A stretch of 64,000 nucleotides of DNA from Caldinitratiruptor microaerophilus (GTDB taxonomy: Bacteria; Bacillota; Sulfobacillia; Symbiobacteriales; ZC4RG38): assembly GCF_025999835.1 (NCBI RefSeq), contig NZ_AP025628.1, positions 434,001 through 498,000 of the forward strand. The letters run 5' to 3'. The translations under genes and the position numbers were made by a program. Under the pieces are notes generated by a model that was not told where the DNA came from, did not search any database, and saw only the letters and a list, made by a program, of their open reading frames with translations. Positions 1-64,000 of the stretch are shown one piece after another; positions within the stretch are counted from its first letter, which is position 1; each line of letters begins with the position of its first letter.

Positions 1-93
1 CAGGCGGGGGCGTCGGCGTTCCTGTTGAAGGACATCGATCCGGTAGAACTGAAGCGTACGATCGAGGCTGTGGCCCAGGGCAATTCGCCGTGA
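1..93 (+). CDS. Response regulator receiver domain, C-terminal fragment (cut by window start)
   Basis: Only the last 30 residues are visible. They read GASAFLLKDIDPVELKRTI and end in QGNSP, which matches the last beta strand and helix of a CheY-like receiver domain; the K of LLKD is the conserved receiver lysine. The stop comes right after the receiver helix, so no NarL/LuxR helix-turn-helix follows. This is either a single-domain regulator or one whose output domain was lost. The stop overlaps a GTG that could start the next gene, which encodes a PAS/HD-GYP protein, so the two probably form a signalling pair. The phospho-acceptor region lies outside the window. Confidence 0.75.
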   Translation, partial: QAGASAFLLKDIDPVELKRTIEAVAQGNSP

Positions 94-215
94 CAGGGTC
101 GGCGGACCCGTGCAAACGGGGAGCTGTCATTTGGCATGTGGGCCCTCTTACCCCAACACGACGGGTTCGTTGCAAGCCGGTTGACCCTTTTGGAGGAACT
201 GGGGGGCCGACGGCG

Positions 216-1283
216 ATGGCCGGCCATGTTGCAGCCCTGCAGCAACTGTTCTGGAACGCGACCGACGGCATGATCATCACGGACGCGGATACGGTGGTAC
301 TGGATGTCAATCCGGCGTACGAGGAGTTGACCGGCATCTCCCGCAAGGAGTGGATCGGCAGGAAGCCGAGCATCGTCAAGTCCGGGAAGACCCCGCCGGA
401 GGTCTACCGGGACATGTGGGCCAGGTTGACCACCACCGGCAAGTGGCTGGGTGAGGTGACCAACCGCCGGCCCGGCGGGTCGGAATGGGTGTCGTTCCTG
501 AGCATCACCCGCGTCCAGGACGAGGCCGGCCGCACGTGGGGCTACGTGGGCATCGCCCGGGACGTCACGGCCCAGAAGCAGCAGCAGGCCGAACTCGCCC
601 GCCGCCTGGAGGAGATCGCCGGGCTCCAGGAGGCCCTTGTGTTCGCCCTCGCGGAGGAGGCGGAGTTCCGGGACCCCGATATCTCGGCCCACCTCAGCCG
701 CGTCCGGCGGTACACGGAGCTTCTCGTCGACGTCCTTCGCGAGCGGGGCCACCCGGAACTGCAGGACGCGCGTGTTGGCGCTGCCATCGCTCGTACGAGC
801 GTCCTGCACGACATCGGCAAGGTGGGCATCCCCGAGGGGATCCTGTTCAAGCCGGCGCGCCTGACCCCGGAGGAGATGCAGGTGATGCGGCTGCACCCGG
901 TGATCGGCTGGCAGATCCTCTCGGCGACGTCGGAACGGGTCCGGGACCGGTTGGGCGAGGACGAGCCCTTCTTCCGGATCGCCCGCCAGGTGGTGCGCTA
1001 CCACCACGAGCGCTGGGACGGGACGGGCTATCCGGACGGCCTGGCGGGCGAGGCCATCCCGCTGGGCGCCCGGATCGTCGCCCTGGCCGACGTGTACGAC
1101 GCCCTCCTGTCACGCCGGGTGTACAAGGACGCCTGGTCCCCGGACGATGCCCAGCGGTACATTCTGAGTCAGGCCGGTGCCCAGTTCGACCCCATGGTCG
1201 TGGACGCTTTCCGCGCCGTGGAGGGGGAGTTCCGGCGCGTCGCGCTCAGCCCGGGTGCGGCGCGGCGGGTCATGACGGCCTGA
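216..1283 (+). CDS. PAS domain / HD-GYP phosphodiesterase
   Basis: About 355 residues. An N-terminal PAS sensor (FWNATDGMIITDAD, with the PAC-type end GYVGIARDVTAQK) is followed by a short coiled linker and an HD-GYP domain. The HD motif HDIGK is near residue 198 and the GYP motif (HHERWDGTGYP) ends near residue 273. HD-GYP domains hydrolyse cyclic di-GMP, so this is probably a soluble sensor that lowers c-di-GMP; the PAS ligand is unknown. I chose the ATG at 216 because it precedes the PAS fold. An in-frame GTG at 90 overlaps the upstream stop (GTGA) and would add 42 residues without recognisable structure; it cannot be excluded. A PilZ receptor for the same messenger lies in the flagellar cluster. 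Confidence 0.85.
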   Translation: MAGHVAALQQLFWNATDGMIITDADTVVLDVNPAYEELTGISRKEWIGRKPSIVKSGKTPPEVYRDMWARLTTTGKWLGEVTNRRPGGSEWVSFLSITRVQDEAGRTWGYVGIARDVTAQKQQQAELARRLEEIAGLQEALVFALAEEAEFRDPDISAHLSRVRRYTELLVDVLRERGHPELQDARVGAAIARTSVLHDIGKVGIPEGILFKPARLTPEEMQVMRLHPVIGWQILSATSERVRDRLGEDEPFFRIARQVVRYHHERWDGTGYPDGLAGEAIPLGARIVALADVYDALLSRRVYKDAWSPDDAQRYILSQAGAQFDPMVVDAFRAVEGEFRRVALSPGAARRVMTA

Positions 1284-1326
1284 CCGGCCAGGCCGTCCGG
1301 GCGAGCGGGTCGGCCAGCCGGCGTCC

Positions 1327-2259
1327 TCAGGCGACCGCCGGGTCGAGCAGGCGGAGCCCGTGCTCGTCCAGGGCTGCCCGCACCCCGATCGGCAGGGTGA
1401 CGTTGGCGATGTTGTGGCCCAGGCCGCGGATCTGGACGATCGGGATGTCGAGGCCCTCGCAGGCGTCCAGCACCACCCAGCGCAGTGCCTCCCGGGGGTC
1501 GGGGTCGTCCTCGAAGCAGCGCTCCCAGCTGCCCAGCACCAGGCCGGCGACCGAGCCCAGGTCACCGGTGAGCCGCAGCCGGTGCAGGCACCGGTACACC
1601 TCGGCGCCTCGCTGGCCGTAGCCCTCGAGGAACAGGATGCGGCCGCGCAGGGAGGGCCAGTAGGGCGTGCCGGCGAGGTGCACGAGCACCGCCAGGTTCC
1701 CGCCAACCAGCGGACCCTCGGCCCGGCCGGGGCGGAGGACCCGGTCGACCCCGGCCCAGGCGGGGAGCGGGCCGGCCGGCTCCGGGCGCGCGGCCACCGC
1801 GAGGAAGTGCGCCTCCAGGCCGGGGTCGGCGAGGGCGAAGCCGTAGGCCACGTCCGGACCGTGCAGCGTCACCAGGCCGGTCCGGGCGTGGACCGCGTTC
1901 AGGAGGACCGTGACGTCGCTGATGCCCAGGACGAGCTTGGGCCGGGCGGCCAGGGCGGCGTAGTCGAGCCGGTCCACGATTGGCAGGCAGCCGGCCCCGC
2001 CCGTGGTGGCGATGACCGCCCGCACCTCCGGGTCCGCGAACATCTCGTTCAGGTCGGCCGCCCGCTCGGCGTGGGTGCCGGCCAGCCCGTGCCAGTCTGC
2101 CCGGACGTGGCGCCCGAGGCGCACCCGCAGCCCCATCGCCTCGAGCCGGCGGATGCCGCGCTCGACCCGGTCCCACTCGCCTGCCACGCTGCCGGAGGGC
2201 GAGACGACCCCGACCCGGTCGCCCGGCCGCAGGCGCGGCGGGCGGATCGGCGATTCCAT
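1327..2259 (-). CDS. LD-carboxypeptidase (peptidase family S66)
   Basis: 310 residues, like LdcA/MccF-type serine peptidases that remove the terminal D-alanine from muropeptide tetrapeptides or act on related amide bonds. The S66 triad is visible: Ser114 in GISDVT, Glu212 in FLEGYG and His282 in GLGHN, with spacing close to E. coli LdcA. The start is the ATG at 2259, preceded by GAGGTG; a longer in-frame upstream extension has no domain and lies in the intergenic region. There is no signal peptide, so it should act in the cytoplasm on recycled cell-wall peptides. It is transcribed alone, convergent with the PAS/HD-GYP gene. Confidence 0.9.
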   Translation of the reverse strand: MESPIRPPRLRPGDRVGVVSPSGSVAGEWDRVERGIRRLEAMGLRVRLGRHVRADWHGLAGTHAERAADLNEMFADPEVRAVIATTGGAGCLPIVDRLDYAALAARPKLVLGISDVTVLLNAVHARTGLVTLHGPDVAYGFALADPGLEAHFLAVAARPEPAGPLPAWAGVDRVLRPGRAEGPLVGGNLAVLVHLAGTPYWPSLRGRILFLEGYGQRGAEVYRCLHRLRLTGDLGSVAGLVLGSWERCFEDDPDPREALRWVVLDACEGLDIPIVQIRGLGHNIANVTLPIGVRAALDEHGLRLLDPAVA

Positions 2260-2483
2260 GTGGCTGCACCTCGCCAGGAGCCCGGTGTGTGAGGGGCCCG
2301 GGGTCGGAAGTTCGCCGCCGCACGGTCGTTTCCCCGCAGACATACCCGGGGCGGGCGGGAAAAAATACCCGTCGAATTCCACGGAAACGGCGAAAACCTG
2401 TAAGGATTTCCGGGCGAGCACGTCTAACTACTGAATCGGTCCCCGCAGGGGGGATCGCAAATCCGGGGATGGAGGGGTCGTAG

Positions 2484-3302
2484 GTGAGGCGCAATCGAAG
2501 GCTGTGGGCTGCGTTGGTAGCGCTGGTGGCGGTCCTGGTGGGCGGGGTGGCTTCGGCGGCGACGCCGCTGTTCCGTGGGTTCAGGACGGTCCGGGTGGTG
2601 CTTGAAGGCAGGGAGATCCAGGCCGACGTGCCGGGGGTGATCCTGGAGGGACGCACCGTGCTGCCGGTGCGGGCACTGGCGGAGGCGCTGGGCCTCAAGG
2701 TGTCCTGGGACGAGGCGACCAGCACCGTGGTGCTCGAGCGCCAGAGCCCGCCTTCCGGTGCGCAGGAACAGGGCCCCGACGCCGGAGCGCGGCAGGCAAG
2801 TACAGAGCTCGCCATCAAGACGAAGAGCACTCCGAAGGGGCTGGCGAGCCCCAGCGGGGTCACGCTTACGGTTGAGAACGTAACCATGAATACGAACCTG
2901 TCCGAACGCCTGGCCGTCCCGTCGGCGATGATCGTCATGGAGGGCACCCTCGCGAACGCCGGCCGGGCGCCGTACGATCTCGCCCAGGCGCGGGTCACGC
3001 TGCGCAGCGTGGCGCCGGATGAGGCCGGTCGGATCGTGAAGGGGCCGGAAGTCCAGGGTGTGCTGGCCCAGCCTTCCGGCGAGCGGGTGGCGGGCACCCT
3101 GGCCCCGGGCCAGTCGATCCCCGTGCGGCTCGTGTTCCGGGTGCCGGACGGCTCGGTGCCGGTGCCCGGCGAGCTGGAGCTGTCCTTCAGCGGCGCGCCG
3201 GGTGAGGCGCCCGTGACGGAACGGGTCAACGTCACGATCCGGTGCAGCTGGCCGCCGCTGAAATGCGAGATCGTCATCGTCATCGGCAAGGCGACGGATT
3301 GA
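2484..3302 (+). CDS. Secreted protein with copper-amine-oxidase-N (stalk) domain
   Basis: 272 residues with a clear signal peptide (RRNRR, then a hydrophobic stretch ending GVASAA). After cleavage comes a stalk domain of the copper amine oxidase N-terminal type: GREIQADVPG, the signature GRTVLPVRALAEALG, then VSWDEATSTVVL. Such domains are common in exported Firmicutes proteins and probably bind cell wall or stack as surface modules. The rest resembles a beta-sandwich (VTLTVENVTMN, LAPGQSIPVRLVFRVPD) similar to DUF4352-type domains, and carries two cysteines near the end. The start is GTG with GGAGGGG eight bases upstream. The next gene is the membrane-tethered sigma factor, but a terminator-like hairpin separates them. 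The specific role is unknown. Confidence 0.8.
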   Translation: MRRNRRLWAALVALVAVLVGGVASAATPLFRGFRTVRVVLEGREIQADVPGVILEGRTVLPVRALAEALGLKVSWDEATSTVVLERQSPPSGAQEQGPDAGARQASTELAIKTKSTPKGLASPSGVTLTVENVTMNTNLSERLAVPSAMIVMEGTLANAGRAPYDLAQARVTLRSVAPDEAGRIVKGPEVQGVLAQPSGERVAGTLAPGQSIPVRLVFRVPDGSVPVPGELELSFSGAPGEAPVTERVNVTIRCSWPPLKCEIVIVIGKATD

Positions 3303-3323
3303 ACCCGGTTCGGTGATCCTTCC

Positions 3324-3350
3324 CGGGGGCGGTTGTCCGCCCCCGTCTGA
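3324..3350 (+). terminator. Probable intrinsic terminator
   Basis: A perfect 9-bp GC stem (3324-3332 with 3337-3345) with a TTGT loop is followed by TCTGAGTCTT, a weak T-rich tail. It lies 22 bases after the stalk-domain gene and should end that transcript before the sigma-factor gene. Confidence 0.6.
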
Positions 3351-3448
3351 GTCTTGCCGGGGAAGGCAGGGGATGACCCCTCCGGCGCCGAATCCCGGTG
3401 GCGTTGCCAGGGAGCGAGCGGGATGGGGCTGGCGGGGGTGAGGCCGTC

Positions 3449-5866
3449 GTGGCGCAGGAGCCGCATGGCGACGAGGAACTGGCCGCCCGGGCGGGCGCCG
3501 GCGACCGGCAGGCCGTGGAGGCGCTGTTTCACCGCTACTTCGACCGGGTCTACGACCTCGCCCTCGGCATGCTCCGGGACCCGGACGCGGCCGGCGACGT
3601 GGCCCAGGCGACTTTCGTGAAGGCCATGGAGCGTCTGCGAAGTGGCCCGCCGCCCCGTGGCTTCCGGGCGTGGCTGTACGCCATCGCCCGGAACACGGCG
3701 ATCGACGAGCTGCGCGGGCGCCGGCGCCGCCTGCCGTGGCCGGGGGTTTCCACGGAGGAGGGGGAGACCCTGGACTACGAGCCCCCGGCTCCGGCCGCCT
3801 GGGCGGAGCCGGAGCAGGTGGTGGCCGACCGCGAGACGGCGGCCCTGGTCTGGGAGGCCGCCGCCGGGTTGAGCCCGGACGACCGCCTGCTCCTCGACCT
3901 GCACCTGCGCAAGGGACTGGAACCCGGGGAGATCGCCCGGGTCCTGGGGGCCCGCCCCGGAAGCGTGTACACTCGCCTCAGCCGCCTCCGGGATGCCCTG
4001 GAGGAGAGCGTCAGCGCCCTGATCCTGTACCGGCGGGGTCGTGGCCGCTGCCGGGAGCTGGAGGCCCTGGTGGCGCGGTACGGCGGCGAGACGCTCACGC
4101 CGGTCCTGCGGAAGGCGGTGAACCGGCACCTGGAAAACTGCGGCGTCTGTCGGGAGAGCCGGCGGCGGTTCGTCGCCGCCGGCGCCCTGTTCGGCGCCGT
4201 ACCCCTGTTCGTGGCGCCGGCACGCGTGCGGGCCAGTGCCCTGTCGTCCGCCCTGAGTGCGGCCGGTGGGACGGGTCCGGGCGGGGTGCGCGGCTCGCGG
4301 GGGCATCTTTCCGCGTCCGCCCGGATCGGCCTGGGCGCGGCGGCCGCCGCCGCCGTGGGCCTGGCGGGCTGGGCGGTGGCCGGTCGCCTGGAGGGCCGCC
4401 CGGCCTCATCCCCGACCGTCTCCGCGGCACCTGTCCGCACCGGCCCACCGCCGGCACCGCCATCCTCCGGTGCGCCGGCCGCGATGTCGAGTGGCGCCGC
4501 CGGACGGCTCGAGATCGCCGCTTTCCGGCTGGTGGGCACGGGGCCGGAACCGGCGGAAGTGACCGGAAGTCGAGAGGTGACGGTCGAGGCCATGGCGACC
4601 GGGGCGGACGCCTGGCTGGTGGCCGAGGGCGCGGCCGAAGCGCCCGACCCCGGGGACCCTCGCTGGGCGCCGACCGTACCCGACCACTTCCTCCTGAGTC
4701 CCGGCGACGGGGCCAAGACCGTGTACCTCTGGATCCGGGACGGGGCGGGTCACGTGGCCGGAGCCCAGGCGCGCCTGTTCCTGGACACGGCGCCGCCTCC
4801 GGCGCCCACGGCGCTCCGGAGTCCGAGCCATGAGGCCGGCCGGGAGTCGGCGGAAAACGTGGTGACCGTCACGTGGCAAGCGCCAGGCGACCCGCCTCCC
4901 GCCAGCGGGCTGGCCGGCTACGCGAGCCGCTGGGACAATCCCGGCGAGGCCCTTCCCGGTGAGGTGAACCTCGGCCCCGGGGCGACTCGGGCCGTGAGCC
5001 CCCCGCTCCGGCCCGGCCGCTGGTACTTCCTGATCCAGGCGGTGGACCGGGCCGGCAACCGCAGCCCGGTCGCTCGGGCAGGTCCCTTCGTGATCGTGGC
5101 CGGGTCGCCTTCGCCCCCTCCGGCGGACGCCGGGCCGGTACCGGAGGGAGACGCTGCTCAGGCCCCGGAGGAAGGCGCCGCCCCATCGGCCGCCCGGCCC
5201 GGCTCCGCAGTGCGGCCGGATCCGGAACCGCCCCCGCCGCCTGTCATCGACCGCTTCGTGCTCCGGGACCCGGATCGCGGCACAGCCGGTCTCACGGGCT
5301 CGCTGCGGGCCAGCGTCTCCCTGCGCGTCTCCGGTACGGTGCGGGGCTGGCTGGTGGCGGAGGACCGGCCCGAAGCACCGGCACCGGAGGACCCGGACTG
5401 GGCGGCGGCAGCCCCGGAGACGGTGGTGCTGTCACCGGGAGAGGGGCGGCGCACCGTGTACGCGTGGGTCCTGGGCGAGGGCGGTGCGGTGGTGGGCGAA
5501 CGGACGACGATTGTTGTCGATACGGTGCCACCCGGCCCCGTGCAGGAACTGGGCAGCCCCACCCACCGTCCCGGTGCGGTGAGCCAGGCCGAACGGGTCC
5601 GGGTGACGTGGGCGCCGGCCACCGACGAAACCCCCGGAAGCGGGGTTGCCGGGTACGTGGTCCGCTGGCTGGATGGCAAGGGGAACGTACTCGGGAAGGA
5701 ACTCCTGCCCGTCACCGCCCTCGAGGCGGAGAGCCCGCCGCTGTCCCCGGGCGTGGACTGCTACGTCGAGGTCTGGGCCGTCGACCGGGCCGGGCACCGT
5801 GGCCCTGCCGCTCGCCTGGGGCCTTTCCTCGTGGCGGCCGCGGACAGCACCGCGGCGCAGCCGTAG
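3449..5866 (+). CDS. ECF sigma factor fused to zinc anti-sigma-like domain, TM anchor and Ig/FN3-like repeats
   Basis: 805 residues, about four times a normal ECF sigma factor. Residues 10-85 form sigma region 2 (FDRVYDLALGMLRDPDAAGD) and about 140-187 region 4 (LSPDDRLLL to LRDALEE). Next comes HLENCGVC (His227, Cys231, Cys234), the H-x3-C-x2-C signature of zinc anti-sigma domains. A hydrophobic segment follows at 292-313, then a Pro/Ala-rich linker. The rest is two tandem copies (about 353-575 and 598-805) of an Ig-like module (WLVAE...LSPGDG...TVYLW) followed by a fibronectin-III-like module (VTVTWQAP...GLAGY). I chose the GTG at 3449 (GGTGAGG upstream; typical ECF start DEELAARAGAGDR). 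The sigma part should lie in the cytoplasm and the repeats outside. Release by proteolysis is inference. Confidence 0.85.
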   Translation: MAQEPHGDEELAARAGAGDRQAVEALFHRYFDRVYDLALGMLRDPDAAGDVAQATFVKAMERLRSGPPPRGFRAWLYAIARNTAIDELRGRRRRLPWPGVSTEEGETLDYEPPAPAAWAEPEQVVADRETAALVWEAAAGLSPDDRLLLDLHLRKGLEPGEIARVLGARPGSVYTRLSRLRDALEESVSALILYRRGRGRCRELEALVARYGGETLTPVLRKAVNRHLENCGVCRESRRRFVAAGALFGAVPLFVAPARVRASALSSALSAAGGTGPGGVRGSRGHLSASARIGLGAAAAAAVGLAGWAVAGRLEGRPASSPTVSAAPVRTGPPPAPPSSGAPAAMSSGAAGRLEIAAFRLVGTGPEPAEVTGSREVTVEAMATGADAWLVAEGAAEAPDPGDPRWAPTVPDHFLLSPGDGAKTVYLWIRDGAGHVAGAQARLFLDTAPPPAPTALRSPSHEAGRESAENVVTVTWQAPGDPPPASGLAGYASRWDNPGEALPGEVNLGPGATRAVSPPLRPGRWYFLIQAVDRAGNRSPVARAGPFVIVAGSPSPPPADAGPVPEGDAAQAPEEGAAPSAARPGSAVRPDPEPPPPPVIDRFVLRDPDRGTAGLTGSLRASVSLRVSGTVRGWLVAEDRPEAPAPEDPDWAAAAPETVVLSPGEGRRTVYAWVLGEGGAVVGERTTIVVDTVPPGPVQELGSPTHRPGAVSQAERVRVTWAPATDETPGSGVAGYVVRWLDGKGNVLGKELLPVTALEAESPPLSPGVDCYVEVWAVDRAGHRGPAARLGPFLVAAADSTAAQP

Positions 5867-5898
5867 CCTGCGCACCGGGCAGCAGCAGTGGAGTCCCC

Positions 5899-6129
5899 TC
5901 ACTCCTCCACGGGGATCGGCTTCGGCTCCTCCGTCCCGTCGCCCTCCGGGCTCTCCGCGTCGAGTGCCATGAGGGCGTGGTCGACCAGTTCCCGGATGCC
6001 CAGGAGTGCCTCCCGCCGGGCCGCTCGGAAGTGCCGGGCGGCGGCCGGGGGGACGGCCTTGCCCACGAGGCTGTCCCGCAGGTCGAAGAGCTTGTCGATC
6101 AGGGCGTGTGCCTGCTCTCGCCGCAGCAT
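5899..6129 (-). CDS. Small helical protein downstream of arsA-like gene
   Basis: 76 residues, not recognised. It is mostly predicted helix (QAHALIDKLFDLRDSLVGKAV, then ARREALLGIRELVDHAL) with an acidic, proline-rich tail (GDGTEEPKPIPVEE). It has no signal peptide or membrane segment. Its ATG lies three bases after the stop of the ArsA-family ATPase, and its ribosome site AAGGAGG sits in the last ATPase codons, so it is probably co-transcribed and translationally coupled. A role as a partner or regulator of the ATPase is only suggested by position. It converges on the sigma-factor gene with a gap of about 30 bases. Confidence 0.7.
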   Translation of the reverse strand: MLRREQAHALIDKLFDLRDSLVGKAVPPAAARHFRAARREALLGIRELVDHALMALDAESPEGDGTEEPKPIPVEE

Positions 6130-6132
6130 GGC

Positions 6133-7344
6133 TCATGCCTCCTTCGCGTGTTCGCTGCTCGCCCTGTCCGCCTCCGGGCGCTCGCCGAAGCGGATGCGCA
6201 GCCGCCCCTCCGTGAAGCGGGCGCCCAGCACCGGCCGCCCCATCAGGATGCGCGGCAGGAGCACCTTGCGCCGGTAGGCGCCGACCTGCACCGTCAGTTC
6301 GTCCCCCCGCTGGGTGAGCCGGATCTCGTCCCGGGAGGCGAACCCGACGGCGAGGTCGAGGACGTGGCCTTCGGGCGTCTTCCGCACCTCCTCGGCGCGG
6401 CCGTCGAAGAGCCTGGCCGCCGGGTCGACCCCGGCGAAGGCCGCCTCGGCCACCCGCTCCAGCATGGGCAGCCCGACGACCTCGGTCTCCATGAGGGGGA
6501 CCCGCAGGATCGGCAGGGGGCGGAAGGACGCCTCGATCTCCTCTTCGTACCTCGACTGGACCTGACGCCAGCCCGCCAGGTAGCCGCCCTCGGCGACAGT
6601 GGGCAGCACCCGGTTGACGATCACCGCGTCCGTGTGGAACCCGAAGAGGTTCAGGTAGGTGAAGGAGCGGCGGGACTCGGCCAGGACCATCTTCTCGGGG
6701 TTGAGGACGATGCGGACCGAGGTGGTCCCGGGGTCGAGCAGGAGCCGCTGCAGCTCCTCGAGCTGGAGGACGAGCTGCTCGATCGCGTCCATCACGTCGT
6801 CCCCGGGCAGCTCCAGCCCGCCCGCCACCAGGCGGGCCACCGGCCGGGCCGCCTTCACCAGGCGGCGCTGCCACGGGAAGATCTTCTCGAACCACCAGTT
6901 GAGGGTCTGCGGGTAGGAGAGGAGGCGGAGGGTCTCGCCGGTCGGGGCGCAGTCGACCACCAGGGCGTCGTACTGCCCGCTCCGGGCGAACTCCCGCACC
7001 CGCAGGAGGGAGAACAGTTCCTCGAACCCGGGGAAGACCAGGAGCTCCTCGGCGCTGACCTCGTCCAGCTTGGCCCACCGGAGGACCCCGGTGAGCCATC
7101 GCTGGATCGCGCCCCAGTTGCGCTCCGCCTCCCGCAGGCTGTCGACCTCCACGCCCCAGAGCCGGTCCGCCACGTGAACCGGTTCGGGCCCCAGGGGCCG
7201 GTCGAATGCGTCCGCCAGGCTGTGCGCGGGGTCGGTGCTGACGACCAGGGTGCGGCGCCCCGTCGCGGCGAGGCGCAGGCCCGTGGCGGCCGCCACGGTC
7301 GTCTTGCCCACGCCGCCCTTTCCGGTGTACACGAGCACACGCAT
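6133..7344 (-). CDS. ArsA/GET3-family ATPase
   Basis: 403 residues with one ATPase unit. The deviant Walker A GKGGVGKTT is at residues 8-16, with the switch motif STDPAHSLADAF and the A-loop-like DCAPTGETLRLLSYP. The C-terminal about 80 residues (PRILMGRPVLGARFTEGRLR) look like the small beta-sandwich (ArsA HSP20-like) domain of bacterial ArsA-like proteins. Classical ArsA powers the ArsB arsenite pump, but no arsB, arsR or arsC gene is nearby, and single-unit versions with this extra domain probably do something else, perhaps protein targeting or complex assembly. The gene follows a marR gene on the same strand by 65 bases, and a MarR-type palindrome lies just upstream of its AGGAGG site, so MarR control is likely. 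Confidence 0.85.
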   Translation of the reverse strand: MRVLVYTGKGGVGKTTVAAATGLRLAATGRRTLVVSTDPAHSLADAFDRPLGPEPVHVADRLWGVEVDSLREAERNWGAIQRWLTGVLRWAKLDEVSAEELLVFPGFEELFSLLRVREFARSGQYDALVVDCAPTGETLRLLSYPQTLNWWFEKIFPWQRRLVKAARPVARLVAGGLELPGDDVMDAIEQLVLQLEELQRLLLDPGTTSVRIVLNPEKMVLAESRRSFTYLNLFGFHTDAVIVNRVLPTVAEGGYLAGWRQVQSRYEEEIEASFRPLPILRVPLMETEVVGLPMLERVAEAAFAGVDPAARLFDGRAEEVRKTPEGHVLDLAVGFASRDEIRLTQRGDELTVQVGAYRRKVLLPRILMGRPVLGARFTEGRLRIRFGERPEADRASSEHAKEA

Positions 7345-7359
7345 CGGGATGGCCTCCTG

Positions 7360-7379
7360 TTGCTACGATGTCGAAGTAT
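7360..7379 (-). promoter_or_regulatory. MarR-type operator candidate 1 (upstream of arsA-like gene)
   Basis: On the minus strand this reads ATACTTCGACATCGTAGCAA, an imperfect inverted repeat. It is identical at 18 of 20 positions to the site next to marR at 7896-7915. It ends a few bases before the AGGAGG of the ArsA-family gene. A regulator bound here could block transcription entering the gene or an internal promoter. Confidence 0.6.
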
Positions 7380-7409
7380 CGACCAGGATGCCAGGCGAGA
7401 CCCGGACCG

Positions 7410-7892
7410 CTACTCGACACGGACCCGCCTGGGGGCGGAAGGGTCCGGGAGGGGTGCGTCCGCCGGCTCCTGGAGCGCCCGAACGACCTTCTGGGCCAGG
7501 TTGAGGAGCTGGTCGACCTCCTCCGGGGCGAGGGCTTCCTGCACGCGCCGCAGGAGGCTGTCGATCTTCGCCCGGGCCCGCCCGGCGAGCTGCCGCCCTT
7601 TCGGCGTCAGCCGCAGGAGGACGACCCGCCGGTCCCCCGGGTGCCGCTCCCGCAGGGCGAGGCCGCGCCGCTCGAGGCGGGTGCCGATGCCGGTGGCGGT
7701 GCTCAGCGGGGCGCCCAGGTCCGCGGCGAGTTCGGACATGGTGGCCTCCCCGCGCCGTTCGAGCATGAGCAGGGCCAGCCAGTCGGACCGGGGCAGCTCC
7801 CGTTCCAGGGCCAGGAGTTCGGGGTCCCCGAGGAGCGGGAGGCGAATGCGCCCGGTCAGGAGCATCTCGAGGAATTGCTGCACGCCGCTCAC
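7410..7892 (-). CDS. MarR-family transcriptional regulator
   Basis: 160 residues with the MarR winged-helix core: MLERRGEATMSELAADLG, recognition helix STATGIGTRLERRGL, and wing LRERHPGDRRVVLLRLT, followed by a long C-terminal dimer helix. The GTG at 7892 has a weak ribosome site; GTG at 7883 or ATG at 7868 are alternatives. Proteins of this family are usually repressors released by small ligands. Two near-palindromes sit in its promoter and start region and a third upstream of the following ATPase gene, suggesting autoregulation and control of the downstream pair. The ligand is unknown. Confidence 0.88.
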   Translation of the reverse strand: MSGVQQFLEMLLTGRIRLPLLGDPELLALERELPRSDWLALLMLERRGEATMSELAADLGAPLSTATGIGTRLERRGLALRERHPGDRRVVLLRLTPKGRQLAGRARAKIDSLLRRVQEALAPEEVDQLLNLAQKVVRALQEPADAPLPDPSAPRRVRVE

Positions 7893-7895
7893 TCT

Positions 7896-7915
7896 TTGCT
7901 ACGACGTCGAAGTAA
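7896..7915 (-). promoter_or_regulatory. MarR-type operator candidate 2
   Basis: The minus strand reads TTACTTCGACGTCGTAGCAA, an imperfect inverted repeat four bases upstream of the marR GTG start. It lies downstream of the predicted transcription start, where bound repressor would block elongation or the ribosome site. Confidence 0.6.
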
Positions 7916-7927
7916 CTGCCTGGCTGG

Positions 7928-7956
7928 ATCATACTACGAGGACGAAGTATCGGCAA
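7928..7956 (-). promoter_or_regulatory. Promoter of marR, with operator candidate 3 in the spacer
   Basis: Minus strand: -35 TTGCCG (7951-7956), a 17-bp spacer and -10 TATGAT (7928-7933). The spacer is largely the near-palindrome ATACTACGAGGACGAAGTAT (7931-7950, plus-strand reading), related to the two other TACTTCG/CGTAG sites. A regulator bound here would directly occlude RNA polymerase. Confidence 0.65.
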
Positions 7957-8071
7957 GGCGATTCACCACGGCGGCTGCGGGTTCAGGGCGGCGGCCCACC
8001 CGGGCGGTCCACCGTGGAGGTTCACGGCCGTGCGTCAGGCTTGTCGTGGCCGGCGTGGCCGGGAGAGTCTG

Positions 8072-8120
8072 ACGCAGAAGTTGGGGGTCTAGCCGGGCCG
8101 TTGCCTGTCAACTTTTGCGT
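8072..8120. repeat. 49-bp palindromic element, copy A
   Basis: The left arm begins ACGCAGAAGTTG and the right arm is CCTGTCAACTTTTGCGT (8104-8120); the outer 12 bases pair with one mismatch. It has the same length and the same conserved arm sequence (consensus CCTGTCAAnTTnTGCGT) as copy B. It could be a REP- or MITE-like element or a paired protein-binding site. Confidence 0.6.
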
Positions 8121-8231
8121 TTTGGGACCGCAGCGTGTGCGTCTGGGTTGACGTAACACCGACTTCCGGTAACATTTGGTCGCCGTTTCTCCCCCAACCC
8201 CCCAGGTTTCGGACTCCACGCCGATCGGCGC

Positions 8232-8280
8232 ACGCAGAATTTGACAGGCGAGGAGCGCTCTCGCCTGTCAAGTCGTGCGT
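8232..8280. repeat. 49-bp palindromic element, copy B
   Basis: The left arm is ACGCAGAATTTGACAGG (8232-8248) and the right arm CCTGTCAAGTCGTGCGT (8264-8280), extended inward by GCGAG/CTCGC to a nearly closed hairpin. It starts exactly 160 bases after copy A and has the same length. Confidence 0.65.
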
Positions 8281-8494
8281 TTCGTTCCACCCATGTGGAC
8301 GGGGTTCCGGCCAGAGGAACCGGCCGCGTCCGCGGAACCGGCCTCGCTTCCCGGTCCTGCCGGCCGGAGGCGGTCCCGTCGCAGCCGCTGGAGCGTCTCA
8401 CCGGCTGGCGCAGGAGATCGCCGGTGTTGTCCCGAACATGCAGAGCCGTACACGTACGGAGGAAGCCAGGAAGACGGAATCGGAGGAACGCAGG

Positions 8495-9289
8495 TTGGCC
8501 ATCGTGGTGATCACGGGGGCCTCGAGCGGGATCGGCGAGGCGGCGGCGAGGGCCCTGGCGGAGCGGGGGCACCGCCTCGTCCTCGCCGCGCGCCGGGTGG
8601 ACCGCCTGCAGGCGCTGGCGGCGGAACTCGGGGCCCGGACGGAGGTCGTGGTCGTCCCGACCGACGTCGCCGACCGGGCGCAGGTCGAGGCGCTGGCGCG
8701 GCGGGCCGGGGAGCACTTCGGCGGGATCGACGTGTGGATCAACAACGCCGGGATCGCCCACCGCCACCCGTGGTGGGAACTGAGCCCCGAGGCGATCGAC
8801 CGGGTGATCGACGTGAACCTGCGGGCCGCGATCCACGGCGCCCGGGCGGCGATCCCCTGGATGCTGCGGCAGCGGCGCGGTCACATCATCAACGTCGCGT
8901 CCGTCTCGGGGCTCGTCGGGGTGTCGGGGGTCTACTCGGCGACGAAGTTCGGCCTGCGCGGCCACAGCGAGGCGCTGCGCCGCGAGCTGGCCCCGTACGG
9001 CATCCACGTCTCCCTGGTCAGCCCCGGCTTCGTCCGCACCGAGATGACCGCCAACAACCCCATGCCGATGCCCCCGGCCTCCGTGGTGGGGAAGGTCATC
9101 GCGAACCTGATCGACCGCCCCCGCCGGGAGGTGGTCGTGCCGGGCTGGTACCGGCTGGCGGTCTGGCTCAACGCCGCCGCGCCGTGGCTGGTCGACCGGG
9201 CGCTGTCGGGGCGGCTCGGGCGGCTGCGGTCCGGCTCGCACGGGACGGCCGTCTCGCCGGCGGCCGGCGAGGACCGTGCAGAGCGGTGA
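8495..9289 (+). CDS. Short-chain dehydrogenase/reductase (SDR)
   Basis: 264 residues, a classical SDR. The cofactor motif TGASSGIG starts at residue 7, followed by NNAG, an active-site Ser in NVASVSGL, and YSATK with the catalytic Tyr and Lys. The C-terminal part (VPGWYRLAVWLNAAAPWLVD) resembles SDRs with a hydrophobic tail that may touch the membrane. An Arg soon after the first glycines (AARRVDRL) suggests NADP(H). The start is TTG at 8495 with GGAGG eight bases upstream; longer in-frame starts would cover the palindromic repeats and have no support. The methyltransferase gene follows 15 bases later, so the two are probably co-transcribed. The substrate cannot be predicted. Confidence 0.88.
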   Translation: MAIVVITGASSGIGEAAARALAERGHRLVLAARRVDRLQALAAELGARTEVVVVPTDVADRAQVEALARRAGEHFGGIDVWINNAGIAHRHPWWELSPEAIDRVIDVNLRAAIHGARAAIPWMLRQRRGHIINVASVSGLVGVSGVYSATKFGLRGHSEALRRELAPYGIHVSLVSPGFVRTEMTANNPMPMPPASVVGKVIANLIDRPRREVVVPGWYRLAVWLNAAAPWLVDRALSGRLGRLRSGSHGTAVSPAAGEDRAER

Positions 9290-9304
9290 GAAGGGAGGTA
9301 CGGG

Positions 9305-10189
9305 GTGGACAACGTCGTCCTCGTCCTGTTCCAGCCGGAAGACGTCGTCAACGTGGCCGGCGTGGTCCGCGCCATGAGCAACTTCGGCCTGAAGGACCTC
9401 CGCCTGGTCGAGCCCGCGGCGTTCGACGCCTACCGGGTCGAGGGGATCGCCCACCACACCGGTGAGATCATCGAGCGGGTGCGGCGTTACCCCTCGCTGG
9501 AGGAGGCGGTGGCCGACTGCAGCCTGGTGCTCGGCACGACGGGACGGCCGCGGCGCGTGCGGCGGGAGCGGCTTACGCCGCGGGAGGCGGCACCGATCGT
9601 GCTGCGCACGGCGGCGGCCCACCCCGGCGCCCCCGTGGCCCTCCTCTTCGGGCGGGAGCGCGACGGGCTGCCGAACTCGGCCCTGGACCTGTGTCACGCC
9701 GTGGTGACGATCCCCACCTCGCCCGAGAACCACTCGCTGAACCTGGCCCAGGCGGTGCTCGTCATCGCCTACGAGCTGTGGCTGGCCGCCGTGGGGACGG
9801 ACCGGGAGCAGACGGGGCAGGGCGCCCCGGAGATGACCTTCGGCGCCCGGACCCTCCCGGCGGCGCTGGAGGAGCCGGGGCCGCTGGCCACGGGGGCGGC
9901 CCGGGAGGCGATGTTCGCCGCGCTCGACGACATGCTCCGCGCCCTCTATCCGGGGACGACCGAGTCGCGCCTCGGCGCCGCGGTCTCGCGCCTCCGGGCG
10001 ATCGTCCTGCGGGCCGCTCCCCGCGCCGACGAGGCCAGGCTCCTCTCGCACCTGTTCCGCCACATCGCCCGGGTCGCCCGCACGGCGTACGCCGCCCGGC
10101 AGGCGGCAGGGGCGCGGCCGCCCGGCCCGGACGCGGCCCGTCCGGAACCCGGCGGCCGGGGAGCGGACCCGGCCGGGCCTACTTCTTGA
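9305..10189 (+). CDS. TrmH/TrmJ-type (SpoU) RNA 2'-O-methyltransferase
   Basis: 294 residues. The SPOUT core is at the N-terminus: LFQPEDVVNVAGVVRAMSNFG (motif 1, NVAG), LLFGRERDGLPN (motif 2) and IPTSPENHSLNLAQAVLV (motif 3), which form the knotted S-adenosylmethionine site. A helical C-terminal region (DDMLRALYPGTTESRLG) resembles the TrmJ tail. TrmJ methylates the ribose at position 32 of some tRNAs, but related proteins act on rRNA, so the substrate is open. The start is GTG with AGGGAGGTACGG upstream. It overlaps the convergent DUF2892 gene by 11 bases at its end. Confidence 0.87.
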   Translation: MDNVVLVLFQPEDVVNVAGVVRAMSNFGLKDLRLVEPAAFDAYRVEGIAHHTGEIIERVRRYPSLEEAVADCSLVLGTTGRPRRVRRERLTPREAAPIVLRTAAAHPGAPVALLFGRERDGLPNSALDLCHAVVTIPTSPENHSLNLAQAVLVIAYELWLAAVGTDREQTGQGAPEMTFGARTLPAALEEPGPLATGAAREAMFAALDDMLRALYPGTTESRLGAAVSRLRAIVLRAAPRADEARLLSHLFRHIARVARTAYAARQAAGARPPGPDAARPEPGGRGADPAGPTS

Positions 10190-10379
10190 CGGCGCAGGTG
10201 TTGATGCCGAAGAGCCGGTACAGCGCGCACCAGCCGAGCGCCGCCGTGCCGAGCATGATGACCGCCACGACGTACCCGACCCAGGCCGCGGCGCCTCCGG
10301 CCCGGTAGCCGAGGTACGCCGCCACCACGCCGATGATGACCCGGATGATGCGGTCGACCGTGCCCACGTTGGGCGTCAC
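10179..10379 (-). CDS. DUF2892 (YgaP-like) inner membrane protein
   Basis: 66 residues with the DUF2892 pattern: N-terminal NVGTVDRIIRVIIGVV, two hydrophobic segments (about 12-30 and 35-52), GWCALYRLFGINTC near the end and a Lys-Lys C-terminus. The two conserved cysteines (GWC and NTC) are present. Such domains are often attached to or near rhodanese sulfurtransferases, but none is seen here. The start is GTG with GAGGAGG eight bases upstream. Confidence 0.85.
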   Translation of the reverse strand: MTPNVGTVDRIIRVIIGVVAAYLGYRAGGAAAWVGYVVAVIMLGTAALGWCALYRLFGINTCAVKK

Positions 10380-10905
10380 TGCGCTCGCCTCCTCACGGTG
10401 GTGTCATCGCAAGTGTAGGGAAGCCGGGCAGTTCGTGTACGTACATTTGCATACGATCGGTCGTGTTCGAAGCGGGTGCGGCCGCGGCGGCTCCGGCCCG
10501 GATAGCGGTTCCGGCCCGAGCAGCGTCACGGGGACAAGTCTTGATCCGGTTTGGCTTCCGGGCTTGGTACAACGATTGTGCTGGTGGAACCGGAAAGCCG
10601 CATGAGACCGTCGGCACCTTCTCACGGTCTTGGTACTAAGACTACATAACGTGGTTTTCCTGTCCCCAACAGGACCTTCAAGTGCCTCTGACGGCGGCCC
10701 AAAAGGCGAACAAGGATCACATTTGACCCACCTACCCTGGGGGGTTCCTAGATCTGAAGTTGGTCTGGTCCCCCGTCGAACGCATGGAACCGACCGCCGG
10801 CCCGTTCGTTGGTCTGTAGAAGACGAGACGGCCGCCGGTCGGGGCCGGCCTTCGTGGTGTTCGCCCTGGTACCTCCCCGAGGAGCAAGACGGCACGTCGG
10901 GGCAG
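10380..10905. other. Non-coding, relatively AT-rich interval
   Basis: 526 bases without a convincing gene, between DUF2892 and the Crp/Fnr gene (10906 is the 3' end of that gene). The middle part (about 10430-10780) is clearly richer in A/T than its surroundings. It contains a 16-base near-palindrome GTCTTGGTACTAAGAC (10627-10642), a short hairpin CCTGTCCCCAACAGG and an ACAACGATTGT palindrome. No promoter with two good boxes was found. Confidence 0.5.
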
Positions 10906-11595
10906 CTAAGAAGCCGTTTCGAGGTGGCGGCCGAGTCGGTCCGGGAAGACCACGATGGGGCCGCCGCGGCGGTAGTCGACCAGCCCCTGCTCCCGGAACT
11001 GGGTCAGGATGGCCGTGACCTGCTCGCGGGTGGTGGCCACGCGCGCGGCGAGTTCCTCGTGGGTGAGCCGTTCTGGGCAGACGGCGCCACCGTCCGGCCC
11101 CGCCGGCTGGCCGTCGACCAGGCGAAGCAAGAGGAGCCCGAGCCGGGTGCGGACGTTGGCGAAGGCCAGCTGGGCGAGGCGGTCCTGCAGGTCGGCCATG
11201 CGCTGACAGAAGACGTCCAGCAGCGCCAGGGCCTCCGCCTGGTCGCCGGCGACCAGGCTCAGGAGGTCGTCGACGCGGAGGCGCACCACGCGGGAGTCGA
11301 CCACCGCCACCGCCTGCTCCTGCCGCCGGCGGATGGCGCAGAAGCAGAGCTCGCCGAACACCTCTCCCGGTCCGTGGACGCCCAGGACGAGCTCGCGCCC
11401 GGCGGGGGAGACGATGCTGGTGCGCACGCGGCCGTCGAGCACCACGTAGAGGTGGTCGGTCGGGTCGCCCATCCGGTAGACGAGCTCCCCCCCGGCCACG
11501 GCGCGAGAACGCCCGCGGGCGGCCAAGCGGGCGATGCGGCCGCGGACGAGGGTCGTGAGCGACTGGCAGTGCGCGTGGGAGGGAAACGAGAGCAC
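10906..11595 (-). CDS. Crp/Fnr-family transcriptional regulator
   Basis: 229 residues. The N-terminal cyclic-nucleotide-binding beta roll (GELVYRMGDPTDHLYVVLDGRV, then GPGEVFGELCF) is followed by the dimer helix (VFCQRMADLQDRLAQLAFANV) and a Crp-type helix-turn-helix (LTHEELAARVATTREQVTAILTQF). The N-terminal cysteine cluster of oxygen-sensing FNR is not visible; the two Cys in LCFCAI lie within the beta roll. The effector is therefore unknown. The start is GTG at 11595 with GGAGG about eight bases upstream. It is transcribed divergently from hisS, with a 200-base region that may carry both promoters. Confidence 0.88.
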   Translation of the reverse strand: MLSFPSHAHCQSLTTLVRGRIARLAARGRSRAVAGGELVYRMGDPTDHLYVVLDGRVRTSIVSPAGRELVLGVHGPGEVFGELCFCAIRRRQEQAVAVVDSRVVRLRVDDLLSLVAGDQAEALALLDVFCQRMADLQDRLAQLAFANVRTRLGLLLLRLVDGQPAGPDGGAVCPERLTHEELAARVATTREQVTAILTQFREQGLVDYRRGGPIVVFPDRLGRHLETAS

Positions 11596-11796
11596 GGTGC
11601 GGTCCTCCGGTTTCCTCGTACGGTTACCGAGCAGTTCGCCCCCGACCTGTGCCGCCCCTGCCGTTCGCGGCCTTCGGGGGGGCCGGGCCGGGCCCCGGGA
11701 CTTGACTCCGGGGTGAGACGGGCGGTACCGTAACCTCGTGCGGAGCCGCGCCGGAGCGGCGCCGCGCCCTTTCACGGAGAGCGAGGTGGCCCCCTC

Positions 11797-13089
11797 TTGA
11801 TCACCGCCCCGCGGGGCACCCATGACATCCTGCCCGGCGCGCAGTTCGGCTGGCGGGACTCGGCGCGCTGGCAGCACCTGGAGGCCGAGCTCCGCCGCAT
11901 CAGCCACCAGTACGGCTACGTGGAACTCCGCCCGCCCGTGTTCGAGGCGACGGAGCTGTTCGCGCGCGGCGTGGGCGAGTCGACGGACATCGTCCAGAAG
12001 GAGATGTTCACCATCCAGCCCCGCGGCCGGGCCGGCGGCGATGGCGCCGGGGAGCCCACCCTGACCCTGCGGCCCGAGTTCACGGCCGGCCTGGTGCGGG
12101 CCTACATCGAGAACGGCCTCCACAACCTGCCGCAGCCGACGAAGATCTTCACCTACGGCCCCGCCTTCCGGGCCGAGCGGCCGCAGAAGGGCCGCTTCCG
12201 GCAGTTCCACCAGTGGGACGTGGAGGTGTTCGGGGCCGCCGACGCGGCCGTCGACGCCGAGGTGATCGAGATCGGCATCGCCCTGGCGAAGCGGATGGGG
12301 CTCGGCGACCTGGAGGTCGACCTGAACAGCATCGGCTGCCCCGTCTGCCGCCCGGCGTACCGGGAGAAGCTGCGGGAACACCTGCGGCCGCACGCGCACG
12401 AGCTGTGCGAGGACTGCCAGGCTCGCCTGGAGCGCAACCCGCTGCGGGTGCTCGACTGCAAGGTCGACGCCGACCACCCGGCGATCCGGTCGGCGCCGGT
12501 GAGCGTGGAGCATCTGTGCCACGACTGCCGCACCCACTTCGACCAGCTCCAGCGCCACCTGCGGGCGCTGGGGATCCCGCACCGGGTGAACCCCCGCATC
12601 GTCCGGGGGCTGGACTACTACACCCGGACCGTGTTCGAGGTCCTGCACCCCCGCCTGGGCGCGCAGAGCGCATTGTGGGGCGGCGGGCGCTACGACGGGC
12701 TCATCGAGCTCCTGGGCGGGCGGCCGACCCCCGGGGTGGGCTTCGCCCTGGGCATGGAGCGCCTCCTCATGGTGCTGGACGAGTCCGCCGCGCCCGGCCC
12801 CGGGGCGCCCCGGCCGGACGTCTTCCTGGCGCCGCTCGGCGCGGCGGCGCGGGAGCGGGCGCTCCCGATCCTGTACGCGCTGCGCCGGGCCGGCCTGGCG
12901 GCGGACATCGACTACCTGGACCGGAGCCTGAAGGCCCAGATGAAGTACGCCGGCAAGGCGGGCGCCCGCTACGTGGCCATCCTCGGCGACGCCGAACTTG
13001 CCCGCGGCGTGTGCACCCTGCGCGACATGGCGACCGGCGACCAGCGGGAGGTCGCACTCGAGAGCCTGGTGGAGGCGGTACGGACGTGA
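11797..13089 (+). CDS. hisS: Histidyl-tRNA synthetase
   Basis: 430 residues, normal length. Class II motifs are clear: the N-terminal [10 protein letters not shown], motif 1 region (VELRPPVFE), motif 2 ([25 protein letters not shown]), the histidine-A region [13 protein letters not shown], and motif 3 ([12 protein letters not shown]). The C-terminal anticodon-binding domain ([19 protein letters not shown]...[15 protein letters not shown]) is complete. It charges tRNA-His in the cytoplasm. The start is TTG, preceded by GAGGTGG. I saw no T-box structure in the roughly 200 bases upstream. aspS follows with a 4-base overlap, an order common in Firmicutes. Confidence 0.97.
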
Positions 13090-14924
13090 CGCAGCAGATG
13101 TCGCAGAGCCCCCGCGTGCCCCTCGGCACCGTGCTCGGCAAGCCCCGCACACACGGCTGCGGCGAGCTCCGGGCGGAGCACGCCGGCCAGACCGTGGTCC
13201 TGGCAGGCTGGGCGCAGCGACGGCGAGACCTTGGCGGGCTGGTGTTCATCGACCTCCGGGACCGGTCCGGGATCGTCCAGGTGGTCTGCGACCCCCGCGA
13301 CGGCCGGGAGGCCTTCGCGGCGGCCGGGGAGGTCCGCAGCGAGTACGTGCTGGCCGTCGAGGGCACCGTGGCCCGGCGCCCCGCCGACCAGGTCAACCCG
13401 TCCCTGCCGACGGGCGAGGTGGAGGTGCGCGCCACCCGTCTCGAGATCCTGAGCGCGGCGAAGACCCCGCCTTTCTACATCCAGGACGACCTGGACGCCG
13501 GCGAGGACCTGCGCCTGCGCTACCGCTACCTCGACCTGCGCCGGGCGCCGCTGCAGCAGGCCCTGATCCTGCGCCACCGGGTGACGAAGGCGGTCCGGGA
13601 CTACTTCGACGCGCGCGGCTTCCTGGAGATCGAGACGCCGATGCTGACCCGGTCGACCCCCGAGGGCGCCCGGGACTACCTGGTGCCGAGCCGGGTGAAC
13701 CCCGGCAAGTTCTACGCCCTGCCCCAGTCGCCGCAGCTCTTCAAGCAGCTCCTCATGGTGGCCGGGTACGAGCGCTACTTCCAGATCGTGCGCTGTTTCC
13801 GGGACGAGGACCTGCGGGCGGACCGCCAGCCGGAGTTCACCCAGGTCGACGTGGAGATGTCCTTCGTGACGCGGGAGGACGTCCTGTCGGTCATGGAGGG
13901 CCTGGTGGCGCACGTCTTCCGGGAGGCGCTCGGGGTCGAGGTCCCGACGCCCTTTCCCCGACTTTCCTGGGACGAGGCGATGCACCGCTACGGTTCGGAC
14001 AAGCCCGACCTGCGCTTCGGCCTGGAGCTCGTGGACGTCACCGACCTCCTGCGCGAGTCCCCCTTCCAGGTGTTCCGCGCGGCGATCGAGGCCGGCGGCG
14101 TGGTGAAGTGCCTGCGGGCGCCCGGCTGCGCCGGCTTCAGCCGGAAGGAGGTCGGCGAGCTGGAGGAGCTCGCCAGGACGTACCGGGCGAAGGGCCTGGT
14201 GTGGCTGGCGATCGGCCAGGAGGAGGGCGGCCTGCGCGGCCCCCTGGCCCGCTTCCTGGGCGAGGCGGACCTGGCGGCCCTGCGCGAGCGCACCGGCGCG
14301 CAGCCCGGCGATCTGCTCCTCTTCGTCGCCGACCGCTTCGAGGTGGCCGCCACGGCCCTCGGGCAGGTCCGGCTCCGGCTGGGCGACCGGCTCGGCCTCA
14401 TCCCGGACGGCGTCTGGAAGCTCGTCTGGATCGTCGACTTCCCGCTCCTCGAGTACGACCCCGATGAGGGCCGCTGGGTCGCGGTGCACCACCCGTTCAC
14501 GTCGCCGCGGCCCGAGGACGTCGCCAAGGTCATGGACCCCGACTTCCCCGCCGAGCGCCTGGGCGAGCTGCGGGCCAGCGCCTACGACCTGGTGCTGAAC
14601 GGGGTCGAGCTTGGCGGCGGCAGCCTCCGGATCCACCGCCGGGAGCTGCAGGAGCGGATGTTCGCCCTCCTGGGCTTCACGCCGGAGGAGGCGCGGGCCC
14701 GCTTCGGCTTCCTCCTCGACGCCTTCGAGTACGGCACGCCGCCCCACGGGGGCATCGCCTTCGGGCTCGACCGCTGGGTGATGCTCCTGGCGGGCCGCCC
14801 GTCGATCCGGGACGTGATCGCCTTCCCCAAGACGGCGCGGGCGACCGACCTCATGGTGGACGCCCCGTCGGAGGTATCCGACGCGCAGCTCCGGGAGCTC
14901 TCGATCCGGGTGGAGGAGGGGTAG
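13086..14924 (+). CDS. aspS: Aspartyl-tRNA synthetase (bacterial type)
   Basis: 612 residues. The N-terminal OB fold binds the anticodon ([22 protein letters not shown]), and the class II core shows [29 protein letters not shown], motif 2 [16 protein letters not shown] and the motif 3 region [15 protein letters not shown]. The bacterial insertion (GAD) domain lies between. The start GTG overlaps the hisS stop (GTGA); an ATG at 13098 is a weaker alternative. Leu in RRRDLGG is the residue I recall for discriminating enzymes (His in non-discriminating ones); that reading is inference. A candidate 6S RNA gene follows, as in Bacillus subtilis. Confidence 0.96.
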
Positions 14925-14933
14925 CGAGGCGGC

Positions 14934-14963
14934 TTGCAGAGCGGCCCGGAGCGGTGGTATCAT
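14934..14963 (+). promoter_or_regulatory. Promoter of candidate 6S RNA
   Basis: -35 TTGCAG (14934-14939), an 18-bp spacer and -10 TATCAT (14958-14963), predicting a start near 14970. It begins 10 bases after the aspS stop and precedes no gene for about 400 bases, which fits a non-coding RNA. Confidence 0.6.
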
Positions 14964-14969
14964 CAAGGG

Positions 14970-15180
14970 CGCAAGCGGGAACCGTAGTGGCACCCTGCCG
15001 TGTGCGTGCTCGCTCCGTTTTAAATGACCTGGACAGTCATTTAAAAGGGAGCCCGGGTCTCCGCCGGTGGCGCACAGGCCCCCTCCGCAAGGGGACAGGG
15101 GAAGTGCAAAGCCGGCGGGAGGGCACCCACCTGCTGGGGAGGCAGGTTCATTGAACGGCGACACGGCTCGGTGGGGTCCT
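14970..15180 (+). ncRNA. ssrS: Candidate 6S RNA
   Basis: About 200 bases without a good ORF directly after aspS, the position of the 6S-1 (bsrA) gene in Bacillus subtilis. The two ends can pair in a long interrupted stem: the ACCCTGCCGTGTGCG region near 14992-15006 with GCGACACGGCTCGGTGGGGT near 15158-15178. Inside are a perfect 11-bp hairpin TTTTAAATGAC/GTCATTTAAAA (15018-15046) and GGGCACCCACCTG...CAGGTTCA, which resembles the conserved 3' hairpin I recall from Firmicutes 6S RNAs. A good promoter precedes it. 6S RNA binds the housekeeping RNA polymerase as an open-promoter mimic. The ends are approximate; a covariance-model search was not possible here. Confidence 0.6.
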
Positions 15181-15194
15181 TCTTTGTGTCGGAA

Positions 15195-15235
15195 CTGCGC
15201 CCTTTCCTCCGGGAGCCCGGAGAGGGAGGGCGCAG
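15195..15235 (+). terminator. Stem-loop after the 6S RNA candidate
   Basis: A long hairpin, CTGCGCCC...GGGCGCAG with an inner CTCCGGG/CCGGAG stem. It lies between the 6S RNA and the -35 box of trxA. There is no run of T after it, so it may be a weak or factor-dependent terminator. Confidence 0.45.
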
Positions 15236-15239
15236 TCGC

Positions 15240-15267
15240 TTGCCGTTTCCGGGTACCCCGCTACAAT
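15240..15267 (+). promoter_or_regulatory. Promoter of trxA
   Basis: -35 TTGCCG (15240-15245), a 16-bp spacer and -10 TACAAT (15262-15267). The transcript would start near 15275, giving an untranslated leader of about 107 bases in which GCCCGGG and CGCCCGGG could pair. Confidence 0.65.
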
Positions 15268-15381
15268 GGTTGGGGAGGTAACGGCCGGGAATGGCCGGCT
15301 CCTCACGTAGCCGCCACTGCCCGGGATGCAGGTTGCGGGCGTGGCAGGTTGTCGCCCGGGTATCAAGGGAGGGTCCACAGG

Positions 15382-15705
15382 TTGGCGAACATCCTCACGC
15401 TGGATCGCGCGAACTGGCAGAAGGAGGTCGTGGAGTCCCCCACGCCCGTTCTAATTGACTTCTGGGCGGCCTGGTGCTCGCCGTGCCGGATGATCGCCCC
15501 CATCGTGGAAGAGCTCGCCGGCGAGTACGACGGCCAGCTGCGGGTCGGCAAGCTGAACGTGGACGAGAACCCGCAGGTCGCCGCACAGTACGGGGTCATG
15601 AGCATCCCGACGCTCCTCCTGTTCAAGAACGGGGCGCCGGTGGAGCGGATCGTCGGGTTCATGCCCAAGAAGGAGCTCAAGCGCCGCATCGACGCCGCCC
15701 TGTGA
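15382..15705 (+). CDS. trxA: Thioredoxin
   Basis: 107 residues, usual thioredoxin size. The active site is WCSPC (usual WCGPC) in FWAAWCSPCRMIAPI, followed by KLNVDENPQVAAQYGV and the cis-proline loop SIPTLLLFKNG. It reduces protein disulfides in the cytoplasm using thioredoxin reductase. The start is TTG at 15382, preceded by AAGGGAGGG with an 8-base gap; a longer in-frame reading from 15067 would run through the 6S RNA region and the promoter and is rejected. The Ser between the two cysteines is a natural variant that can shift the redox potential slightly. Confidence 0.95.
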   Translation: MANILTLDRANWQKEVVESPTPVLIDFWAAWCSPCRMIAPIVEELAGEYDGQLRVGKLNVDENPQVAAQYGVMSIPTLLLFKNGAPVERIVGFMPKKELKRRIDAAL

Positions 15706-15741
15706 GCGGGCGGGTCGCGGGCGGCCGCCAGGCTGCCAGGT

Positions 15742-15764
15742 GGGGCCGGCCGGGCGCCGGCCCC
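15742..15764 (+). other. GC-rich stem-loop after trxA
   Basis: A perfect 9-bp stem GGGGCCGGC/GCCGGCCCC with a CGGGC loop, 37 bases after the trxA stop. It lacks a T tract, so a terminator role is uncertain. Confidence 0.35.
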
Positions 15765-15848
15765 TGTCGCGCCGGTCGGACCCGGCAGGAACCGGGGTGG
15801 CGCCGCGCGAAGTTCGGATGAGGGACCCACCGGGAGGTATGGCTCACG

Positions 15849-16919
15849 ATGCGCGTGATCGACCTGCGAAGCGATACCGTCACGACGCCGACCCCGGCGA
15901 TGCGCCGGGCCATGTACGAGGCGGAGGTCGGCGACGACGTCTACCGCGAGGACCCCACCGTTCGCCGCCTGGAGGAGCTGGCGGCGGAGATCATCGGCAA
16001 GGAGGCGGCCCTGTTCGTCACCAGCGGCACCCAGGGCAACCAGGTGGCGATCCTGACCCACACCCGGCGCGGCGACGAGGTGATCGTCGAGGCCGAGTCG
16101 CACATCTTCATCTACGAGGTGGGCGGCATGGCCGCGCTCGCCGGCTGCCAGGCCCGTCCGCTGCCCGGCAGGCGGGGCGCCCTGGACCCGGCGGACGTGG
16201 CGGCGGCGATCCGCCCGGAGAACGTCCACTTCCCCCGCACCGGCCTCGTATGCCTGGAGAACACGCACAACCGCGCCGGCGGCGCCGTCCTGCCCCAGCA
16301 CCTGGTCGAGGCCGTCGCCGAGACGGCCCGCTCCCGCGGGGTACCCCTGCACCTCGACGGCGCCCGGATCTTCAACGCCGCCGTCGCCACCGGGCGCCCG
16401 GCCGCCGAGCTCGCCGCTCCGGCGGACTCGGTCATGTTCTGCCTCTCGAAGGGGCTCGGCGCCCCGGTCGGCTCGATCCTCGCCGGCAGCGAGGGCTTCA
16501 TCGCCGAGGCGCGCCGCATGCGCAAGCTCCTGGGCGGCGGCCTCAGGCAGGCGGGCGTCCTCGCGGCGGCGGGGATCGTCGCCCTGACGGAGATGGTCGA
16601 CCGCCTGGCGGAGGACCACGAGAACGCCCGGCGGCTGGCCGAGGGCCTGGCCCAGCTGCCGGGCGTGGCGGTGGACGTGGCGGGCGTGGAGACCAACATG
16701 GTCATGGTGGACGTCACGGACTCCCGGTGGACCGCCGCGACCCTGTCCGGGGCCCTGGCGGAGGCGGGGGTCCGGTGCAACGCCGTCGGCCCCCGCCGGC
16801 TGCGGCTGGTCACCCACAAGGACGTGTCCCGGGAGGACATCGACGAGGCGCTCCGCCGCTTCGAGTCAGTGCTGCGGGAGGCCCCCGACCCGGCGCGGAC
16901 GGGCACGGTCTACGGGTAA
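15849..16919 (+). CDS. ltaE: Low-specificity L-threonine aldolase
   Basis: 356 residues, PLP-dependent fold type I. The N-terminus [19 protein letters not shown], the following [11 protein letters not shown] and the mid-protein [10 protein letters not shown] and [11 protein letters not shown] are hallmarks of threonine aldolases; the PLP lysine is in [12 protein letters not shown]. It cleaves L-threonine or L-allo-threonine to glycine and acetaldehyde. The start is the ATG at 15849, with GGGAGGT ten bases upstream; an ATG at 15839 touches the ribosome site and is out of register. It stands alone between trxA and a convergent small gene. Confidence 0.95.
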
Positions 16920-16929
16920 CAGGGTCCGT

Positions 16930-17253
16930 TCAGATGAGACCCGGCTTCGACTTCTCCTTTTCCGCCGGGGCCAGGCTCACGGCGATGATGGCATCGTAGG
17001 GCACCACGGCCCGGCGCTTCTCGTTGCGGATCTGATAGTCGAACGCGATGTAGCTCGGCCCCGCCTCGATGGGCCCCTCCGCGCGGAGAAACACGCCGTG
17101 CTGGAGGAGCAGCTCGGCCTGGATCTTCTCGTTCGGGCGCTCCCCCTGGTAGCGCTCCATGAGGCTCGGGAGTTCCTCGCGGAAGAACCGCTGGTCGAGC
17201 AAGGATCGCACCCCCTGTCGGCTTCCCCGGTTAGCTTCTCCATTCCGGTGCAT
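16930..17253 (-). CDS. Unrecognised small protein
   Basis: Up to 107 residues. The core (DQRFFREELPSLMERYQGERPNE, then AELLLQHGVFLRAEGPIEAG, YIAFDYQIRNEKRRAVVPYD) has mixed helix and strand and looks like a real globular domain, but I do not recognise the family. There is no signal peptide or membrane segment, and the C-terminus is lysine-rich. The ATG at 17253 has AAGAGGG very close upstream; GTG at 17211 (GACAGGGG upstream) would give 93 residues and fits the start of the conserved-looking part. It converges on ltaE with a 10-base gap. Confidence 0.65.
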   Translation of the reverse strand: MHRNGEANRGSRQGVRSLLDQRFFREELPSLMERYQGERPNEKIQAELLLQHGVFLRAEGPIEAGPSYIAFDYQIRNEKRRAVVPYDAIIAVSLAPAEKEKSKPGLI

Positions 17254-17611
17254 TTCCCTCTTGGACGGGTACGCCGGCCCCCGCCCGGTGGGGCGGGGGC
17301 TGCCCGCGCCCGGGGCGACTCCGGTCTGTACGTAGTATAATGAAGCAACTCGCCTGCGCGGGGGCGGTTCGCCCGGCGCCCCGACGTCGGGGCGGCGGCC
17401 CGGTGACGGGGCGACCGGCCGCGCGGCGCTGCGGCGGCCTGCCGGCCATCGTCCGCGACCCGTGGCCCGGACGGACGGTGCGCGGGGGCCATCTACATTT
17501 CTTGCAGTTGCCGGGGACGGCGGCCGGGTCAGGGGCGGCTCGCCGGCTGCGGTGATGGCTCCGGGGAGGCCTGAGCGCGCGCAGGACCGGCAGAACCCCG
17601 GGTGGATGTTG
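17254..17611. other. Non-coding interval before comM
   Basis: About 360 bases with no convincing gene. It contains a perfect 10-bp hairpin GCCCCCGCCC-GGTG-GGGCGGGGGC (17277-17300) and an isolated TATAAT at 17336-17341 without a matching -35 box. Confidence 0.5.
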
Positions 17612-17640
17612 TTGACAGCGAAGTGCGTTTTTGGTATACT
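17612..17640 (+). promoter_or_regulatory. Strong sigma-A-type promoter of comM
   Basis: -35 TTGACA (17612-17617, perfect), a 17-bp spacer, and -10 TATACT (17635-17640). It predicts a start near 17647, which excludes in-frame starts for comM upstream of that point. Confidence 0.8.
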
Positions 17641-17697
17641 GACTCCAGGAAAAGTCAGCTATGGCAGCACACGGACACCGCGCACGGAGGGTCGGCG

Positions 17698-19269
17698 GTG
17701 GTCGCCCGGGTGGTCAGTTTTGCGCTGCGCGGGGTCGACGCGTACCCGGTGCTCGTGGAGGTCGACGTGCAGAATGGCCTCCCCTCGTTCGACGTGGTGG
17801 GCCTGCCCGACCCGGCCGTGCGGGAAGCCCGGGAACGGGTACGGGCGGCGATCCGCAACGTCGGGTGTGAGTTCCCGCTGCGCCGAATCACGGTGAACCT
17901 GGCACCGGCCGACTTGCGGAAGGCCGGCCCCGGGTTCGACCTGCCGCTGGCCCTGGCGGTGCTCGCGGCCACCGGTCAGCTCGGCGAGAAGGGGAGCGGC
18001 GTGTTGCCGGGCCTGGGGGTGACCGGCGAGCTGTCCCTCGACGGCCAGGTGCGGCCCGTGCCGGGGGCGCTGGCGGCCGCGGAGGCGGCGCGGGCGTGCG
18101 GGCTGCGGGCGCTCCTGGTGCCGGCCCCCGACGCCGCGGAAGCCGCCCTGGCGGGCGGGCCGCCGGTCTTCCCCGCCCCGGACCTGAGCGCCGTGCTCCG
18201 GTGGCTCCGTCATGGCGGTCCCGATGCGCCCCCGGGTGCCGAGGCGGTTCTCCGCCCCGTCACCGCCGCAGGGCCGTGCCCGGACGACCCGCCCGCGGTG
18301 GAGGACCTCGGCGACGTGCAGGGACAGGAAGCCGGCAAGCGAGCCCTCGAGATCGCCGCGGCGGGGGGTCACAACCTCCTCCTCGTGGGCCCGCCCGGCG
18401 CCGGGAAAAGCATGCTGGCCCGGCGCCTGCCGGGGATCCTCCCACCCCTCTCGCGCGAGGAGGCCCTGGAGGTCACGCGCATCTACAGCGCGGCCGGGCT
18501 GGTGCCGGCCCCCGCCCGCCTCATGACCCGGCCCCCGTACCGGGCGCCGCACCACAGCGCCAGCCGCGCCGCACTGGTGGGGAGTCTTCACCGGCCCGGG
18601 GAGCTGACGCTGGCGCACCGGGGGGTGCTCTTTCTGGACGAGCTACCCGAGTTCCCCCGTGACGCCCTGGAGGCCCTGCGCCAGCCCCTGGAGGAAGGGC
18701 GGATCACGATCGCCCGTACCGGCGGTTCGGTGACGTATCCGGCCGACGTGATGCTGGTGGCCGCCGCCAACCCGTCCCCCTGCGGGCAATTCCCCGGGGC
18801 CGGGTGCACTTGCGCCCCCGCCCAGGTGGAGCGCTACCTGAGCCGTCTGTCCGGTCCCCTGGTCGACCGCTTCGACCTGCAGGTCCGGGTGGCCCGGGTC
18901 TCCTACCGGGAACTGACCGGTGCGGCCGGCCGGAGCCCGGCGCGGCAGTCCGAGCGAGTCCGGGCCCGGGTGGAGGAGGCGCGGGAACGCCAGCGCCGGC
19001 GGCTGGCCGGTCACGGCTGCACCTGCAACGCCCGCATCCCCCCGCGGCTGCTGCGCCACCTGTGCCGCCTGCCGCCGGAGGCCGAGCAGCTGCTGGCGCG
19101 GGCCTTCGACTCCCTCGGGCTCACGCTCCGGGGCCACGACCGGGTGCTGCGGGTGGCGCGCACGATCGCCGACCTGGAAGGCAGCCGGGACATCCGCACC
19201 GAGCACCTGGCCGAGGCGCTGCAGTACCGTTTCCCCCTTCCGGCCGAGGCCGCCGGCGCCCGTCCCTAG
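17698..19269 (+). CDS. comM: YifB/ComM-family AAA+ ATPase (Mg chelatase-like)
   Basis: 523 residues. The N-terminal Lon-protease-like domain (ALRGVDAYPVLVEVDVQNGLP, then NLAPADLRKAGPGFDLP) precedes the AAA+ core with Walker A GPPGAGKSMLARRLP, Walker B LFLDELPEF, sensor AAANPSPCGQFPG, and a C-terminal helical Mg-chelatase lid. A cysteine set (CGQFPGAGCTC) sits in the core. ComM is a hexameric helicase that extends branches during recombination in natural transformation. dprA, also a transformation gene, lies 2.5 kb downstream in the same direction. The start is GTG at 17698 with GGAGGG six bases upstream, 50 bases after the promoter start point. Confidence 0.93.
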   Translation: MVARVVSFALRGVDAYPVLVEVDVQNGLPSFDVVGLPDPAVREARERVRAAIRNVGCEFPLRRITVNLAPADLRKAGPGFDLPLALAVLAATGQLGEKGSGVLPGLGVTGELSLDGQVRPVPGALAAAEAARACGLRALLVPAPDAAEAALAGGPPVFPAPDLSAVLRWLRHGGPDAPPGAEAVLRPVTAAGPCPDDPPAVEDLGDVQGQEAGKRALEIAAAGGHNLLLVGPPGAGKSMLARRLPGILPPLSREEALEVTRIYSAAGLVPAPARLMTRPPYRAPHHSASRAALVGSLHRPGELTLAHRGVLFLDELPEFPRDALEALRQPLEEGRITIARTGGSVTYPADVMLVAAANPSPCGQFPGAGCTCAPAQVERYLSRLSGPLVDRFDLQVRVARVSYRELTGAAGRSPARQSERVRARVEEARERQRRRLAGHGCTCNARIPPRLLRHLCRLPPEAEQLLARAFDSLGLTLRGHDRVLRVARTIADLEGSRDIRTEHLAEALQYRFPLPAEAAGARP

Positions 19270-19373
19270 GCACCCCCCGGAGCTGCCGCCGGGCCCCGGA
19301 TCGACGTCTCCCGCCAGGGCCACACTAGGGCCAGCGCCATGCCCGCGCAGCGCACCGGAGAGAGGGTGAACCC

Positions 19374-19604
19374 ATGCCCGAAGATCGGCGCGCCGGGGAC
19401 CGGGTCGCCCACGGGAAGAGCCCGGTCCGGGACCCGGTGCAGAGGCGCCTCGTGGAGAAGGAAGTGGAGGAGCAGCAGAACCCCTACAAGACGGCCCCGA
19501 ACCGGCTCGGCAGCGTGGACAAGGCGGTGGACGCCGGCTCACGCCCCCACGAGCTGCACGTGGGCGAGCTCAAGGAGGGGACGGACGACCGCTTCAAGGT
19601 GTGA
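19374..19604 (+). CDS. Unrecognised small hydrophilic protein
   Basis: 76 residues, highly charged (VEKEVEEQQNPYKTAPNRLG, SRPHELHVGELKEGTDDRFKV). There is no membrane segment, signal peptide or known motif; it is probably partly disordered. The ATG has AGAGAGGGTG nine bases upstream, which supports translation. It lies between comM and a convergent hydrolase whose stop overlaps its last codons by 11 bases. No function can be assigned. Confidence 0.6.
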   Translation: MPEDRRAGDRVAHGKSPVRDPVQRRLVEKEVEEQQNPYKTAPNRLGSVDKAVDAGSRPHELHVGELKEGTDDRFKV

Positions 19605-20535
19605 GCCCTGCAGCGAGGCCGCGCAGCCACCGGACGGCCAGGTCGTTGAAGCGGTCGGCCTGCTCTTCGTGAGGGAGGTGGCCGGCGTCCCGGAACACCT
19701 CGAGGGGGGCCCCGCCGAGGTCCCTTGCCAGGCGCTGCCCGTGGTCGAGCGGGGTCCACGGGTCGTGCAGGCCCCACACCAGGAGGGCGGGCTTGCGGAT
19801 GGAGGCGAACTGCCCGGCCGCCGCCCCCGGGTCCATCTCCGGCAGCATGCCCAGGAGGCCCCGCGCGGCACCGGGTGTGCGGGCGGGGAGCGCGTACCCC
19901 GCCACGTCTTGCGCCGTCAGCCGTGCAGGGTTGTGGTAGGCGGCCCGCAGCACGGAGCCGATGAAGCGTCCGTTGGCCCACACGAGCCGGGCGAGGGGCG
20001 TTGCCAGGGCCGGGTACCGCACCGCCCACCGCGCCAGCGTGGGCATCCACATCGGTACGTACCCGGCGCTGGAGACCAGCAGCAGGCCGAGCACCCGCTC
20101 CGGGGCCAGGAGGGCGATGCGAAGGCTGATCTCGCCGCCCAGCGAGTTGCCGCCCAGGACCGCCTGCCGAATGCCGAGGGCGTCCATCCAGGCGAGCACG
20201 AGGCGGGCCTGGTCCCAGAGCGAGTACCCTCCGGCCGGCGGCTTGGTCGTGAGCCCGAACCCACGCAGGTCCGGGGCCAGGGCCCGCAGGCCGGCCCGCC
20301 CCAGCGCCTCCAGGTTCAGGCGCCACGTGAAGGACCACGCCCCGAAGCCGTGGAGGAGGACCACGGGCAGGCCTCCGGCCGGGCCGGTCTCCACGTAGTG
20401 CACGAACTCCCCTGCTGCCGGGACGAACGCGCCCACCCATGCGGTGCCCGAGCGGGCGACCAGCCGGCGCATCGCCTTCTCGTAGCGATCGAGGGCGCTC
20501 CTGTTTCTCCCAGTGAATTCCGACAGTATTGGCAT
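19594..20535 (-). CDS. Alpha/beta-fold hydrolase
   Basis: 313 residues. Core motifs: oxyanion loop VVLLHGFGAWSFTWR, nucleophile elbow GGNSLGGEISLR (Ser), acid region WGLHDPWTPLDHGQ (Asp) and catalytic His in FRDAGHLPHEEQ. It belongs to the broad group of esterases, haloalkane dehalogenase-like and C-C bond hydrolases; the substrate cannot be told from sequence. The start ATG at 20535 has a GGAGG eleven bases upstream. A hydrophobic cap helix region lies around residues 175-215. It is divergent from the M20 peptidase gene, with about 110 bases between. Confidence 0.9.
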   Translation of the reverse strand: MPILSEFTGRNRSALDRYEKAMRRLVARSGTAWVGAFVPAAGEFVHYVETGPAGGLPVVLLHGFGAWSFTWRLNLEALGRAGLRALAPDLRGFGLTTKPPAGGYSLWDQARLVLAWMDALGIRQAVLGGNSLGGEISLRIALLAPERVLGLLLVSSAGYVPMWMPTLARWAVRYPALATPLARLVWANGRFIGSVLRAAYHNPARLTAQDVAGYALPARTPGAARGLLGMLPEMDPGAAAGQFASIRKPALLVWGLHDPWTPLDHGQRLARDLGGAPLEVFRDAGHLPHEEQADRFNDLAVRWLRGLAAGLTP

Positions 20536-20552
20536 TCCTGGAATACCTCCGC

Positions 20553-20581
20553 TTTCCCGGCCGGGACGGTTCGAGTATAAT
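20553..20581 (+). promoter_or_regulatory. Possible promoter of the M20 peptidase gene
   Basis: A perfect -10 TATAAT (20576-20581) with a poor -35 TTTCCC at a 17-bp spacing, 65 bases before the peptidase start. It may need an activator. Confidence 0.4.
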
Positions 20582-20646
20582 GTCCTACTGAACGCCGGCC
20601 GGGAGGGGGATCGCCCCCGGCACGAGGGGGGCTTCGGTCGCTGCGC

Positions 20647-21816
20647 ATGGACGTGCTGCAATCTCCCGTGGCCGAGCGGATCGTCCAGAGAGCGCACGAA
20701 CTGCGGGACGAGGTCGTCGCGGAGCTGATCGGCATCGCGCAGGTGCCCGCACCCACCTTCCACGAAGAGCGGCGTGCCCTGCACGTCCTGGAACGCATGC
20801 GGGCGGCGGGACTGGTCGACCTGGAGATCGATGCCGTCGGCAACGTGGTGGGCCGTTTGCCCGGGCAGAGCCGGGAGGCCCGGCCCCGCATCCTGGTCGC
20901 GGCCCACCTCGACACGGTCTTCCCCATGGAGACCGACGTCACCGTACGGTTCGAGGGTGATCTTCTCCGCGGCCCGGGGGTGGGCGACAACGCGGCGGGT
21001 GTGGCGGTGCTCCTGTGGGCGCCGCGGCTTCTGCGGGAGGTTGCCGGCACGCTGCCGGCCGACGTGCTCGTGGCCGGCACGGTCGGGGAAGAGGGCCTGG
21101 GCAACCTCCGGGGGATGCGGGCCCTCATGGAGCGGTTCGGCGACCAGGTCGACGCCGTGATCGCCCTGGACGGCAGCCTCGGCGGGCTGGTGCGTCAGGG
21201 CGTGGGCAGCCGGCGGCTGCGCATCCAGGTGGAGACCGAAGGCGGCCACTCGTGGGGGGCGTTCGGCAACCCGAGCGCGATCCACGTCCTGTGCCGGATC
21301 GTCAGCCGGATCACCGAGATCCCCGTCCCCAAGGACCCGAAGACCACCTACAACGTGGGCCTGATCGAGGGCGGCACGGCCGTCAACGCCATCGCCGCCC
21401 ACGCTGCGGCCGTCATCGACCTCCGGTCGGTGGACGGCGCCAGCCTGAGTCGCCTGGAGGCGCGCGTGCGGGAGATCGCGGCCCGGCAGGCGGCCCAGGC
21501 CGGCGCAACCGTTCACATCTCGGTGGTGGGCGACCGCCCGGTGGGGTCGATCCCCGAGGATCACCCGCTATGCCGGGCGGTGATGCGGGCGCACGAGCGC
21601 CTGGGCATCCAGACGCGTATCTATCCTTCGAGCACGGACGCCAACATCCCCCTTGCCGGCTCGATCCCGGCGGTCACCATCGGCGTGACCCTGGGCGGGA
21701 ACGGGCACCGGCTGGACGAGTACATCCAGATCCCACCCCTCAGCACCGGCCTTGCTCAGGTCGCGCTCGTGCTCCTGGCGCTCCAGGGTGCACCGCTATC
21801 CGCGCCGGTCCGATGA
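20647..21816 (+). CDS. M20-family metallopeptidase / amidohydrolase
   Basis: 389 residues. Metal ligands of the M20 family are visible: His in VAAHLDTVF (with the catalytic Asp two residues on), bridging Asp in GPGVGDNAAG, the general base pair EE in GTVGEEGLG, and a C-terminal His in GGNGHRLDE. The dimerisation/lid domain lies in the middle (RLRIQVETEGGHSWGAFGN). It resembles di/tripeptidases and acetylornithine deacetylase-like enzymes binding two zinc or cobalt ions; the exact substrate is open. The ATG has only a weak ribosome site. dprA follows 27 bases later, so they may share a transcript. Confidence 0.9.
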   Translation: MDVLQSPVAERIVQRAHELRDEVVAELIGIAQVPAPTFHEERRALHVLERMRAAGLVDLEIDAVGNVVGRLPGQSREARPRILVAAHLDTVFPMETDVTVRFEGDLLRGPGVGDNAAGVAVLLWAPRLLREVAGTLPADVLVAGTVGEEGLGNLRGMRALMERFGDQVDAVIALDGSLGGLVRQGVGSRRLRIQVETEGGHSWGAFGNPSAIHVLCRIVSRITEIPVPKDPKTTYNVGLIEGGTAVNAIAAHAAAVIDLRSVDGASLSRLEARVREIAARQAAQAGATVHISVVGDRPVGSIPEDHPLCRAVMRAHERLGIQTRIYPSSTDANIPLAGSIPAVTIGVTLGGNGHRLDEYIQIPPLSTGLAQVALVLLALQGAPLSAPVR

Positions 21817-21843
21817 AGGCCGGGTGAAGAGGGGGGTGGCGGA

Positions 21844-22956
21844 GTGGATCGCTCCGCCCACTGGGTGGCGCTGGCGAGCCTCCTCGGCCGGGCCGAGCTG
21901 CGCAGCCTCCTGCGCGCGGTCCCGGACGGGGAGGAGGCCTTCCGGCTCGTCGCCCGGCGAATCCCGCCGGAGCAGCGGGAGCGGGCCCTGGCAGCCGCGC
22001 AGGCCGGGGTGCGCCGGGTGGCCGGCATGGGCGGCCGCATCGTGCTCTCCACCGACCCCGAGTACCCCGAGTCGCTGCGCCGGATCGACGACCCGCCACC
22101 CCTTCTCTACTGCGCCGGACCGCTGCCGCTCGGCTCGTCGCCGGCGGTGGCCGTGGTGGGGACCCGCCACCCCTCGTCGTACGGGCTCCAGGTGGCGCGG
22201 CGCATGGGCGCGGACCTGGCCTCGGTGGGGGTGACGGTGGTGAGCGGCCTGGCGATGGGGGTGGACAGCGCGGCGCACCGGGGGGCGCTGGAGGCCGGCG
22301 GGCCAACCGTGGCGGTGCTGGGCACCGGGCTGGACGTGCCCTACCCGCGCAGCTCGGAGCGCCTGTACCGGGAGATCCGCGAGCGGGGCCTGCTGGTCTC
22401 CGAGTTCCCGCCCGGGGCGCCGGCGCTTCCGTGGAACTTCCCCCAGCGCAACCGCATCATCAGCGGGCTGTCGGCCGGGGTGGTCGTGGTCGAGGCGGGC
22501 GAGAGGTCAGGCACCGAGTGGACGGTCCGGTGGGCCCAGAAACAGGGCAAGGAGGTCCTCGCCGTGCCCGGGCCCGTGACCAGCCGGCTGAGCGTAGGGC
22601 CCCACCGTCTGCTGCTGGAGGGCGCGCCCATGGTCACCTGTGCCGGCGACGTGCTCCAGGCCCTGGGGCTGATCGACGTGAGGCGGGCCGGCCGGCAGGA
22701 GCCGGCCCCGGCCTCCGGGCGGAACCCGCCGGCGAGCGCGCCCGCGCCGCCCCCCGAAGCCGGGCTGGCGCGCGACGAGGCCCGGGTGCTCCGGGCCGTG
22801 GGAACCGGATCGCTGGATCCCGACGGCCTCAGCGAGGCGTCCGGGCTCCCGGTGGAGCGGGTCCTGGCCGCCCTGGGGCTTCTCGAGCTGAAAGGTCTGG
22901 TCCGGCGCTGCCCGGACGGTACGTTTCATAGGGTGGAGCCGGCCGGCCGAGGATAA
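21844..22956 (+). CDS. dprA: DNA-processing protein DprA
   Basis: 370 residues. The Rossmann-like DprA core shows VVGTRHPSSYG, VSGLAMGVDSAAHRGAL, VAVLGTGLDVPYP, FPQRNRIISGLS and VVVVEAGERSGTEWT. The N-terminal 70 residues form a helical region, and the C-terminal about 60 a winged-helix (LSEASGLPVERVLAALGLLELKGLV). DprA loads RecA on incoming single-stranded DNA during natural transformation. The start is GTG at 21844, with GAGGGGGGTGG upstream. It begins the dprA-topA-trmFO block found in Bacillus. Confidence 0.95.
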   Translation: MDRSAHWVALASLLGRAELRSLLRAVPDGEEAFRLVARRIPPEQRERALAAAQAGVRRVAGMGGRIVLSTDPEYPESLRRIDDPPPLLYCAGPLPLGSSPAVAVVGTRHPSSYGLQVARRMGADLASVGVTVVSGLAMGVDSAAHRGALEAGGPTVAVLGTGLDVPYPRSSERLYREIRERGLLVSEFPPGAPALPWNFPQRNRIISGLSAGVVVVEAGERSGTEWTVRWAQKQGKEVLAVPGPVTSRLSVGPHRLLLEGAPMVTCAGDVLQALGLIDVRRAGRQEPAPASGRNPPASAPAPPPEAGLARDEARVLRAVGTGSLDPDGLSEASGLPVERVLAALGLLELKGLVRRCPDGTFHRVEPAGRG

Positions 22957-22996
22957 CGGACGGGGCGGCCACTCCACAGCGGGAGGAACAGCGAGC

Positions 22997-25114
22997 GTGG
23001 GCAGGTCACTTGTCATCGTCGAGTCGCCCGCCAAGGCGAAGACCATCGAGAAGTTCCTGGGGCGCCAGTACCAGGTCCGCGCCTCCATGGGCCACGTGCG
23101 GGATCTGCCCCGTTCCCAGCTGGGCGTGGACATCGAGCACGGCTTCTCGCCCAAGTACATCACCATCCGGGGCAAGGGCGAGACGCTGAAGGAGCTGAGG
23201 GAGCAGGCCCGCAAGGCGGATCGGGTCCTGCTGGCCACCGACCCCGACCGCGAGGGGGAGGCGATCTCCTGGCACCTGACCCAGGTCCTGGGCCTGGACA
23301 GCGAGAGCCCCTGCCGGATCGAGTTCTACGAGATCACCCGCGATGCCGTGCAGAAGGCGCTCAAGTCGCCCCGCCCGATCGACCGGAACCGGGTGGAGGC
23401 GCAGCAGGCCCGGCGCATCCTGGACCGCCTGGTGGGCTACAAGCTGAGCCCGCTCCTCTGGAAGAAAGTCCGGCGGGGCCTTTCGGCCGGGCGGGTGCAG
23501 TCGGTGGCGGTGCGCCTGATCTGCGACCGGGAGGCGGAGATCCGGGCCTTCACACCGGTGGAGTACTGGACGGTCGACGCGCTGCTGGCGCCAGGACCCG
23601 AGGAGGCGCCCTTCCGTGCCCGGTACCACGGGAAAGGCGACGAGAAAGCGGAACTCAAGAGCGAGGCGGAGGCCCGGGCCGTGGTCCTCGCCGTACAGGC
23701 CGGCCCGTGGAAGGTCGAGGCCGTACGCCGCCAGAAGCGCCGCCGTTCCCCGGCCCTTCCCTTCACGACCTCGACGATGCAGCAGGAGGCCTCCCGCCGG
23801 CTCGGGTTCACGGTCCGGCGGACGATGGCCGTGGCGCAGCAGCTTTACGAGGGTCTCGATCTCGGCGAGATCGGGCACGTGGGTCTGGTCACCTACATCC
23901 GCACCGACGCCACCCGCATCGCCGAGGAGGCCCGTCTCGCCGCCCGGGAGTTCATCGTGGCCACGTGGGGAGAGGAGTACGCCGGCGGCGAGGAGCGCCG
24001 GGAGGAGAAGGAGCGGCCGGGCGTGCAGGGGGCGCACGAGGCGATCCGGCCCACGAACGTGACCCTCACGCCGGACACGGTCCGCCCGTACCTCACGCCG
24101 GACCAGTACAAGCTGTACCGGCTGATCTGGGAGCGGTTCGTCGCCTCGCAGATGGCGCCCGCCGTGCTCGACACGGTGAGCGCCGACATCCGGGTGGGGG
24201 AGCACCTGTTCCGGGCCAGCGGGTCGGCGGTGCGCTTCCCGGGCTTCCTCGCCGTCTACGCGGAGGCCGAGGACGAGGAGCGCCCGGCGGCGGAGGAGGG
24301 GCACCTGCCCGACCTCAGCGAGGGCCAGGTGCTCGAGCTCCGGAAGCTGATCCCCGAGCAGCACTTCACGTCGCCGCCGCCCCGGTACACGGAGGCCGCG
24401 CTGGTCAAGGCCCTGGAGGAGCGGGGCATCGGCCGGCCGTCGACCTACGCGCCGATCATCGAGACCATCCAGGCCCGGGGGTACGTGGTGAAGGAGGACA
24501 AGCGCTTCGTGCCCACCGAGCTCGGCGAGAGGGTGGTCGAGCTCCTCAAGGAGTACTTCCCGGAGATCATCGACGTGGAGTTCACGGCGCACATGGAGGC
24601 GGAGCTCGACCGGATCGAGGAGGGCCAGGAGCACTGGCAGGAGCTCCTGACGCGGTTCTACGGGCCGTTCGAGGCCACCCTCCGGGAGGCCGAGGAGAAG
24701 ATCGGCGGCTTCGAGCTTCAGGACGAGGAGACGGACGAAACCTGCCCGCGCTGCGGGCGCAGGCTCGTGATCAAGTACGGGCGCTTCGGCCGGTTCATGG
24801 CCTGCCCCGGGTTCCCCGAGTGCAAGTTCACCAAGCCGATCCTGGAGGAGACCGGCGTGACGTGCCCCGCCTGCGGGCAAGGGGTGCTGGTGGAGCGCCG
24901 GAGCCGGAAGGGGCGCCGGTTCTACGGTTGCTCCCGGTACCCGGAGTGCGACTTCGTGGTGTGGCAGCGGCCCGTGCCGGGACGGTACTGCCCGGAGTGC
25001 GGCGGCATCCTCGTCGAGCGTCGCACCCGGGAGGAGGGCCTGGTTCACGCCTGCATCCGGGAGGAGTGCGGGTTCCGGGAGCCCGCGCCGGAGCTGGAGG
25101 AGATCCCGTCGTGA
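22997..25114 (+). CDS. topA: DNA topoisomerase I
   Basis: 705 residues, type IA. The TOPRIM domain starts at once ([18 protein letters not shown], later [15 protein letters not shown]), and the catalytic tyrosine is in [13 protein letters not shown]. Typical motifs [12 protein letters not shown] and [12 protein letters not shown] are present. The C-terminus carries three four-cysteine zinc ribbons (CPRCG...CPGFPEC, CPACG...CSRYPEC, CPECG...CIREEC). It relaxes negative supercoils. The start is GTG with GGGAGGAACAGCGA upstream. Its stop overlaps the trmFO start (GTGA), so the two are coupled. Confidence 0.97.
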
Positions 25115-26487
25115 TCACGGTGATCGGCGCCGGCCTGGCGGGCAGCGAAGCGGCCTGGCAGGCGGCCCGCCGGGGCGTCCGGGTGCACCTGTACGAGATG
25201 CGCCCGGTCCGGAGCACGGCCGTGCACCGCACAGATCGCTTCGCGGAGCTCGTGTGCTCGAACTCCCTGCGGGGAGCAGCGCTGGAGAACGCGGCCGGGC
25301 TCCTCAAGGAGGAGCTGCGCCGGCTCGGCTCCCTCATCATGGCGGCCGCCGACGCGAACGCGGTACCCGCCGGCGGGGCTCTCGCCGTCGACCGCGAGGG
25401 CTTCTCCGCGGCGGTCACCCGCGCCCTGGAGGAGCACCCGCTGGTGACCATCCACCGGGAGGAGGTCCGGCAGATCCCGCCCGAGGGGATCGTGGTGATC
25501 GCGACCGGCCCGCTCACTTCCGATGCGCTGGCCGAGGACATCCGCCGGTTCACGGGGGAGGAGTACCTGTCGTTTTACGACGCGGCCTCGCCCATCGTGA
25601 CGGTGGAGTCCCTGGACATGACGAAGCTGTACAGGGCCTCGCGCTACGGGAAGGGCGAGGGCACCGAGTACCTCAACGCGCCGATGACCCGGGAGGAGTA
25701 CGAGGCGTTCTGGTCCGAGCTGGTGCGGGCGGAGGTGGCCACGCCCCACAATCCGGAGGACCGCAACGTGTGCTTCTTCGAGGGGTGCCTGCCCGTCGAG
25801 GAGCTGGCGCGCCGGGGGCCCGACACCCTCCGCTTCGGCCCGATGAAGCCGGTCGGCCTGCCCGACCCCCGGACCGGGCGGGAGCCGTACGCCGTCGTGC
25901 AGCTGCGGCAGGACAACGCTGCGGCCACGCTGTACAACCTGGTCGGCTTCCAGACGGGGCTGCGCTGGGGCGAGCAGCAGCGCATCTTCCGGATGATCCC
26001 GGGGCTGGAGCGGGCAGAGTTCGTGCGCTTCGGCGTGATGCACCGGAACACGTTCATCAAGTCGCCGCGCGTCCTGCTGCCGACCCTCCAGACCCGCAGG
26101 CGCCCCACCCTCTTCTTCGCCGGGCAGATGACCGGCGTGGAGGGCTACGTCGAGTCGGCGGCGGGTGGCCTCGTGGCCGGGGTGAACGCCGCCCGCCTCG
26201 CCCTCGGTCAGGATCCGGTCGTGTTCCCGCCCGAGACGGCCGTCGGAGCCCTGGCGCGCTACATCACGGAGGCGGACCCGGAGAACTTCCAGCCGATGAA
26301 CATCGCCTTCGGCCTGCTTCCGCCGGTCCCTGGCTCCGGGGGCAAGCGGGAGCGTCACCGTCGTGCCGCCGAGGCCGCGCTGCGCGCCCTGGAGGCCTTC
26401 TTGCCGGTGATCGAGCCGGAGCCGGCCGGCGTAGGACAGGAAATGACCGTTTCGGAGGCCACCACGGCGCGAAAAAACGAGACCTGA
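25111..26487 (+). CDS. trmFO: Folate/FAD-dependent tRNA (uracil-54) methyltransferase TrmFO
   Basis: 458 residues. The FAD-binding motif [17 protein letters not shown] is at the N-terminus, then [18 protein letters not shown] and the typical [16 protein letters not shown] with the Cys pair. The C-terminal [19 protein letters not shown] closes the FAD site. It makes ribothymidine at tRNA position 54 using methylenetetrahydrofolate. The start GTG overlaps the topA stop by four bases. In Bacillus subtilis codV follows; here the next gene is hslV after a 264-base gap. Confidence 0.96.
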
Positions 26488-26552
26488 GGTCGTAATTGCC
26501 CCTCACCGCTAGCCATGGTCAGGCACCCCGGCTCGTTGTCACCGTTGCCTAC

Positions 26553-26567
26553 AATTTTACGAATAGT
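26553..26567. promoter_or_regulatory. CodY-box-like site
   Basis: AATTTTACGAATAGT matches the CodY consensus AATTTTCWGAAAATT at 11 of 15 positions, in an otherwise GC-rich genome. It lies just upstream of the -35 box of the hslV-hslU-codY promoter, a fitting place for feedback by CodY. Confidence 0.4.
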
Positions 26568-26571
26568 AGTC

Positions 26572-26601
26572 TTGCCTCGGTGGGTATCCCTATGATAGAA
26601 T
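26572..26601 (+). promoter_or_regulatory. Promoter of the hslV-hslU-codY operon
   Basis: -35 TTGCCT (26572-26577), an 18-bp spacer and an extended -10 TGATAGAAT (TAGAAT at 26596-26601). The start would be near 26608, leaving an untranslated leader of about 145 bases before hslV. Confidence 0.65.
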
Positions 26602-26751
26602 GCCACTTGTGCAAGGGCTGGGAGATGGTTGGATGGGGCGGGAGGTCGCCCCACGGTCATCGGCTCCCGCTGGCGACCGCTCAACCGTCCGGTTCTAGCG
26701 TTGCGTTCATGTTCCAGCCACGTCAGCACCTGCGGTGGAAGGGGGCTGCCG

Positions 26752-27291
26752 GTGTTTTCGGGCACCACCATCGTGGCCGTGCGCCGTGACGGCCGTGGCG
26801 CCATGGCGGGAGACGGCCAGGTGACGATGGGGCAGAACACGATCGTCAAGCACACGGCCCGAAAGGTGCGTCGCATCTACGGAGGTCAGGTCCTCGCCGG
26901 GTTCGCCGGGGCCGTGGCGGATGCCCTCACCCTGTTCGAGAAGTTCGAGGCCCGGCTGGAGGAGGCACGAGGGCACCTACCCCGCGCCGCCGTGGCCGTG
27001 GCCAGGGAGTGGCGGACCGACCGGATCCTGCGTCAGCTGGAGGCGATCCTGATCGTCATGGACGCCCACCACCTGCTGCTGGTTTCGGGCAGCGGCGAGG
27101 TGCTGGAGCCTGATGACGGGATCGCGTCGGCCGGGTCCGGCGCCGCCTACGCGCTGGCCGCCGCGCGGGCGCTCGTGCGGCACTCCGGGCTCAGCGCCCG
27201 GGAGATCGCCGAGGAGTCGCTCCGCATCGCCGCCTCCATCTGCGTGTACACCAACGATCAGGTGACGGTGGAGGAGGTCGGCCCCGCTTGA
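26752..27291 (+). CDS. hslV: ATP-dependent protease subunit HslV (ClpQ/CodW)
   Basis: 179 residues. After a short leader (MFSG) the mature protein should begin with the nucleophile Thr of [27 protein letters not shown] and [10 protein letters not shown] follow, close to Bacillus CodW. Residues ICVYTND mark the C-terminus. HslV forms the double-ring peptidase chamber of the HslUV complex. The start is GTG at 26752 with AAGGGGG six bases upstream; longer in-frame starts lack support. Its TGA overlaps the TTG start of hslU (TTGA). Confidence 0.96.
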
Positions 27292-28694
27292 CCGAGTTGA
27301 CCCCCCGGCAGATCGTTGCCGAGCTGGACAAGTACATCGTCGGGCAGGCCGCGGCGAAGCGGGCGGTGGCCGTGGCGCTGCGCAGCCGCTACCGCCGGAG
27401 CCGCCTGCCTCCCGAGCTCCAGAACGAGGTGATGCCGAAGAACATCCTGATGATCGGGCCAACCGGAGTGGGCAAGACGGAGATCGCCCGCCGGCTCGCC
27501 CGTCTGGTCGGGGCGCCGTTCGTGAAGGTCGAGGCGACCAAGTACACCGAGGTCGGCTACGTGGGCCGTGACGTGGAGTCCATGGTGCGCGACCTGGTGG
27601 AGACCGCCGTCCGGATGGTCAAGGCGGAGAAGGTGGAGGCGGTGAGGGAGCGGGCGGCGAAGGGCGCCCGGGAGCGCCTGCTGGACGTGCTCGTGCCCCT
27701 TCCCGGCCCGGAGCACCGTACGCCCCGCAATCCGCTGGAGGCCCTTTTCGGGTTCGGAGGTGGCCCTGCCACCCAGGAGCAGGACGAAGACCTGCTTCGC
27801 CGGCGCCGGGAGGCCTCCGAGCGCCGGCGGGAGGTCGCGGCTCGCCTCGACGCCGGCGAGCTCGAGGGCGAGTGGGTCGAGATCGAGGTGGAGGAGACCG
27901 GTCCTCCCGTCCTGGAGGTCTTCTCCGGGCAAGGCCTGGAGGGGATGGGGGTCAACTTCCAGGAACTCCTCGGCGGCCTGCTCCCGCACCGGCGGCGCCG
28001 GCGCAAGGTGACGGTGGCGGAGGCGCGGGAGATCCTGCTCCAGCAAGAGGCTTCCCGGCTCATCGACATGGACCGGGTTGCCGCCGAGGCGGTGCACCGC
28101 GCCGAGAACCACGGGATCATCTTCATCGACGAGATCGACAAGATCGCAGGCCGGGAATCCGGGCACGGGCCGGACGTGTCGCGGGAAGGGGTCCAGCGGG
28201 ACATCCTCCCGATCGTGGAAGGTTCGACGGTGATGACGAAGTACGGCCCGGTGAAGACGGATCACATCCTGTTCATCGCGGCCGGGGCCTTCCACGTGTC
28301 CAAGCCCTCCGACCTCATCCCGGAACTGCAGGGACGCTTCCCGATCCGGGTGGAACTGACGCCGCTTGGCGAAGCGGACTTCGTCCGCATCCTGACGGAA
28401 CCCGAGAACTCGCTCACCCGCCAGTATCAGGCGCTCCTGGCCGCCGACGGCGTGGACCTGCGCTTCACGGAGGACGGCATCCGGGCGATCGCCCGGGTTG
28501 CCGCCCAGGTGAACGCCGAGTCCGAGGACATCGGGGCCCGGCGCCTCCACACGGTGATGGAGCGCCTTCTCGAGGACGTGGCTTTCGAGGCCCCGGACGG
28601 GGCGCCCGCCGTCGTGGTCGTGGATCGCAAGTATGTGGAAGAAAAGTTGGCAGGCATCGTCGCACAGCGTGATGTCAGCCGCTTCATCCTTTGA
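27288..28694 (+). CDS. hslU: ATPase subunit HslU (ClpY)
   Basis: 468 residues. N-terminal [17 protein letters not shown], Walker [16 protein letters not shown], pore region [22 protein letters not shown], an intermediate domain (about 115-260), Walker [13 protein letters not shown] and sensor regions ([12 protein letters not shown]). The C-terminal ISARR-type segment [17 protein letters not shown] and the tail DVSRFIL, which inserts into HslV, are intact. It unfolds substrates for HslV using ATP. The TTG start overlaps the hslV stop by four bases; codY follows 26 bases later. Confidence 0.97.
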
Positions 28695-28720
28695 ATCCGC
28701 CGGAGAATGGAGGCACATTC

Positions 28721-29482
28721 ATGGAAAGCTTGCTCGAAAAGACGCGCCGGATCAACCGACTCCTGCAGCGTAGCGCCGGAACGGCCGTCGACTTCAACGA
28801 GATGGCCGAGGTGCTGTCCGAGCTCCTCGGGGCCAACGTGTACGTGGCTTCCCGCAAGGGGAAGATCCTCGGCAGCGGCGTCCGCCACGGGTTCGCCGAC
28901 GGTTCGGTCACCGGAGCGATGCTCCCGGAGGACGTGAACAACCGGCTGATGAAGATCGACGAAACGACCCCGAACACGAAGCTGGACCGGCTCACCCTCG
29001 TCAAGGAGGGGCAGGAGCTGTACTTCGAGGAGCCGGTGGTGACCATCGTCCCGATCGGCGGCGGCGGCGAGCGGCTCGGCACCCTCATCCTGGGCCGCTC
29101 GGAGGGCCAGTTCGGCGACGAGGAGCTGATCCTCGCCGAACTCGGCGCCACCGTCGTGGGCATGGAGATCCTGCGGGCGCACGCGGCGGAGATGGAGGAG
29201 GAGGCCCGGAAGAAGGCGGCGGTCCAGGTGGCCCTGGGCACGCTGTCGTACTCGGAGCTCGAGGCCGTCCAGCACATCTTCGACGAGCTCGAGGGCAACG
29301 AGGGGCTGCTCGTGGCCTCCAAGATCGCCGATCGGGTCGGCATCACCCGCTCGGTGATCGTGAACGCCCTGCGCAAGTTCGAGAGCGCCGGGGTGATCGA
29401 GAGCCGGTCGCTCGGGATGAAGGGTACCCACATCAAGGTGCTCAACGACCGCCTGATCGAGGAACTGCGGAAGATGCGCTGA
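28721..29482 (+). CDS. codY: Global regulator CodY
   Basis: 253 residues. The N-terminal GAF-like ligand domain (about 1-155, with [18 protein letters not shown]), the linker helix and the C-terminal winged helix ([19 protein letters not shown], then [14 protein letters not shown]) are clear. The DNA-reading helix is practically identical to that of Bacillus CodY. In Bacillus the protein senses branched-chain amino acids and GTP. The loop that carries Arg61 and Met62 there is shortened and rewritten here ([21 protein letters not shown]). The start is ATG at 28721 with GGAGG nine bases upstream. A strong terminator follows, separating it from the flagellar genes. Confidence 0.96.
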
Positions 29483-29500
29483 GGGCGGCCGCCTGCCGCG

Positions 29501-29541
29501 GTGCCAGGAGGTTCCACTTCGCGAACCTCCTGGCACTTTTT
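29501..29541 (+). terminator. Intrinsic terminator after codY
   Basis: A perfect 14-bp stem GTGCCAGGAGGTTC/GAACCTCCTGGCAC (29501-29514 and 29523-29536) with an eight-base loop, followed directly by TTTTT. It is the strongest terminator in the window. Confidence 0.95.
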
Positions 29542-29743
29542 GCATGGGTACGTGTAAAGCTGGAAGGAAGGTTGGATGCTGGCGTCGAAGTCAACGTGTG
29601 TTACACGCCTGGTACAGGGCGCCCGGATCTCCCCGTAATGTCTCGCAACGAGCAGCAGGAATGTCACTTCCACGTGTCGAAGGCAGGACCATGCATGCCT
29701 GGGAACAATCCCCTGGCGCGACGTAGCCGGCGGGGGTGACGCC

Positions 29744-30169
29744 GTGCAGGTCTTCACGGAGCACATCGGGATCCTGGAGCGGGCGCTGGGGGCGTCGGCC
29801 CTCCGGCAGCAGGCCCTGGCGCAGAACCTGGCGAACGTGAACACGCCCGGGTACAAGGCGCTGCGGGTGACCTTCGAGGACGCGCTCGCCAGCGCGCTGG
29901 CGGCGCGGGAGGGCCGGGAGACTCGCCTGCGCCTCGTGACCACCGATCCTCGCCACATCCCGGCGCCCACCCCGGCGGGTCCCGAGGCAGTCGCGCCTGT
30001 GGTCTGGCGGGACGCGTCCCACAGCGCGCGGGCCGACGGGAACAACGTCGACCTGGAGGCCGAGATGGCCCGGGTGGCGGCCAACCAGCTCTGGTACTGG
30101 GCGCTCAGCCGGCAGATCGGGGACGAGTTCGGGCGGCTGCGCCTGGCGGTCACGGAAGGGAGGCGGTAA
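29744..30169 (+). CDS. flgB: Flagellar basal-body rod protein FlgB
   Basis: 141 residues, normal length. The rod signature AQNLANVNTPGYKALRVTFED is near the N-terminus and the C-terminal NNVDLEAEMARVAANQLWYWAL is typical for FlgB. It forms the proximal rod with FlgC. GTG start, with GGGGGTGACGCC upstream. It opens the flagellar cluster, 200 bases after the codY terminator; a promoter must lie in that gap but I could not find two convincing boxes for sigma-A or sigma-28. Confidence 0.95.
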   Translation: MQVFTEHIGILERALGASALRQQALAQNLANVNTPGYKALRVTFEDALASALAAREGRETRLRLVTTDPRHIPAPTPAGPEAVAPVVWRDASHSARADGNNVDLEAEMARVAANQLWYWALSRQIGDEFGRLRLAVTEGRR

Positions 30170-30172
30170 CCC

Positions 30173-30655
30173 GTGTGGACGGCCTGGTTCCGGGGACTCG
30201 AGATCAGCGCCAGCGGGCTGACCGCCGAGCGCCTGCGGATGGACGTGATCGCCAACAACATCGCCAACGCGAACACGACCCGCACCGCGGACGGCCCGGG
30301 TCCGTACCGCCGCCGCGTGGTCGTGCTGGCCGCCCGGGAACCCCAGCCCGACTTCGGGACGTGGCTGGCCCGCTTCCTCGGCGAAACCGGGGCCGGGCCC
30401 TGGGGGCCGCAGCCGGCGGCGATCGGGGATGGCGTCCGGGTGGTCCGGGTGGCGACGGACCCGTCGCCCACCCGGCGGAAGTACGACCCCGCGCACCCGG
30501 ACGCCGGGCCGGACGGGTACGTGGAGCTGCCCAACGTCGACCCGATCACCGAGATGGTGGACCTGATCGGTGCGACCCGGGCGTACGAGGCGAACGTCAC
30601 CGCCCTGAACGCGACGAAGGCCATGATGGTCCGGGCCCTGGAGATCGGGAGGTAA
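30173..30655 (+). CDS. flgC: Flagellar basal-body rod protein FlgC
   Basis: 160 residues. The signature MDVIANNIANANTTRT sits at residues 22-37, and the C-terminus has NVDPITEMVDLIGATRAYEANVTALN and a final helix, as in FlgC. The middle (residues 55-95) is slightly longer than average. It builds the proximal rod and is exported by the flagellar type III system. The GTG start follows the flgB stop by three bases with GGGAGGCGG upstream. Confidence 0.95.
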   Translation: MWTAWFRGLEISASGLTAERLRMDVIANNIANANTTRTADGPGPYRRRVVVLAAREPQPDFGTWLARFLGETGAGPWGPQPAAIGDGVRVVRVATDPSPTRRKYDPAHPDAGPDGYVELPNVDPITEMVDLIGATRAYEANVTALNATKAMMVRALEIGR

Positions 30656-30661
30656 CGGCCC

Positions 30662-30976
30662 ATGGTTGACCTCGTGATCGGCTCTCGACTCGACGGGCTC
30701 TCGGATGCCCTTGCCGGCAGGTCGGGGGGACCGGCCGGGGCGGCGTCCGACCGCGAGATGTCCTTCAGCGAGTACCTGCGCGAGGCGCTGGCCGGGGTCG
30801 AGGCGGCACAGCGGGCAGCCGCACGAGCAGGGGACCGGCTGGCGGCGGGCCAGGTGACGGACCTCGCCCAGGTGGTCATCGCCTCCGAGAAGGCGACGTT
30901 GAGTCTCCAGCTCCTGGTGAGCGTGCGGAACCGCGCCCTCGAGGCGTATCAGGAAATCATGCGGATGCCGCTCTAG
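30662..30976 (+). CDS. fliE: Flagellar hook-basal body protein FliE
   Basis: 104 residues. FliE features: MSFSEYLREALAGVEAAQRAA, then LAQVVIASEKATLSLQLLVSVRNRALEAYQEIMRMPL, which matches the conserved C-terminus. FliE joins the MS ring to the rod and is an early export substrate. ATG start with GGGAGG in the last flgC codons. fliF follows after 51 bases. Confidence 0.95.
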   Translation: MVDLVIGSRLDGLSDALAGRSGGPAGAASDREMSFSEYLREALAGVEAAQRAAARAGDRLAAGQVTDLAQVVIASEKATLSLQLLVSVRNRALEAYQEIMRMPL

Positions 30977-31027
30977 TTCCTGGGTGGGGGGAGGACCAGG
31001 ACCTCCTAGATCAAAGGGGTTGAACCA

Positions 31028-32668
31028 GTGGCGGGGTGGCTTCAGCGGGCTTGGTCCCAGGCCAGGGAACTGTGGAGTCGGTGGCCTGGCTGGGTCAAGG
31101 GCCTGGTCCTCGGGCTCGTGGCAGCGCTCGTGATCGCTGCGGTCGTGGCTGTCCCGGGGAGAGGTCCACGCCTCGTACCTCTGCCGGGTCAGCCCTACGG
31201 GGGATCTGACACGGCCCTGGTGGTACAGAAGCTGAAGGAGGCGAAGATCCCCTACCGCACGGCCCCGGACGGTGCCACCCTCCTCGTCCCCGAGGATCAG
31301 GTCCTCGACGCACAGCTGGCTCTCGCGCAGGCGGGACTTCCCCGCCAGCCGGTGGGATGGGAGCTTTTTGACCGCACGAACCTGGCGGCGACGGAGTTCG
31401 ACCGCAAGGTCGCCCTCCTCCGGGCGATGCAGGGCGAGCTCAGCCGGACGATCGCCCGGCTGGCGCCCCTCGAGGCGGCCGTGGTCCACCTGTCGATTCC
31501 CGAGCAATCCGTCTTCGTCCGGGAGAAGAAGCCCGTCAAGGCCGCGGTGATGGTCCAGCCCAAGCCGGGGGCCGAGCTGAGCCCCCGGGAGGTGGACGGC
31601 ATCGTCCGCTTCCTGGCGGCCTCGGTACCGGATCTCGACCCGCAGAACGTCATCGTCATCGACAACGGCGGGCGGACCCTGGCCGTCGGCCTGCGAGGCG
31701 AGACCTCGCCCGAAGGGGTGCCGCAGACCGGCGACCAGCTGCAGGCGCAGCTGGCCTTCCAGCGCGCCCTGGAGGACAACCTCCAGCGGCGTGTGCTCGA
31801 TCCCGTCTTCGGTCCCGGGAACAGCTCCGTCATGGTGAGCGTGCGCCTCAACTTCCAGCGGAGCCAGACGGAGAGCACGCGCTTCGAGCAGCCCCAGATC
31901 CGCAGCAGGCAGGTGTCCGAGCAGACCTTCTCGGGTACGGGTACGGTCCCGGGGCTACCGCCGGCGGGAGTCGACGCGAACGCCGCCAACCCGCCGACCG
32001 TGCAGACGCCTGCCGGGGGCACCGGCGAGTCGAACTTCGAGCGGCGGGACGAGACCGCCAACTATGAGCTGAACAAGACCACGACCGTCGAGGTCGTGCC
32101 GCCCGGCCGGATCGAGTCCATCTCGGTCGGGGTGTTCGTGAACCAGGAGGTGCTCGGCGGAGCGACGCCGCAGCAGCTCGCCAGCATCCGCGACGCGGTG
32201 GCCCGGGCCAGCGGCGCACCCGTCGAGAACGTGACCATCGCCCCGCTTCCCTTCCGCAACCCCGTGGCCGAGCTCTTCCGGGAGAAGCCGGCGCCCGCTC
32301 CCGAGCGGCGCCCGTCGCCGGGGGTCGTGGTGGCGGCGATCGCGGCGGCGCTGGTCCTGGGGCTCCTGCTCCTGGCCTGGATGCGGCGGCGCCGGGCCGA
32401 GGCCGTTCCCGCTCCCGCCGAGGTGCCGGCGGTGGGGATGGGGGCGCCTGGGCCCACGACCCCGGTCGTGCTGCCCGAGGCGGCGGCCGCTATGCAGGCC
32501 GCGGCGGCCGAGGAGGAAGCGGAGCGGATCCTGCTCGGCGCCGAGTTCCTGGCCCAGCTCGGCGGGGACCCGGCGCGCAAGCGACTCCGCGAAGAGGTCG
32601 AGAAGCTCGTGCAGGCCCGGCCGGAGATGGTGGCGCAGCTGATCCGGGCCTGGCTCTCCGAAAACTGA
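31028..32668 (+). CDS. fliF: Flagellar MS-ring protein FliF
   Basis: 546 residues. Two membrane segments, about 20-44 (LVLGLVAALVIAAVVAVPG) and about 431-455, enclose the periplasm-side ring-building domains (LPRQPVGWELFDRTNLAATEFDR; VVHLSIPEQSVF). The C-terminal cytoplasmic tail (KRLREEVEKLVQARPEMVAQLIRAWLSE) binds FliG. It forms the base ring on which switch and export parts assemble. GTG start with AAAGGGG upstream. The Gly/Thr-rich stretch near residues 300-330 is a variable loop. Confidence 0.96.
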   Translation: MAGWLQRAWSQARELWSRWPGWVKGLVLGLVAALVIAAVVAVPGRGPRLVPLPGQPYGGSDTALVVQKLKEAKIPYRTAPDGATLLVPEDQVLDAQLALAQAGLPRQPVGWELFDRTNLAATEFDRKVALLRAMQGELSRTIARLAPLEAAVVHLSIPEQSVFVREKKPVKAAVMVQPKPGAELSPREVDGIVRFLAASVPDLDPQNVIVIDNGGRTLAVGLRGETSPEGVPQTGDQLQAQLAFQRALEDNLQRRVLDPVFGPGNSSVMVSVRLNFQRSQTESTRFEQPQIRSRQVSEQTFSGTGTVPGLPPAGVDANAANPPTVQTPAGGTGESNFERRDETANYELNKTTTVEVVPPGRIESISVGVFVNQEVLGGATPQQLASIRDAVARASGAPVENVTIAPLPFRNPVAELFREKPAPAPERRPSPGVVVAAIAAALVLGLLLLAWMRRRRAEAVPAPAEVPAVGMGAPGPTTPVVLPEAAAAMQAAAAEEEAERILLGAEFLAQLGGDPARKRLREEVEKLVQARPEMVAQLIRAWLSEN

Positions 32669-32685
32669 TCCAGTAGGTGACGGCG

Positions 32686-33744
32686 ATGCCACTGGCGGCG
32701 ACAGCGCAGCGTGAAGGCGCCCGCCCGCTCCTTCCGGGGCAGCAGGCGCTCACCGGGAAGCAGAAGGCGGCGATGTTCCTCATCGCGATCGGTCCCGAGC
32801 TGGCGGCCAAGGTCTTCAAGCACCTGAGCCAGGAGGAGATCGAGATCGTCAGCCTCGAGATCGCCAACCAGCGGGAGGTCCCGCCCCCCCGCCGCGACGC
32901 CGTCCTGCACGAGTTCTACCAGCTGGCGGTGGCGCAGGAGTACATCTCCCACGGCGGTCTCGACTACGCCCGCAGCATCCTCGAGAAGGCGCTGGGGCCT
33001 GCCAAGGCCATGGAGATCCTGCAGCGCCTCACCGCCTCGCTCCAGGTCCGCCCGTTCGACTTCATGCGCAAGGCGGATCCCGGCCAGGTCCTCTCCTTCA
33101 TCCAGAACGAGCACCCGCAGACCATCGCCCTCATCATGGCGTACCTGCACCCGGAGCAGGCTGCCGTCATCCTCTCCGCCCTGCCCCCGGAGCGGCAGGT
33201 CGACGTGGCCCGGCGGATCGCCATCATGGACCGCACCAGCCCCGACGTGCTGCACGAGGTGGAGCGGGTGCTGGAGCGCAAGCTCGCCTCCCTGGTGAGC
33301 CAGGACTTCACGGCCGCCGGCGGGGTGGAGAACGTGGTGGAGATCCTCAACCGGGTCGACCGGACCACGGAGAAGACGATCATGGAAGCCCTGTCCATCC
33401 AGGACCCGGTGCTGGCCGAGGAGATCAAGAAGCGGATGTTCCTCTTCGAGGACATCGTGCACCTCGACAACCGCTCCGTGCAGCGGGTCCTGCGCGAGGT
33501 CGACATGTCCCGGGACCTGCCGCTCGCGCTCAAGGTGGCCAGCGACGAGGTCAAGCAGAAGATCTTCCAGAACATCTCCAAGCGCGCCGGCGAGAACCTG
33601 CGGGAGAACATGGAGTTCTTGGGTCCGGTGCGCCTGCGGGACGTGGAAGAGGCCCAGCAGAAGATCGTGAACATCATCCGGCGGCTCGAGGAAGAGGGCG
33701 AGATCATCATCGCCCGGGGCGGGGGGGAGGACATCGTTGTTTAG
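32686..33744 (+). CDS. fliG: Flagellar motor switch protein FliG
   Basis: 352 residues. The N-terminal FliF-binding domain (LTGKQKAAMFLIAIGPELAAK), the middle domain with the EHPQ motif (about residue 141, QNEHPQTIALIMAYL) and the C-terminal torque helix (EEIKKRMFLFEDIVHLDNRSVQRVLREVD) with its charged residues are all present. It transmits torque from MotA and sets direction with FliM/FliY. I chose the ATG at 32686 (AGGTGA five bases upstream) over the GTG at 32677, which lies inside that ribosome site. The stop overlaps the fliH start. Confidence 0.96.
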   Translation: MPLAATAQREGARPLLPGQQALTGKQKAAMFLIAIGPELAAKVFKHLSQEEIEIVSLEIANQREVPPPRRDAVLHEFYQLAVAQEYISHGGLDYARSILEKALGPAKAMEILQRLTASLQVRPFDFMRKADPGQVLSFIQNEHPQTIALIMAYLHPEQAAVILSALPPERQVDVARRIAIMDRTSPDVLHEVERVLERKLASLVSQDFTAAGGVENVVEILNRVDRTTEKTIMEALSIQDPVLAEEIKKRMFLFEDIVHLDNRSVQRVLREVDMSRDLPLALKVASDEVKQKIFQNISKRAGENLRENMEFLGPVRLRDVEEAQQKIVNIIRRLEEEGEIIIARGGGEDIVV

Positions 33745-34543
33745 CGAGGGCTTCCGCGTCATCAAGGCCGACCGGGCCATCCCCCGCGGCGTCACCCGGC
33801 CCGGCCCCCGCCGGGAGGCAGTCGGGACGGTCCCGCTCCCCGGCATGCGCAGCGACGGGCCCGCCCCCGCTGCGGACGAGGCGCTCCTCGCCGAGGCGCG
33901 CCGGCGAGCCGCCGCCCTCGAGGAGCGCGCCGCGGGGCTCCTGGCCGAGGCCGAGGAGGCGGCCCGCGCTCGCCGGGAGCAGGCTGAAGCGGAGGCGGCC
34001 GCGATCGTGGCCGCGGCCGAGCGGTCCGCCGCGGCCATCCGCGAGCAGGCCCGCGAGGAGGGGCGTGCCGAGGGGCGCCGCCAGGGTCGGGAGGAAGGCA
34101 TGGCCGCCGCGCGGCAGGAGGCCGAGGCGATCCTGGCCGCTGCCCGGGCGGAGGCCGAGCGGATCACCGCTGAGGCCCGGGCCCGCTGGCAGCAGCGCCT
34201 CGCCGAGCTGGAACCGGATCTCGTCCGCCTCGCCCTGGCGATCGCGCGCCGCGTGCTGCGGGAGGAGATCCGCCTGCGTCCCGAGGCAATCGCCGGCATG
34301 GTGGCGGCGGCTCTCGAGAAGGTCCGGGGGGCCGGCGAGGCGCGGCTGCGGGTGAATCCGGCGGACGCCGGGCGCCTCGCCGTGGGCGCCCCGGCCCCGG
34401 CCGGGGTGGCCGTCGTCCCGGACGCTTCACTCGCGCCGGGCGAGTTCGTGGTGGAGTCGGAGCACGGGACAGTGGACGGGCGCCTGGAGGCGCAGGTCGC
34501 CCAGATCGCCGCGGCGCTGGGCGTGGAGGTGCCCGAGGCGTGA
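33737..34543 (+). CDS. fliH: Flagellar assembly protein FliH
   Basis: 268 residues. The middle is a long Ala/Glu/Arg-rich helix (about 55-150, AEARRRAAALEER...REEGRAEGRRQGREEG) containing the glycine-repeat type pattern of FliH. The C-terminal domain (LVRLALAIARRVLREEIRLRPEAIAGMV) binds FliI. FliH is the stator that holds the export ATPase at the gate and controls its activity. TTG start overlapping the end of fliG, with GGGGGGAGG upstream. The stop overlaps the fliI start (GTGATG). Confidence 0.9.
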   Translation: MFSEGFRVIKADRAIPRGVTRPGPRREAVGTVPLPGMRSDGPAPAADEALLAEARRRAAALEERAAGLLAEAEEAARARREQAEAEAAAIVAAAERSAAAIREQAREEGRAEGRRQGREEGMAAARQEAEAILAAARAEAERITAEARARWQQRLAELEPDLVRLALAIARRVLREEIRLRPEAIAGMVAAALEKVRGAGEARLRVNPADAGRLAVGAPAPAGVAVVPDASLAPGEFVVESEHGTVDGRLEAQVAQIAAALGVEVPEA

Positions 34544-35868
34544 TGCGGGAGGCGCTGCGGCGGGTGGCGGAGGCCGACCCCCTGCCGCTGGTCGGCCGGG
34601 TGGACGGGGTGACCGGGCTGGTCATCCAGTCCCGGGGGCCGCGGGCCAGCGTGGGCGAGCTGTGCCGGATCTCTCCGCCCGGCGCGCCCGGCCAGGGCCT
34701 CTGGGCGGAGGTCGTCGGCTTCCGGGACCGGCACACGCTGCTCATGCCGCTCGGCGAGGCCGGAGGGATCGCCCCGGGCTGGGAGGTGCGCCCGGCCGGG
34801 CGTCCGCTCACGGTGCCCGTGGGGCCCGCCCTCCTGGGCCGGGTGCTCGACGGGCTGGGCCGGCCGCTGGACGGGCGCGGCCCCGTCGAGGCCGAGACCG
34901 AGTACCCGCTCGCGGCCGCCCCACCGGGGCCCCTGCAGCGGCGGCGGATCACGGAGCCCCTCCCCGTCGGGGTGCGGGCGATCGACGGCCTCCTCACGGT
35001 GGGGCGGGGGCAGCGCATCGGGATCTTCGCCGGCTCCGGGGTGGGCAAGTCCACCCTGCTGGCGATGATGGCCCGGGGCACCGCCGCCGACGTGAACGTG
35101 ATCGCCCTGGTGGGCGAGCGGGGCCGCGAGGTGCGGGAGTTCCTGGAGGCCGACCTCGGCCCCGAGGGCCTCGCCCGGTCGGTGGTGGTGGTGGCCACCT
35201 CCGACCGGCCGGCACTGGTGCGGCTCAAGGGCGCCTTCCTCGCCACGGCGATCGCCGAGTACTTCCGGGACCGGGGGCTCGACGTGCTCCTCCTCATGGA
35301 CTCCGTGACCCGCCTGGCGATGGCGCAGCGGGAGATCGGCCTCGCCGCCGGCGAGCCGCCGACCAGCCGGGGCTACACGCCGTCCGTGTTCTCCCTGTTG
35401 CCGAGGCTCCTGGAGCGGGCCGGTACCGGCCCCCGGGGCAGCATCACGGGGTTCTACACCGTCCTCGTCGACGGGGACGACATGACCGAGCCCATCGCCG
35501 ACGCCGTGCGGGGCATCCTGGACGGGCACATCGTCCTCAGCCGCCGCCTGGCGAGCCTGAACCACTACCCCGCCATCGACGTCCTCGCCTCCGTGAGCCG
35601 GGTCATGCCCCGCGTGGCCACGCCCGAGCACCAGGAGGCGGCCGCCCGCTTCCGCAGCGCCTTGGCCACCTACCGGGAGGCCGAGGATCTCATCCAGATC
35701 GGCGCCTACCAGCCCGGGTCGAGCGAGCGGGTCGACCGGGCGATCGCCCTCCTTCCCCGGATGGAGGCGTACCTCCAGCAGCGGGCAGACGAGCGGTCCG
35801 GGTTCGACGAGGCCGTCGGCGCCCTCCGGGCGCTCTTCGAAGATGCGGGCGCCCCGGCCGGGGCCTGA
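34540..35868 (+). CDS. fliI: Flagellar export ATPase FliI
   Basis: 442 residues, like the beta subunit of F1 ATPase. Walker A GSGVGKST is near residues 166-173, Walker B DVLLLMDSVTRLAMAQRE near 250, and the RAID-like VGVRAIDGLLTVGRGQRIGIF precedes the P-loop. The C-terminal ASVSRVMPRVATPEHQ is typical. It forms a hexamer with FliH and FliJ and helps unfold export substrates. Start GTG at 34540 or the adjacent ATG at 34543; the overlap with fliH suggests coupling. Confidence 0.96.
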   Translation: MMREALRRVAEADPLPLVGRVDGVTGLVIQSRGPRASVGELCRISPPGAPGQGLWAEVVGFRDRHTLLMPLGEAGGIAPGWEVRPAGRPLTVPVGPALLGRVLDGLGRPLDGRGPVEAETEYPLAAAPPGPLQRRRITEPLPVGVRAIDGLLTVGRGQRIGIFAGSGVGKSTLLAMMARGTAADVNVIALVGERGREVREFLEADLGPEGLARSVVVVATSDRPALVRLKGAFLATAIAEYFRDRGLDVLLLMDSVTRLAMAQREIGLAAGEPPTSRGYTPSVFSLLPRLLERAGTGPRGSITGFYTVLVDGDDMTEPIADAVRGILDGHIVLSRRLASLNHYPAIDVLASVSRVMPRVATPEHQEAAARFRSALATYREAEDLIQIGAYQPGSSERVDRAIALLPRMEAYLQQRADERSGFDEAVGALRALFEDAGAPAGA

Positions 35869-35896
35869 TCCCGGGAGGGGCAGGGGGTGAGGCCGG

Positions 35897-36349
35897 TTGG
35901 CCCGGTTCCGGTTCCGCCTCCAGCGGGTGCTCGATTTGCGCGAGCAGGTCGTCGGGGTCCGCCGGCTCGCCCTCGCCGCTGCCCTGGCCCGGGAGCGCGA
36001 GGCCCGGGAGCACCTGGACGCCCTGGAGGGCGAGATGAGCCGGCGCCTGCAGGACCTGGCCGCCCGGGAGCGGGAGGGTGCCACGGTGGCGGAGCTGGCT
36101 CCGCTCCGGCGGTACCTCGAGCGGCTCGGGCAGGAGCGGGAGCAGGCCCGAACCCTCCTGGAGGCGGCCCGGGCGGAGGTGGCCCGGCGCCGGGACGAAC
36201 TCGTCCGGGCGCGGCAGGAGGCGAGGGTGCTCGAGCGGCTGCGGGAACGCCGCCTGCAGCAGCACCGCCAGGACGAGCTAAGGTCCGAGCAGGCGCTGGC
36301 CGATGATCTTGTACAGAGCCGGCTCCAGAGCCCGACGCAGGAGGTGTAG
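35897..36349 (+). CDS. fliJ: Flagellar export chaperone/stalk protein FliJ
   Basis: 150 residues, nearly all coiled coil (RFRLQRVLDLREQVVGVRR at the start, then long Arg/Glu-rich helices). This N-terminus and length match FliJ, the central stalk of the export ATPase hexamer. TTG start at 35897 with GGGGTGAGG upstream. The next gene follows by three bases. Confidence 0.88.
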   Translation: MARFRFRLQRVLDLREQVVGVRRLALAAALAREREAREHLDALEGEMSRRLQDLAAREREGATVAELAPLRRYLERLGQEREQARTLLEAARAEVARRRDELVRARQEARVLERLRERRLQQHRQDELRSEQALADDLVQSRLQSPTQEV

Positions 36350-36352
36350 GCC

Positions 36353-37111
36353 GTGGGCACGCCCGGGAAGACGGCGGACGGAGCGGAGCCCGAGCGCGGC
36401 GCCCAGTCCCGCGGGAGTTCCGCCGCCCAGAAGACGGGGTCCGCGCCCGGAGCGACCCCGCCGGCCGGCGGCGCGCTGAAGACCCTGGCCGCGCCCGTGG
36501 CGGGCCCGGCGCCGAAGCCCCGGCGCCGCCGGCGCTGGGGGCTCGTCGTGTGGACCGTGGTCCTGGTCCTGCTAGCCGGGCTGGGCACCGCAGGGTGGCT
36601 CTACCGCCGGACGCTCGTCGCCCGGGTGGCGTCCGTGCCCTGGGTGGCCGGCGTGCTGCAGCGGGCCGGCGTGCAGGTGGAGGGTCTGCAGCCTCCGCCG
36701 GGTCCGGAGGACCTGCTGAAGGCCCGGGAGGAGGCGCTCGCCGCCCGCGAGGCGGCGGTGGCTGCCCGGGAGGAGGCGGTCCAGCGCCAGGACGCCCAGC
36801 TGCAGGCGCGCGAGCAGGAGCTCAAGGCCCGCGAGGAGGCGCTGGCCTCCCGGGAGGAGGAGCTCCGGCAGCGCCAGCAGGAGCTCGAGGCGTCGCTCGA
36901 GACCCTCCGGAGCGGGCAGCAGGACGCCGACTTCGCGGTCGACGTGTTCCGCTCCCTGCCCCCGAAGGACGCCGCGGCGATCCTGGCCGGCCTTAGTGAC
37001 CAGAACGCGCTCTACCTCCTGCGGCGGGTGGGCCCCGACCAGGCGGCGGGCATCCTGCGGGAGATGGACCCGGAGCGGGCCGCCCGGCTCACCCGGAACC
37101 TGCTTCCATGA
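36353..37111 (+). CDS. MotE-like membrane protein (MgtE-N domain)
   Basis: 252 residues. A disordered Pro/Ala-rich N-terminus (1-58) ends in PRRRRR before a membrane segment (WGLVVWTVVLVLLAGLGTAGWLY, about 62-84). A highly regular coiled coil follows (AREEALAAREAAVAAREEA, about 120-190). The C-terminal 60 residues (DVFRSLPPKDAAAILAGL...GILREMDPERAARL) resemble the MgtE N-terminal/FliG-like helical repeat. The layout is that of Bacillus YlxF/MotE, found at the same locus after fliJ. The role may be linking motor or stator assembly to the membrane; this is inference. fliK follows after 76 bases. Confidence 0.8.
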   Translation: MGTPGKTADGAEPERGAQSRGSSAAQKTGSAPGATPPAGGALKTLAAPVAGPAPKPRRRRRWGLVVWTVVLVLLAGLGTAGWLYRRTLVARVASVPWVAGVLQRAGVQVEGLQPPPGPEDLLKAREEALAAREAAVAAREEAVQRQDAQLQAREQELKAREEALASREEELRQRQQELEASLETLRSGQQDADFAVDVFRSLPPKDAAAILAGLSDQNALYLLRRVGPDQAAGILREMDPERAARLTRNLLP

Positions 37112-37187
37112 GCGTTTGCCCTCTTGCCCCCGCCCCTGGCGGGCAGGCAAGTTGTCTCCCATCCGAACCGGAAAGGAGGTGAAACGC

Positions 37188-38801
37188 GTGTCGGTGGAAG
37201 CGCTTCTCGTCGCCCTTCCCGATGCCGCCGCGGCCCCCGCTCCGGGAGGGCGGTCCCCGGCGGCGCCGGCCGGCGCCCGGAGCGGCGGTGACGCTGCCGG
37301 CGGCTTCCGGAGCGTTCTCCGGCGCTCTCTGGAGAGGGGCACCCCGGCGGCGACTCCGGATGGTGCCGCACCGCCGGACGGGGTGCCGGAAGGCGGCGAC
37401 GTCCCGGTGGAGGGGAACGGCGATCCCGGCGGGGGCGCGAACCCCTCGCCGGTGCTCGTCATGGCGCTCGTGCCGGCCCTTCTTGCGGGGTCTCCGGTCG
37501 TGCCGGGCACGAATGGCGGAGTGAACCTCGCGGAGGCAGTGCCCGCAGAGGCGGTGGCGACCGCCGCGCCTGCTCCCGGCCGCGTGCCCGACCTGCTGCA
37601 CGGAGGCGGCGCAAGCGCGGAAGTCGGGGGTCCGCTTCTTCCCACCAGCGGTCCACCGCCGGACGGCACGCCGGCAGGAGCCGCAGAGGGCGCCGCGCCC
37701 CCGGTGGCTTCTGCCGCCGGCGACCCGCCGGAGCAAGCCGCCGCCTCGCCTCCGGACGCGCCGTCCGTGACGCCTGAAGACGCTGCCCGGGTCGGTTCCG
37801 GACCGCATCCGCGGTTCGGCGTACCGGTCCGAACGCCGTCCAGTGCGGGACCGGCGGGCGATGGCCCGGCGATCCCGGCCGCGGTTCCCGCCCCTGGGGC
37901 CGGCGGCGAGGGCCACGACCCGGCGGACGGCCTGCGCTCCCGGACCGTGGCTCCGGTCCGCGACGGCCAGGTCGAACAGGCGGCCGGCACGCCCGGCGTG
38001 GCGACCGGCCGGTCTGCCCGGGGGCCTGTGGAGATCCCGGCCGGAGAGCCCGGCGAGAGTGCCGGGAACGTGCCGGAGCCGGCGGAGGCGCCACCGGGCC
38101 AGCAGCTGGCTGCTCCTCCGGAGCGTCCCACGTCCCGGTCGGAGCCGCCCGGGGTTGCCCTGCGGCCGGCGGAGTCCACCCCCCGTGCCACCTGGGCGGA
38201 CGAGCCCGGCGGCCAGACCAGCGAGGTGCGGGCCGATGAAGCGGCGCCCGGGACCCGGGTGCACGCAGGGGCACCGCCTCTGGTCGGCCGTCCGGAACCC
38301 CGTCCGGATGGTACCGCGGTGGCTGCCGCCCCCATGACCTGGCGCCAGGCCCTTGCTGCTGCGGACCTGTCGGGTCAGCTCGCCGGCGCCGTGCGGGAGG
38401 CCCACCTGCGGGCGGAAGCCGGCGGCCCGGCGGAGATGCGGGTGCGGCTCGAGCCGCCTCACCTCGGCGAGGTCACCGTGCGCCTGACCGTCCACGAGGG
38501 GGTCGTGCGGGCGGAGATCCTGGTGGCCCGCCCGGAGGTCAAGGCGGCCCTCGAGAGTCAGATGGGTGACCTGCGGCAGCGCCTCGAGCAGCAGGGGCTG
38601 GAGGTCGGCGCTTTCCACGTCGGGGTCGGCGGCGGGGAAGCCCAGAGCCGGGACCCGGGGTCCATGCCTGCACCCAGGTGGATCGGGAACGGGCGGTTGG
38701 CCGCGTGGAAGGAGCCGGAACCGGTCCGGTCCGCCCCGGATCTGGTGGCGTCCCCGTACTCCCGGTGGCGGCTGGGCCACCGGCTCGACCGGATCGTGTA
38801 A
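37188..38801 (+). CDS. fliK: Flagellar hook-length control protein FliK
   Basis: 537 residues. The first 380 are very low in complexity, rich in Pro, Ala, Gly and Glu and predicted to be disordered, as expected for a molecular ruler. The C-terminal FliK domain is clear: AEMRVRLEPPHLGEVTVRL, then VVRAEILVARPEVKAALESQM and LRQRLEQQGL. It measures hook length and signals FlhB to switch export. The GTG at 37188 has an excellent AAAGGAGGTG site; upstream in-frame codons overlap the previous gene. The proline-rich region also produces long spurious ORFs on the other strand. Confidence 0.88.
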   Translation: MSVEALLVALPDAAAAPAPGGRSPAAPAGARSGGDAAGGFRSVLRRSLERGTPAATPDGAAPPDGVPEGGDVPVEGNGDPGGGANPSPVLVMALVPALLAGSPVVPGTNGGVNLAEAVPAEAVATAAPAPGRVPDLLHGGGASAEVGGPLLPTSGPPPDGTPAGAAEGAAPPVASAAGDPPEQAAASPPDAPSVTPEDAARVGSGPHPRFGVPVRTPSSAGPAGDGPAIPAAVPAPGAGGEGHDPADGLRSRTVAPVRDGQVEQAAGTPGVATGRSARGPVEIPAGEPGESAGNVPEPAEAPPGQQLAAPPERPTSRSEPPGVALRPAESTPRATWADEPGGQTSEVRADEAAPGTRVHAGAPPLVGRPEPRPDGTAVAAAPMTWRQALAAADLSGQLAGAVREAHLRAEAGGPAEMRVRLEPPHLGEVTVRLTVHEGVVRAEILVARPEVKAALESQMGDLRQRLEQQGLEVGAFHVGVGGGEAQSRDPGSMPAPRWIGNGRLAAWKEPEPVRSAPDLVASPYSRWRLGHRLDRIV

Positions 38802-38820
38802 CGGAAGGAGGTGAGCGAGC

Positions 38821-39228
38821 GTGAACGTGACGGCGCTCGGGACCGGTGCAGGCCCGGGACAGAGGTCGGGAGCGGTGGCCGGGGGCAGCCGGCTGGGCAA
38901 GCAGGAGTTCCTGACCCTCCTCATCACCGAGCTGCGGTACCAGAACCCGATGGAACCCATGGACACCAGCGAGTACATGGCCCAGCTGGCCCAGTTCGGC
39001 ACCATGGAGGAGATCCAGAACCTCGGCCGCCTGGCCGCCCGGTCGTACTCGGCCAGCCTCCTCGGCCGGCGGGTGACCGCCGCCGACTCCGGCGGGGACA
39101 CCGTGACCGGCACGGTGGTGGGTGTCCGGGAGGCGCCCGACGGCAGCACGCGGGTGCGCGTGCAGGACGGTTCCCGGGAGGTCGAGGTCGACCTGGGCAG
39201 CATCCGTGAGATCACCGCCGCGCCGTGA
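38821..39228 (+). CDS. flgD: Flagellar hook-capping protein FlgD
   Basis: 135 residues, short as in Firmicutes. The conserved LGKQEFLTLLITELRYQNPMEPMDTSEYMAQLAQFGTMEE block is near the N-terminus; the C-terminal part is a small beta domain (SLLGRRVTAADSG, VRVQDGSREVEVDLG). It caps the growing hook. GTG start with GGAAGGAGGTGAGCGAGC upstream. Its stop lies inside the possible long start of the next gene. Confidence 0.94.
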   Translation: MNVTALGTGAGPGQRSGAVAGGSRLGKQEFLTLLITELRYQNPMEPMDTSEYMAQLAQFGTMEEIQNLGRLAARSYSASLLGRRVTAADSGGDTVTGTVVGVREAPDGSTRVRVQDGSREVEVDLGSIREITAAP

Positions 39229-39257
39229 GGACGGGCGGTTTCGAGGGGGTGAGGCAG

Positions 39258-39653
39258 GTGACCGAACGGATCTTCCTGGGCGGGGGCATCCCGCCCGTGA
39301 CTCCGCCGGCGGCGCCTTCCGGCCAGCCGGAGCGGACCCGGCCCGGGGAGGCCGCGGCGCAGCCCGACTTCCGGTCCGTGCTCGACCAGGCCACCCGCTC
39401 CATCCGCCTCTCCGCTCACGCCGCCGAGCGGCTGCGCCAGAGCGGACGGCCCCTGAGCCCCGCCGAGGTCGAGAAGGTGGGGGAGGCGGTCGACCGGGCG
39501 GCGGCGAAGGGCGCCCGGGAGTCCCTCATCCTGCTGCGGGACCTGGCGCTGGTGGTGAGCATCCCGAACCGGACGGTCATCACGGCCGTGGCCGGCGAGC
39601 GGATGAAGGAGAACGTCTTCACGCAGATCGACAGCGCGGTGATCGTCTCCTGA
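39258..39653 (+). CDS. Flagellar operon protein (TIGR02530-like)
   Basis: 131 residues. The C-terminal half (FRSVLDQATRSIRLSAHAAERLRQSGRPL, LALVVSIPNRTVITAVAG, NVFTQIDSAVIV) matches the small flagellar-operon family TIGR02530, found between flgD and flgE in many Clostridia; its role is not established. I chose the GTG at 39258 (GGGGGTGAGG upstream); a GTG at 39225 overlapping flgD would add 11 residues. It precedes flgE by 109 bases. Confidence 0.82.
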   Translation: MTERIFLGGGIPPVTPPAAPSGQPERTRPGEAAAQPDFRSVLDQATRSIRLSAHAAERLRQSGRPLSPAEVEKVGEAVDRAAAKGARESLILLRDLALVVSIPNRTVITAVAGERMKENVFTQIDSAVIVS

Positions 39654-39762
39654 CGAGCCGCGGGGGCCGGACCTCTCCGGAGGGGGCCCCGGTGCCGCGG
39701 ACCGACCGAAGCGGCGCCCCGCGAGCGATCCCTGCGTCTCCGAGAGGAGGTCAGATCGGGCC

Positions 39763-41043
39763 ATGATGCGCTCCATGTTCGCCGGCGTCGTGGGCCTGCA
39801 GGCCCACCAGATCCGGATGGACGTGATCGGCAACAACATCGCCAACGTGAACACGACCGGCTTCAAGGCGAGCCGGGCCACGTTCTACGACCTGCTGAGC
39901 CAGACCCTCCGCTCCGCCTCGCGCCCGCAGAACCAGCGGGGCGGCACGAACCCGATGCAGATCGGCCTGGGCGTGGGCCTGGCCTCGATCGTCCCCAGCA
40001 TGACCCCGGGCGCCCCGCAGGTGACCGGCCGCAACACGGACATGGCCATCACGGGCGACGGCTTCTTTGTCCTGCGCGGGCCGACGGGTGGTCAGGTCTA
40101 CAGCCGGGACGGCAACTTTCTCGTGGACCCGGAGGGGTACCTGACCAACGCCCAGGGACTGCGGGTGATGGGCTGGACGGCGCAGAACGGGCAGATTGAC
40201 ACGACCGGCCCGGTCGATGTGATCCGGCTACCTTCGCGTGACACCATGCTGCCGGCGAAGAGCACGAGCAAGGTGGCGGTGAAGGGGAACCTGGACATGT
40301 CGGCGACCAGCAACACCTCGATCACCGTTCCCCTCGTGATCTACGATCAGGCAGGTACGGCGCACACCCTCAACCTCGTCATGACGAAGACCGCCACCCT
40401 GCATGAGTGGTCGTACACGATCAACCCGCCGAGCGGGGCCAACTTCGGGCCGGTGGCCGGAGGCACGGATCTTACCAAGGTTGACGGTACCATCACCTTC
40501 TCGGCGACCGGGTCCGTCCAGTCCGTGACCGGCGACGCGACAGGGCCCCTGACCTTCAGGCCGCCGGGCGGTACCACTGCCGACGAGTTCACGTTCACCT
40601 TTGACTTCGCGTCGCTCACGGAGTTCAGCGGCGACACCACGATCACCCAGTCCGAGGACCTGACGACCTTGGAGAAGGGCTACCCCGCCGGCACCTTCGA
40701 GGGCTTCAGCGTCGACAGCTCGGGCGTCCTCACCGGGCACTACTCGAACGGCCTGTCCGAGCCGATCGCCCAAGTGGCGCTGGCGCTCTTCTCCAACCCG
40801 TCGGCCCTGGAGAGCCGGGGCGGGTACTGGGTGGAGTCGAACAACTCCGGCAACGCCCGCCTGGGCGCGCCCGGGATCGGCGGCCGGGGCGCGATCCAGC
40901 CCGGCGCGCTGGAGATGTCGAACGTCGACCTCGCCACGGAGTTCACGAACATGATCACGACGCAGCGCGGGTACCAGGCCAACTCCCGGCTCATCACCAC
41001 GGCCGACGAGCTGCTCCAGGAGCTCGTCAACCTCAAGCGGTGA
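39763..41043 (+). CDS. flgE: Flagellar hook protein FlgE
   Basis: 426 residues. The rod/hook N-terminal signature MDVIGNNIANVNTTGFKASRA, the middle D1 motif GDGFFVLRGPTG...YSRDGNFLVDPEGYL, and the C-terminus NVDLATEFTNMITTQRGYQANSRLITTADELLQELVNLKR are complete. The middle domain (about 140-320) is threonine-rich beta structure. It polymerises into the hook. ATG at 39763 with GAGAGGAGGTC upstream. Confidence 0.96.
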   Translation: MMRSMFAGVVGLQAHQIRMDVIGNNIANVNTTGFKASRATFYDLLSQTLRSASRPQNQRGGTNPMQIGLGVGLASIVPSMTPGAPQVTGRNTDMAITGDGFFVLRGPTGGQVYSRDGNFLVDPEGYLTNAQGLRVMGWTAQNGQIDTTGPVDVIRLPSRDTMLPAKSTSKVAVKGNLDMSATSNTSITVPLVIYDQAGTAHTLNLVMTKTATLHEWSYTINPPSGANFGPVAGGTDLTKVDGTITFSATGSVQSVTGDATGPLTFRPPGGTTADEFTFTFDFASLTEFSGDTTITQSEDLTTLEKGYPAGTFEGFSVDSSGVLTGHYSNGLSEPIAQVALALFSNPSALESRGGYWVESNNSGNARLGAPGIGGRGAIQPGALEMSNVDLATEFTNMITTQRGYQANSRLITTADELLQELVNLKR

Positions 41044-41108
41044 CGGAGGCGTAGCCGTCCGGGCCCCCGGGCCCGGCGGGCAGCAGGGGCCATGAGGAGG
41101 TAGGGGCG

Positions 41109-41327
41109 GTGATCCGTGTGACCCGTCTCAGGGCCCGGGAGGAGATCGTGGTGAACGCGGACCTCATCGAGACCGTCGAATCCACCCCGGACACGGTGAT
41201 CACGCTCACGAACGGGCACAAGATCATCGTCCAGGAGTCCCCGGACGAGATCGTACGCCGGGTGGTGGAGTACAAGCGGGCCATTCTGGGCCCGCGCGGC
41301 CCGGATGGCTCCGTCTCCGGCCCGTGA
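41109..41327 (+). CDS. flbD: FlbD-like flagellar protein
   Basis: 72 residues. IRVTRLRAREEIVVNADLIE, then ITLTNGHKIIVQESPDEIVRRVVEYKRAI, is the typical short FlbD/SwrD family found directly after flgE in Firmicutes, where SwrD affects motor power. GTG start with GAGGAGGTAGGGGCG upstream. A strong hairpin follows before motA. Confidence 0.9.
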   Translation: MIRVTRLRAREEIVVNADLIETVESTPDTVITLTNGHKIIVQESPDEIVRRVVEYKRAILGPRGPDGSVSGP

Positions 41328-41346
41328 CCGGGCCGCTGGAGCCGCC

Positions 41347-41374
41347 GGCGGGCCGGCCGCACGGCCGGCCCGCC
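41347..41374 (+). other. Perfect GC stem-loop between flbD and motA
   Basis: A 12-bp perfect stem GGCGGGCCGGCC/GGCCGGCCCGCC with a GCAC loop, 20 bases after flbD. No T tract follows. It may stabilise or attenuate the message between the flagellar structure genes and the stator genes. Confidence 0.45.
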
Positions 41375-41442
41375 CGTGGCCCGGCACCCCCCGGGCCGCG
41401 GAGCGGTGAGCACGCCTCCACTCCCATGGCAGGTGACACGCG

Positions 41443-42228
41443 GTGGACCTCGCAACCTTTCTCGGCATCGTGGCCGGTACGGCGCTCTACATCTGGGCCA
41501 TCGGCCAGGGTGGGAGCTTGCTCAACTTCTGGAACCTCCCGTCGCTGGCCATCACCCTCGGCGGCACCCTGGCGGCGACCCTGATCAACTACCCGCTCAG
41601 CCGGCTCGTCGGCATGGTCGGGGTGGCCAAGAACGCCTTCTTCCACCGGCCAGTCGACCCGAACGAAACCATCGCCACACTGACCGAGTTCGCCGAGAAA
41701 GCGCGCCGCGAGGGCCTCTTGGCGCTCGAGGAGTCCGTCGACCAGCTCGAGGACGACTTCTTGCGCAAGGGCCTCCAGCTGGTGGTCGACGGCACGGATC
41801 CCGAGCTGGTGCGCAGCATCCTCGAGACCGAGCTGGCCTTCCTGGAGGAGCGGCACCGGGCCGGAGCGGCCATCTTCGACACCATGGGCATGCTCGCCCC
41901 GGCGTTCGGGCTCATCGGCACCCTGATCGGTCTGGTGAACATGCTGAAGAACGCAAACGACCCGGAAAAGATCGGCCCGGGCATGGCGGTCGCCCTGCTG
42001 ACCACGTTCTACGGGGCGATGCTGGCGAACTTCCTGTTCATCCCCATCGCCGGGAAGCTGCGGGTGCGCAGCGCCGAGGAGATCCTCAACCGGGAGGTCA
42101 TGATCGAGGGGATCCTGTCGATCCAGGCCGGCGACAACCCGCGGATCGTCGCGGAGAAGCTCCGTTCCTTCCTTGCTCCGTCGCAGCGGGCCACCCGGCG
42201 CCGGGACGAGGAAGGGGAGGAGGCCTGA
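41443..42228 (+). CDS. motA: Flagellar stator protein MotA
   Basis: 261 residues. Four membrane segments: LATFLGIVAGTALYIWAI, NLPSLAITLGGTLAATLI, GMLAPAFGLIGTLIGLVNML and MAVALLTTFYGAMLANFLF. The proline-containing LAPAFGLIGTLIGL is the conserved proton-channel region; the cytoplasmic loop (about 75-150) carries the charged torque residues. It pairs with MotB, whose gene starts three bases on. GTG start with a GGCAGGTGACACGC site. Confidence 0.96.
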   Translation: MDLATFLGIVAGTALYIWAIGQGGSLLNFWNLPSLAITLGGTLAATLINYPLSRLVGMVGVAKNAFFHRPVDPNETIATLTEFAEKARREGLLALEESVDQLEDDFLRKGLQLVVDGTDPELVRSILETELAFLEERHRAGAAIFDTMGMLAPAFGLIGTLIGLVNMLKNANDPEKIGPGMAVALLTTFYGAMLANFLFIPIAGKLRVRSAEEILNREVMIEGILSIQAGDNPRIVAEKLRSFLAPSQRATRRRDEEGEEA

Positions 42229-42231
42229 GCC

Positions 42232-42999
42232 GTGGTGCGGCGCGATCGCCAGCAGAGGCACGAGGTGCCGTCGGGTTCGCCTCCCTGGATGATGACCTAC
42301 GGGGACATGATGACGCAGATCCTCGCCTTCTTCGTCCTTCTCTTCTCGTACTCGACCCTCGACCTGCAGAAGTACCGGGCGGCGATGGCGTCGCTGACCG
42401 GGGCCCTCGGCATCCTGCCGGGCGGCACCTCGATCCTGCAGGGCCCGCTGGTCCCGTCGGAGGAGCCCAAGCCGCCTCCGGTGCCGCCGGGAGTTCGCGG
42501 CGAGGAGCCGGGGGAGCTGGAGAGGCTCGCGGGCCAGGTGCGTGAGGCGCTCGAGAAGAGTGGGTACGGCGGACGGTTCGAGCTCGTCGAGGACGAGGAC
42601 CGCCTCGTCGTGCGTTTCCCGGAGACCGTGCTGTTCGATTCCGGACAGGCGGAGCTGCACCCCGAGTCGCTGCCGGCCCTGGACGCCGTGGCCGAGGTCC
42701 TCCGGCGGGTGCCGAACCGGGTGCGGGTGGAGGGCCACACCGACACCGATCCCATCTCGAACTTCCGCTTCCCCTCCAACTGGGAGCTGTCCACGGCGCG
42801 GGCCGGGCGTGTGGTGCGGTACTTCGTGGACACGTACGGGCTGGACCCCCGCCGGTTCGAGTCGGCAGGCCTCGGGGAGTACCGGCCGATCGCCCCCAAC
42901 GACACGCCCGAGAACAAGCAGAAGAATCGCCGGGTCGACATCGTGATCCTCAGCAGCCGTCCCGCCGGACAGGCAGGGCAGGCGACACCGAACAGGTAG
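42232..42999 (+). CDS. motB: Flagellar stator protein MotB (OmpA-like)
   Basis: 255 residues. The single membrane helix contains the proton-binding Asp25 (WMMTYGDMMTQILAFFVLLFSY). A plug/linker follows and then the OmpA-type peptidoglycan-binding domain (VLFDSGQAELHPESLPALDAV, VEGHTDTDPI, STARAGRVVRYF). It anchors the stator to the cell wall. GTG start with GGGGAGGAGGCC upstream. fliL follows after ten bases. Confidence 0.96.
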   Translation: MVRRDRQQRHEVPSGSPPWMMTYGDMMTQILAFFVLLFSYSTLDLQKYRAAMASLTGALGILPGGTSILQGPLVPSEEPKPPPVPPGVRGEEPGELERLAGQVREALEKSGYGGRFELVEDEDRLVVRFPETVLFDSGQAELHPESLPALDAVAEVLRRVPNRVRVEGHTDTDPISNFRFPSNWELSTARAGRVVRYFVDTYGLDPRRFESAGLGEYRPIAPNDTPENKQKNRRVDIVILSSRPAGQAGQATPNR

Positions 43000-43009
43000 G
43001 TGTAGGTGG

Positions 43010-43456
43010 TTGAAGGGACGTTTCGCTTGGATCCTCGGTGGGATCGTGCTTCTCGTGCTCGCGGGCGGCGTCGCCGCCGGGGTGGCGATCGCCGTGGTGG
43101 GCCGGCAGGCCGGGGGGAACGCGCCGGCAGCCGCCCAGTCCGCTCCGAAGCCGGGCGAGGGCCGTGAGGTCTCCCTCGGGCAGTTCACCACCAACCTGGC
43201 CGAGCGCGGCGCGGCGGTCCAGATCTCCTTCGTGTTCCTGGTGGCGGGGGAGAAGGAGGCCGCCCGGGTCGAGGCGGCGAAGTCCGAGCTCCGGGACGCG
43301 ATCCTGGGCCTCCTGCGGGACAAGAAGTCGGCCGACCTGGCCGGGGCACAGGGGAAGGACCGCCTGGCCGCCGAAGTCCGGGCCAGGGCGAACGAGGTGC
43401 TCGGCGAGCCGATCGTCAGTCGCGTGCTCATCACCGAGATGCTGGCACAGCCGTGA
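43010..43456 (+). CDS. fliL: Flagellar basal-body-associated protein FliL
   Basis: 148 residues. A membrane anchor at about 3-28 (FAWILGGIVLLVLAGGVAAGVAIAV) is followed by a FliL domain: VSLGQFTTNLAE near residue 55, KSELRDAILGLLRDKK and IVSRVLITEMLAQ at the end. FliL rings surround the stator and support torque. TTG start with GTAGGTGTAGGTGG upstream. Confidence 0.93.
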   Translation: MKGRFAWILGGIVLLVLAGGVAAGVAIAVVGRQAGGNAPAAAQSAPKPGEGREVSLGQFTTNLAERGAAVQISFVFLVAGEKEAARVEAAKSELRDAILGLLRDKKSADLAGAQGKDRLAAEVRARANEVLGEPIVSRVLITEMLAQP

Positions 43457-43469
43457 GGGGGGCTCCCGC

Positions 43470-44483
43470 GTGGCCGAGATCCTGACGCAGGCCGAGATCG
43501 ACGCGCTGATCGCCTCCCTGATGGCCGAAGAGGCCAAGCAGCCGCAGGGCGGTGCCCCGCCGGCCGAGGCGGCAGCCCACCGCCGGCTCCGGCTCTACGA
43601 CTTCCGCCGCCCGGACAAGTTCTCGAAAGACCAGCTCCGGAGCCTGCAGGTCATCCACGAGAACTTCGCCCGGCTCCTGACCACGTTCTTCACCGCCAGT
43701 TTCCGCACGGTGGTCCAGATCGTGATCGGCTCCGTGGACCAGGGGACTTACGGGGAGTTCATCCGAGCCGTCAACAACCCCTCGGTCCTGTGCCCTTTCC
43801 GGCTCCCGCCCCTGGACGGGACGTGCGTGCTCGACGTGAGCCCGGTGGTCGCCTTCCCCATGATCGACCGCATGTTCGGCGGGCCGGGGTCGTCCCTGCC
43901 GAAGGCGCGGGAGCTGACGGACATCGAGCAAACGGTCATGATGCGGATCATCCGCGGCATCCTGCGAGCCCTGCAGGAGGCGTGGGAGAACCTCGTCGCC
44001 GTCGAACCAGAGCCGCTGGGGATCGAGAACAACCCCATCTTCGTTCAGGTGGCGTCCGCCAACGAGATCGTGGTCACGGTGGCAGTCGACGTCCGGGTGG
44101 GGGAGCACGTGGGCGTCATCACCCTGTGCTTCCCGTACGTCACGCTGGAGCCCATCCTGGACCGGCTCACGAGCCACAACTGGTTCGGCACGGGTCCCCG
44201 CCAGCCCACCGCCGCGGACCGGCAGGCGCTCGAGAAGCGCCTGGCGCGGACCCGGGTGCCCGTGACCGTCGAGCTCGGCCGGGCGGAGCTCACCGTGCGC
44301 GAGCTTCTCGACCTGGCGGTCGGGGACGTGGTGGTCCTCGACCGGCGGGTCGGGGAGGCGTGCACGGTGTTCGTGGGCGACCAGCCCAAGTTCACGGCCG
44401 TCCCGGGTACCGTCAGGGGTCGCCTGGCGGCACAGGTGAGGGCACGGCTGCCGGGAGAGGAGCCGCAGGAAGATGAGCGCTGA
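43470..44483 (+). CDS. fliM: Flagellar motor switch protein FliM
   Basis: 337 residues. The N-terminal peptide [14 protein letters not shown] is the CheY-P-binding motif, followed by the FliM core ([38 protein letters not shown]) and the C-terminal SpoA domain ([27 protein letters not shown]). It forms the C-ring with FliG and FliY. GTG at 43470 with GAGGGGGGC upstream. Its end overlaps the fliY start by 11 bases. Confidence 0.95.
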
Positions 44484-45543
44484 ACACCTGTCCCAGGAGG
44501 AGATCGACGCCCTGCTGCGAGGGCACGCGGCAGGCGCCGACTGGTCCCCGGTTCGCTCCGCCCTGGCCGCCGCGCTCTCGCGTGCCTGGGAGGGCGCCAA
44601 GGCGCTGTTCGGCGTGCCGGTGCAGGTCGGCGAGCTCGAGGTGCGGGAGGTGGCGGGCGCGGAGGCGACCGCTGCGCTGGGCGGCGGTGACGCCGTGTGG
44701 GCCCGGATTCCCCTCGACGACGGCGCCGCGTACGCCTACGTGCTGCTGGACCGGCCCCTGGCCCTGGGCCTCGTGGCCGCCGCTCTGGGCACGGAACCGG
44801 AGGCGGACCTCTCGGCGACGGGCGCCGGGGTCCTGTCCGAGATCCTGAGCCAGCTCTCCGGGCGGACTCTGGCCGACGTCCTCGTCGAGGCCGGCTGGAG
44901 CGCCCAGGTGGGCGGTGTCGAGGTTCTCGGCCCGGATCAGGCACCTTCTCAGGAGTCCCTGGTGGGCTTCGTGCACACGGTCGACGCCGGTACGGCCCGC
45001 GGCTCGGTGATGCTCGCGCTGCCCGCCGCCGTGGCGCGCCGCCTGCGCGGCGGCCTGGAGCCGGAGGCGCCCGCTGCGCCGCCGGCCGGAGCCGGGGCCA
45101 CCCCGCGCTCCGCCCCTGCACCGGGGCCGTCCTCCGCGCCGGCACCGCCCCGGGAGGCGGCGGGCGCCTCCGGACCCGAGACCGGGCGGCCGGCCGCCAC
45201 ACCCCCGACGGTGGCCTACCAGCCGGCCCAGTTCCCCGAGCTGAGCCCGTCGGCCGCGGCGCCCCCGGTCCGCAACCTGGACCTCCTGTTGGACGTGACC
45301 CTGCAGGTCACGGTGGAGCTCGGCCGCACCACCAAGCAGATCCGGGACGTGCTCGAACTGGGGCCCGGCGCGGTGATCGAACTGGAGAAGCTGGCCGGCG
45401 AGCCGGTGGACGTGCTGGTCAACGGCAAGCGCATCGCCCGCGGCGAGGTCGTGGTCGTGGACGAGCACTTCGCCGTCCGCATCACCGACATCGTCAGCCC
45501 TGTGGAGCGGGCAGGCTCGCTCGGCCGGCAGGGGTCCGGCTGA
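44473..45543 (+). CDS. fliY: Flagellar motor switch protein FliY/FliN
   Basis: 356 residues: a FliM-like N-terminal peptide ([14 protein letters not shown]), a CheC-like domain (about 30-195), a Pro/Ala-rich linker (about 200-255) and a C-terminal FliN/SpoA domain ([33 protein letters not shown]). This is the FliY layout. The E-x2-N catalytic signature of CheC phosphatases is not seen at the expected place ([17 protein letters not shown]), so it is probably structural rather than a CheY-P phosphatase. ATG at 44473 with GAGCCGCAGGAAG upstream. Confidence 0.9.
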
Positions 45544-45581
45544 GCGGTTAGCTGCAGCCTGCCTGCGGTGGTGGGGCGCCG

Positions 45582-45953
45582 ATGGAGATCGTGATCCAGA
45601 TCGCGACCTTCCTCCTGCTCTTCCTGCTCGTCGTCGCTGCCGCCTACCTGGCGTCCCGGGCGCTCGCCGGAGGTGCCGGCCGCGTGGGCGGTGGCCGCCT
45701 GCTGCGGGTGGTGGAGGCCTTGCCCGTGGGGCGGGATCGCCTGCTGGTCCTGGTCGAGGTGGGAGACCGCTACCTCCTCGTGGGGTCTGCCCCCGGCGGG
45801 GTGAGCCTCGTGCAGGTCCTGGAGGGCGATGCCGCCCGGGAACTGGCGGGCCGCCTGCGTGCCGGCCCAGCAGGTACCCTGTCCCCCGACGCCTTCCGCC
45901 GTCTCCTGGACCGCTGGCTGCGCAGGGGCGGTCCGGGGGAGGGGACACCGTGA
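45582..45953 (+). CDS. fliO: Flagellar biosynthetic protein FliO
   Basis: 123 residues. N-terminal membrane helix (IVIQIATFLLLFLLVVAAAYLASRAL), then the conserved LRVVEALPVGRDRLLVLVEVGDRYLLVGSAPGG of FliO/FliZ. It assists assembly of FliP in the export gate. ATG at 45582. It sits directly after fliY, where Bacillus has cheY before fliO; no cheY is present. The stop overlaps the fliP start. Confidence 0.9.
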   Translation: MEIVIQIATFLLLFLLVVAAAYLASRALAGGAGRVGGGRLLRVVEALPVGRDRLLVLVEVGDRYLLVGSAPGGVSLVQVLEGDAARELAGRLRAGPAGTLSPDAFRRLLDRWLRRGGPGEGTP

Positions 45954-46720
45954 GGCGGTGGGCGGGGCCCCTGCTGTTCGCCGCGGTCGTGGCGGCCTGG
46001 CTTGTGCCCGCGGCGGTGGCGCGTGCGCAGGCGGCGGACCCGGTCGTCATCCCCCGGGTCGAGCTCGGGGTCGGCCGCAGCGAGGACCCCCGCGACATGG
46101 TCGCGAGCCTCCAGATCCTGCTGCTCCTGACGGTCCTTGCCCTCGCACCGGCGATCCTCGTCCTCACCACCGCCTTCACGCGGATCGTGGTCGTCTTCTC
46201 GTTCCTGCGCAGCGCCCTCTCGACGCAGAACATGCCCCCGAACCAGGTGCTCATCGGGCTCGCCCTCTTCCTGACGTTCTTCATCATGCGGCCCACGTGG
46301 GTGCAGGTGAACGACCGGGCCCTGCAGCCCTACCTGCGGGGGGAGATCACCCGGCAGGAAGCGCTCGCGGCGGCCGAGGAGCCCATGCGGGCGTTCATGC
46401 TGCGATACACGCGGGAGAAGGATCTGGCGCTCTTCGTGAACGCGGCAGGGATCGAGGCGCCGGAAGGCCCGAACGACGTGCCCTTCTGGGTGCTGGTCCC
46501 CGCCTACGCCATCTCGGAGCTCAAGACCGCCTTCACCATGGGCTTCCTTATCTATGTCCCCTTCGTCGTGATCGACATGGTGGTGGCGACCACCCTGATG
46601 TCGATGGGGATGCTCATGCTGCCCCCCGTCATGGTGTCACTGCCGTTCAAGATCCTCCTGTTCGTGCTCGTGGACGGCTGGCACCTCGTCGTGCAGCAGT
46701 TGCTCCTGAGCTTCCAGTAG
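45950..46720 (+). CDS. fliP: Flagellar type III export gate protein FliP
   Basis: 256 residues. A cleavable signal sequence (LLFAAVVAAWLVPAAVARAQA) precedes four membrane segments. Signatures: TTAFTRIVVVFSFLRSALSTQ, PPNQVLIGLALFLTFFIM, FVVIDMVVATTLMSMGM and MLPPVMVSLPFKILLFVLVDGW. It forms the core of the export channel with FliQ and FliR. GTG start overlapping fliO. Confidence 0.97.
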   Translation: MRRWAGPLLFAAVVAAWLVPAAVARAQAADPVVIPRVELGVGRSEDPRDMVASLQILLLLTVLALAPAILVLTTAFTRIVVVFSFLRSALSTQNMPPNQVLIGLALFLTFFIMRPTWVQVNDRALQPYLRGEITRQEALAAAEEPMRAFMLRYTREKDLALFVNAAGIEAPEGPNDVPFWVLVPAYAISELKTAFTMGFLIYVPFVVIDMVVATTLMSMGMLMLPPVMVSLPFKILLFVLVDGWHLVVQQLLLSFQ

Positions 46721-46739
46721 GGCCCGGGGGTGGGAGTCG

Positions 46740-47009
46740 TTGACCGAAGAGATGATCCTGTCGATCGGCCGCCAGGCCCTGGTGACGGCGCTCCTCGTCG
46801 CCGGCCCGGTGCTGGTCCTGGGCCTGCTCGCCGGTCTGGTGGTGAGCCTCCTGCAGGCCACCACGCAGCTGACCGACCAGACCCTCGCCTTCATCCCGAA
46901 GATCGTGGTGGTCATGCTCTCCGTCCTGCTGTTCGGCCCGTGGATGCTCCGGACCATGCTCGACTTCACGGGCCGGGTCATCGGCCTCCTGCCGTCGGTG
47001 GTGCGCTGA
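46740..47009 (+). CDS. fliQ: Flagellar export gate protein FliQ
   Basis: 89 residues, two membrane helices (ALVTALLVAGPVLVLGLLAGLVVSLLQATTQL and LAFIPKIVVVMLSVLLFGPWML). The match to FliQ is complete in length and motif. TTG start with GGGGGTGG upstream. fliR begins one base after its stop. Confidence 0.95.
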   Translation: MTEEMILSIGRQALVTALLVAGPVLVLGLLAGLVVSLLQATTQLTDQTLAFIPKIVVVMLSVLLFGPWMLRTMLDFTGRVIGLLPSVVR

Positions 47010-47010
47010 C

Positions 47011-47787
47011 GTGGACGTGCTCGGGCGGGCCCTCGGCCAGCTGGACCTCTTCCTGCTCCTCTTCAGCCGGGTGATCGGCCTCTTCGTCACGGCGCCCGTG
47101 CTCGGCAACCCGTCCATCCCGGCGCAGCTGCGGGTGGCCCTCGCCATGGCGGTCGCTCTCCTGGCCCTGCCGGCGGCGGGCGGGGTCCGGCTGCCGGACA
47201 GCCTGCCGGCCCTGGCCCCCCTGGCCCTCAGGGAGCTCGTGATCGGCATGGTGCTGGGCTTCGTGCCCACGCTCCTCCTGGCCGCGGTGCAGTTCGCCGG
47301 GGAGATCCTCGACGTGGACCTGGGGTTCTCCATCGTCAGCACGCTCGACCCCCTGAACCAGCAGCCCCTTCCCCTTCTCGGCAACTTCCAGTACCTCCTG
47401 GCCCTGCTGTTCTTCCTCGCCGTCGACGGCCACCACGGCCTGCTGCTCACGGTCCTGGGCAGCTTCCGCCTCCTGCCCGCCGGCGCGCCGCCGGGCGACC
47501 TGGCTGGGCTCGACCGGCACGTGCTGGCGCTGGCGGGTGAGATCTTCCGCCTGGGGCTCTCCCTGGCGGCCCCCGTCCTGGTCGCCCTGTTCCTCACGAC
47601 GGTGGCGATCGCCGTGGTGGGCCGGGCGGTCCCCCAGATGAACGTCTTCGTCGTCGGCCTGCCGGTGAAGACCGGCGCCGGCCTCGCCCTCCTGGCCGCC
47701 CTGGTGCCCCTGTACGCCGCGGCTTTCCGGACCCTGTTCGAGCGGATGCTGGCCCAGACCCAGGTCGCCCTCGAGCTCCTGCGGTGA
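47011..47787 (+). CDS. fliR: Flagellar export gate protein FliR
   Basis: 258 residues with about six membrane helices. Motifs: FSRVIGLFVTAPVLGNPSIPAQLRVALA, ELVIGMVLGFVPTLLLAAVQFAGEILDVDLGFSI, and VVGRAVPQMNVFVVGLPVKTGAGL. It completes the FliPQR gate. GTG start; spacing of one base to fliQ suggests coupling. flhB follows after 12 bases. Confidence 0.95.
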   Translation: MDVLGRALGQLDLFLLLFSRVIGLFVTAPVLGNPSIPAQLRVALAMAVALLALPAAGGVRLPDSLPALAPLALRELVIGMVLGFVPTLLLAAVQFAGEILDVDLGFSIVSTLDPLNQQPLPLLGNFQYLLALLFFLAVDGHHGLLLTVLGSFRLLPAGAPPGDLAGLDRHVLALAGEIFRLGLSLAAPVLVALFLTTVAIAVVGRAVPQMNVFVVGLPVKTGAGLALLAALVPLYAAAFRTLFERMLAQTQVALELLR

Positions 47788-47799
47788 GGGGGTGACGCC

Positions 47800-48873
47800 T
47801 TGCACTTGCAGTTCTTCGCCCAGGAGCGGACCGAGCCCGCCAGCCCGAGACGCATCCAGCGCGCCCGGCAGCGCGGCCAGGTCGCCCGCTCCCCGGAGGT
47901 GGCGGCGGCACTGACCCTGCTCACGGCGTACCTGGCCCTGCGCTTCTGGGGCCCGTCCGCCTGGGGCGTGCTCCTGAGCCTGGCACGGGAAGGATGGGGC
48001 GGGGCCTGGGGCATGGTTCCCGAGCTGGGCGAGGGCGACGCCCTCCACCTGGGGCTGCGGGTGCTGGCGGTCACCGCCCTGGCGGCCGGCCCGCTCGTCG
48101 TGGCGGCCGGCCTGACGGGGCTCCTGGCGAACCTGGCACAGGTCGGGTTCGTGCTGACGGGCGCTCCGCTGGCCCCCGACCTCGGCCGGCTGAACCCCCT
48201 CCAGGGGCTGCAGCGGCTCTTCAGCCGGCGCGCGTTGGTGGATCTCGTCCGGGCGCTGGTGAAGGTCGTCATCGTGGGCATCGTGGCCTACCGGACCGTG
48301 AAGGGGCGGCTGGCGGACCTGCCCGGCCTCGCCGACGTGCCGCCGGAGGGCGTCCTCGCCGCCGTGGCCGGGATGGCCGGGACGGTCGTCCTCCGCGTGG
48401 GGCTGGCGTGGCTGGTGGCGGCGGCGGTCGACTACGTGTACCAGCGCTGGGAGTACCAGATGTCGCTGCGCATGACGCGGCAGGAAGTCAAGGAGGAGCT
48501 GCGCGAGACCGAGGGCGCGCCCGAGGTGCGCCAGCGCATCCGGCGGCGGCAGCGGGAGATCGCCCGCCGCCGCATGATGGCGGAGGTTCCCAGGGCCGAC
48601 GTGGTGATCACGAACCCGACCCACTACGCCGTGGCCCTGCGCTACGACGCGGCGGAGATGGACGCGCCGCAGGTCGTGGCCAAGGGGCAGGGCCTGGTGG
48701 CCCGCCGCATCCGGGAGGTGGCCGTCGCGGCCGACGTCCCGGTCGTCGAGAACCCCCCGCTCGCGCGCAGCCTGTACGAGGCGGTGGAGATCGGCGAGTC
48801 GATCCCGCCCGAACTGTACCAGGCCGTGGCCGAGGTCCTCGCCTTCGTGTACCGCCTCAAGGGGCGCGTCTGA
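47800..48873 (+). CDS. flhB: Flagellar export switch protein FlhB
   Basis: 357 residues. Four membrane segments, the cytoplasmic hinge (MTRQEVKEELRETEGAPEVRQRIR) and the autocleavage site NPTH (VVITNPTHYAVALRYD). The C-terminal domain ends PELYQAVAEVLAFVYRLKG. After self-cleavage and a signal from FliK it switches export from hook to filament proteins. TTG start with TGAGGGGGTGACGCC upstream. Confidence 0.96.
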   Translation: MHLQFFAQERTEPASPRRIQRARQRGQVARSPEVAAALTLLTAYLALRFWGPSAWGVLLSLAREGWGGAWGMVPELGEGDALHLGLRVLAVTALAAGPLVVAAGLTGLLANLAQVGFVLTGAPLAPDLGRLNPLQGLQRLFSRRALVDLVRALVKVVIVGIVAYRTVKGRLADLPGLADVPPEGVLAAVAGMAGTVVLRVGLAWLVAAAVDYVYQRWEYQMSLRMTRQEVKEELRETEGAPEVRQRIRRRQREIARRRMMAEVPRADVVITNPTHYAVALRYDAAEMDAPQVVAKGQGLVARRIREVAVAADVPVVENPPLARSLYEAVEIGESIPPELYQAVAEVLAFVYRLKGRV

Positions 48874-48926
48874 CGCCGGAGGCGCCGGGGGCGCATCCCG
48901 CACGTCCCGCAGGGAGGGGATAGCCG

Positions 48927-50987
48927 GTGCAGGGCGGCCCGACGCAGAACCTGGCCAGGTACACGGACGTGTTCTTCGCGCTGGCGGTCGTGCTCGTGGT
49001 GGCGATGATGATCGTCCCGGTGCCGCCCGTGGCGCTCGACTTCCTCCTGACGTTCAACCTGGCCACCGCCGTCGTGATCGTGCTCGTGGCCATTTACACC
49101 CGGGAGCCCCTCCAGTTCTCGATCTTCCCCTCGCTCCTGCTCGTGACGACCCTGTTCCGCCTCTCCCTGAACGTCTCCACCACCCGGCAGATCCTCCTGG
49201 CCGGCGACGCCGGCCGCGTGATCCGGAGCTTCGGCGAGTTCGTCCTCGGCGGCAACGCCGTCGTGGGCTTCATCGTCTTCCTCATCCTGGTCGTCGTCCA
49301 GTTCGTCGTCATCACCCGGGGGGCCGAGCGGGTGTCGGAGGTGGCGGCGCGCTTCACCCTCGACGCCATGCCGGGCAAGCAGATGGCCATCGACGCCGAC
49401 CTGAACGCGGGCCTCATCACGGAGGCGGAGGCGCGGCAGCGCCGGCAGGACATCGAGCGGGAAGCCGATTTCTACGGGGCGATGGACGGCGCCTCGAAGT
49501 TCGTGAAGGGCGACGCGGTCGCCGGGATGATCATCGTGGGCATCAACCTCATCGGCGGGTTCGTGATCGGGTGGATGCGGGGGCTCGCGCCTCTGGACTC
49601 CCTGCGCACATACTCGGTCCTCACGGTGGGCGACGGCCTGGTGAGCCAGATCCCCGCCCTCCTGATCTCCGTCGCTACCGGCCTGGTGGTCACCCGGGCG
49701 GCCTCCGAGGGGAACCTCGGGCAGGACATCCTGGCCCAGCTGGGCCGTGAGCCCCGGGCTCTCTTCCTGACGGCCGGGCTCCTCGCCGGGCTGGGCCTCC
49801 TGGTGCCCCAGCTGCCCGCCGCGCCGTTCCTGCTGCTCGGCGCGGGCCTGGCCGGCGCCGGGATGGCCATCCGCCGGTCGGTACGGACCCCGGGGACCGA
49901 GCGGGCGGCGCGCGAACAGGCCGCCGGACCCGGGGCCGAGGCCGGGCGGCCGGAGAGCGTGCTGCAGCTCCTGCCGATCGACCCGCTGGAGATCGAGCTC
50001 GGTTACGGCCTCCTGCCCCTGGCCGACGCCAGCATGGGCGGCGACCTGATGGACCGCCTGGTGATGATCCGGCGCCAGATGGCCCTCGACCTGGGCCTCG
50101 TGGTCCCGTACATCCGGGTGCGGGACAACATGGCGCTGCGGCCCAACCAGTACGTGGTCAAGTTGAAAGGAATTGAGATCGGACAGGCGGAAATATTACC
50201 CGATCACTTCTTGGCAATGGATCCGGGGGGCGTTTCCGAGCCCGTCCCCGGCATCGAAACCCGGGAGCCGGCCTTCGGCCTCCCGGCCCTCTGGGTGGCG
50301 GCCGCCGACCGGGAGCGGGCGGAGCTGGCGGGCTACACCGTGGTGGACCCGCCGGCCGTGGTGGCGACCCACGTGACCGAGCTCATCCGCCGGCATGCCT
50401 GGGAGCTGCTGGGCCGGCAGGAGGTCCGCCAGTTGGTCGACCTCGTCAAGGAGACGCACCCGGCGGTCGTGGAGGAGCTGGTGCCCAAGACCCTGTCCCT
50501 CGGCGAGGTCCAGAAGGTCCTCCAGAACCTCCTGCGGGAGGGGGTCTCCATCCGGGACCTCGTGACGATCTTCGAGACCCTCGCCGACTACGGCGGCGCC
50601 ACCCGGGACACCGACCTCCTCACCGAGTACGTCCGCGCCGCGCTGGCCCGGTCGATCTGCCGCCAGCTGGGCCTGGAGGGCCGGGTGAAGGTGATCACCC
50701 TCCATCCCGACCTGGAGCAGCGGATCGCACGGGCCATCGACCGCCAGCCGACTGGCACGTACTTGAACCTCGAACCCGAGGTGATCCAGCGCTTGGTGCA
50801 CGCAATTGCCGCCCGGGCCGGGGAGCTGGCCGCGCAGGGCCAGACGCCCATCCTGCTGACCGCCCCGGCGGTGCGCCCCTACGTCCGGCGCCTCACCGAG
50901 CGGGTGGTGCCGAGGCTCGTGGTCCTGTCGTGGGGTGAGGTCGAGGGCAGCATCGAAGTCGAAGCCGTGGGGATGGTGACGGCCTGA
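48927..50987 (+). CDS. flhA: Flagellar export gate protein FlhA
   Basis: 686 residues. About eight membrane segments in the first 330 residues (ALAVVLVVAMMIVPVPPVALDFLLTF; SLLLVTTLFRLSLNVSTTRQIL), including the FHIPEP-type segment TRGAERVSEVAARFTLDAMPGKQMAIDADLNAG. The large cytoplasmic domain (about 345-686) docks chaperone-substrate complexes. Near 50160-50215 the codon use is locally more A/T-rich (KLKGIEIGQAEILPD) without breaking the frame. GTG start with GGGAGGGGATAGCC upstream. Stop overlaps flhF. Confidence 0.96.
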   Translation: MQGGPTQNLARYTDVFFALAVVLVVAMMIVPVPPVALDFLLTFNLATAVVIVLVAIYTREPLQFSIFPSLLLVTTLFRLSLNVSTTRQILLAGDAGRVIRSFGEFVLGGNAVVGFIVFLILVVVQFVVITRGAERVSEVAARFTLDAMPGKQMAIDADLNAGLITEAEARQRRQDIEREADFYGAMDGASKFVKGDAVAGMIIVGINLIGGFVIGWMRGLAPLDSLRTYSVLTVGDGLVSQIPALLISVATGLVVTRAASEGNLGQDILAQLGREPRALFLTAGLLAGLGLLVPQLPAAPFLLLGAGLAGAGMAIRRSVRTPGTERAAREQAAGPGAEAGRPESVLQLLPIDPLEIELGYGLLPLADASMGGDLMDRLVMIRRQMALDLGLVVPYIRVRDNMALRPNQYVVKLKGIEIGQAEILPDHFLAMDPGGVSEPVPGIETREPAFGLPALWVAAADRERAELAGYTVVDPPAVVATHVTELIRRHAWELLGRQEVRQLVDLVKETHPAVVEELVPKTLSLGEVQKVLQNLLREGVSIRDLVTIFETLADYGGATRDTDLLTEYVRAALARSICRQLGLEGRVKVITLHPDLEQRIARAIDRQPTGTYLNLEPEVIQRLVHAIAARAGELAAQGQTPILLTAPAVRPYVRRLTERVVPRLVVLSWGEVEGSIEVEAVGMVTA

Positions 50988-52276
50988 TGCGGGTCAAGCG
51001 GTTCCTGGCGAGGACGCTCCCGGAGGCGGTGTCGCAGGTGCGGGCCGAGCTCGGCCCCGAGGCCGTGATCCTGCACACCCAGCCGGTCAAGGTGGGGGGG
51101 ATCTTCGGCCTCTTCAGCCAGAAGATGATCGAGGTCACCGCCGCCGTGGAGGGCCTCCCTGCCGTGCCCCAGGGCGCGTGGCGTCCGGCGGGCGCCACCG
51201 GACCGGCCCCCGCCGCCGAGGGAGCCGCTCCCGCGCCGGCGGCCGCCCCGGCGGCGCCCGCTTCCGCCGCCCCCGCGGAGCCGCGGCCCGATTCGTTCCC
51301 CACGGCGCTCGCCCAGGCCCAGCAGGCCCCTGCGACGCCGGCGGAGGCGAACGGCGCATCCGGCCCGAAGGCGCCGGCGGCCCGTGCTCCGATCCGGGAG
51401 GAGGACAGCCTGCGCGCCGAGCTCGCCCGGCTGTCGGCCATCATGGGCCGGGTCCTGGACCACCTGGACCTGCCGGGGGCGAAGGGCCTGGACGGGGCGG
51501 TGCGGCCGGTGTACCTGTCCCTGGTGGGTCGGGGGGTGGAGCCGGAGATCGCCGCCGGGCTGGCGCGGCGGGTGCAGGGGCGCCTGAGCCGGGAGAAGGG
51601 CCGGCCGCTCGTCGAGGTGGCGCGGGCGGTCCTCGCCGACCACCTGGGCCTGCCGGCGACCGTCCAGCTGGACCCCGGCGGCCACCGGGTGGTCGCCCTC
51701 GTGGGCCCGACGGGCGTGGGCAAGACCACGACCCTCGCCAAGCTGGCCGCCCACTGGGCGCTGGCGAAGGAACGCCGGGTGGCGGTCATGACCGCGGATA
51801 CGTACCGGATCGCCGCGGTGGAGCAGCTGCGCACGTACTGCGAGCTCATCGGTGTGCCGCTGACCGTCGCCCAGTCGCCCGAGGACGTGGCGGCCGGGCT
51901 GGAGGCGCACCGGTCGGTGGACCTCATCCTGGTCGACACCGCCGGCCGCAGCCACCGCAACGCGGCCCAGATGGAGGACCTGGAGCGCTACCTGGCGGCG
52001 CTCCGACCCGACGAGACCTACCTGGTCCTGAGCCTCACCGCTTCCTCGGCCGACGCCGAGGCCGTGGCCCGGGCCTACGAGAGCGTGGGGTACGACCGCC
52101 TGCTCTTCACGAAGCTCGACGAGGCCACCCAGCCGGGGCCCATCATCAACCTCCGCGCCCGGACGGACAAGCCCCTGTCCTACGTGACCACGGGCCAGAG
52201 CGTTCCGGATGACATCGAGGTGGCAAGCCCCGACCGACTTCTCCCGCTCTTCCTGGAGGATGTCCACGATGGCTGA
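50987..52276 (+). CDS. flhF: SRP-family GTPase FlhF
   Basis: 429 residues. N-terminal B domain (RVKRFLARTLPEAVSQVRAELGPEAVILHTQPV), an Ala/Pro-rich linker (about 65-135), then the NG GTPase: G1 [15 protein letters not shown] (about 240-254), VMTADTYRIAAVEQL, DTAGRSHRN and TKLDEAT. FlhF places flagella on the cell together with FlhG. ATG start overlaps the flhA stop (TGATG). The stop overlaps the flhG start. Confidence 0.96.
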   Translation: MRVKRFLARTLPEAVSQVRAELGPEAVILHTQPVKVGGIFGLFSQKMIEVTAAVEGLPAVPQGAWRPAGATGPAPAAEGAAPAPAAAPAAPASAAPAEPRPDSFPTALAQAQQAPATPAEANGASGPKAPAARAPIREEDSLRAELARLSAIMGRVLDHLDLPGAKGLDGAVRPVYLSLVGRGVEPEIAAGLARRVQGRLSREKGRPLVEVARAVLADHLGLPATVQLDPGGHRVVALVGPTGVGKTTTLAKLAAHWALAKERRVAVMTADTYRIAAVEQLRTYCELIGVPLTVAQSPEDVAAGLEAHRSVDLILVDTAGRSHRNAAQMEDLERYLAALRPDETYLVLSLTASSADAEAVARAYESVGYDRLLFTKLDEATQPGPIINLRARTDKPLSYVTTGQSVPDDIEVASPDRLLPLFLEDVHDG

Positions 52277-53213
52277 TCAGGCACAGGCGCTCCGGGACTC
52301 GCGGTTCGGCTCCGAATCGCTCCGGCCGGCGGAGGTGGCCGTCCCCCGCCCGGCGGGCGCGGGCGACGGCCCGAGCCCCCGGACCCTGCCCGCCCGGCGG
52401 GCCCGGGTGCTCGCGGTGACCAGCGGCAAGGGCGGCGTCGGCAAGACCAACGTGACCGTCAACCTGGCCTACGCCCTCATCCGCCTGGGGCACGAGGTCG
52501 TGGTCCTCGACGGCGACCTCGGTCTCGCCAACGTCGACGTCGTCCTCGGCACCACTCCCCAGTACCACCTCGGACACGTGCTGAGCGGGGAGCGGACGGT
52601 GCAGGAGGTGATCTACCCCGCCCCGGCCGGGCTGTACTTGGTGGCCGGCGGGTCCGGGCTCAGCGAGCTGGCGGACCTCCCCGAGGAGACCATGAGCGCC
52701 TTCATCCAGGGGCTGCGGGCGCTCGAGTCGGAGGCCGACTTCCTCCTCGTCGACACCGGGGCCGGCATGGGCCGGTCGGTGCTGTCGTTCGTCCTGGCTG
52801 CCGACGAGGTCATCGTGGTCACGACACCCGAGCCGCCTGCCATCACCGACGCGTACGCGCTGGTCAAGGCCATCGTCCGGCGCCGGCCGGCCGCCCGGCT
52901 GTCGCTGATCGTGAACCAGGCGCACGGCTACGCGGAGGCCCGGGAGGCGGCAGACCGGCTCTCGCTGGCGGTGCTGCGGTTCCTGGGCGCCCACATCGAG
53001 CTGCTGGGCGTGATCCCGCACGATCCCCAGGTCTACTTCTCGGTGCGCAACCAGACGCCTTTCCTCCTGGCGGCGCCGCACAGCCCCGCCGCCCAGGCGA
53101 TGCAGGCGATCGCCCGGAGGCTCCTGGGCACGGAGGACGTGCCGGAGGTGCCGAGGGTGGGGCTCTTCTTCGACCGGCTCCTGAAGATGCTGGTGCGGCG
53201 GGCGGAGGGGTGA
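52269..53213 (+). CDS. flhG: MinD-like ATPase FlhG (YlxH)
   Basis: 314 residues. The deviant Walker A SGKGGVGKTNVTVNLA is near residues 52-66, with VVLDGDLGLANVDVVLG and VDTGAGMG as switch and Walker B regions. The N-terminal 45 residues (MADQAQALRDSRFG...) carry the DQAxxLR motif that activates FlhF. The C-terminus has a basic amphipathic helix for membrane binding (FFDRLLKMLVRR). It controls flagellar number. ATG at 52269 with GGAGGATG upstream. Confidence 0.95.
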   Translation: MADQAQALRDSRFGSESLRPAEVAVPRPAGAGDGPSPRTLPARRARVLAVTSGKGGVGKTNVTVNLAYALIRLGHEVVVLDGDLGLANVDVVLGTTPQYHLGHVLSGERTVQEVIYPAPAGLYLVAGGSGLSELADLPEETMSAFIQGLRALESEADFLLVDTGAGMGRSVLSFVLAADEVIVVTTPEPPAITDAYALVKAIVRRRPAARLSLIVNQAHGYAEAREAADRLSLAVLRFLGAHIELLGVIPHDPQVYFSVRNQTPFLLAAPHSPAAQAMQAIARRLLGTEDVPEVPRVGLFFDRLLKMLVRRAEG

Positions 53214-53222
53214 AGGCGAGCG

Positions 53223-53861
53223 GTGCTCCGGGTGAACGCCCAGGTGGAGCTGCAGCTTCTCGGCGACGAACAGACTCGTTACCGCACGCGGGTCGAGGAG
53301 GTGGCCGAGGACCGGTTCCGGGTCTCCCTCCCCACCGCGCACGGAAAGCCGGCCGACATGGTGCCCGGAGACGCCGTGCGCGGGTACCTGCTGAAGGGTC
53401 ACGCCATGTACGTGTTCGACACCCGGGTGCTGCAGCGCACGGGTGGCCTCATCCCGACGCTGGACCTGGCCCTCCCCACCCACTACGAGCGGGTGCAGCG
53501 GCGCGACTGGGTGCGGCTGGATGCCCGGCTGCCGGCGCGCTACGCCCGGGTCGAGCCGGTCGAGCTGGACGGCCCGCAGCCGCCTCCCCCGCGCAAGACC
53601 CGCACCGTCGACATCTCCGGCGGGGGGGTGGCGCTCTACCTCGCCGAGCCGCTCGATCCCGGCACGCTGGTCGACGTCTTCATCGACCTTCCCGACACGC
53701 AGGTCGTCGCCACCGCCGAGGTGGTCCGGATCATCCGCAGCGAGCCGGAAGGGTACCTGGCGGGCCTGCGGTTCGTCGACATCCGGGAGCGGGACCGCAC
53801 CGCCATCATGCGGTACATCTTCCAGGAGCAGCGGGAACGCCGGCGCAAGGGGCTGCTCTGA
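53223..53861 (+). CDS. PilZ-domain c-di-GMP receptor (YcgR-like flagellar brake)
   Basis: 212 residues. The N-terminal PilZN/YcgR-like half (LRVNAQVELQLLGDEQTRYRTRVEEV) is followed by a PilZ domain with both c-di-GMP motifs: RDWVR (RxxxR, about 94-98) and DISGGG (D/NxSxxG, from about 130). YcgR-type proteins slow the motor when c-di-GMP is high. Its place between flhG and sigma-28 supports this. GTG start with GGAGGGGTGAAGGCGAGC upstream. In Bacillus this place is occupied by che genes. Confidence 0.92.
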   Translation: MLRVNAQVELQLLGDEQTRYRTRVEEVAEDRFRVSLPTAHGKPADMVPGDAVRGYLLKGHAMYVFDTRVLQRTGGLIPTLDLALPTHYERVQRRDWVRLDARLPARYARVEPVELDGPQPPPPRKTRTVDISGGGVALYLAEPLDPGTLVDVFIDLPDTQVVATAEVVRIIRSEPEGYLAGLRFVDIRERDRTAIMRYIFQEQRERRRKGLL

Positions 53862-53874
53862 GCGAGGTGAGGCC

Positions 53875-54642
53875 ATGAGTCCGGATCTCGCCGACCTGTG
53901 GCGGCGCTACAAGGAGCGCGCCGACCTCCGGGCCCGGGAGGCCCTTCTCCTGGCCTACCTCCCCCTCGTGCGGTACGTGGCGGGACGGCTCTCGATCGGC
54001 CTCCCGTCCCACGTGGACCAGGAGGACCTGGAAAGCTACGGACTCTTCGGCCTCATCGAGGCCGTGGAGCGGTTCGATCCCGCCCGCGGCACCAAGTTCG
54101 AGACCTACGCGCTGCCGCGCGTCCGCGGCGCCATCCTCGACGGCATCCGGGCCGAGACCTGGGCGCCAGCGCTCCGGCAGCGGGCCCGCCAGATGGAGGA
54201 GGCCTACGCCAGGCTGGAAGCGGACCTGGGCCGCAGTCCCACGGACGCGGAACTCGCGGCCTATCTGGGCATCACGCCCGAGGAGCTGGCCCGGCGGGAG
54301 GCGGAGGTCGGGGCCAGCGTGGTCGTGTCCCTCGAGGAGACCGGCTGGCAGGGGGGCGAGGGGCAGGGGCCGCTCGGGCGGCTCGTGGACGAGTCGGCGC
54401 CGGACCCGGTTCAGGAGGCGCTCGAGAGCGAGCGCCGGGAGGTGCTCGCCCGGGCGGTCGAGCGGCTCTCCGAGAAGGAACGGTTGGTCATCACCCTGTA
54501 TTACCACGAGGGCCTGACCACCAAGGAAATCGCCGCGGTCCTCGGCGTGACCCCGGCCCGGGTCTCGCAGCTCCACAGCAAGGCCATCCTGCGGCTGCGC
54601 GGCCGCCTCAGCCGTCTCAGAAGCCAGCTCATATCGCCCTGA
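53875..54642 (+). CDS. fliA: Flagellar sigma factor sigma-28 (FliA/SigD)
   Basis: 255 residues. Regions 1.2/2 (LWRRYKERADLRAREALLLAYLPLVRYVAGRLSIGLPSHVD then EDLESYGLFGLIEAVERFDPARGTKFETYALPRVRGAILDGIR), region 3 and region 4 (LSEKERLVITLYYHEGLTTKEIAAVLGVTPARVSQLHSKA) are complete. It directs late flagellar genes such as flagellin. ATG at 53875 with GCGAGGTGAGGCC upstream; the longer in-frame reading runs antiparallel to PilZ coding and is rejected. Confidence 0.95.
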   Translation: MSPDLADLWRRYKERADLRAREALLLAYLPLVRYVAGRLSIGLPSHVDQEDLESYGLFGLIEAVERFDPARGTKFETYALPRVRGAILDGIRAETWAPALRQRARQMEEAYARLEADLGRSPTDAELAAYLGITPEELARREAEVGASVVVSLEETGWQGGEGQGPLGRLVDESAPDPVQEALESERREVLARAVERLSEKERLVITLYYHEGLTTKEIAAVLGVTPARVSQLHSKAILRLRGRLSRLRSQLISP

Positions 54643-54693
54643 TCTGCGACGCGAGTCCGCGACACGAGCGCAGCCCGGGGGGAGGCAGGGACC

Positions 54694-56121
54694 TTGCCCG
54701 ATGCCCAGCCGCAGCCCCGTCCCGGCACCGTGCGGGCATGGATCAGCCAGGACGGGCTGGCCGCGTACCTCGAGATCACGCCGCCGGACCCGGAGGGGAA
54801 ACCCGTCACCGTCGAGGATGCCGACAGGGCCCTGCAGGAGGCCGGCGTCCTGTTCGGCATCGACCGCCAGGCCGTCGAGCGCGCCGTCGCCATGGGCGCC
54901 AGGCAGGTGCCGGGCACCCGGCCGGAGCCGGTCCGCGTGGCGACGGGGAAACCGCCCGAGAACGGGCGGGATGCCGTCATCGAGTATCATCCGGCCCTGA
55001 CCGCCGTGCGGGGCCGGCCCCGGGTGTTGCCCGACGGCAGCGTGGACCTCTTCGATCTGAACATCGTTCAGAACGTCACGAAGGGCGAGGTGCTCGCCAC
55101 CAAGACCCCGCCCACGCCGGGGACGCCGGGGACCGACGTCCGGGGGCACCCGGTGCCCGCCCGCCCGGGGCGCGACGTGCCGCTCATCCCCGGTGAGGGT
55201 GCGGCGATCAGCGAGGACGGGCTCCAGGTCATCGCCGCCACGGACGGCCACCCCATCCTGAACGGGCGCCGCATCCTGGTGCGGAAGGTCTTCAGCGTGG
55301 CGGGCGACGTCGGCCCGGGCACCGGCAACATCCGCTTCGTCGGCTCGGTGGTGGTCCGGGGCAACGTTCTCGCCGGGTACAGCGTGAAGGCGGACGGAGA
55401 CGTGGAGGTGACCGGTGGGCTCGACGGCGGCACCATCGAGGCCGGCGGGAACGTGACGGTGCGCTTCGGCATCCAGGGGGCGGGCCGGGGCAAGGTGATC
55501 GCCGGCGGCAGCGTCCGGGCCCGGTACATCGAGAACGCCGAGGTGCGCGCCGGCGGGGACGTGTGGGTGGCTGACGGCATCCTCCACAGCCGCGTCGAGG
55601 CCGGCGGCCGGTGCGAGGTGCTGGGCCGGCGCGGCTCCATCGTCGGTGGCCGGGTGGGGGCCCGGGATTCGGTGGCTGCGAGGAACCTCGGCGCCCCGAT
55701 GGGCACGCCGACGGAGATCGCCGTGGGGATCACGCCCTCGGTCCGCCGCGAGTTCGACGAACTGAAGGGGAAGATGGCGGCGATCCACCAGCAGCTCGAG
55801 CAGGTGCAGCAGGCCCTGGCGGCGATCCAGGCGCAGGCCGGCCCCGACGGGAGTCTGCCGCCCGCACGTCAGACGGTGCGCATGCGCCTCGTCCAGCACT
55901 ACCAGCAGCTGCAGGCCCAGCGCGCGGAGCTGGAGCCACGCCTCCGGGAGCTGGAGCAGATCGTGGAGGACGCCCGCCTGGCATGGGTGCAGGCCCAGGA
56001 CACCTGTTACCCCGGGGTCAAGGTGACCATCGGGCGGAGCGTGTACGCCGTCACGGACGACCTGAAGCGCGTGCGCTTCACCCTGTCCGAGGACGGGGAG
56101 GTGCGGATCGGGCCGATCTAG
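54694..56121 (+). CDS. FapA-family (DUF342) protein
   Basis: 475 residues. DUF342/FapA layout: an N-terminal mixed domain (AWISQDGLAAYLEITPPDPEGKPVT), a right-handed beta helix of polymer-like repeats (about 205-350: GNVLAGYSVKADGDVEVTGGLDGGTIEAGGNV, RGKVIAGGSVRARYIENAEVRAGGDV), then a coiled coil (LKGKMAAIHQQLEQVQQAL) and a small C-terminal beta tail. The exact function is not known; members often sit beside flagellar and chemotaxis genes. TTG start at 54694 with GGGGGGAGG upstream. It lies 51 bases after sigma-28. Confidence 0.9.
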   Translation: MPDAQPQPRPGTVRAWISQDGLAAYLEITPPDPEGKPVTVEDADRALQEAGVLFGIDRQAVERAVAMGARQVPGTRPEPVRVATGKPPENGRDAVIEYHPALTAVRGRPRVLPDGSVDLFDLNIVQNVTKGEVLATKTPPTPGTPGTDVRGHPVPARPGRDVPLIPGEGAAISEDGLQVIAATDGHPILNGRRILVRKVFSVAGDVGPGTGNIRFVGSVVVRGNVLAGYSVKADGDVEVTGGLDGGTIEAGGNVTVRFGIQGAGRGKVIAGGSVRARYIENAEVRAGGDVWVADGILHSRVEAGGRCEVLGRRGSIVGGRVGARDSVAARNLGAPMGTPTEIAVGITPSVRREFDELKGKMAAIHQQLEQVQQALAAIQAQAGPDGSLPPARQTVRMRLVQHYQQLQAQRAELEPRLRELEQIVEDARLAWVQAQDTCYPGVKVTIGRSVYAVTDDLKRVRFTLSEDGEVRIGPI

Positions 56122-56147
56122 CGGTCCAGACGAGGGGAGGTGTCCGC

Positions 56148-56474
56148 ATGGCGATCCGGCCGGTCGACACGCAGACGGCGGTGGTCCGGGCCCAGGACGC
56201 GGCCAGCCAGCAGCACCAGCGCGACGCGGGCCCCGCCGCCGCCCAGGCGAGCTTTGCCGCAGCGCTCCGGCAGAAGGACGAGGAGGCGCAGACCCAGGTG
56301 GCCCGGCCTCCCCGCACGGGAGAGACCGGGGTGCGGCCGCGCGGCGATGGCGGGGGCGCCGGGGGCCGGCGCGAGCCGGGACCCGGGGCCAGGAACCGCC
56401 GGGACCCGGGTGGCGGTACGCCCGGATCTTCCCAGGAGCCCGGCAAGGGCGGCCGTCTGGACGTTCGCGTTTAG
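56148..56474 (+). CDS. Unrecognised small protein at the end of the flagellar cluster
   Basis: 108 residues. N-terminal IRPVDTQTAVVRAQDAASQQHQ and then ASFAAALRQKDEEAQTQVARP look helical and resemble a short protein I recall downstream of DUF342 genes in Clostridia, but I cannot name it. The second half is an Arg/Gly/Pro-rich disordered tail. ATG at 56148 with GGGGAGGTG upstream supports translation. A heptamer repeat begins six bases after its stop. Confidence 0.65.
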   Translation: MAIRPVDTQTAVVRAQDAASQQHQRDAGPAAAQASFAAALRQKDEEAQTQVARPPRTGETGVRPRGDGGGAGGRREPGPGARNRRDPGGGTPGSSQEPGKGGRLDVRV

Positions 56475-56479
56475 CCAGT

Positions 56480-56500
56480 TATGAGTTGTGAGTTGTGAGT
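56480..56500 (+). repeat. Three-copy heptamer tandem repeat
   Basis: TATGAGT TGTGAGT TGTGAGT, followed by CGTGGGG, directly after the small gene. It is A/T-rich compared with its surroundings. No function is evident. Confidence 0.6.
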
Positions 56501-56605
56501 CGTGGGGCCGGGGGGCCGGGCGCGCGGGCTGCTCGAAGCCATCCGGCCGCAACCAGCCTTTGCTGTCCGTGCTTAGGCCTCCCACCGTGCGGGTACATTA
56601 CAAGG

Positions 56606-57139
56606 ATGCACGGCTGGGGGTGGTGCGGGTTGCGCGGCCGCTTCTGGTTCGGGTTCGCAGCCGGCTGGCTGGCCGCCCTCCTGCTGGTGGCTGCGCTCGT
56701 GTACCGCCTGAGCGCGCGCGGGCTCGTGCTCACGGTCGACGCCGCCTCGGTGGGCGCTCGCGTGGAGGGCGAGGTGCGGGCGGAGGTCGAGCACGAGCTG
56801 CCCGCGGCCATTCAGCGTGCCCGGCGGGAACTGCCGGGGTACGTGGCCGCCAGGGTCACGGAGCGCCTCGCCGGCGGCCGGGTGCAGCTGGGCGCGGTGG
56901 AGATCGAGGTTCCGCCGGGGCTGCGGCGGGAGATCGAGCGGCGCCTCACGGCCGAGCTGACGGCCGCCGGCGACGAGCTCCTGGCCCGGGTCGACGTCCG
57001 GGCGGTGGCCGCGCAGGCCGGCAGGGTCGCCCGCCGCCTGGTCGAGGAGCGGCTCCTCGGCGACCTGCAGGGTTACCGCCTGGTGTTGCGTCCGGTGCCG
57101 TGGCTGGCCGTACCGGTCACGGTGCGGGCGCGTGCGTGA
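56606..57139 (+). CDS. Membrane-anchored protein of unknown function (SwrB position)
   Basis: 177 residues. One N-terminal membrane segment (FWFGFAAGWLAALLLVAALVYRL, about 11-33) is followed by a mostly helical, charged domain (VEGEVRAEVEHELPAAIQRARREL; GLRREIERRLTAELTAAGDELL) and a short beta end (YRLVLRPVPWLAVPVTV). The bulk should lie outside the membrane. In Bacillus subtilis swrB, also a single-span protein of about 170 residues, occupies this place between sigD and rpsB; similarity in sequence is not visible. ATG at 56606 with CAAGG close upstream. Confidence 0.7.
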   Translation: MHGWGWCGLRGRFWFGFAAGWLAALLLVAALVYRLSARGLVLTVDAASVGARVEGEVRAEVEHELPAAIQRARRELPGYVAARVTERLAGGRVQLGAVEIEVPPGLRREIERRLTAELTAAGDELLARVDVRAVAAQAGRVARRLVEERLLGDLQGYRLVLRPVPWLAVPVTVRARA

Positions 57140-57164
57140 CGCGCCGGGGCGGCTGTGGTATGAT
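57136..57164 (+). promoter_or_regulatory. Promoter of the rpsB-tsf operon
   Basis: -35-like GTGACG (57136-57141), a 17-bp spacer and an extended -10 TGGTATGAT (TATGAT at 57159-57164). It lies within the last codon and stop of the upstream gene and gives a leader of about 145 bases before rpsB. No known S2 leader fold was recognised. Confidence 0.6.
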
Positions 57165-57316
57165 ATCGTACGGCTCGCAACACACACGCCGGCTGACGGC
57201 GCCCGGCGGTGGGCCCTTCGGGGTCTCCGGGGCCGGACGAGGCCGGCGGCGGCGGGACGCGGCGTCCGGGAAGCCCGACCGCGCCCCGAAAACCGACAGG
57301 AGGTGAGGCGCTTCCC

Positions 57317-58111
57317 ATGTCCGTGATCTCCATGAAGCAGCTCCTCGAGGCCGGCGTCCACTTCGGGCACCAGACCCGTCGCTGGAATCCGAAGATGAAG
57401 GAATACATCTTCACCGAGCGCAACGGGATCTACATCATCGACCTGCAGAAGACCGTCCGCATGCTGGAGGCGGCGTACAACTGGGTCCGCCAGCTGGCGG
57501 CGGACGGCGGCCGGATCCTGTTCGTCGGCACGAAGAAGCAGGCGCAGGACGCCGTCCGGGAAGAGGCCGAGCGCTGCGGGATGTTCTACGTGAACCAGCG
57601 GTGGCTGGGCGGGATGCTGACGAACTTCGACACCATCAAGAAGCGCCTGCAGTACCTGCAGCAGCTCGAGGAGATGGAGGGCTCGGAGCGCTGGTACACG
57701 CTGACGAAGAAGGAGCAGGCGCAGATCCTGCACGAGCGGGAGCGCCTGGAGAAGTTCCTCGGCGGGATCCGCGGCATGAAGACCCTGCCGGACGCGGTGT
57801 ACATCATTGACCCGCGCAAGGAGCGGATCGCCGTCTCGGAGGCGCGCAAGCTGGGCATCCCCATCGTGGCCATCGTGGACACGAACTGCGACCCGGACGA
57901 GATCGACTACGTCATCCCGGGCAACGACGACGCGATCCGCGCGGTCAAGCTCATCACCAGCAAGATCGCGGACGCCGTCCTCGAGGGCCGGCAGGGCGTC
58001 CAGCTCACCGAGGGCACGGCCCCCGAGGCCGAGGAGGTTGAGGAGCCGGAGGAGCCCGAGGCAGGCGCCGCCGACATCGAGGAGATGCACGACGTCGAGG
58101 TGGAAGTGTAA
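57317..58111 (+). CDS. rpsB: Ribosomal protein S2
   Basis: 264 residues. [22 protein letters not shown], then [18 protein letters not shown] and [28 protein letters not shown] are textbook S2. The C-terminus is an acidic tail ([14 protein letters not shown]), longer than in Bacillus. It binds the small subunit last, near S1 position. ATG at 57317 with AGGAGGTGAG upstream; longer in-frame starts are rejected. Confidence 0.97.
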
Positions 58112-58219
58112 GCGACGACCGGGCGCAAGGCGGGGAAGGGGGCTACGGGCCGGACGAGGGCGCGCCCCCGCCCCGCCTCACCGCGGCCTGGACGAGACTC
58201 ACCGGGAGGGACTGGCGGA

Positions 58220-60450
<2,231 letters not shown>

Positions 60451-60478
60451 CCGCGGTCCGTCCGGGAGTGGACGTCCG

Positions 60479-61264
60479 GTGGAAACAACCCGCCGGCCCG
60501 CCGGCGGGCTCCTGGAGACTTCCTCTTGCGGCCCGGAGAGGCCGGAGGGGGGTCTGCCGCAGGGCCCCCGGCACGTGGCGATCATCATGGACGGCAACGG
60601 GCGCTGGGCGGCCGAGCGGGGACAGCCCCGCATCGCCGGGCACCGCGCCGGGGTCGAGTCGATCCGCCACGTGGTCAGGGCCTGCCCGGACCTCGGCATC
60701 GAGGTCCTGACGCTGTACGCGTTCTCCACGGAGAACTGGAAGCGCCCCCGCGCCGAGGTGGAGGCCCTCATGGCGCTCCTCCTGGAGTACTTCCACCGGG
60801 AGGTGGACCAGCTCCGCGAGGCGGGCGTCCAGATCCGCGTCATGGGGCGCGTGCACGAACTCCCGCCCCCGCAGCGGCAGGCGGTGGAGGAGGCGGTGCG
60901 GCGGACGCGGGGCGGCCGGCGGCTCCTGCTGAATCTGGCCCTCAACTACGGTAGCCACGCGGAACTCGTCGACGCCTTCCGGGCGATCCTCGACAAGGTC
61001 CGCCGGGGTGAACTGCGCCCCGAGGACGTCGACGAGGCGGTCATCGGCCAGCACCTGTATACCGCGGGATTGCCCGACCCGGACCTGATCATCCGCACCG
61101 GCGGCGAGATGCGCCTGTCGAACTTCCTCCTCTGGCAAGCCGCCTACGCCGAGCTCTGGATCACGCCCGTCTTCTGGCCCGACTTCCGGCGCGAGCACCT
61201 CGAGCAGGCGGTGCGCGACTTCGTCCAGCGCGAGCGGCGCTTCGGCGCCGTGCCCGGCCAGTGA
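60479..61264 (+). CDS. uppS: Isoprenyl (undecaprenyl) diphosphate synthase
   Basis: 261 residues. The cis-prenyltransferase motifs are complete: HVAIIMDGNGRWAAERG with the catalytic Asp, GHRAGVESIRHVV, YAFSTENWKRP, and PDLIIRTGGEMRLSNFLLWQAAYAE. The first 32 residues are an unstructured extension. It makes the C55 lipid carrier for cell-wall synthesis. GTG start with a weak site; the stop overlaps cdsA (GTGA). Confidence 0.96.
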   Translation: METTRRPAGGLLETSSCGPERPEGGLPQGPRHVAIIMDGNGRWAAERGQPRIAGHRAGVESIRHVVRACPDLGIEVLTLYAFSTENWKRPRAEVEALMALLLEYFHREVDQLREAGVQIRVMGRVHELPPPQRQAVEEAVRRTRGGRRLLLNLALNYGSHAELVDAFRAILDKVRRGELRPEDVDEAVIGQHLYTAGLPDPDLIIRTGGEMRLSNFLLWQAAYAELWITPVFWPDFRREHLEQAVRDFVQRERRFGAVPGQ

Positions 61265-62055
61265 TCGCGCGCATCGCCACGGCGGCGGTCGGGATCCCCG
61301 TCTTCCTGGCGGCCGTCTGGGCAGGCGGCTGGTGGTTCGCGGGCGTGATCGCCCTCCTGGCAGGGATCGGGTACTGGGAATACGCCCGGCTCTGGCGCGC
61401 GCAGGGGATCGACGTGGCGGCCGCGCTCGGCATCCCGGCGGCGGCAGGCGTGGTCCTGGCGGCCCACGGCTGGCCGGGGCCGGGTCCCGGGGCGCTCCTC
61501 ACGTCGGCTACCCTGGCCTTCCTCGCCCGGGCCGTGCTCCGCTTCCACCCGGACAGCGCCCGGGGGGCGCTTCTCGGCGTCGCGGGCGTCGGCTACGTGG
61601 GAGGCCTGTTCGCACACTTCGTGCTCCTGCGCGATCGGGAACCGGGGGGCCTGTGGCTCGTCGTGTTCGGGCTGGCGATCACCTGGGCGGCCGACTCGGT
61701 GGCCTACTTCGCCGGGCTCGCCTGGGGCCGGCGCCGGCTGGCGCCTGCGCTGAGCCCGGGCAAGAGCGTGGAGGGGGCGGTGGCGGGCATCGCCGCCGGG
61801 GTCGCGGCGGGGGCGCTACTCGGCGAGGTGGCCGGTCTGGAACCAGGGTGGATCGGGGCCGCCCTGGGCGCAGTCCTGGCGTTCGGCGGGGTCGTCGGGG
61901 ACCTCGCCGAGTCCGCCATCAAGCGGCACGCCGGGGTGAAGGACTCGGGGGGCCTCTTCCCGGGGCACGGGGGCGTGCTGGACCGGTTCGACTCGGCCCT
62001 GTTCACCGTGCCCCTCCTGTATTACGCGGCGCTTTTCCTGGGGGTGGGGCGTTGA
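61261..62055 (+). CDS. cdsA: Phosphatidate cytidylyltransferase
   Basis: 264 residues with about seven or eight membrane helices. The family signature is perfect: SAIKRHAGVKDSGGLFPGHG followed by GVLDRFDS. It forms CDP-diacylglycerol for phospholipid synthesis. GTG start overlaps uppS by four bases, and the stop overlaps the TTG of the next gene (TTGA). Confidence 0.96.
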   Translation: MIARIATAAVGIPVFLAAVWAGGWWFAGVIALLAGIGYWEYARLWRAQGIDVAAALGIPAAAGVVLAAHGWPGPGPGALLTSATLAFLARAVLRFHPDSARGALLGVAGVGYVGGLFAHFVLLRDREPGGLWLVVFGLAITWAADSVAYFAGLAWGRRRLAPALSPGKSVEGAVAGIAAGVAAGALLGEVAGLEPGWIGAALGAVLAFGGVVGDLAESAIKRHAGVKDSGGLFPGHGGVLDRFDSALFTVPLLYYAALFLGVGR

Positions 62056-63125
62056 GCGACTCCGTGCGGGTCTGGCTGTGGTCCCTGGCCGCGCTGGCCG
62101 GGTTCCTCGTCCTCAGCTACGCGGCGGTGCGCTGGGTGCTCCCGCTCGTGTTGCCGTTCGTGCTGGGGGCGGTCCTGGCCGAGTTCGTCAACCCGGCCGT
62201 GGACTTCCTGGTCCGGGGGGCGGGGCGCCTGCGTGTGCCCCGCGCGCTCGCCAGCGCGGTGGTCCTCCTGGCCGGCGCTGGCGTGCTGGGCGGGCTGCTG
62301 GTGCTCGGCGTGACCCGGGCGGTGATCGAGATCCAGGCGCTCGTCCAGGCGCTTCCTTACTATTACGCGGCCGTCGTGGACCTGCTCTCCCGCCTCGCCC
62401 GCGAGCTGGGCGGAGTCCCGGCCGCCTTGCCGGAGGCCCTGCGGTCGTTTCTCACCCGCAATCCCGAGCAGGTCCAGCGCCTCCTCGGCGAGGTCTCGGG
62501 CGCCCTGACCGCCATCCTGCAGGTGTTCGCCGCGCTGCCGGCCATTCTCACGAACCTGCTGATCGCCTTCGTGGCCGCCTTCTTCCTCAGCCGCGACCGG
62601 GAGGCGATGGGCCGCTTCTTCCTCGGGCTCCTGCCGCCGGAGGCCCGCTCCAAGGTCCGCCAGGCGAAGGCCGACGTGTGGAACACGGCGATGGGGTTCC
62701 TGAAGGGCCTGTTCGTGCTGGTGACCGTCACGACGGTGCTCTCGGTCACGGGGCTGACCCTGATCGGGGCCGATTACGCCCTGCTCATGGGCCTCCTGGT
62801 CGGCCTGGCGGACGTGGTGCCGATCGTCGGCCCCGGCGCCGTGTACCTCCCCTGGGCGGCCGTCGAGTTCCTCTCCGGCGACGGGCTCATGGCGCTGAAG
62901 CTGGTGGCCCTGTACGCGGGGATCGTCGGGGTGCGGCAGATCCTCGAGCCGAAGGTCCTGGGGGAGCATACGGGCCTGCATCCGCTTGCCATCCTGCTCT
63001 CGATGTACCTCGGCTTCCGGCTGCTGGGGGGATGGGGGTTCATCATGGGGCCGCTGATCGCGGCCCTCCTGAAGTCGGTGGTGGGATCGGGGCTCCTGCC
63101 CCTCTTCCGCTCGCCCGTCGACTAG
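62052..63125 (+). CDS. AI-2E/YtvI-family membrane protein
   Basis: 357 residues with about eight membrane segments. N-terminal helix pair ([41 protein letters not shown]), a large loop (about 90-165) and the C-terminal block with [37 protein letters not shown] and [24 protein letters not shown] are typical of the AI-2E transporter family, closest in layout to sporulation protein YtvI. Transport substrate unknown. TTG start overlaps cdsA. It is inserted between cdsA and dxr, which are neighbours in Bacillus. Confidence 0.88.
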
Positions 63126-63165
63126 CCACACGACAAGGACGCGACGCGACAGGAGACGATCCGGG

Positions 63166-64000
63166 TTGCTGGCGGTGTCGATCCTGGGCTCCACCGGGTC
63201 CATCGGGACCCAGGCGCTCGACGTGATCGGACGGTTTCCCGAACGGTACCGGGTGGTGGCGCTGGCAGCGGGAAGCCGCGTGGACCTCCTGGCCGAGCAA
63301 GTACGGCGCTTCCGGCCGGAGCTGGCGGCCGTGGCGACGCCGGCGGCCGCGCGGCGGCTGGCCGACCTGCTCGGCCCCGCGGCGCCGGAGATCGCCGTCG
63401 GGGACGAGGGCCTGGTGGCCGCCGCGACGTGGCCGGCGGCAGGCGCCGTCCTGACGGCCGTGGTGGGGACCCTCGGGCTGCGGCCCACCCTGGCGGCGAT
63501 CCGGGCGGGCAAGCGGATCCTGCTGGCCAACAAGGAGACCCTCGTCGCTGCGGGGGAACTCGTCATGGCGGAGGCGCGCGCCCGCCGGGTCGCCCTCATC
63601 CCGGTCGACAGCGAGCACAGCGCGCTGTTCCAGTGCCTGCAGGGTCATCCGGTCGAGGCGGTCGACCGGCTGATCCTCACCGGCTCGGGCGGGCCCTTTC
63701 GCGGCTGGACCCGGGCGCAGCTCGCCGGGGTGACGCCGGAGCAGGCGCTCCGGCACCCCACCTGGCAGATGGGCCGCAAGATCACGGTGGACTCGGCGAC
63801 CCTCATGAACAAGGCGCTGGAGCTGATCGAGGCCCGCTGGCTGTTCGGGGTGCCGGCGGAGCGGATCGACGTGCTCATCCACCCGCAGAGCATCGTGCAC
63901 TCCCTGGTGCAGTTCCGGGACGGGTCGCTGCTCGCCCAGCTGGGCCCCACCGACATGCGGCTGCCGATCCAGTACGCCCTCTCCTATCCGGAGCGTCTGG
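63166..64000 (+). CDS. dxr: 1-deoxy-D-xylulose 5-phosphate reductoisomerase (cut by window end)
   Basis: 278 codons are visible of about 385 expected. NADPH motif [17 protein letters not shown] at the start, [13 protein letters not shown], metal-binding [15 protein letters not shown], the flexible loop region [12 protein letters not shown] and [27 protein letters not shown] are present. It performs the committed step of the MEP isoprenoid pathway, feeding uppS in the same cluster. TTG start with AGGAGACG upstream. The C-terminal domain lies outside the window. Confidence 0.96.

What the first reader, a model, noticed from the sequence alone, without database searches (positions are those of the whole stretch)
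3449..5866. Membrane-tethered ECF sigma factor fused to its own anti-sigma-like domain and a double Ig/FN3 surface module
The sequence shows one uninterrupted 805-residue frame: sigma regions 2 and 4, then an H-x3-C-x2-C zinc anti-sigma signature (His227, Cys231, Cys234), a membrane helix at 292-313, and two tandem copies of an Ig-like plus FN3-like unit. ECF sigma factors and their ZAS anti-sigma partners are normally separate proteins. Here sensor, anchor, inhibitor and effector form one chain, so activation would seem to need cutting, as in regulated intramembrane proteolysis. No separate anti-sigma gene is near. The preceding gene encodes a secreted stalk-domain protein that could be ligand or target. 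The mechanism is inference; the domain order is seen. I consider this the best candidate here for a poorly described system.
Basis: partly seen in the sequence, partly recalled or inferred. Interest (0 to 1): 0.78.

Follow-up and report, generated by a model that had tools for sequence, protein, structure and literature searches.

The report
Membrane-tethered sigma factor with built-in inhibitor
This hot-spring bacterium has a single protein that joins a gene switch (an ECF sigma factor), its predicted zinc-containing inhibitor, a membrane anchor and an outer sensor-like arm; such one-piece switches are already known in Actinobacteria, so this is a new member of a known kind, unusual for its host group and its outer arm.

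Summary
One open frame (GTG 3449 to TAG 5866, 805 aa) encodes ECF sigma regions 2 and 4, a zinc anti-sigma (ZAS) domain (Cys201, His227, Cys231, Cys234), one membrane helix (about 290-311) and two outer beta-sandwich units that are 45% identical. It is not an assembly artefact: the genome is a closed 3,599,694-bp contig, and fused homologues with the same linker and all four ligands occur in Thermomicrobium (47% identity) and many Actinomycetota. In a sigma-only tree, 18 fused proteins form one clade (100/99). The window protein groups with Thermomicrobium and a Chloroflexi MAG (97/95), not with Bacillota ECFs. No other sampled genome of its class or phylum has it at the cut-offs used, so transfer is likely. 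The architecture and a release-by-proteolysis model are already published for ECF48/52/53; IutY is the experimentally shown analogue. AlphaFold places sigma2/sigma4 as in anti-sigma-bound structures, not as in RNA-polymerase-bound ones. Best reading: a self-inhibited, membrane-tethered ECF sigma factor freed by proteolysis. New points: the host (Caldinitratiruptor, Bacillota) and the outer module. 'Normally separate' and 'poorly described system' are overstated; the neighbouring stalk protein as ligand is unsupported.

The parts
3437..3443 (+). Shine-Dalgarno-like GGTGAGG, 5 nt before the GTG start
   Evidence: sequence
3449..5866 (+). whole gene: 805-aa ECF sigma / ZAS anti-sigma / TM / outer-module protein
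   Evidence: open frame; fused homologues
3524..3730 (+). sigma-70 region 2 (residues 26-94)
   Evidence: Pfam PF04542 E 1.4e-15; fold
3848..4000 (+). sigma-70 region 4 (residues 134-184)
   Evidence: Pfam PF08281 E 1.8e-6
4049..4153 (+). ZAS / zf-HC2 domain (residues 201-235); ligand candidates C201, H227, C231, C234
   Evidence: Pfam PF13490; four residues invariant in 15 fused proteins
4172..4261 (+). residues 242-271: hydrophobic/amphipathic helices after the zinc knuckle, taken as the last part of the anti-sigma domain, not as a membrane helix
   Evidence: model helices 244-250 and 258-271; not membrane-like in closest relatives
4316..4381 (+). single membrane helix (residues 290-311), N-terminus inside
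   Evidence: model helix 290-311; hydropathy; aligned with the membrane helix of relatives; 4 K/R and 0 D/E before it against 3 K/R and 1 D/E after it
4382..4489 (+). proline/alanine/serine-rich linker (residues 312-347), predicted disordered
   Evidence: sequence; pLDDT under 50 up to residue 333, the end of the model
4490..5101 (+). outer unit 1: Ig-like plus FN3-like beta-sandwiches (residues 348-551)
   Evidence: fn3 match; AlphaFold all-beta; Foldseek to FN3 tandems
5102..5233 (+). second proline-rich linker (residues 552-595)
   Evidence: sequence
5234..5863 (+). outer unit 2, 45% identical to unit 1 (residues 596-805)

Best explanation
The gene encodes a one-piece transmembrane signalling protein: an ECF sigma factor held at the membrane and kept inactive by a ZAS anti-sigma domain fused behind region 4, with a single membrane helix and an outer arm of two Ig/FN3-like units. 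Shown here: domain order, zinc-ligand conservation, descent from an old fused lineage. Predicted here: one membrane helix, outside location of the arm, and a closed sigma2/sigma4 arrangement as in anti-sigma-bound ECFs. Inferred: an outside event acting on the Ig/FN3 arm (ligand, cell-wall contact or loss of contact) exposes the chain to a first protease; a site-2 protease (M50) then cuts in the membrane helix; the freed sigma-ZAS fragment is trimmed or loses zinc, opens and binds RNA polymerase. The gene was probably acquired from a thermophilic Thermomicrobia-like or actinobacterial source, with the outer arm added or exchanged.
For: Domains. Fused homologues keep the linker and all four ligands. 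Closest named: Thermomicrobium roseum TRD_RS13910, 436 aa, 47% identity over residues 8-254. The fused core (no stop inside) is in 9 of 81 genomes of the Thermomicrobium class and 17 of 98 Actinomycetes. Sigma-only tree: 18 fused proteins one clade 100/99; window with Thermomicrobium and a Chloroflexi MAG 97/95. The AlphaFold core superposes on CnrH-CnrY (Z 13.3, 3.4 A over 152) and SigW-RsiW (Z 13.1, 3.5 A over 154), against 26-28 A over about 130-155 residues for RNA-polymerase-bound sigmaE/sigmaH. M50 proteases are present in the genome, one with E 5e-57. Literature: truncation and autoregulation data for ECF52 SCO4117 (PMC5826349); IutY is cut by Prc and RseP (PMC5411451).
Against: No experiment on this protein. 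M50 proteases are universal (14 of 14 controls), so their presence proves little. The closed model comes from a 15-sequence alignment, with pLDDT under 50 in the sigma2-sigma4 linker, and no control without the ZAS could be run; AlphaFold may favour closed ECFs anyway. The membrane helix is alanine-rich and only moderately hydrophobic. No recognisable own promoter or target promoter was found.
Confidence: 0.68

Rival explanations
1. Self-inhibited, membrane-tethered sigma factor activated without cutting: a ligand or zinc/thiol change (oxidation of Cys231/Cys234) loosens the ZAS domain in place, and the sigma works from the membrane or after local opening.
For: Soluble anti-sigmas with a ZAS domain normally respond to oxidative stress by a conformational change (PMC8999054); the ZAS ligands are invariant.
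Against: A large outer arm and a conserved membrane helix argue for an outside signal; the studied single-chain case IutY needs proteolysis.
Confidence: 0.17
2. The sigma part has lost or largely lost promoter function and the protein is mainly a surface adhesin or structural protein with a vestigial cytoplasmic head.
For: The outer arm makes up about 60% of the chain; sigma region 4 and ZAS Pfam scores are modest.
Against: Regions 2 and 4, the linker and the zinc ligands are conserved at 47% identity with T. roseum; sigma region 2 scores E 1.4e-15.
Confidence: 0.07
3. Sequencing or assembly error joining two genes.
For: The fusion is absent from family and order mates.
Against: Closed single-contig PacBio assembly (PMC9933637); many independent genomes carry the same fused core without a stop; conserved linker.
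Confidence: 0.01
4. The internal in-frame GTG at 4070 (codon 208, GGAGG 5 nt upstream) makes a separate anti-sigma product, so the locus yields both a fused and a free inhibitor.
For: Good spacing of an SD-like motif.
Against: 1.2 such sites are expected by codon shuffling; no such site in the three nearest relatives checked; the product would lack Cys201.
Confidence: 0.04

Closest known systems
ECF52 group, SCO4117 of Streptomyces coelicolor (PMC5826349)
   Same: ECF sigma, zinc-finger domain, membrane helix, proline-rich stretch and outer binding domain in one chain; release by proteolysis proposed
   Different: ECF52 reported as Actinobacteria-only and with a carbohydrate-binding outer domain; here Bacillota, two Ig/FN3-like units. 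Group membership by sequence could not be tested (no ECF52 profile or SCO4117 sequence at hand).
ECF48 and ECF53 groups (PMC8999054, PMC10766802)
   Same: C-terminal fused zinc finger plus one or two membrane helices, expected activation by proteolysis
   Different: described from Actinobacteria; some ECF52/53 proteins have predicted glycosyl hydrolase or carbohydrate-binding outer domains; membership not tested
TRD_RS13910 of Thermomicrobium roseum (WP_012642865.1) and Thermomicrobia relatives
   Same: 47% identity over sigma plus ZAS, same linker, same four ligands, one membrane helix
   Different: short outer domain (about 110 aa) without Ig/FN3 units
IutY of Pseudomonas putida, ECF243 (PMC5411451)
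   Same: ECF sigma and membrane anti-sigma domain in one polypeptide; release by Prc and RseP shown
   Different: iron cell-surface-signalling system with an outer-membrane receptor; its anti-sigma domain is periplasmic, not a cytoplasmic ZAS as here
SigW-RsiW and CnrH-CnrY (PDB 5wuq/5wur, 4cxf)
   Same: predicted sigma2/sigma4 arrangement of the window protein matches these anti-sigma-bound forms
   Different: there sigma and anti-sigma are separate proteins

Membership tests
ECF (group 4) sigma-70 factors | regions 2 and 4 without regions 1 and 3 | tested here: met
   Pfam/NCBIfam (TIGR02937 83.4 bits against cut-off 42.9); PDB sequence and fold matches
ZAS anti-sigma domains | H-x3-C-x2-C plus an upstream ligand | tested here: met
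   H227-C231-C234 and C201, invariant in relatives; zf-HC2 over cut-off, just under it
ZAS anti-sigma domains | binds zinc and inhibits its sigma factor | not testable with these tools
   needs protein; closed model is only consistent with it
Fused ECF-ZAS-TM sigma factors (ECF48/52/53-like) | sigma, zinc domain and membrane helix in one uninterrupted chain | tested here: met
Fused ECF-ZAS-TM sigma factors (ECF48/52/53-like) | common descent of the sigma domains with actinobacterial fused proteins | tested here: met
   18 fused proteins one clade, 100/99, tree of sigma domains only; that the actinobacterial rows are ECF48/52/53 by published group was not tested
ECF52 in the strict sense | membership in the ECF52 sequence group | not testable with these tools
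   no ECF group profiles or SCO4117 sequence available
ECF52 in the strict sense | carbohydrate-binding outer domain | tested here: inconclusive
   no carbohydrate-binding family hit; only fn3; Ig/FN3 folds can bind many things
ECF52 in the strict sense | occurs only in Actinobacteria (PMC5826349) | tested here: not met
   host is Caldinitratiruptor, Bacillota
RIP-activated sigma/anti-sigma systems | cut by a site-1 and a site-2 protease on signal | not testable with these tools
   M50 proteases present but universal

The most novel reading that the evidence does not exclude
A transmembrane sigma factor whose two Ig/FN3 units form a cell-wall- or surface-attached arm, so that mechanical or adhesion state at the cell surface, not a small ligand, triggers release of the sigma domain: a one-protein surface-contact-to-transcription relay in a Bacillota thermophile, made by transfer of a Thermomicrobia-type fused sigma and gain of a new sensor arm.
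Probability: 0.12. Interest if true: 0.6.

Novelty: new member of a known kind. Interest (0 to 1): 0.33.

Why it matters
It shows that one-piece, membrane-tethered ECF sigma factors are an old lineage shared by Actinomycetota and Thermomicrobia/Chloroflexota that has reached a Bacillota thermophile, with one conserved inner core and outer domains that differ between members (CAP domain; weak BACON/Ig-like and carboxypeptidase-regulatory-like matches; Ig/FN3 here). That makes the inner core a natural fusion for testing how a cis-acting ZAS domain inhibits, and possibly a chassis for swapping sensors. If release by proteolysis were confirmed it would extend a mechanism shown only for IutY among single-chain ECFs.

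Tried and rejected
The first genome-contig scan with the full protein found nothing; the core alignment worked. The first tree was discarded because rows from minus-strand loci had been translated on the wrong strand. The second tree carried eight fused rows mislabelled canonical; one search is the corrected, careful run. For one search the long-branch rows (including one Streptomyces fused protein, L062, and the ECF42-like L046) were left out. A single origin for all ECF-ZAS fusions, including Solirubrobacterales, G024 and G056, is neither supported nor rejected (AU p 0.075). Upstream footprinting among Thermomicrobium homologues gave no ECF-type promoter that carries over to the window. The promoter/terminator scan found nothing relevant, and the GC-rich intergenic hairpin is not stronger than shuffles (z -0.78). 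The outer module is not found in 40 relatives other than its own gene or in plasmids. The upstream Cu_amine_oxidN1 stalk protein as ligand: no support beyond adjacency. The Casas-Pastor 2021 classification paper is not held, so ECF group assignment could not be done.

Full report
Observation. The frame 3449-5866 (+) is real: 805 codons from GTG 3449 (GGTGAGG 5 nt upstream) to TAG 5866. Pfam finds Sigma70_r2 at 26-94, Sigma70_r4_2 at 134-184, zf-HC2 at 201-235 and fn3 matches in the C-terminal half. NCBIfam's general ECF model TIGR02937 scores 83.4 bits against a cut-off of 42.9. The zinc signature HLENCGVC is at 227-234.

Host. A mis-joined pair of genes is therefore unlikely from the start. 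The genome also holds four other zf-HC2 proteins. The one at 2152082 lies directly beside its own ECF gene (2152257-2152817), a standard separate pair, so this organism has both arrangements.

Not chance, not an artefact. tblastn of residues 1-274 against plasmid records finds a Thermomicrobium roseum protein (TRD_RS13910, 436 aa) at 47% identity over residues 8-254, and fused proteins in Nonomuraea, Streptomyces and Kitasatospora. A genome scan with the core alignment gives a Chloroflexi MAG (48%), a second Thermomicrobium (46%) and many Streptosporangiaceae, all fused and with a membrane helix after the zinc domain. Sampled genomes: 9 of 81 in the class of Thermomicrobium have the fused core without any stop; 17 of 98 Actinomycetes have it (26 matches, none with a stop). 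In the window's own class the window is the only match among 121 genomes at E 1e-36. In 299 genomes of its phylum, every other match at E 1e-25 that runs through the anti-sigma part has a stop codon inside, i.e. separate genes. These cut-offs could miss very divergent fusions; three other fused proteins in the class (L036, L019, L037) are of separate or unresolved descent.

Descent. A tree of the sigma domains only, with the fused part left out, puts 18 fused proteins on one side of a branch (bootstrap/SH-aLRT 100/99) and the window with the two Thermomicrobium proteins and the Chloroflexi MAG (97/95). The bootstrap had not fully settled, so the values are rough. The nearest relatives by path are these three, not Bacillota ECFs. 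Together with absence from two family mates and five order mates, horizontal acquisition is the simplest reading (inference). Whether all ECF-ZAS fusions share one origin is open (AU p 0.075).

Fold. The AlphaFold core (333 residues, mean pLDDT 76.5, pTM 0.68) has a long helix 170-199 leading from region 4 into the ZAS helices 202-271, then a helix 290-311. Its sigma2/sigma4 arrangement matches anti-sigma-bound ECFs: CnrH-CnrY, Z 13.3, 3.4 A over 152 residues; SigW-RsiW, Z 13.1, 3.5 A over 154. RNA-polymerase-bound sigmaE/sigmaH superpose over the whole only at 26-28 A (Foldseek). Not every anti-sigma-bound ECF matches over both domains (for RseA- and MucA-bound sigmas only region 2 was aligned). 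This is what a cis-inhibited sigma should look like, but the alignment is shallow and the control without ZAS was not possible. Outer unit 1 is all-beta with FN3-type neighbours; its C-terminal FN3 half is mostly confident (pLDDT about 80-94, one loop lower) and its N-terminal Ig-like half is not (about 55-73). Units 1 and 2 are 45% identical. No copy was found elsewhere in this genome, in 40 relatives or in plasmids.

Topology. One membrane helix at 290-311 aligns with the helix of the relatives. The 242-260 hydrophobic stretch corresponds to a stretch that is not membrane-like in the nearest relatives, although some Streptomyces and Kitasatospora members also have a hydrophobic stretch there. 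With the sigma domain necessarily in the cytoplasm, one helix puts the Ig/FN3 arm outside. Charges flanking the helix agree weakly.

Mechanism and prior knowledge. The architecture and the idea of activation by proteolysis are in the literature. ECF48, ECF52 and ECF53 are described as C-terminal fusions with a zinc finger (likely ZAS) and one or two membrane helices, expected to be released by proteolysis; IutY is the experimentally shown case (PMC8999054; PMC5411451). For SCO4117 (ECF52) a truncated sigma-only version still modulates development and activates its own gene (PMC5826349). Some ECF52/53 proteins carry predicted carbohydrate-binding or glycosyl hydrolase domains (PMC10766802). ECF52 is reported as Actinobacteria-only (PMC5826349), so this gene and the Thermomicrobia set extend the architecture, though strict group membership could not be tested.

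Verdict. Observation confirmed; interpretation partly supported; new member of a known kind, with a new outer module and an unusual host. The signal, the proteases and the regulon remain unknown.

Noticed in passing
window 4070-4072: In-frame internal GTG (codon 208) with GGAGG 5 nt upstream could start a free anti-sigma product; about 1.2 such sites are expected by chance and it is not seen in three relatives.
   Followed up: partly
L037:1618-5259 (G056, same class): Another ECF-ZAS fusion, without an early membrane helix, whose tail looks like a transglutaminase-type domain (by eye, not HMM-tested); it falls outside the main fused clade on a long branch.
   Followed up: partly
L036 and L019 (G024, same class): Two ECF-ZAS fusions in one genome, sister to each other but outside the main fused clade.
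   Followed up: partly
L039:2218-4152 (G006, same order): ECF sigma fused to a long alpha-helical, HEAT-repeat-like tail with no zinc motif (by eye).
   Followed up: no
L184/L189 (G354:C944:11480-13700, Actinospica); G485:C1:4896829-4899252: Two different fused ECF-ZAS proteins encoded within about 2.5 kb of each other in two actinobacterial genomes.
   Followed up: no
G000:C1:498362-499315 (about 360 bp past the window's right end): M50 site-2 protease (E 5e-57), a candidate for the inferred intramembrane cut.
   Followed up: no
window 2484-3302: Upstream co-directional gene for a protein with a Cu_amine_oxidN1 (stalk) domain; 146-bp gap with a GC-rich hairpin no stronger than shuffles.
   Followed up: partly
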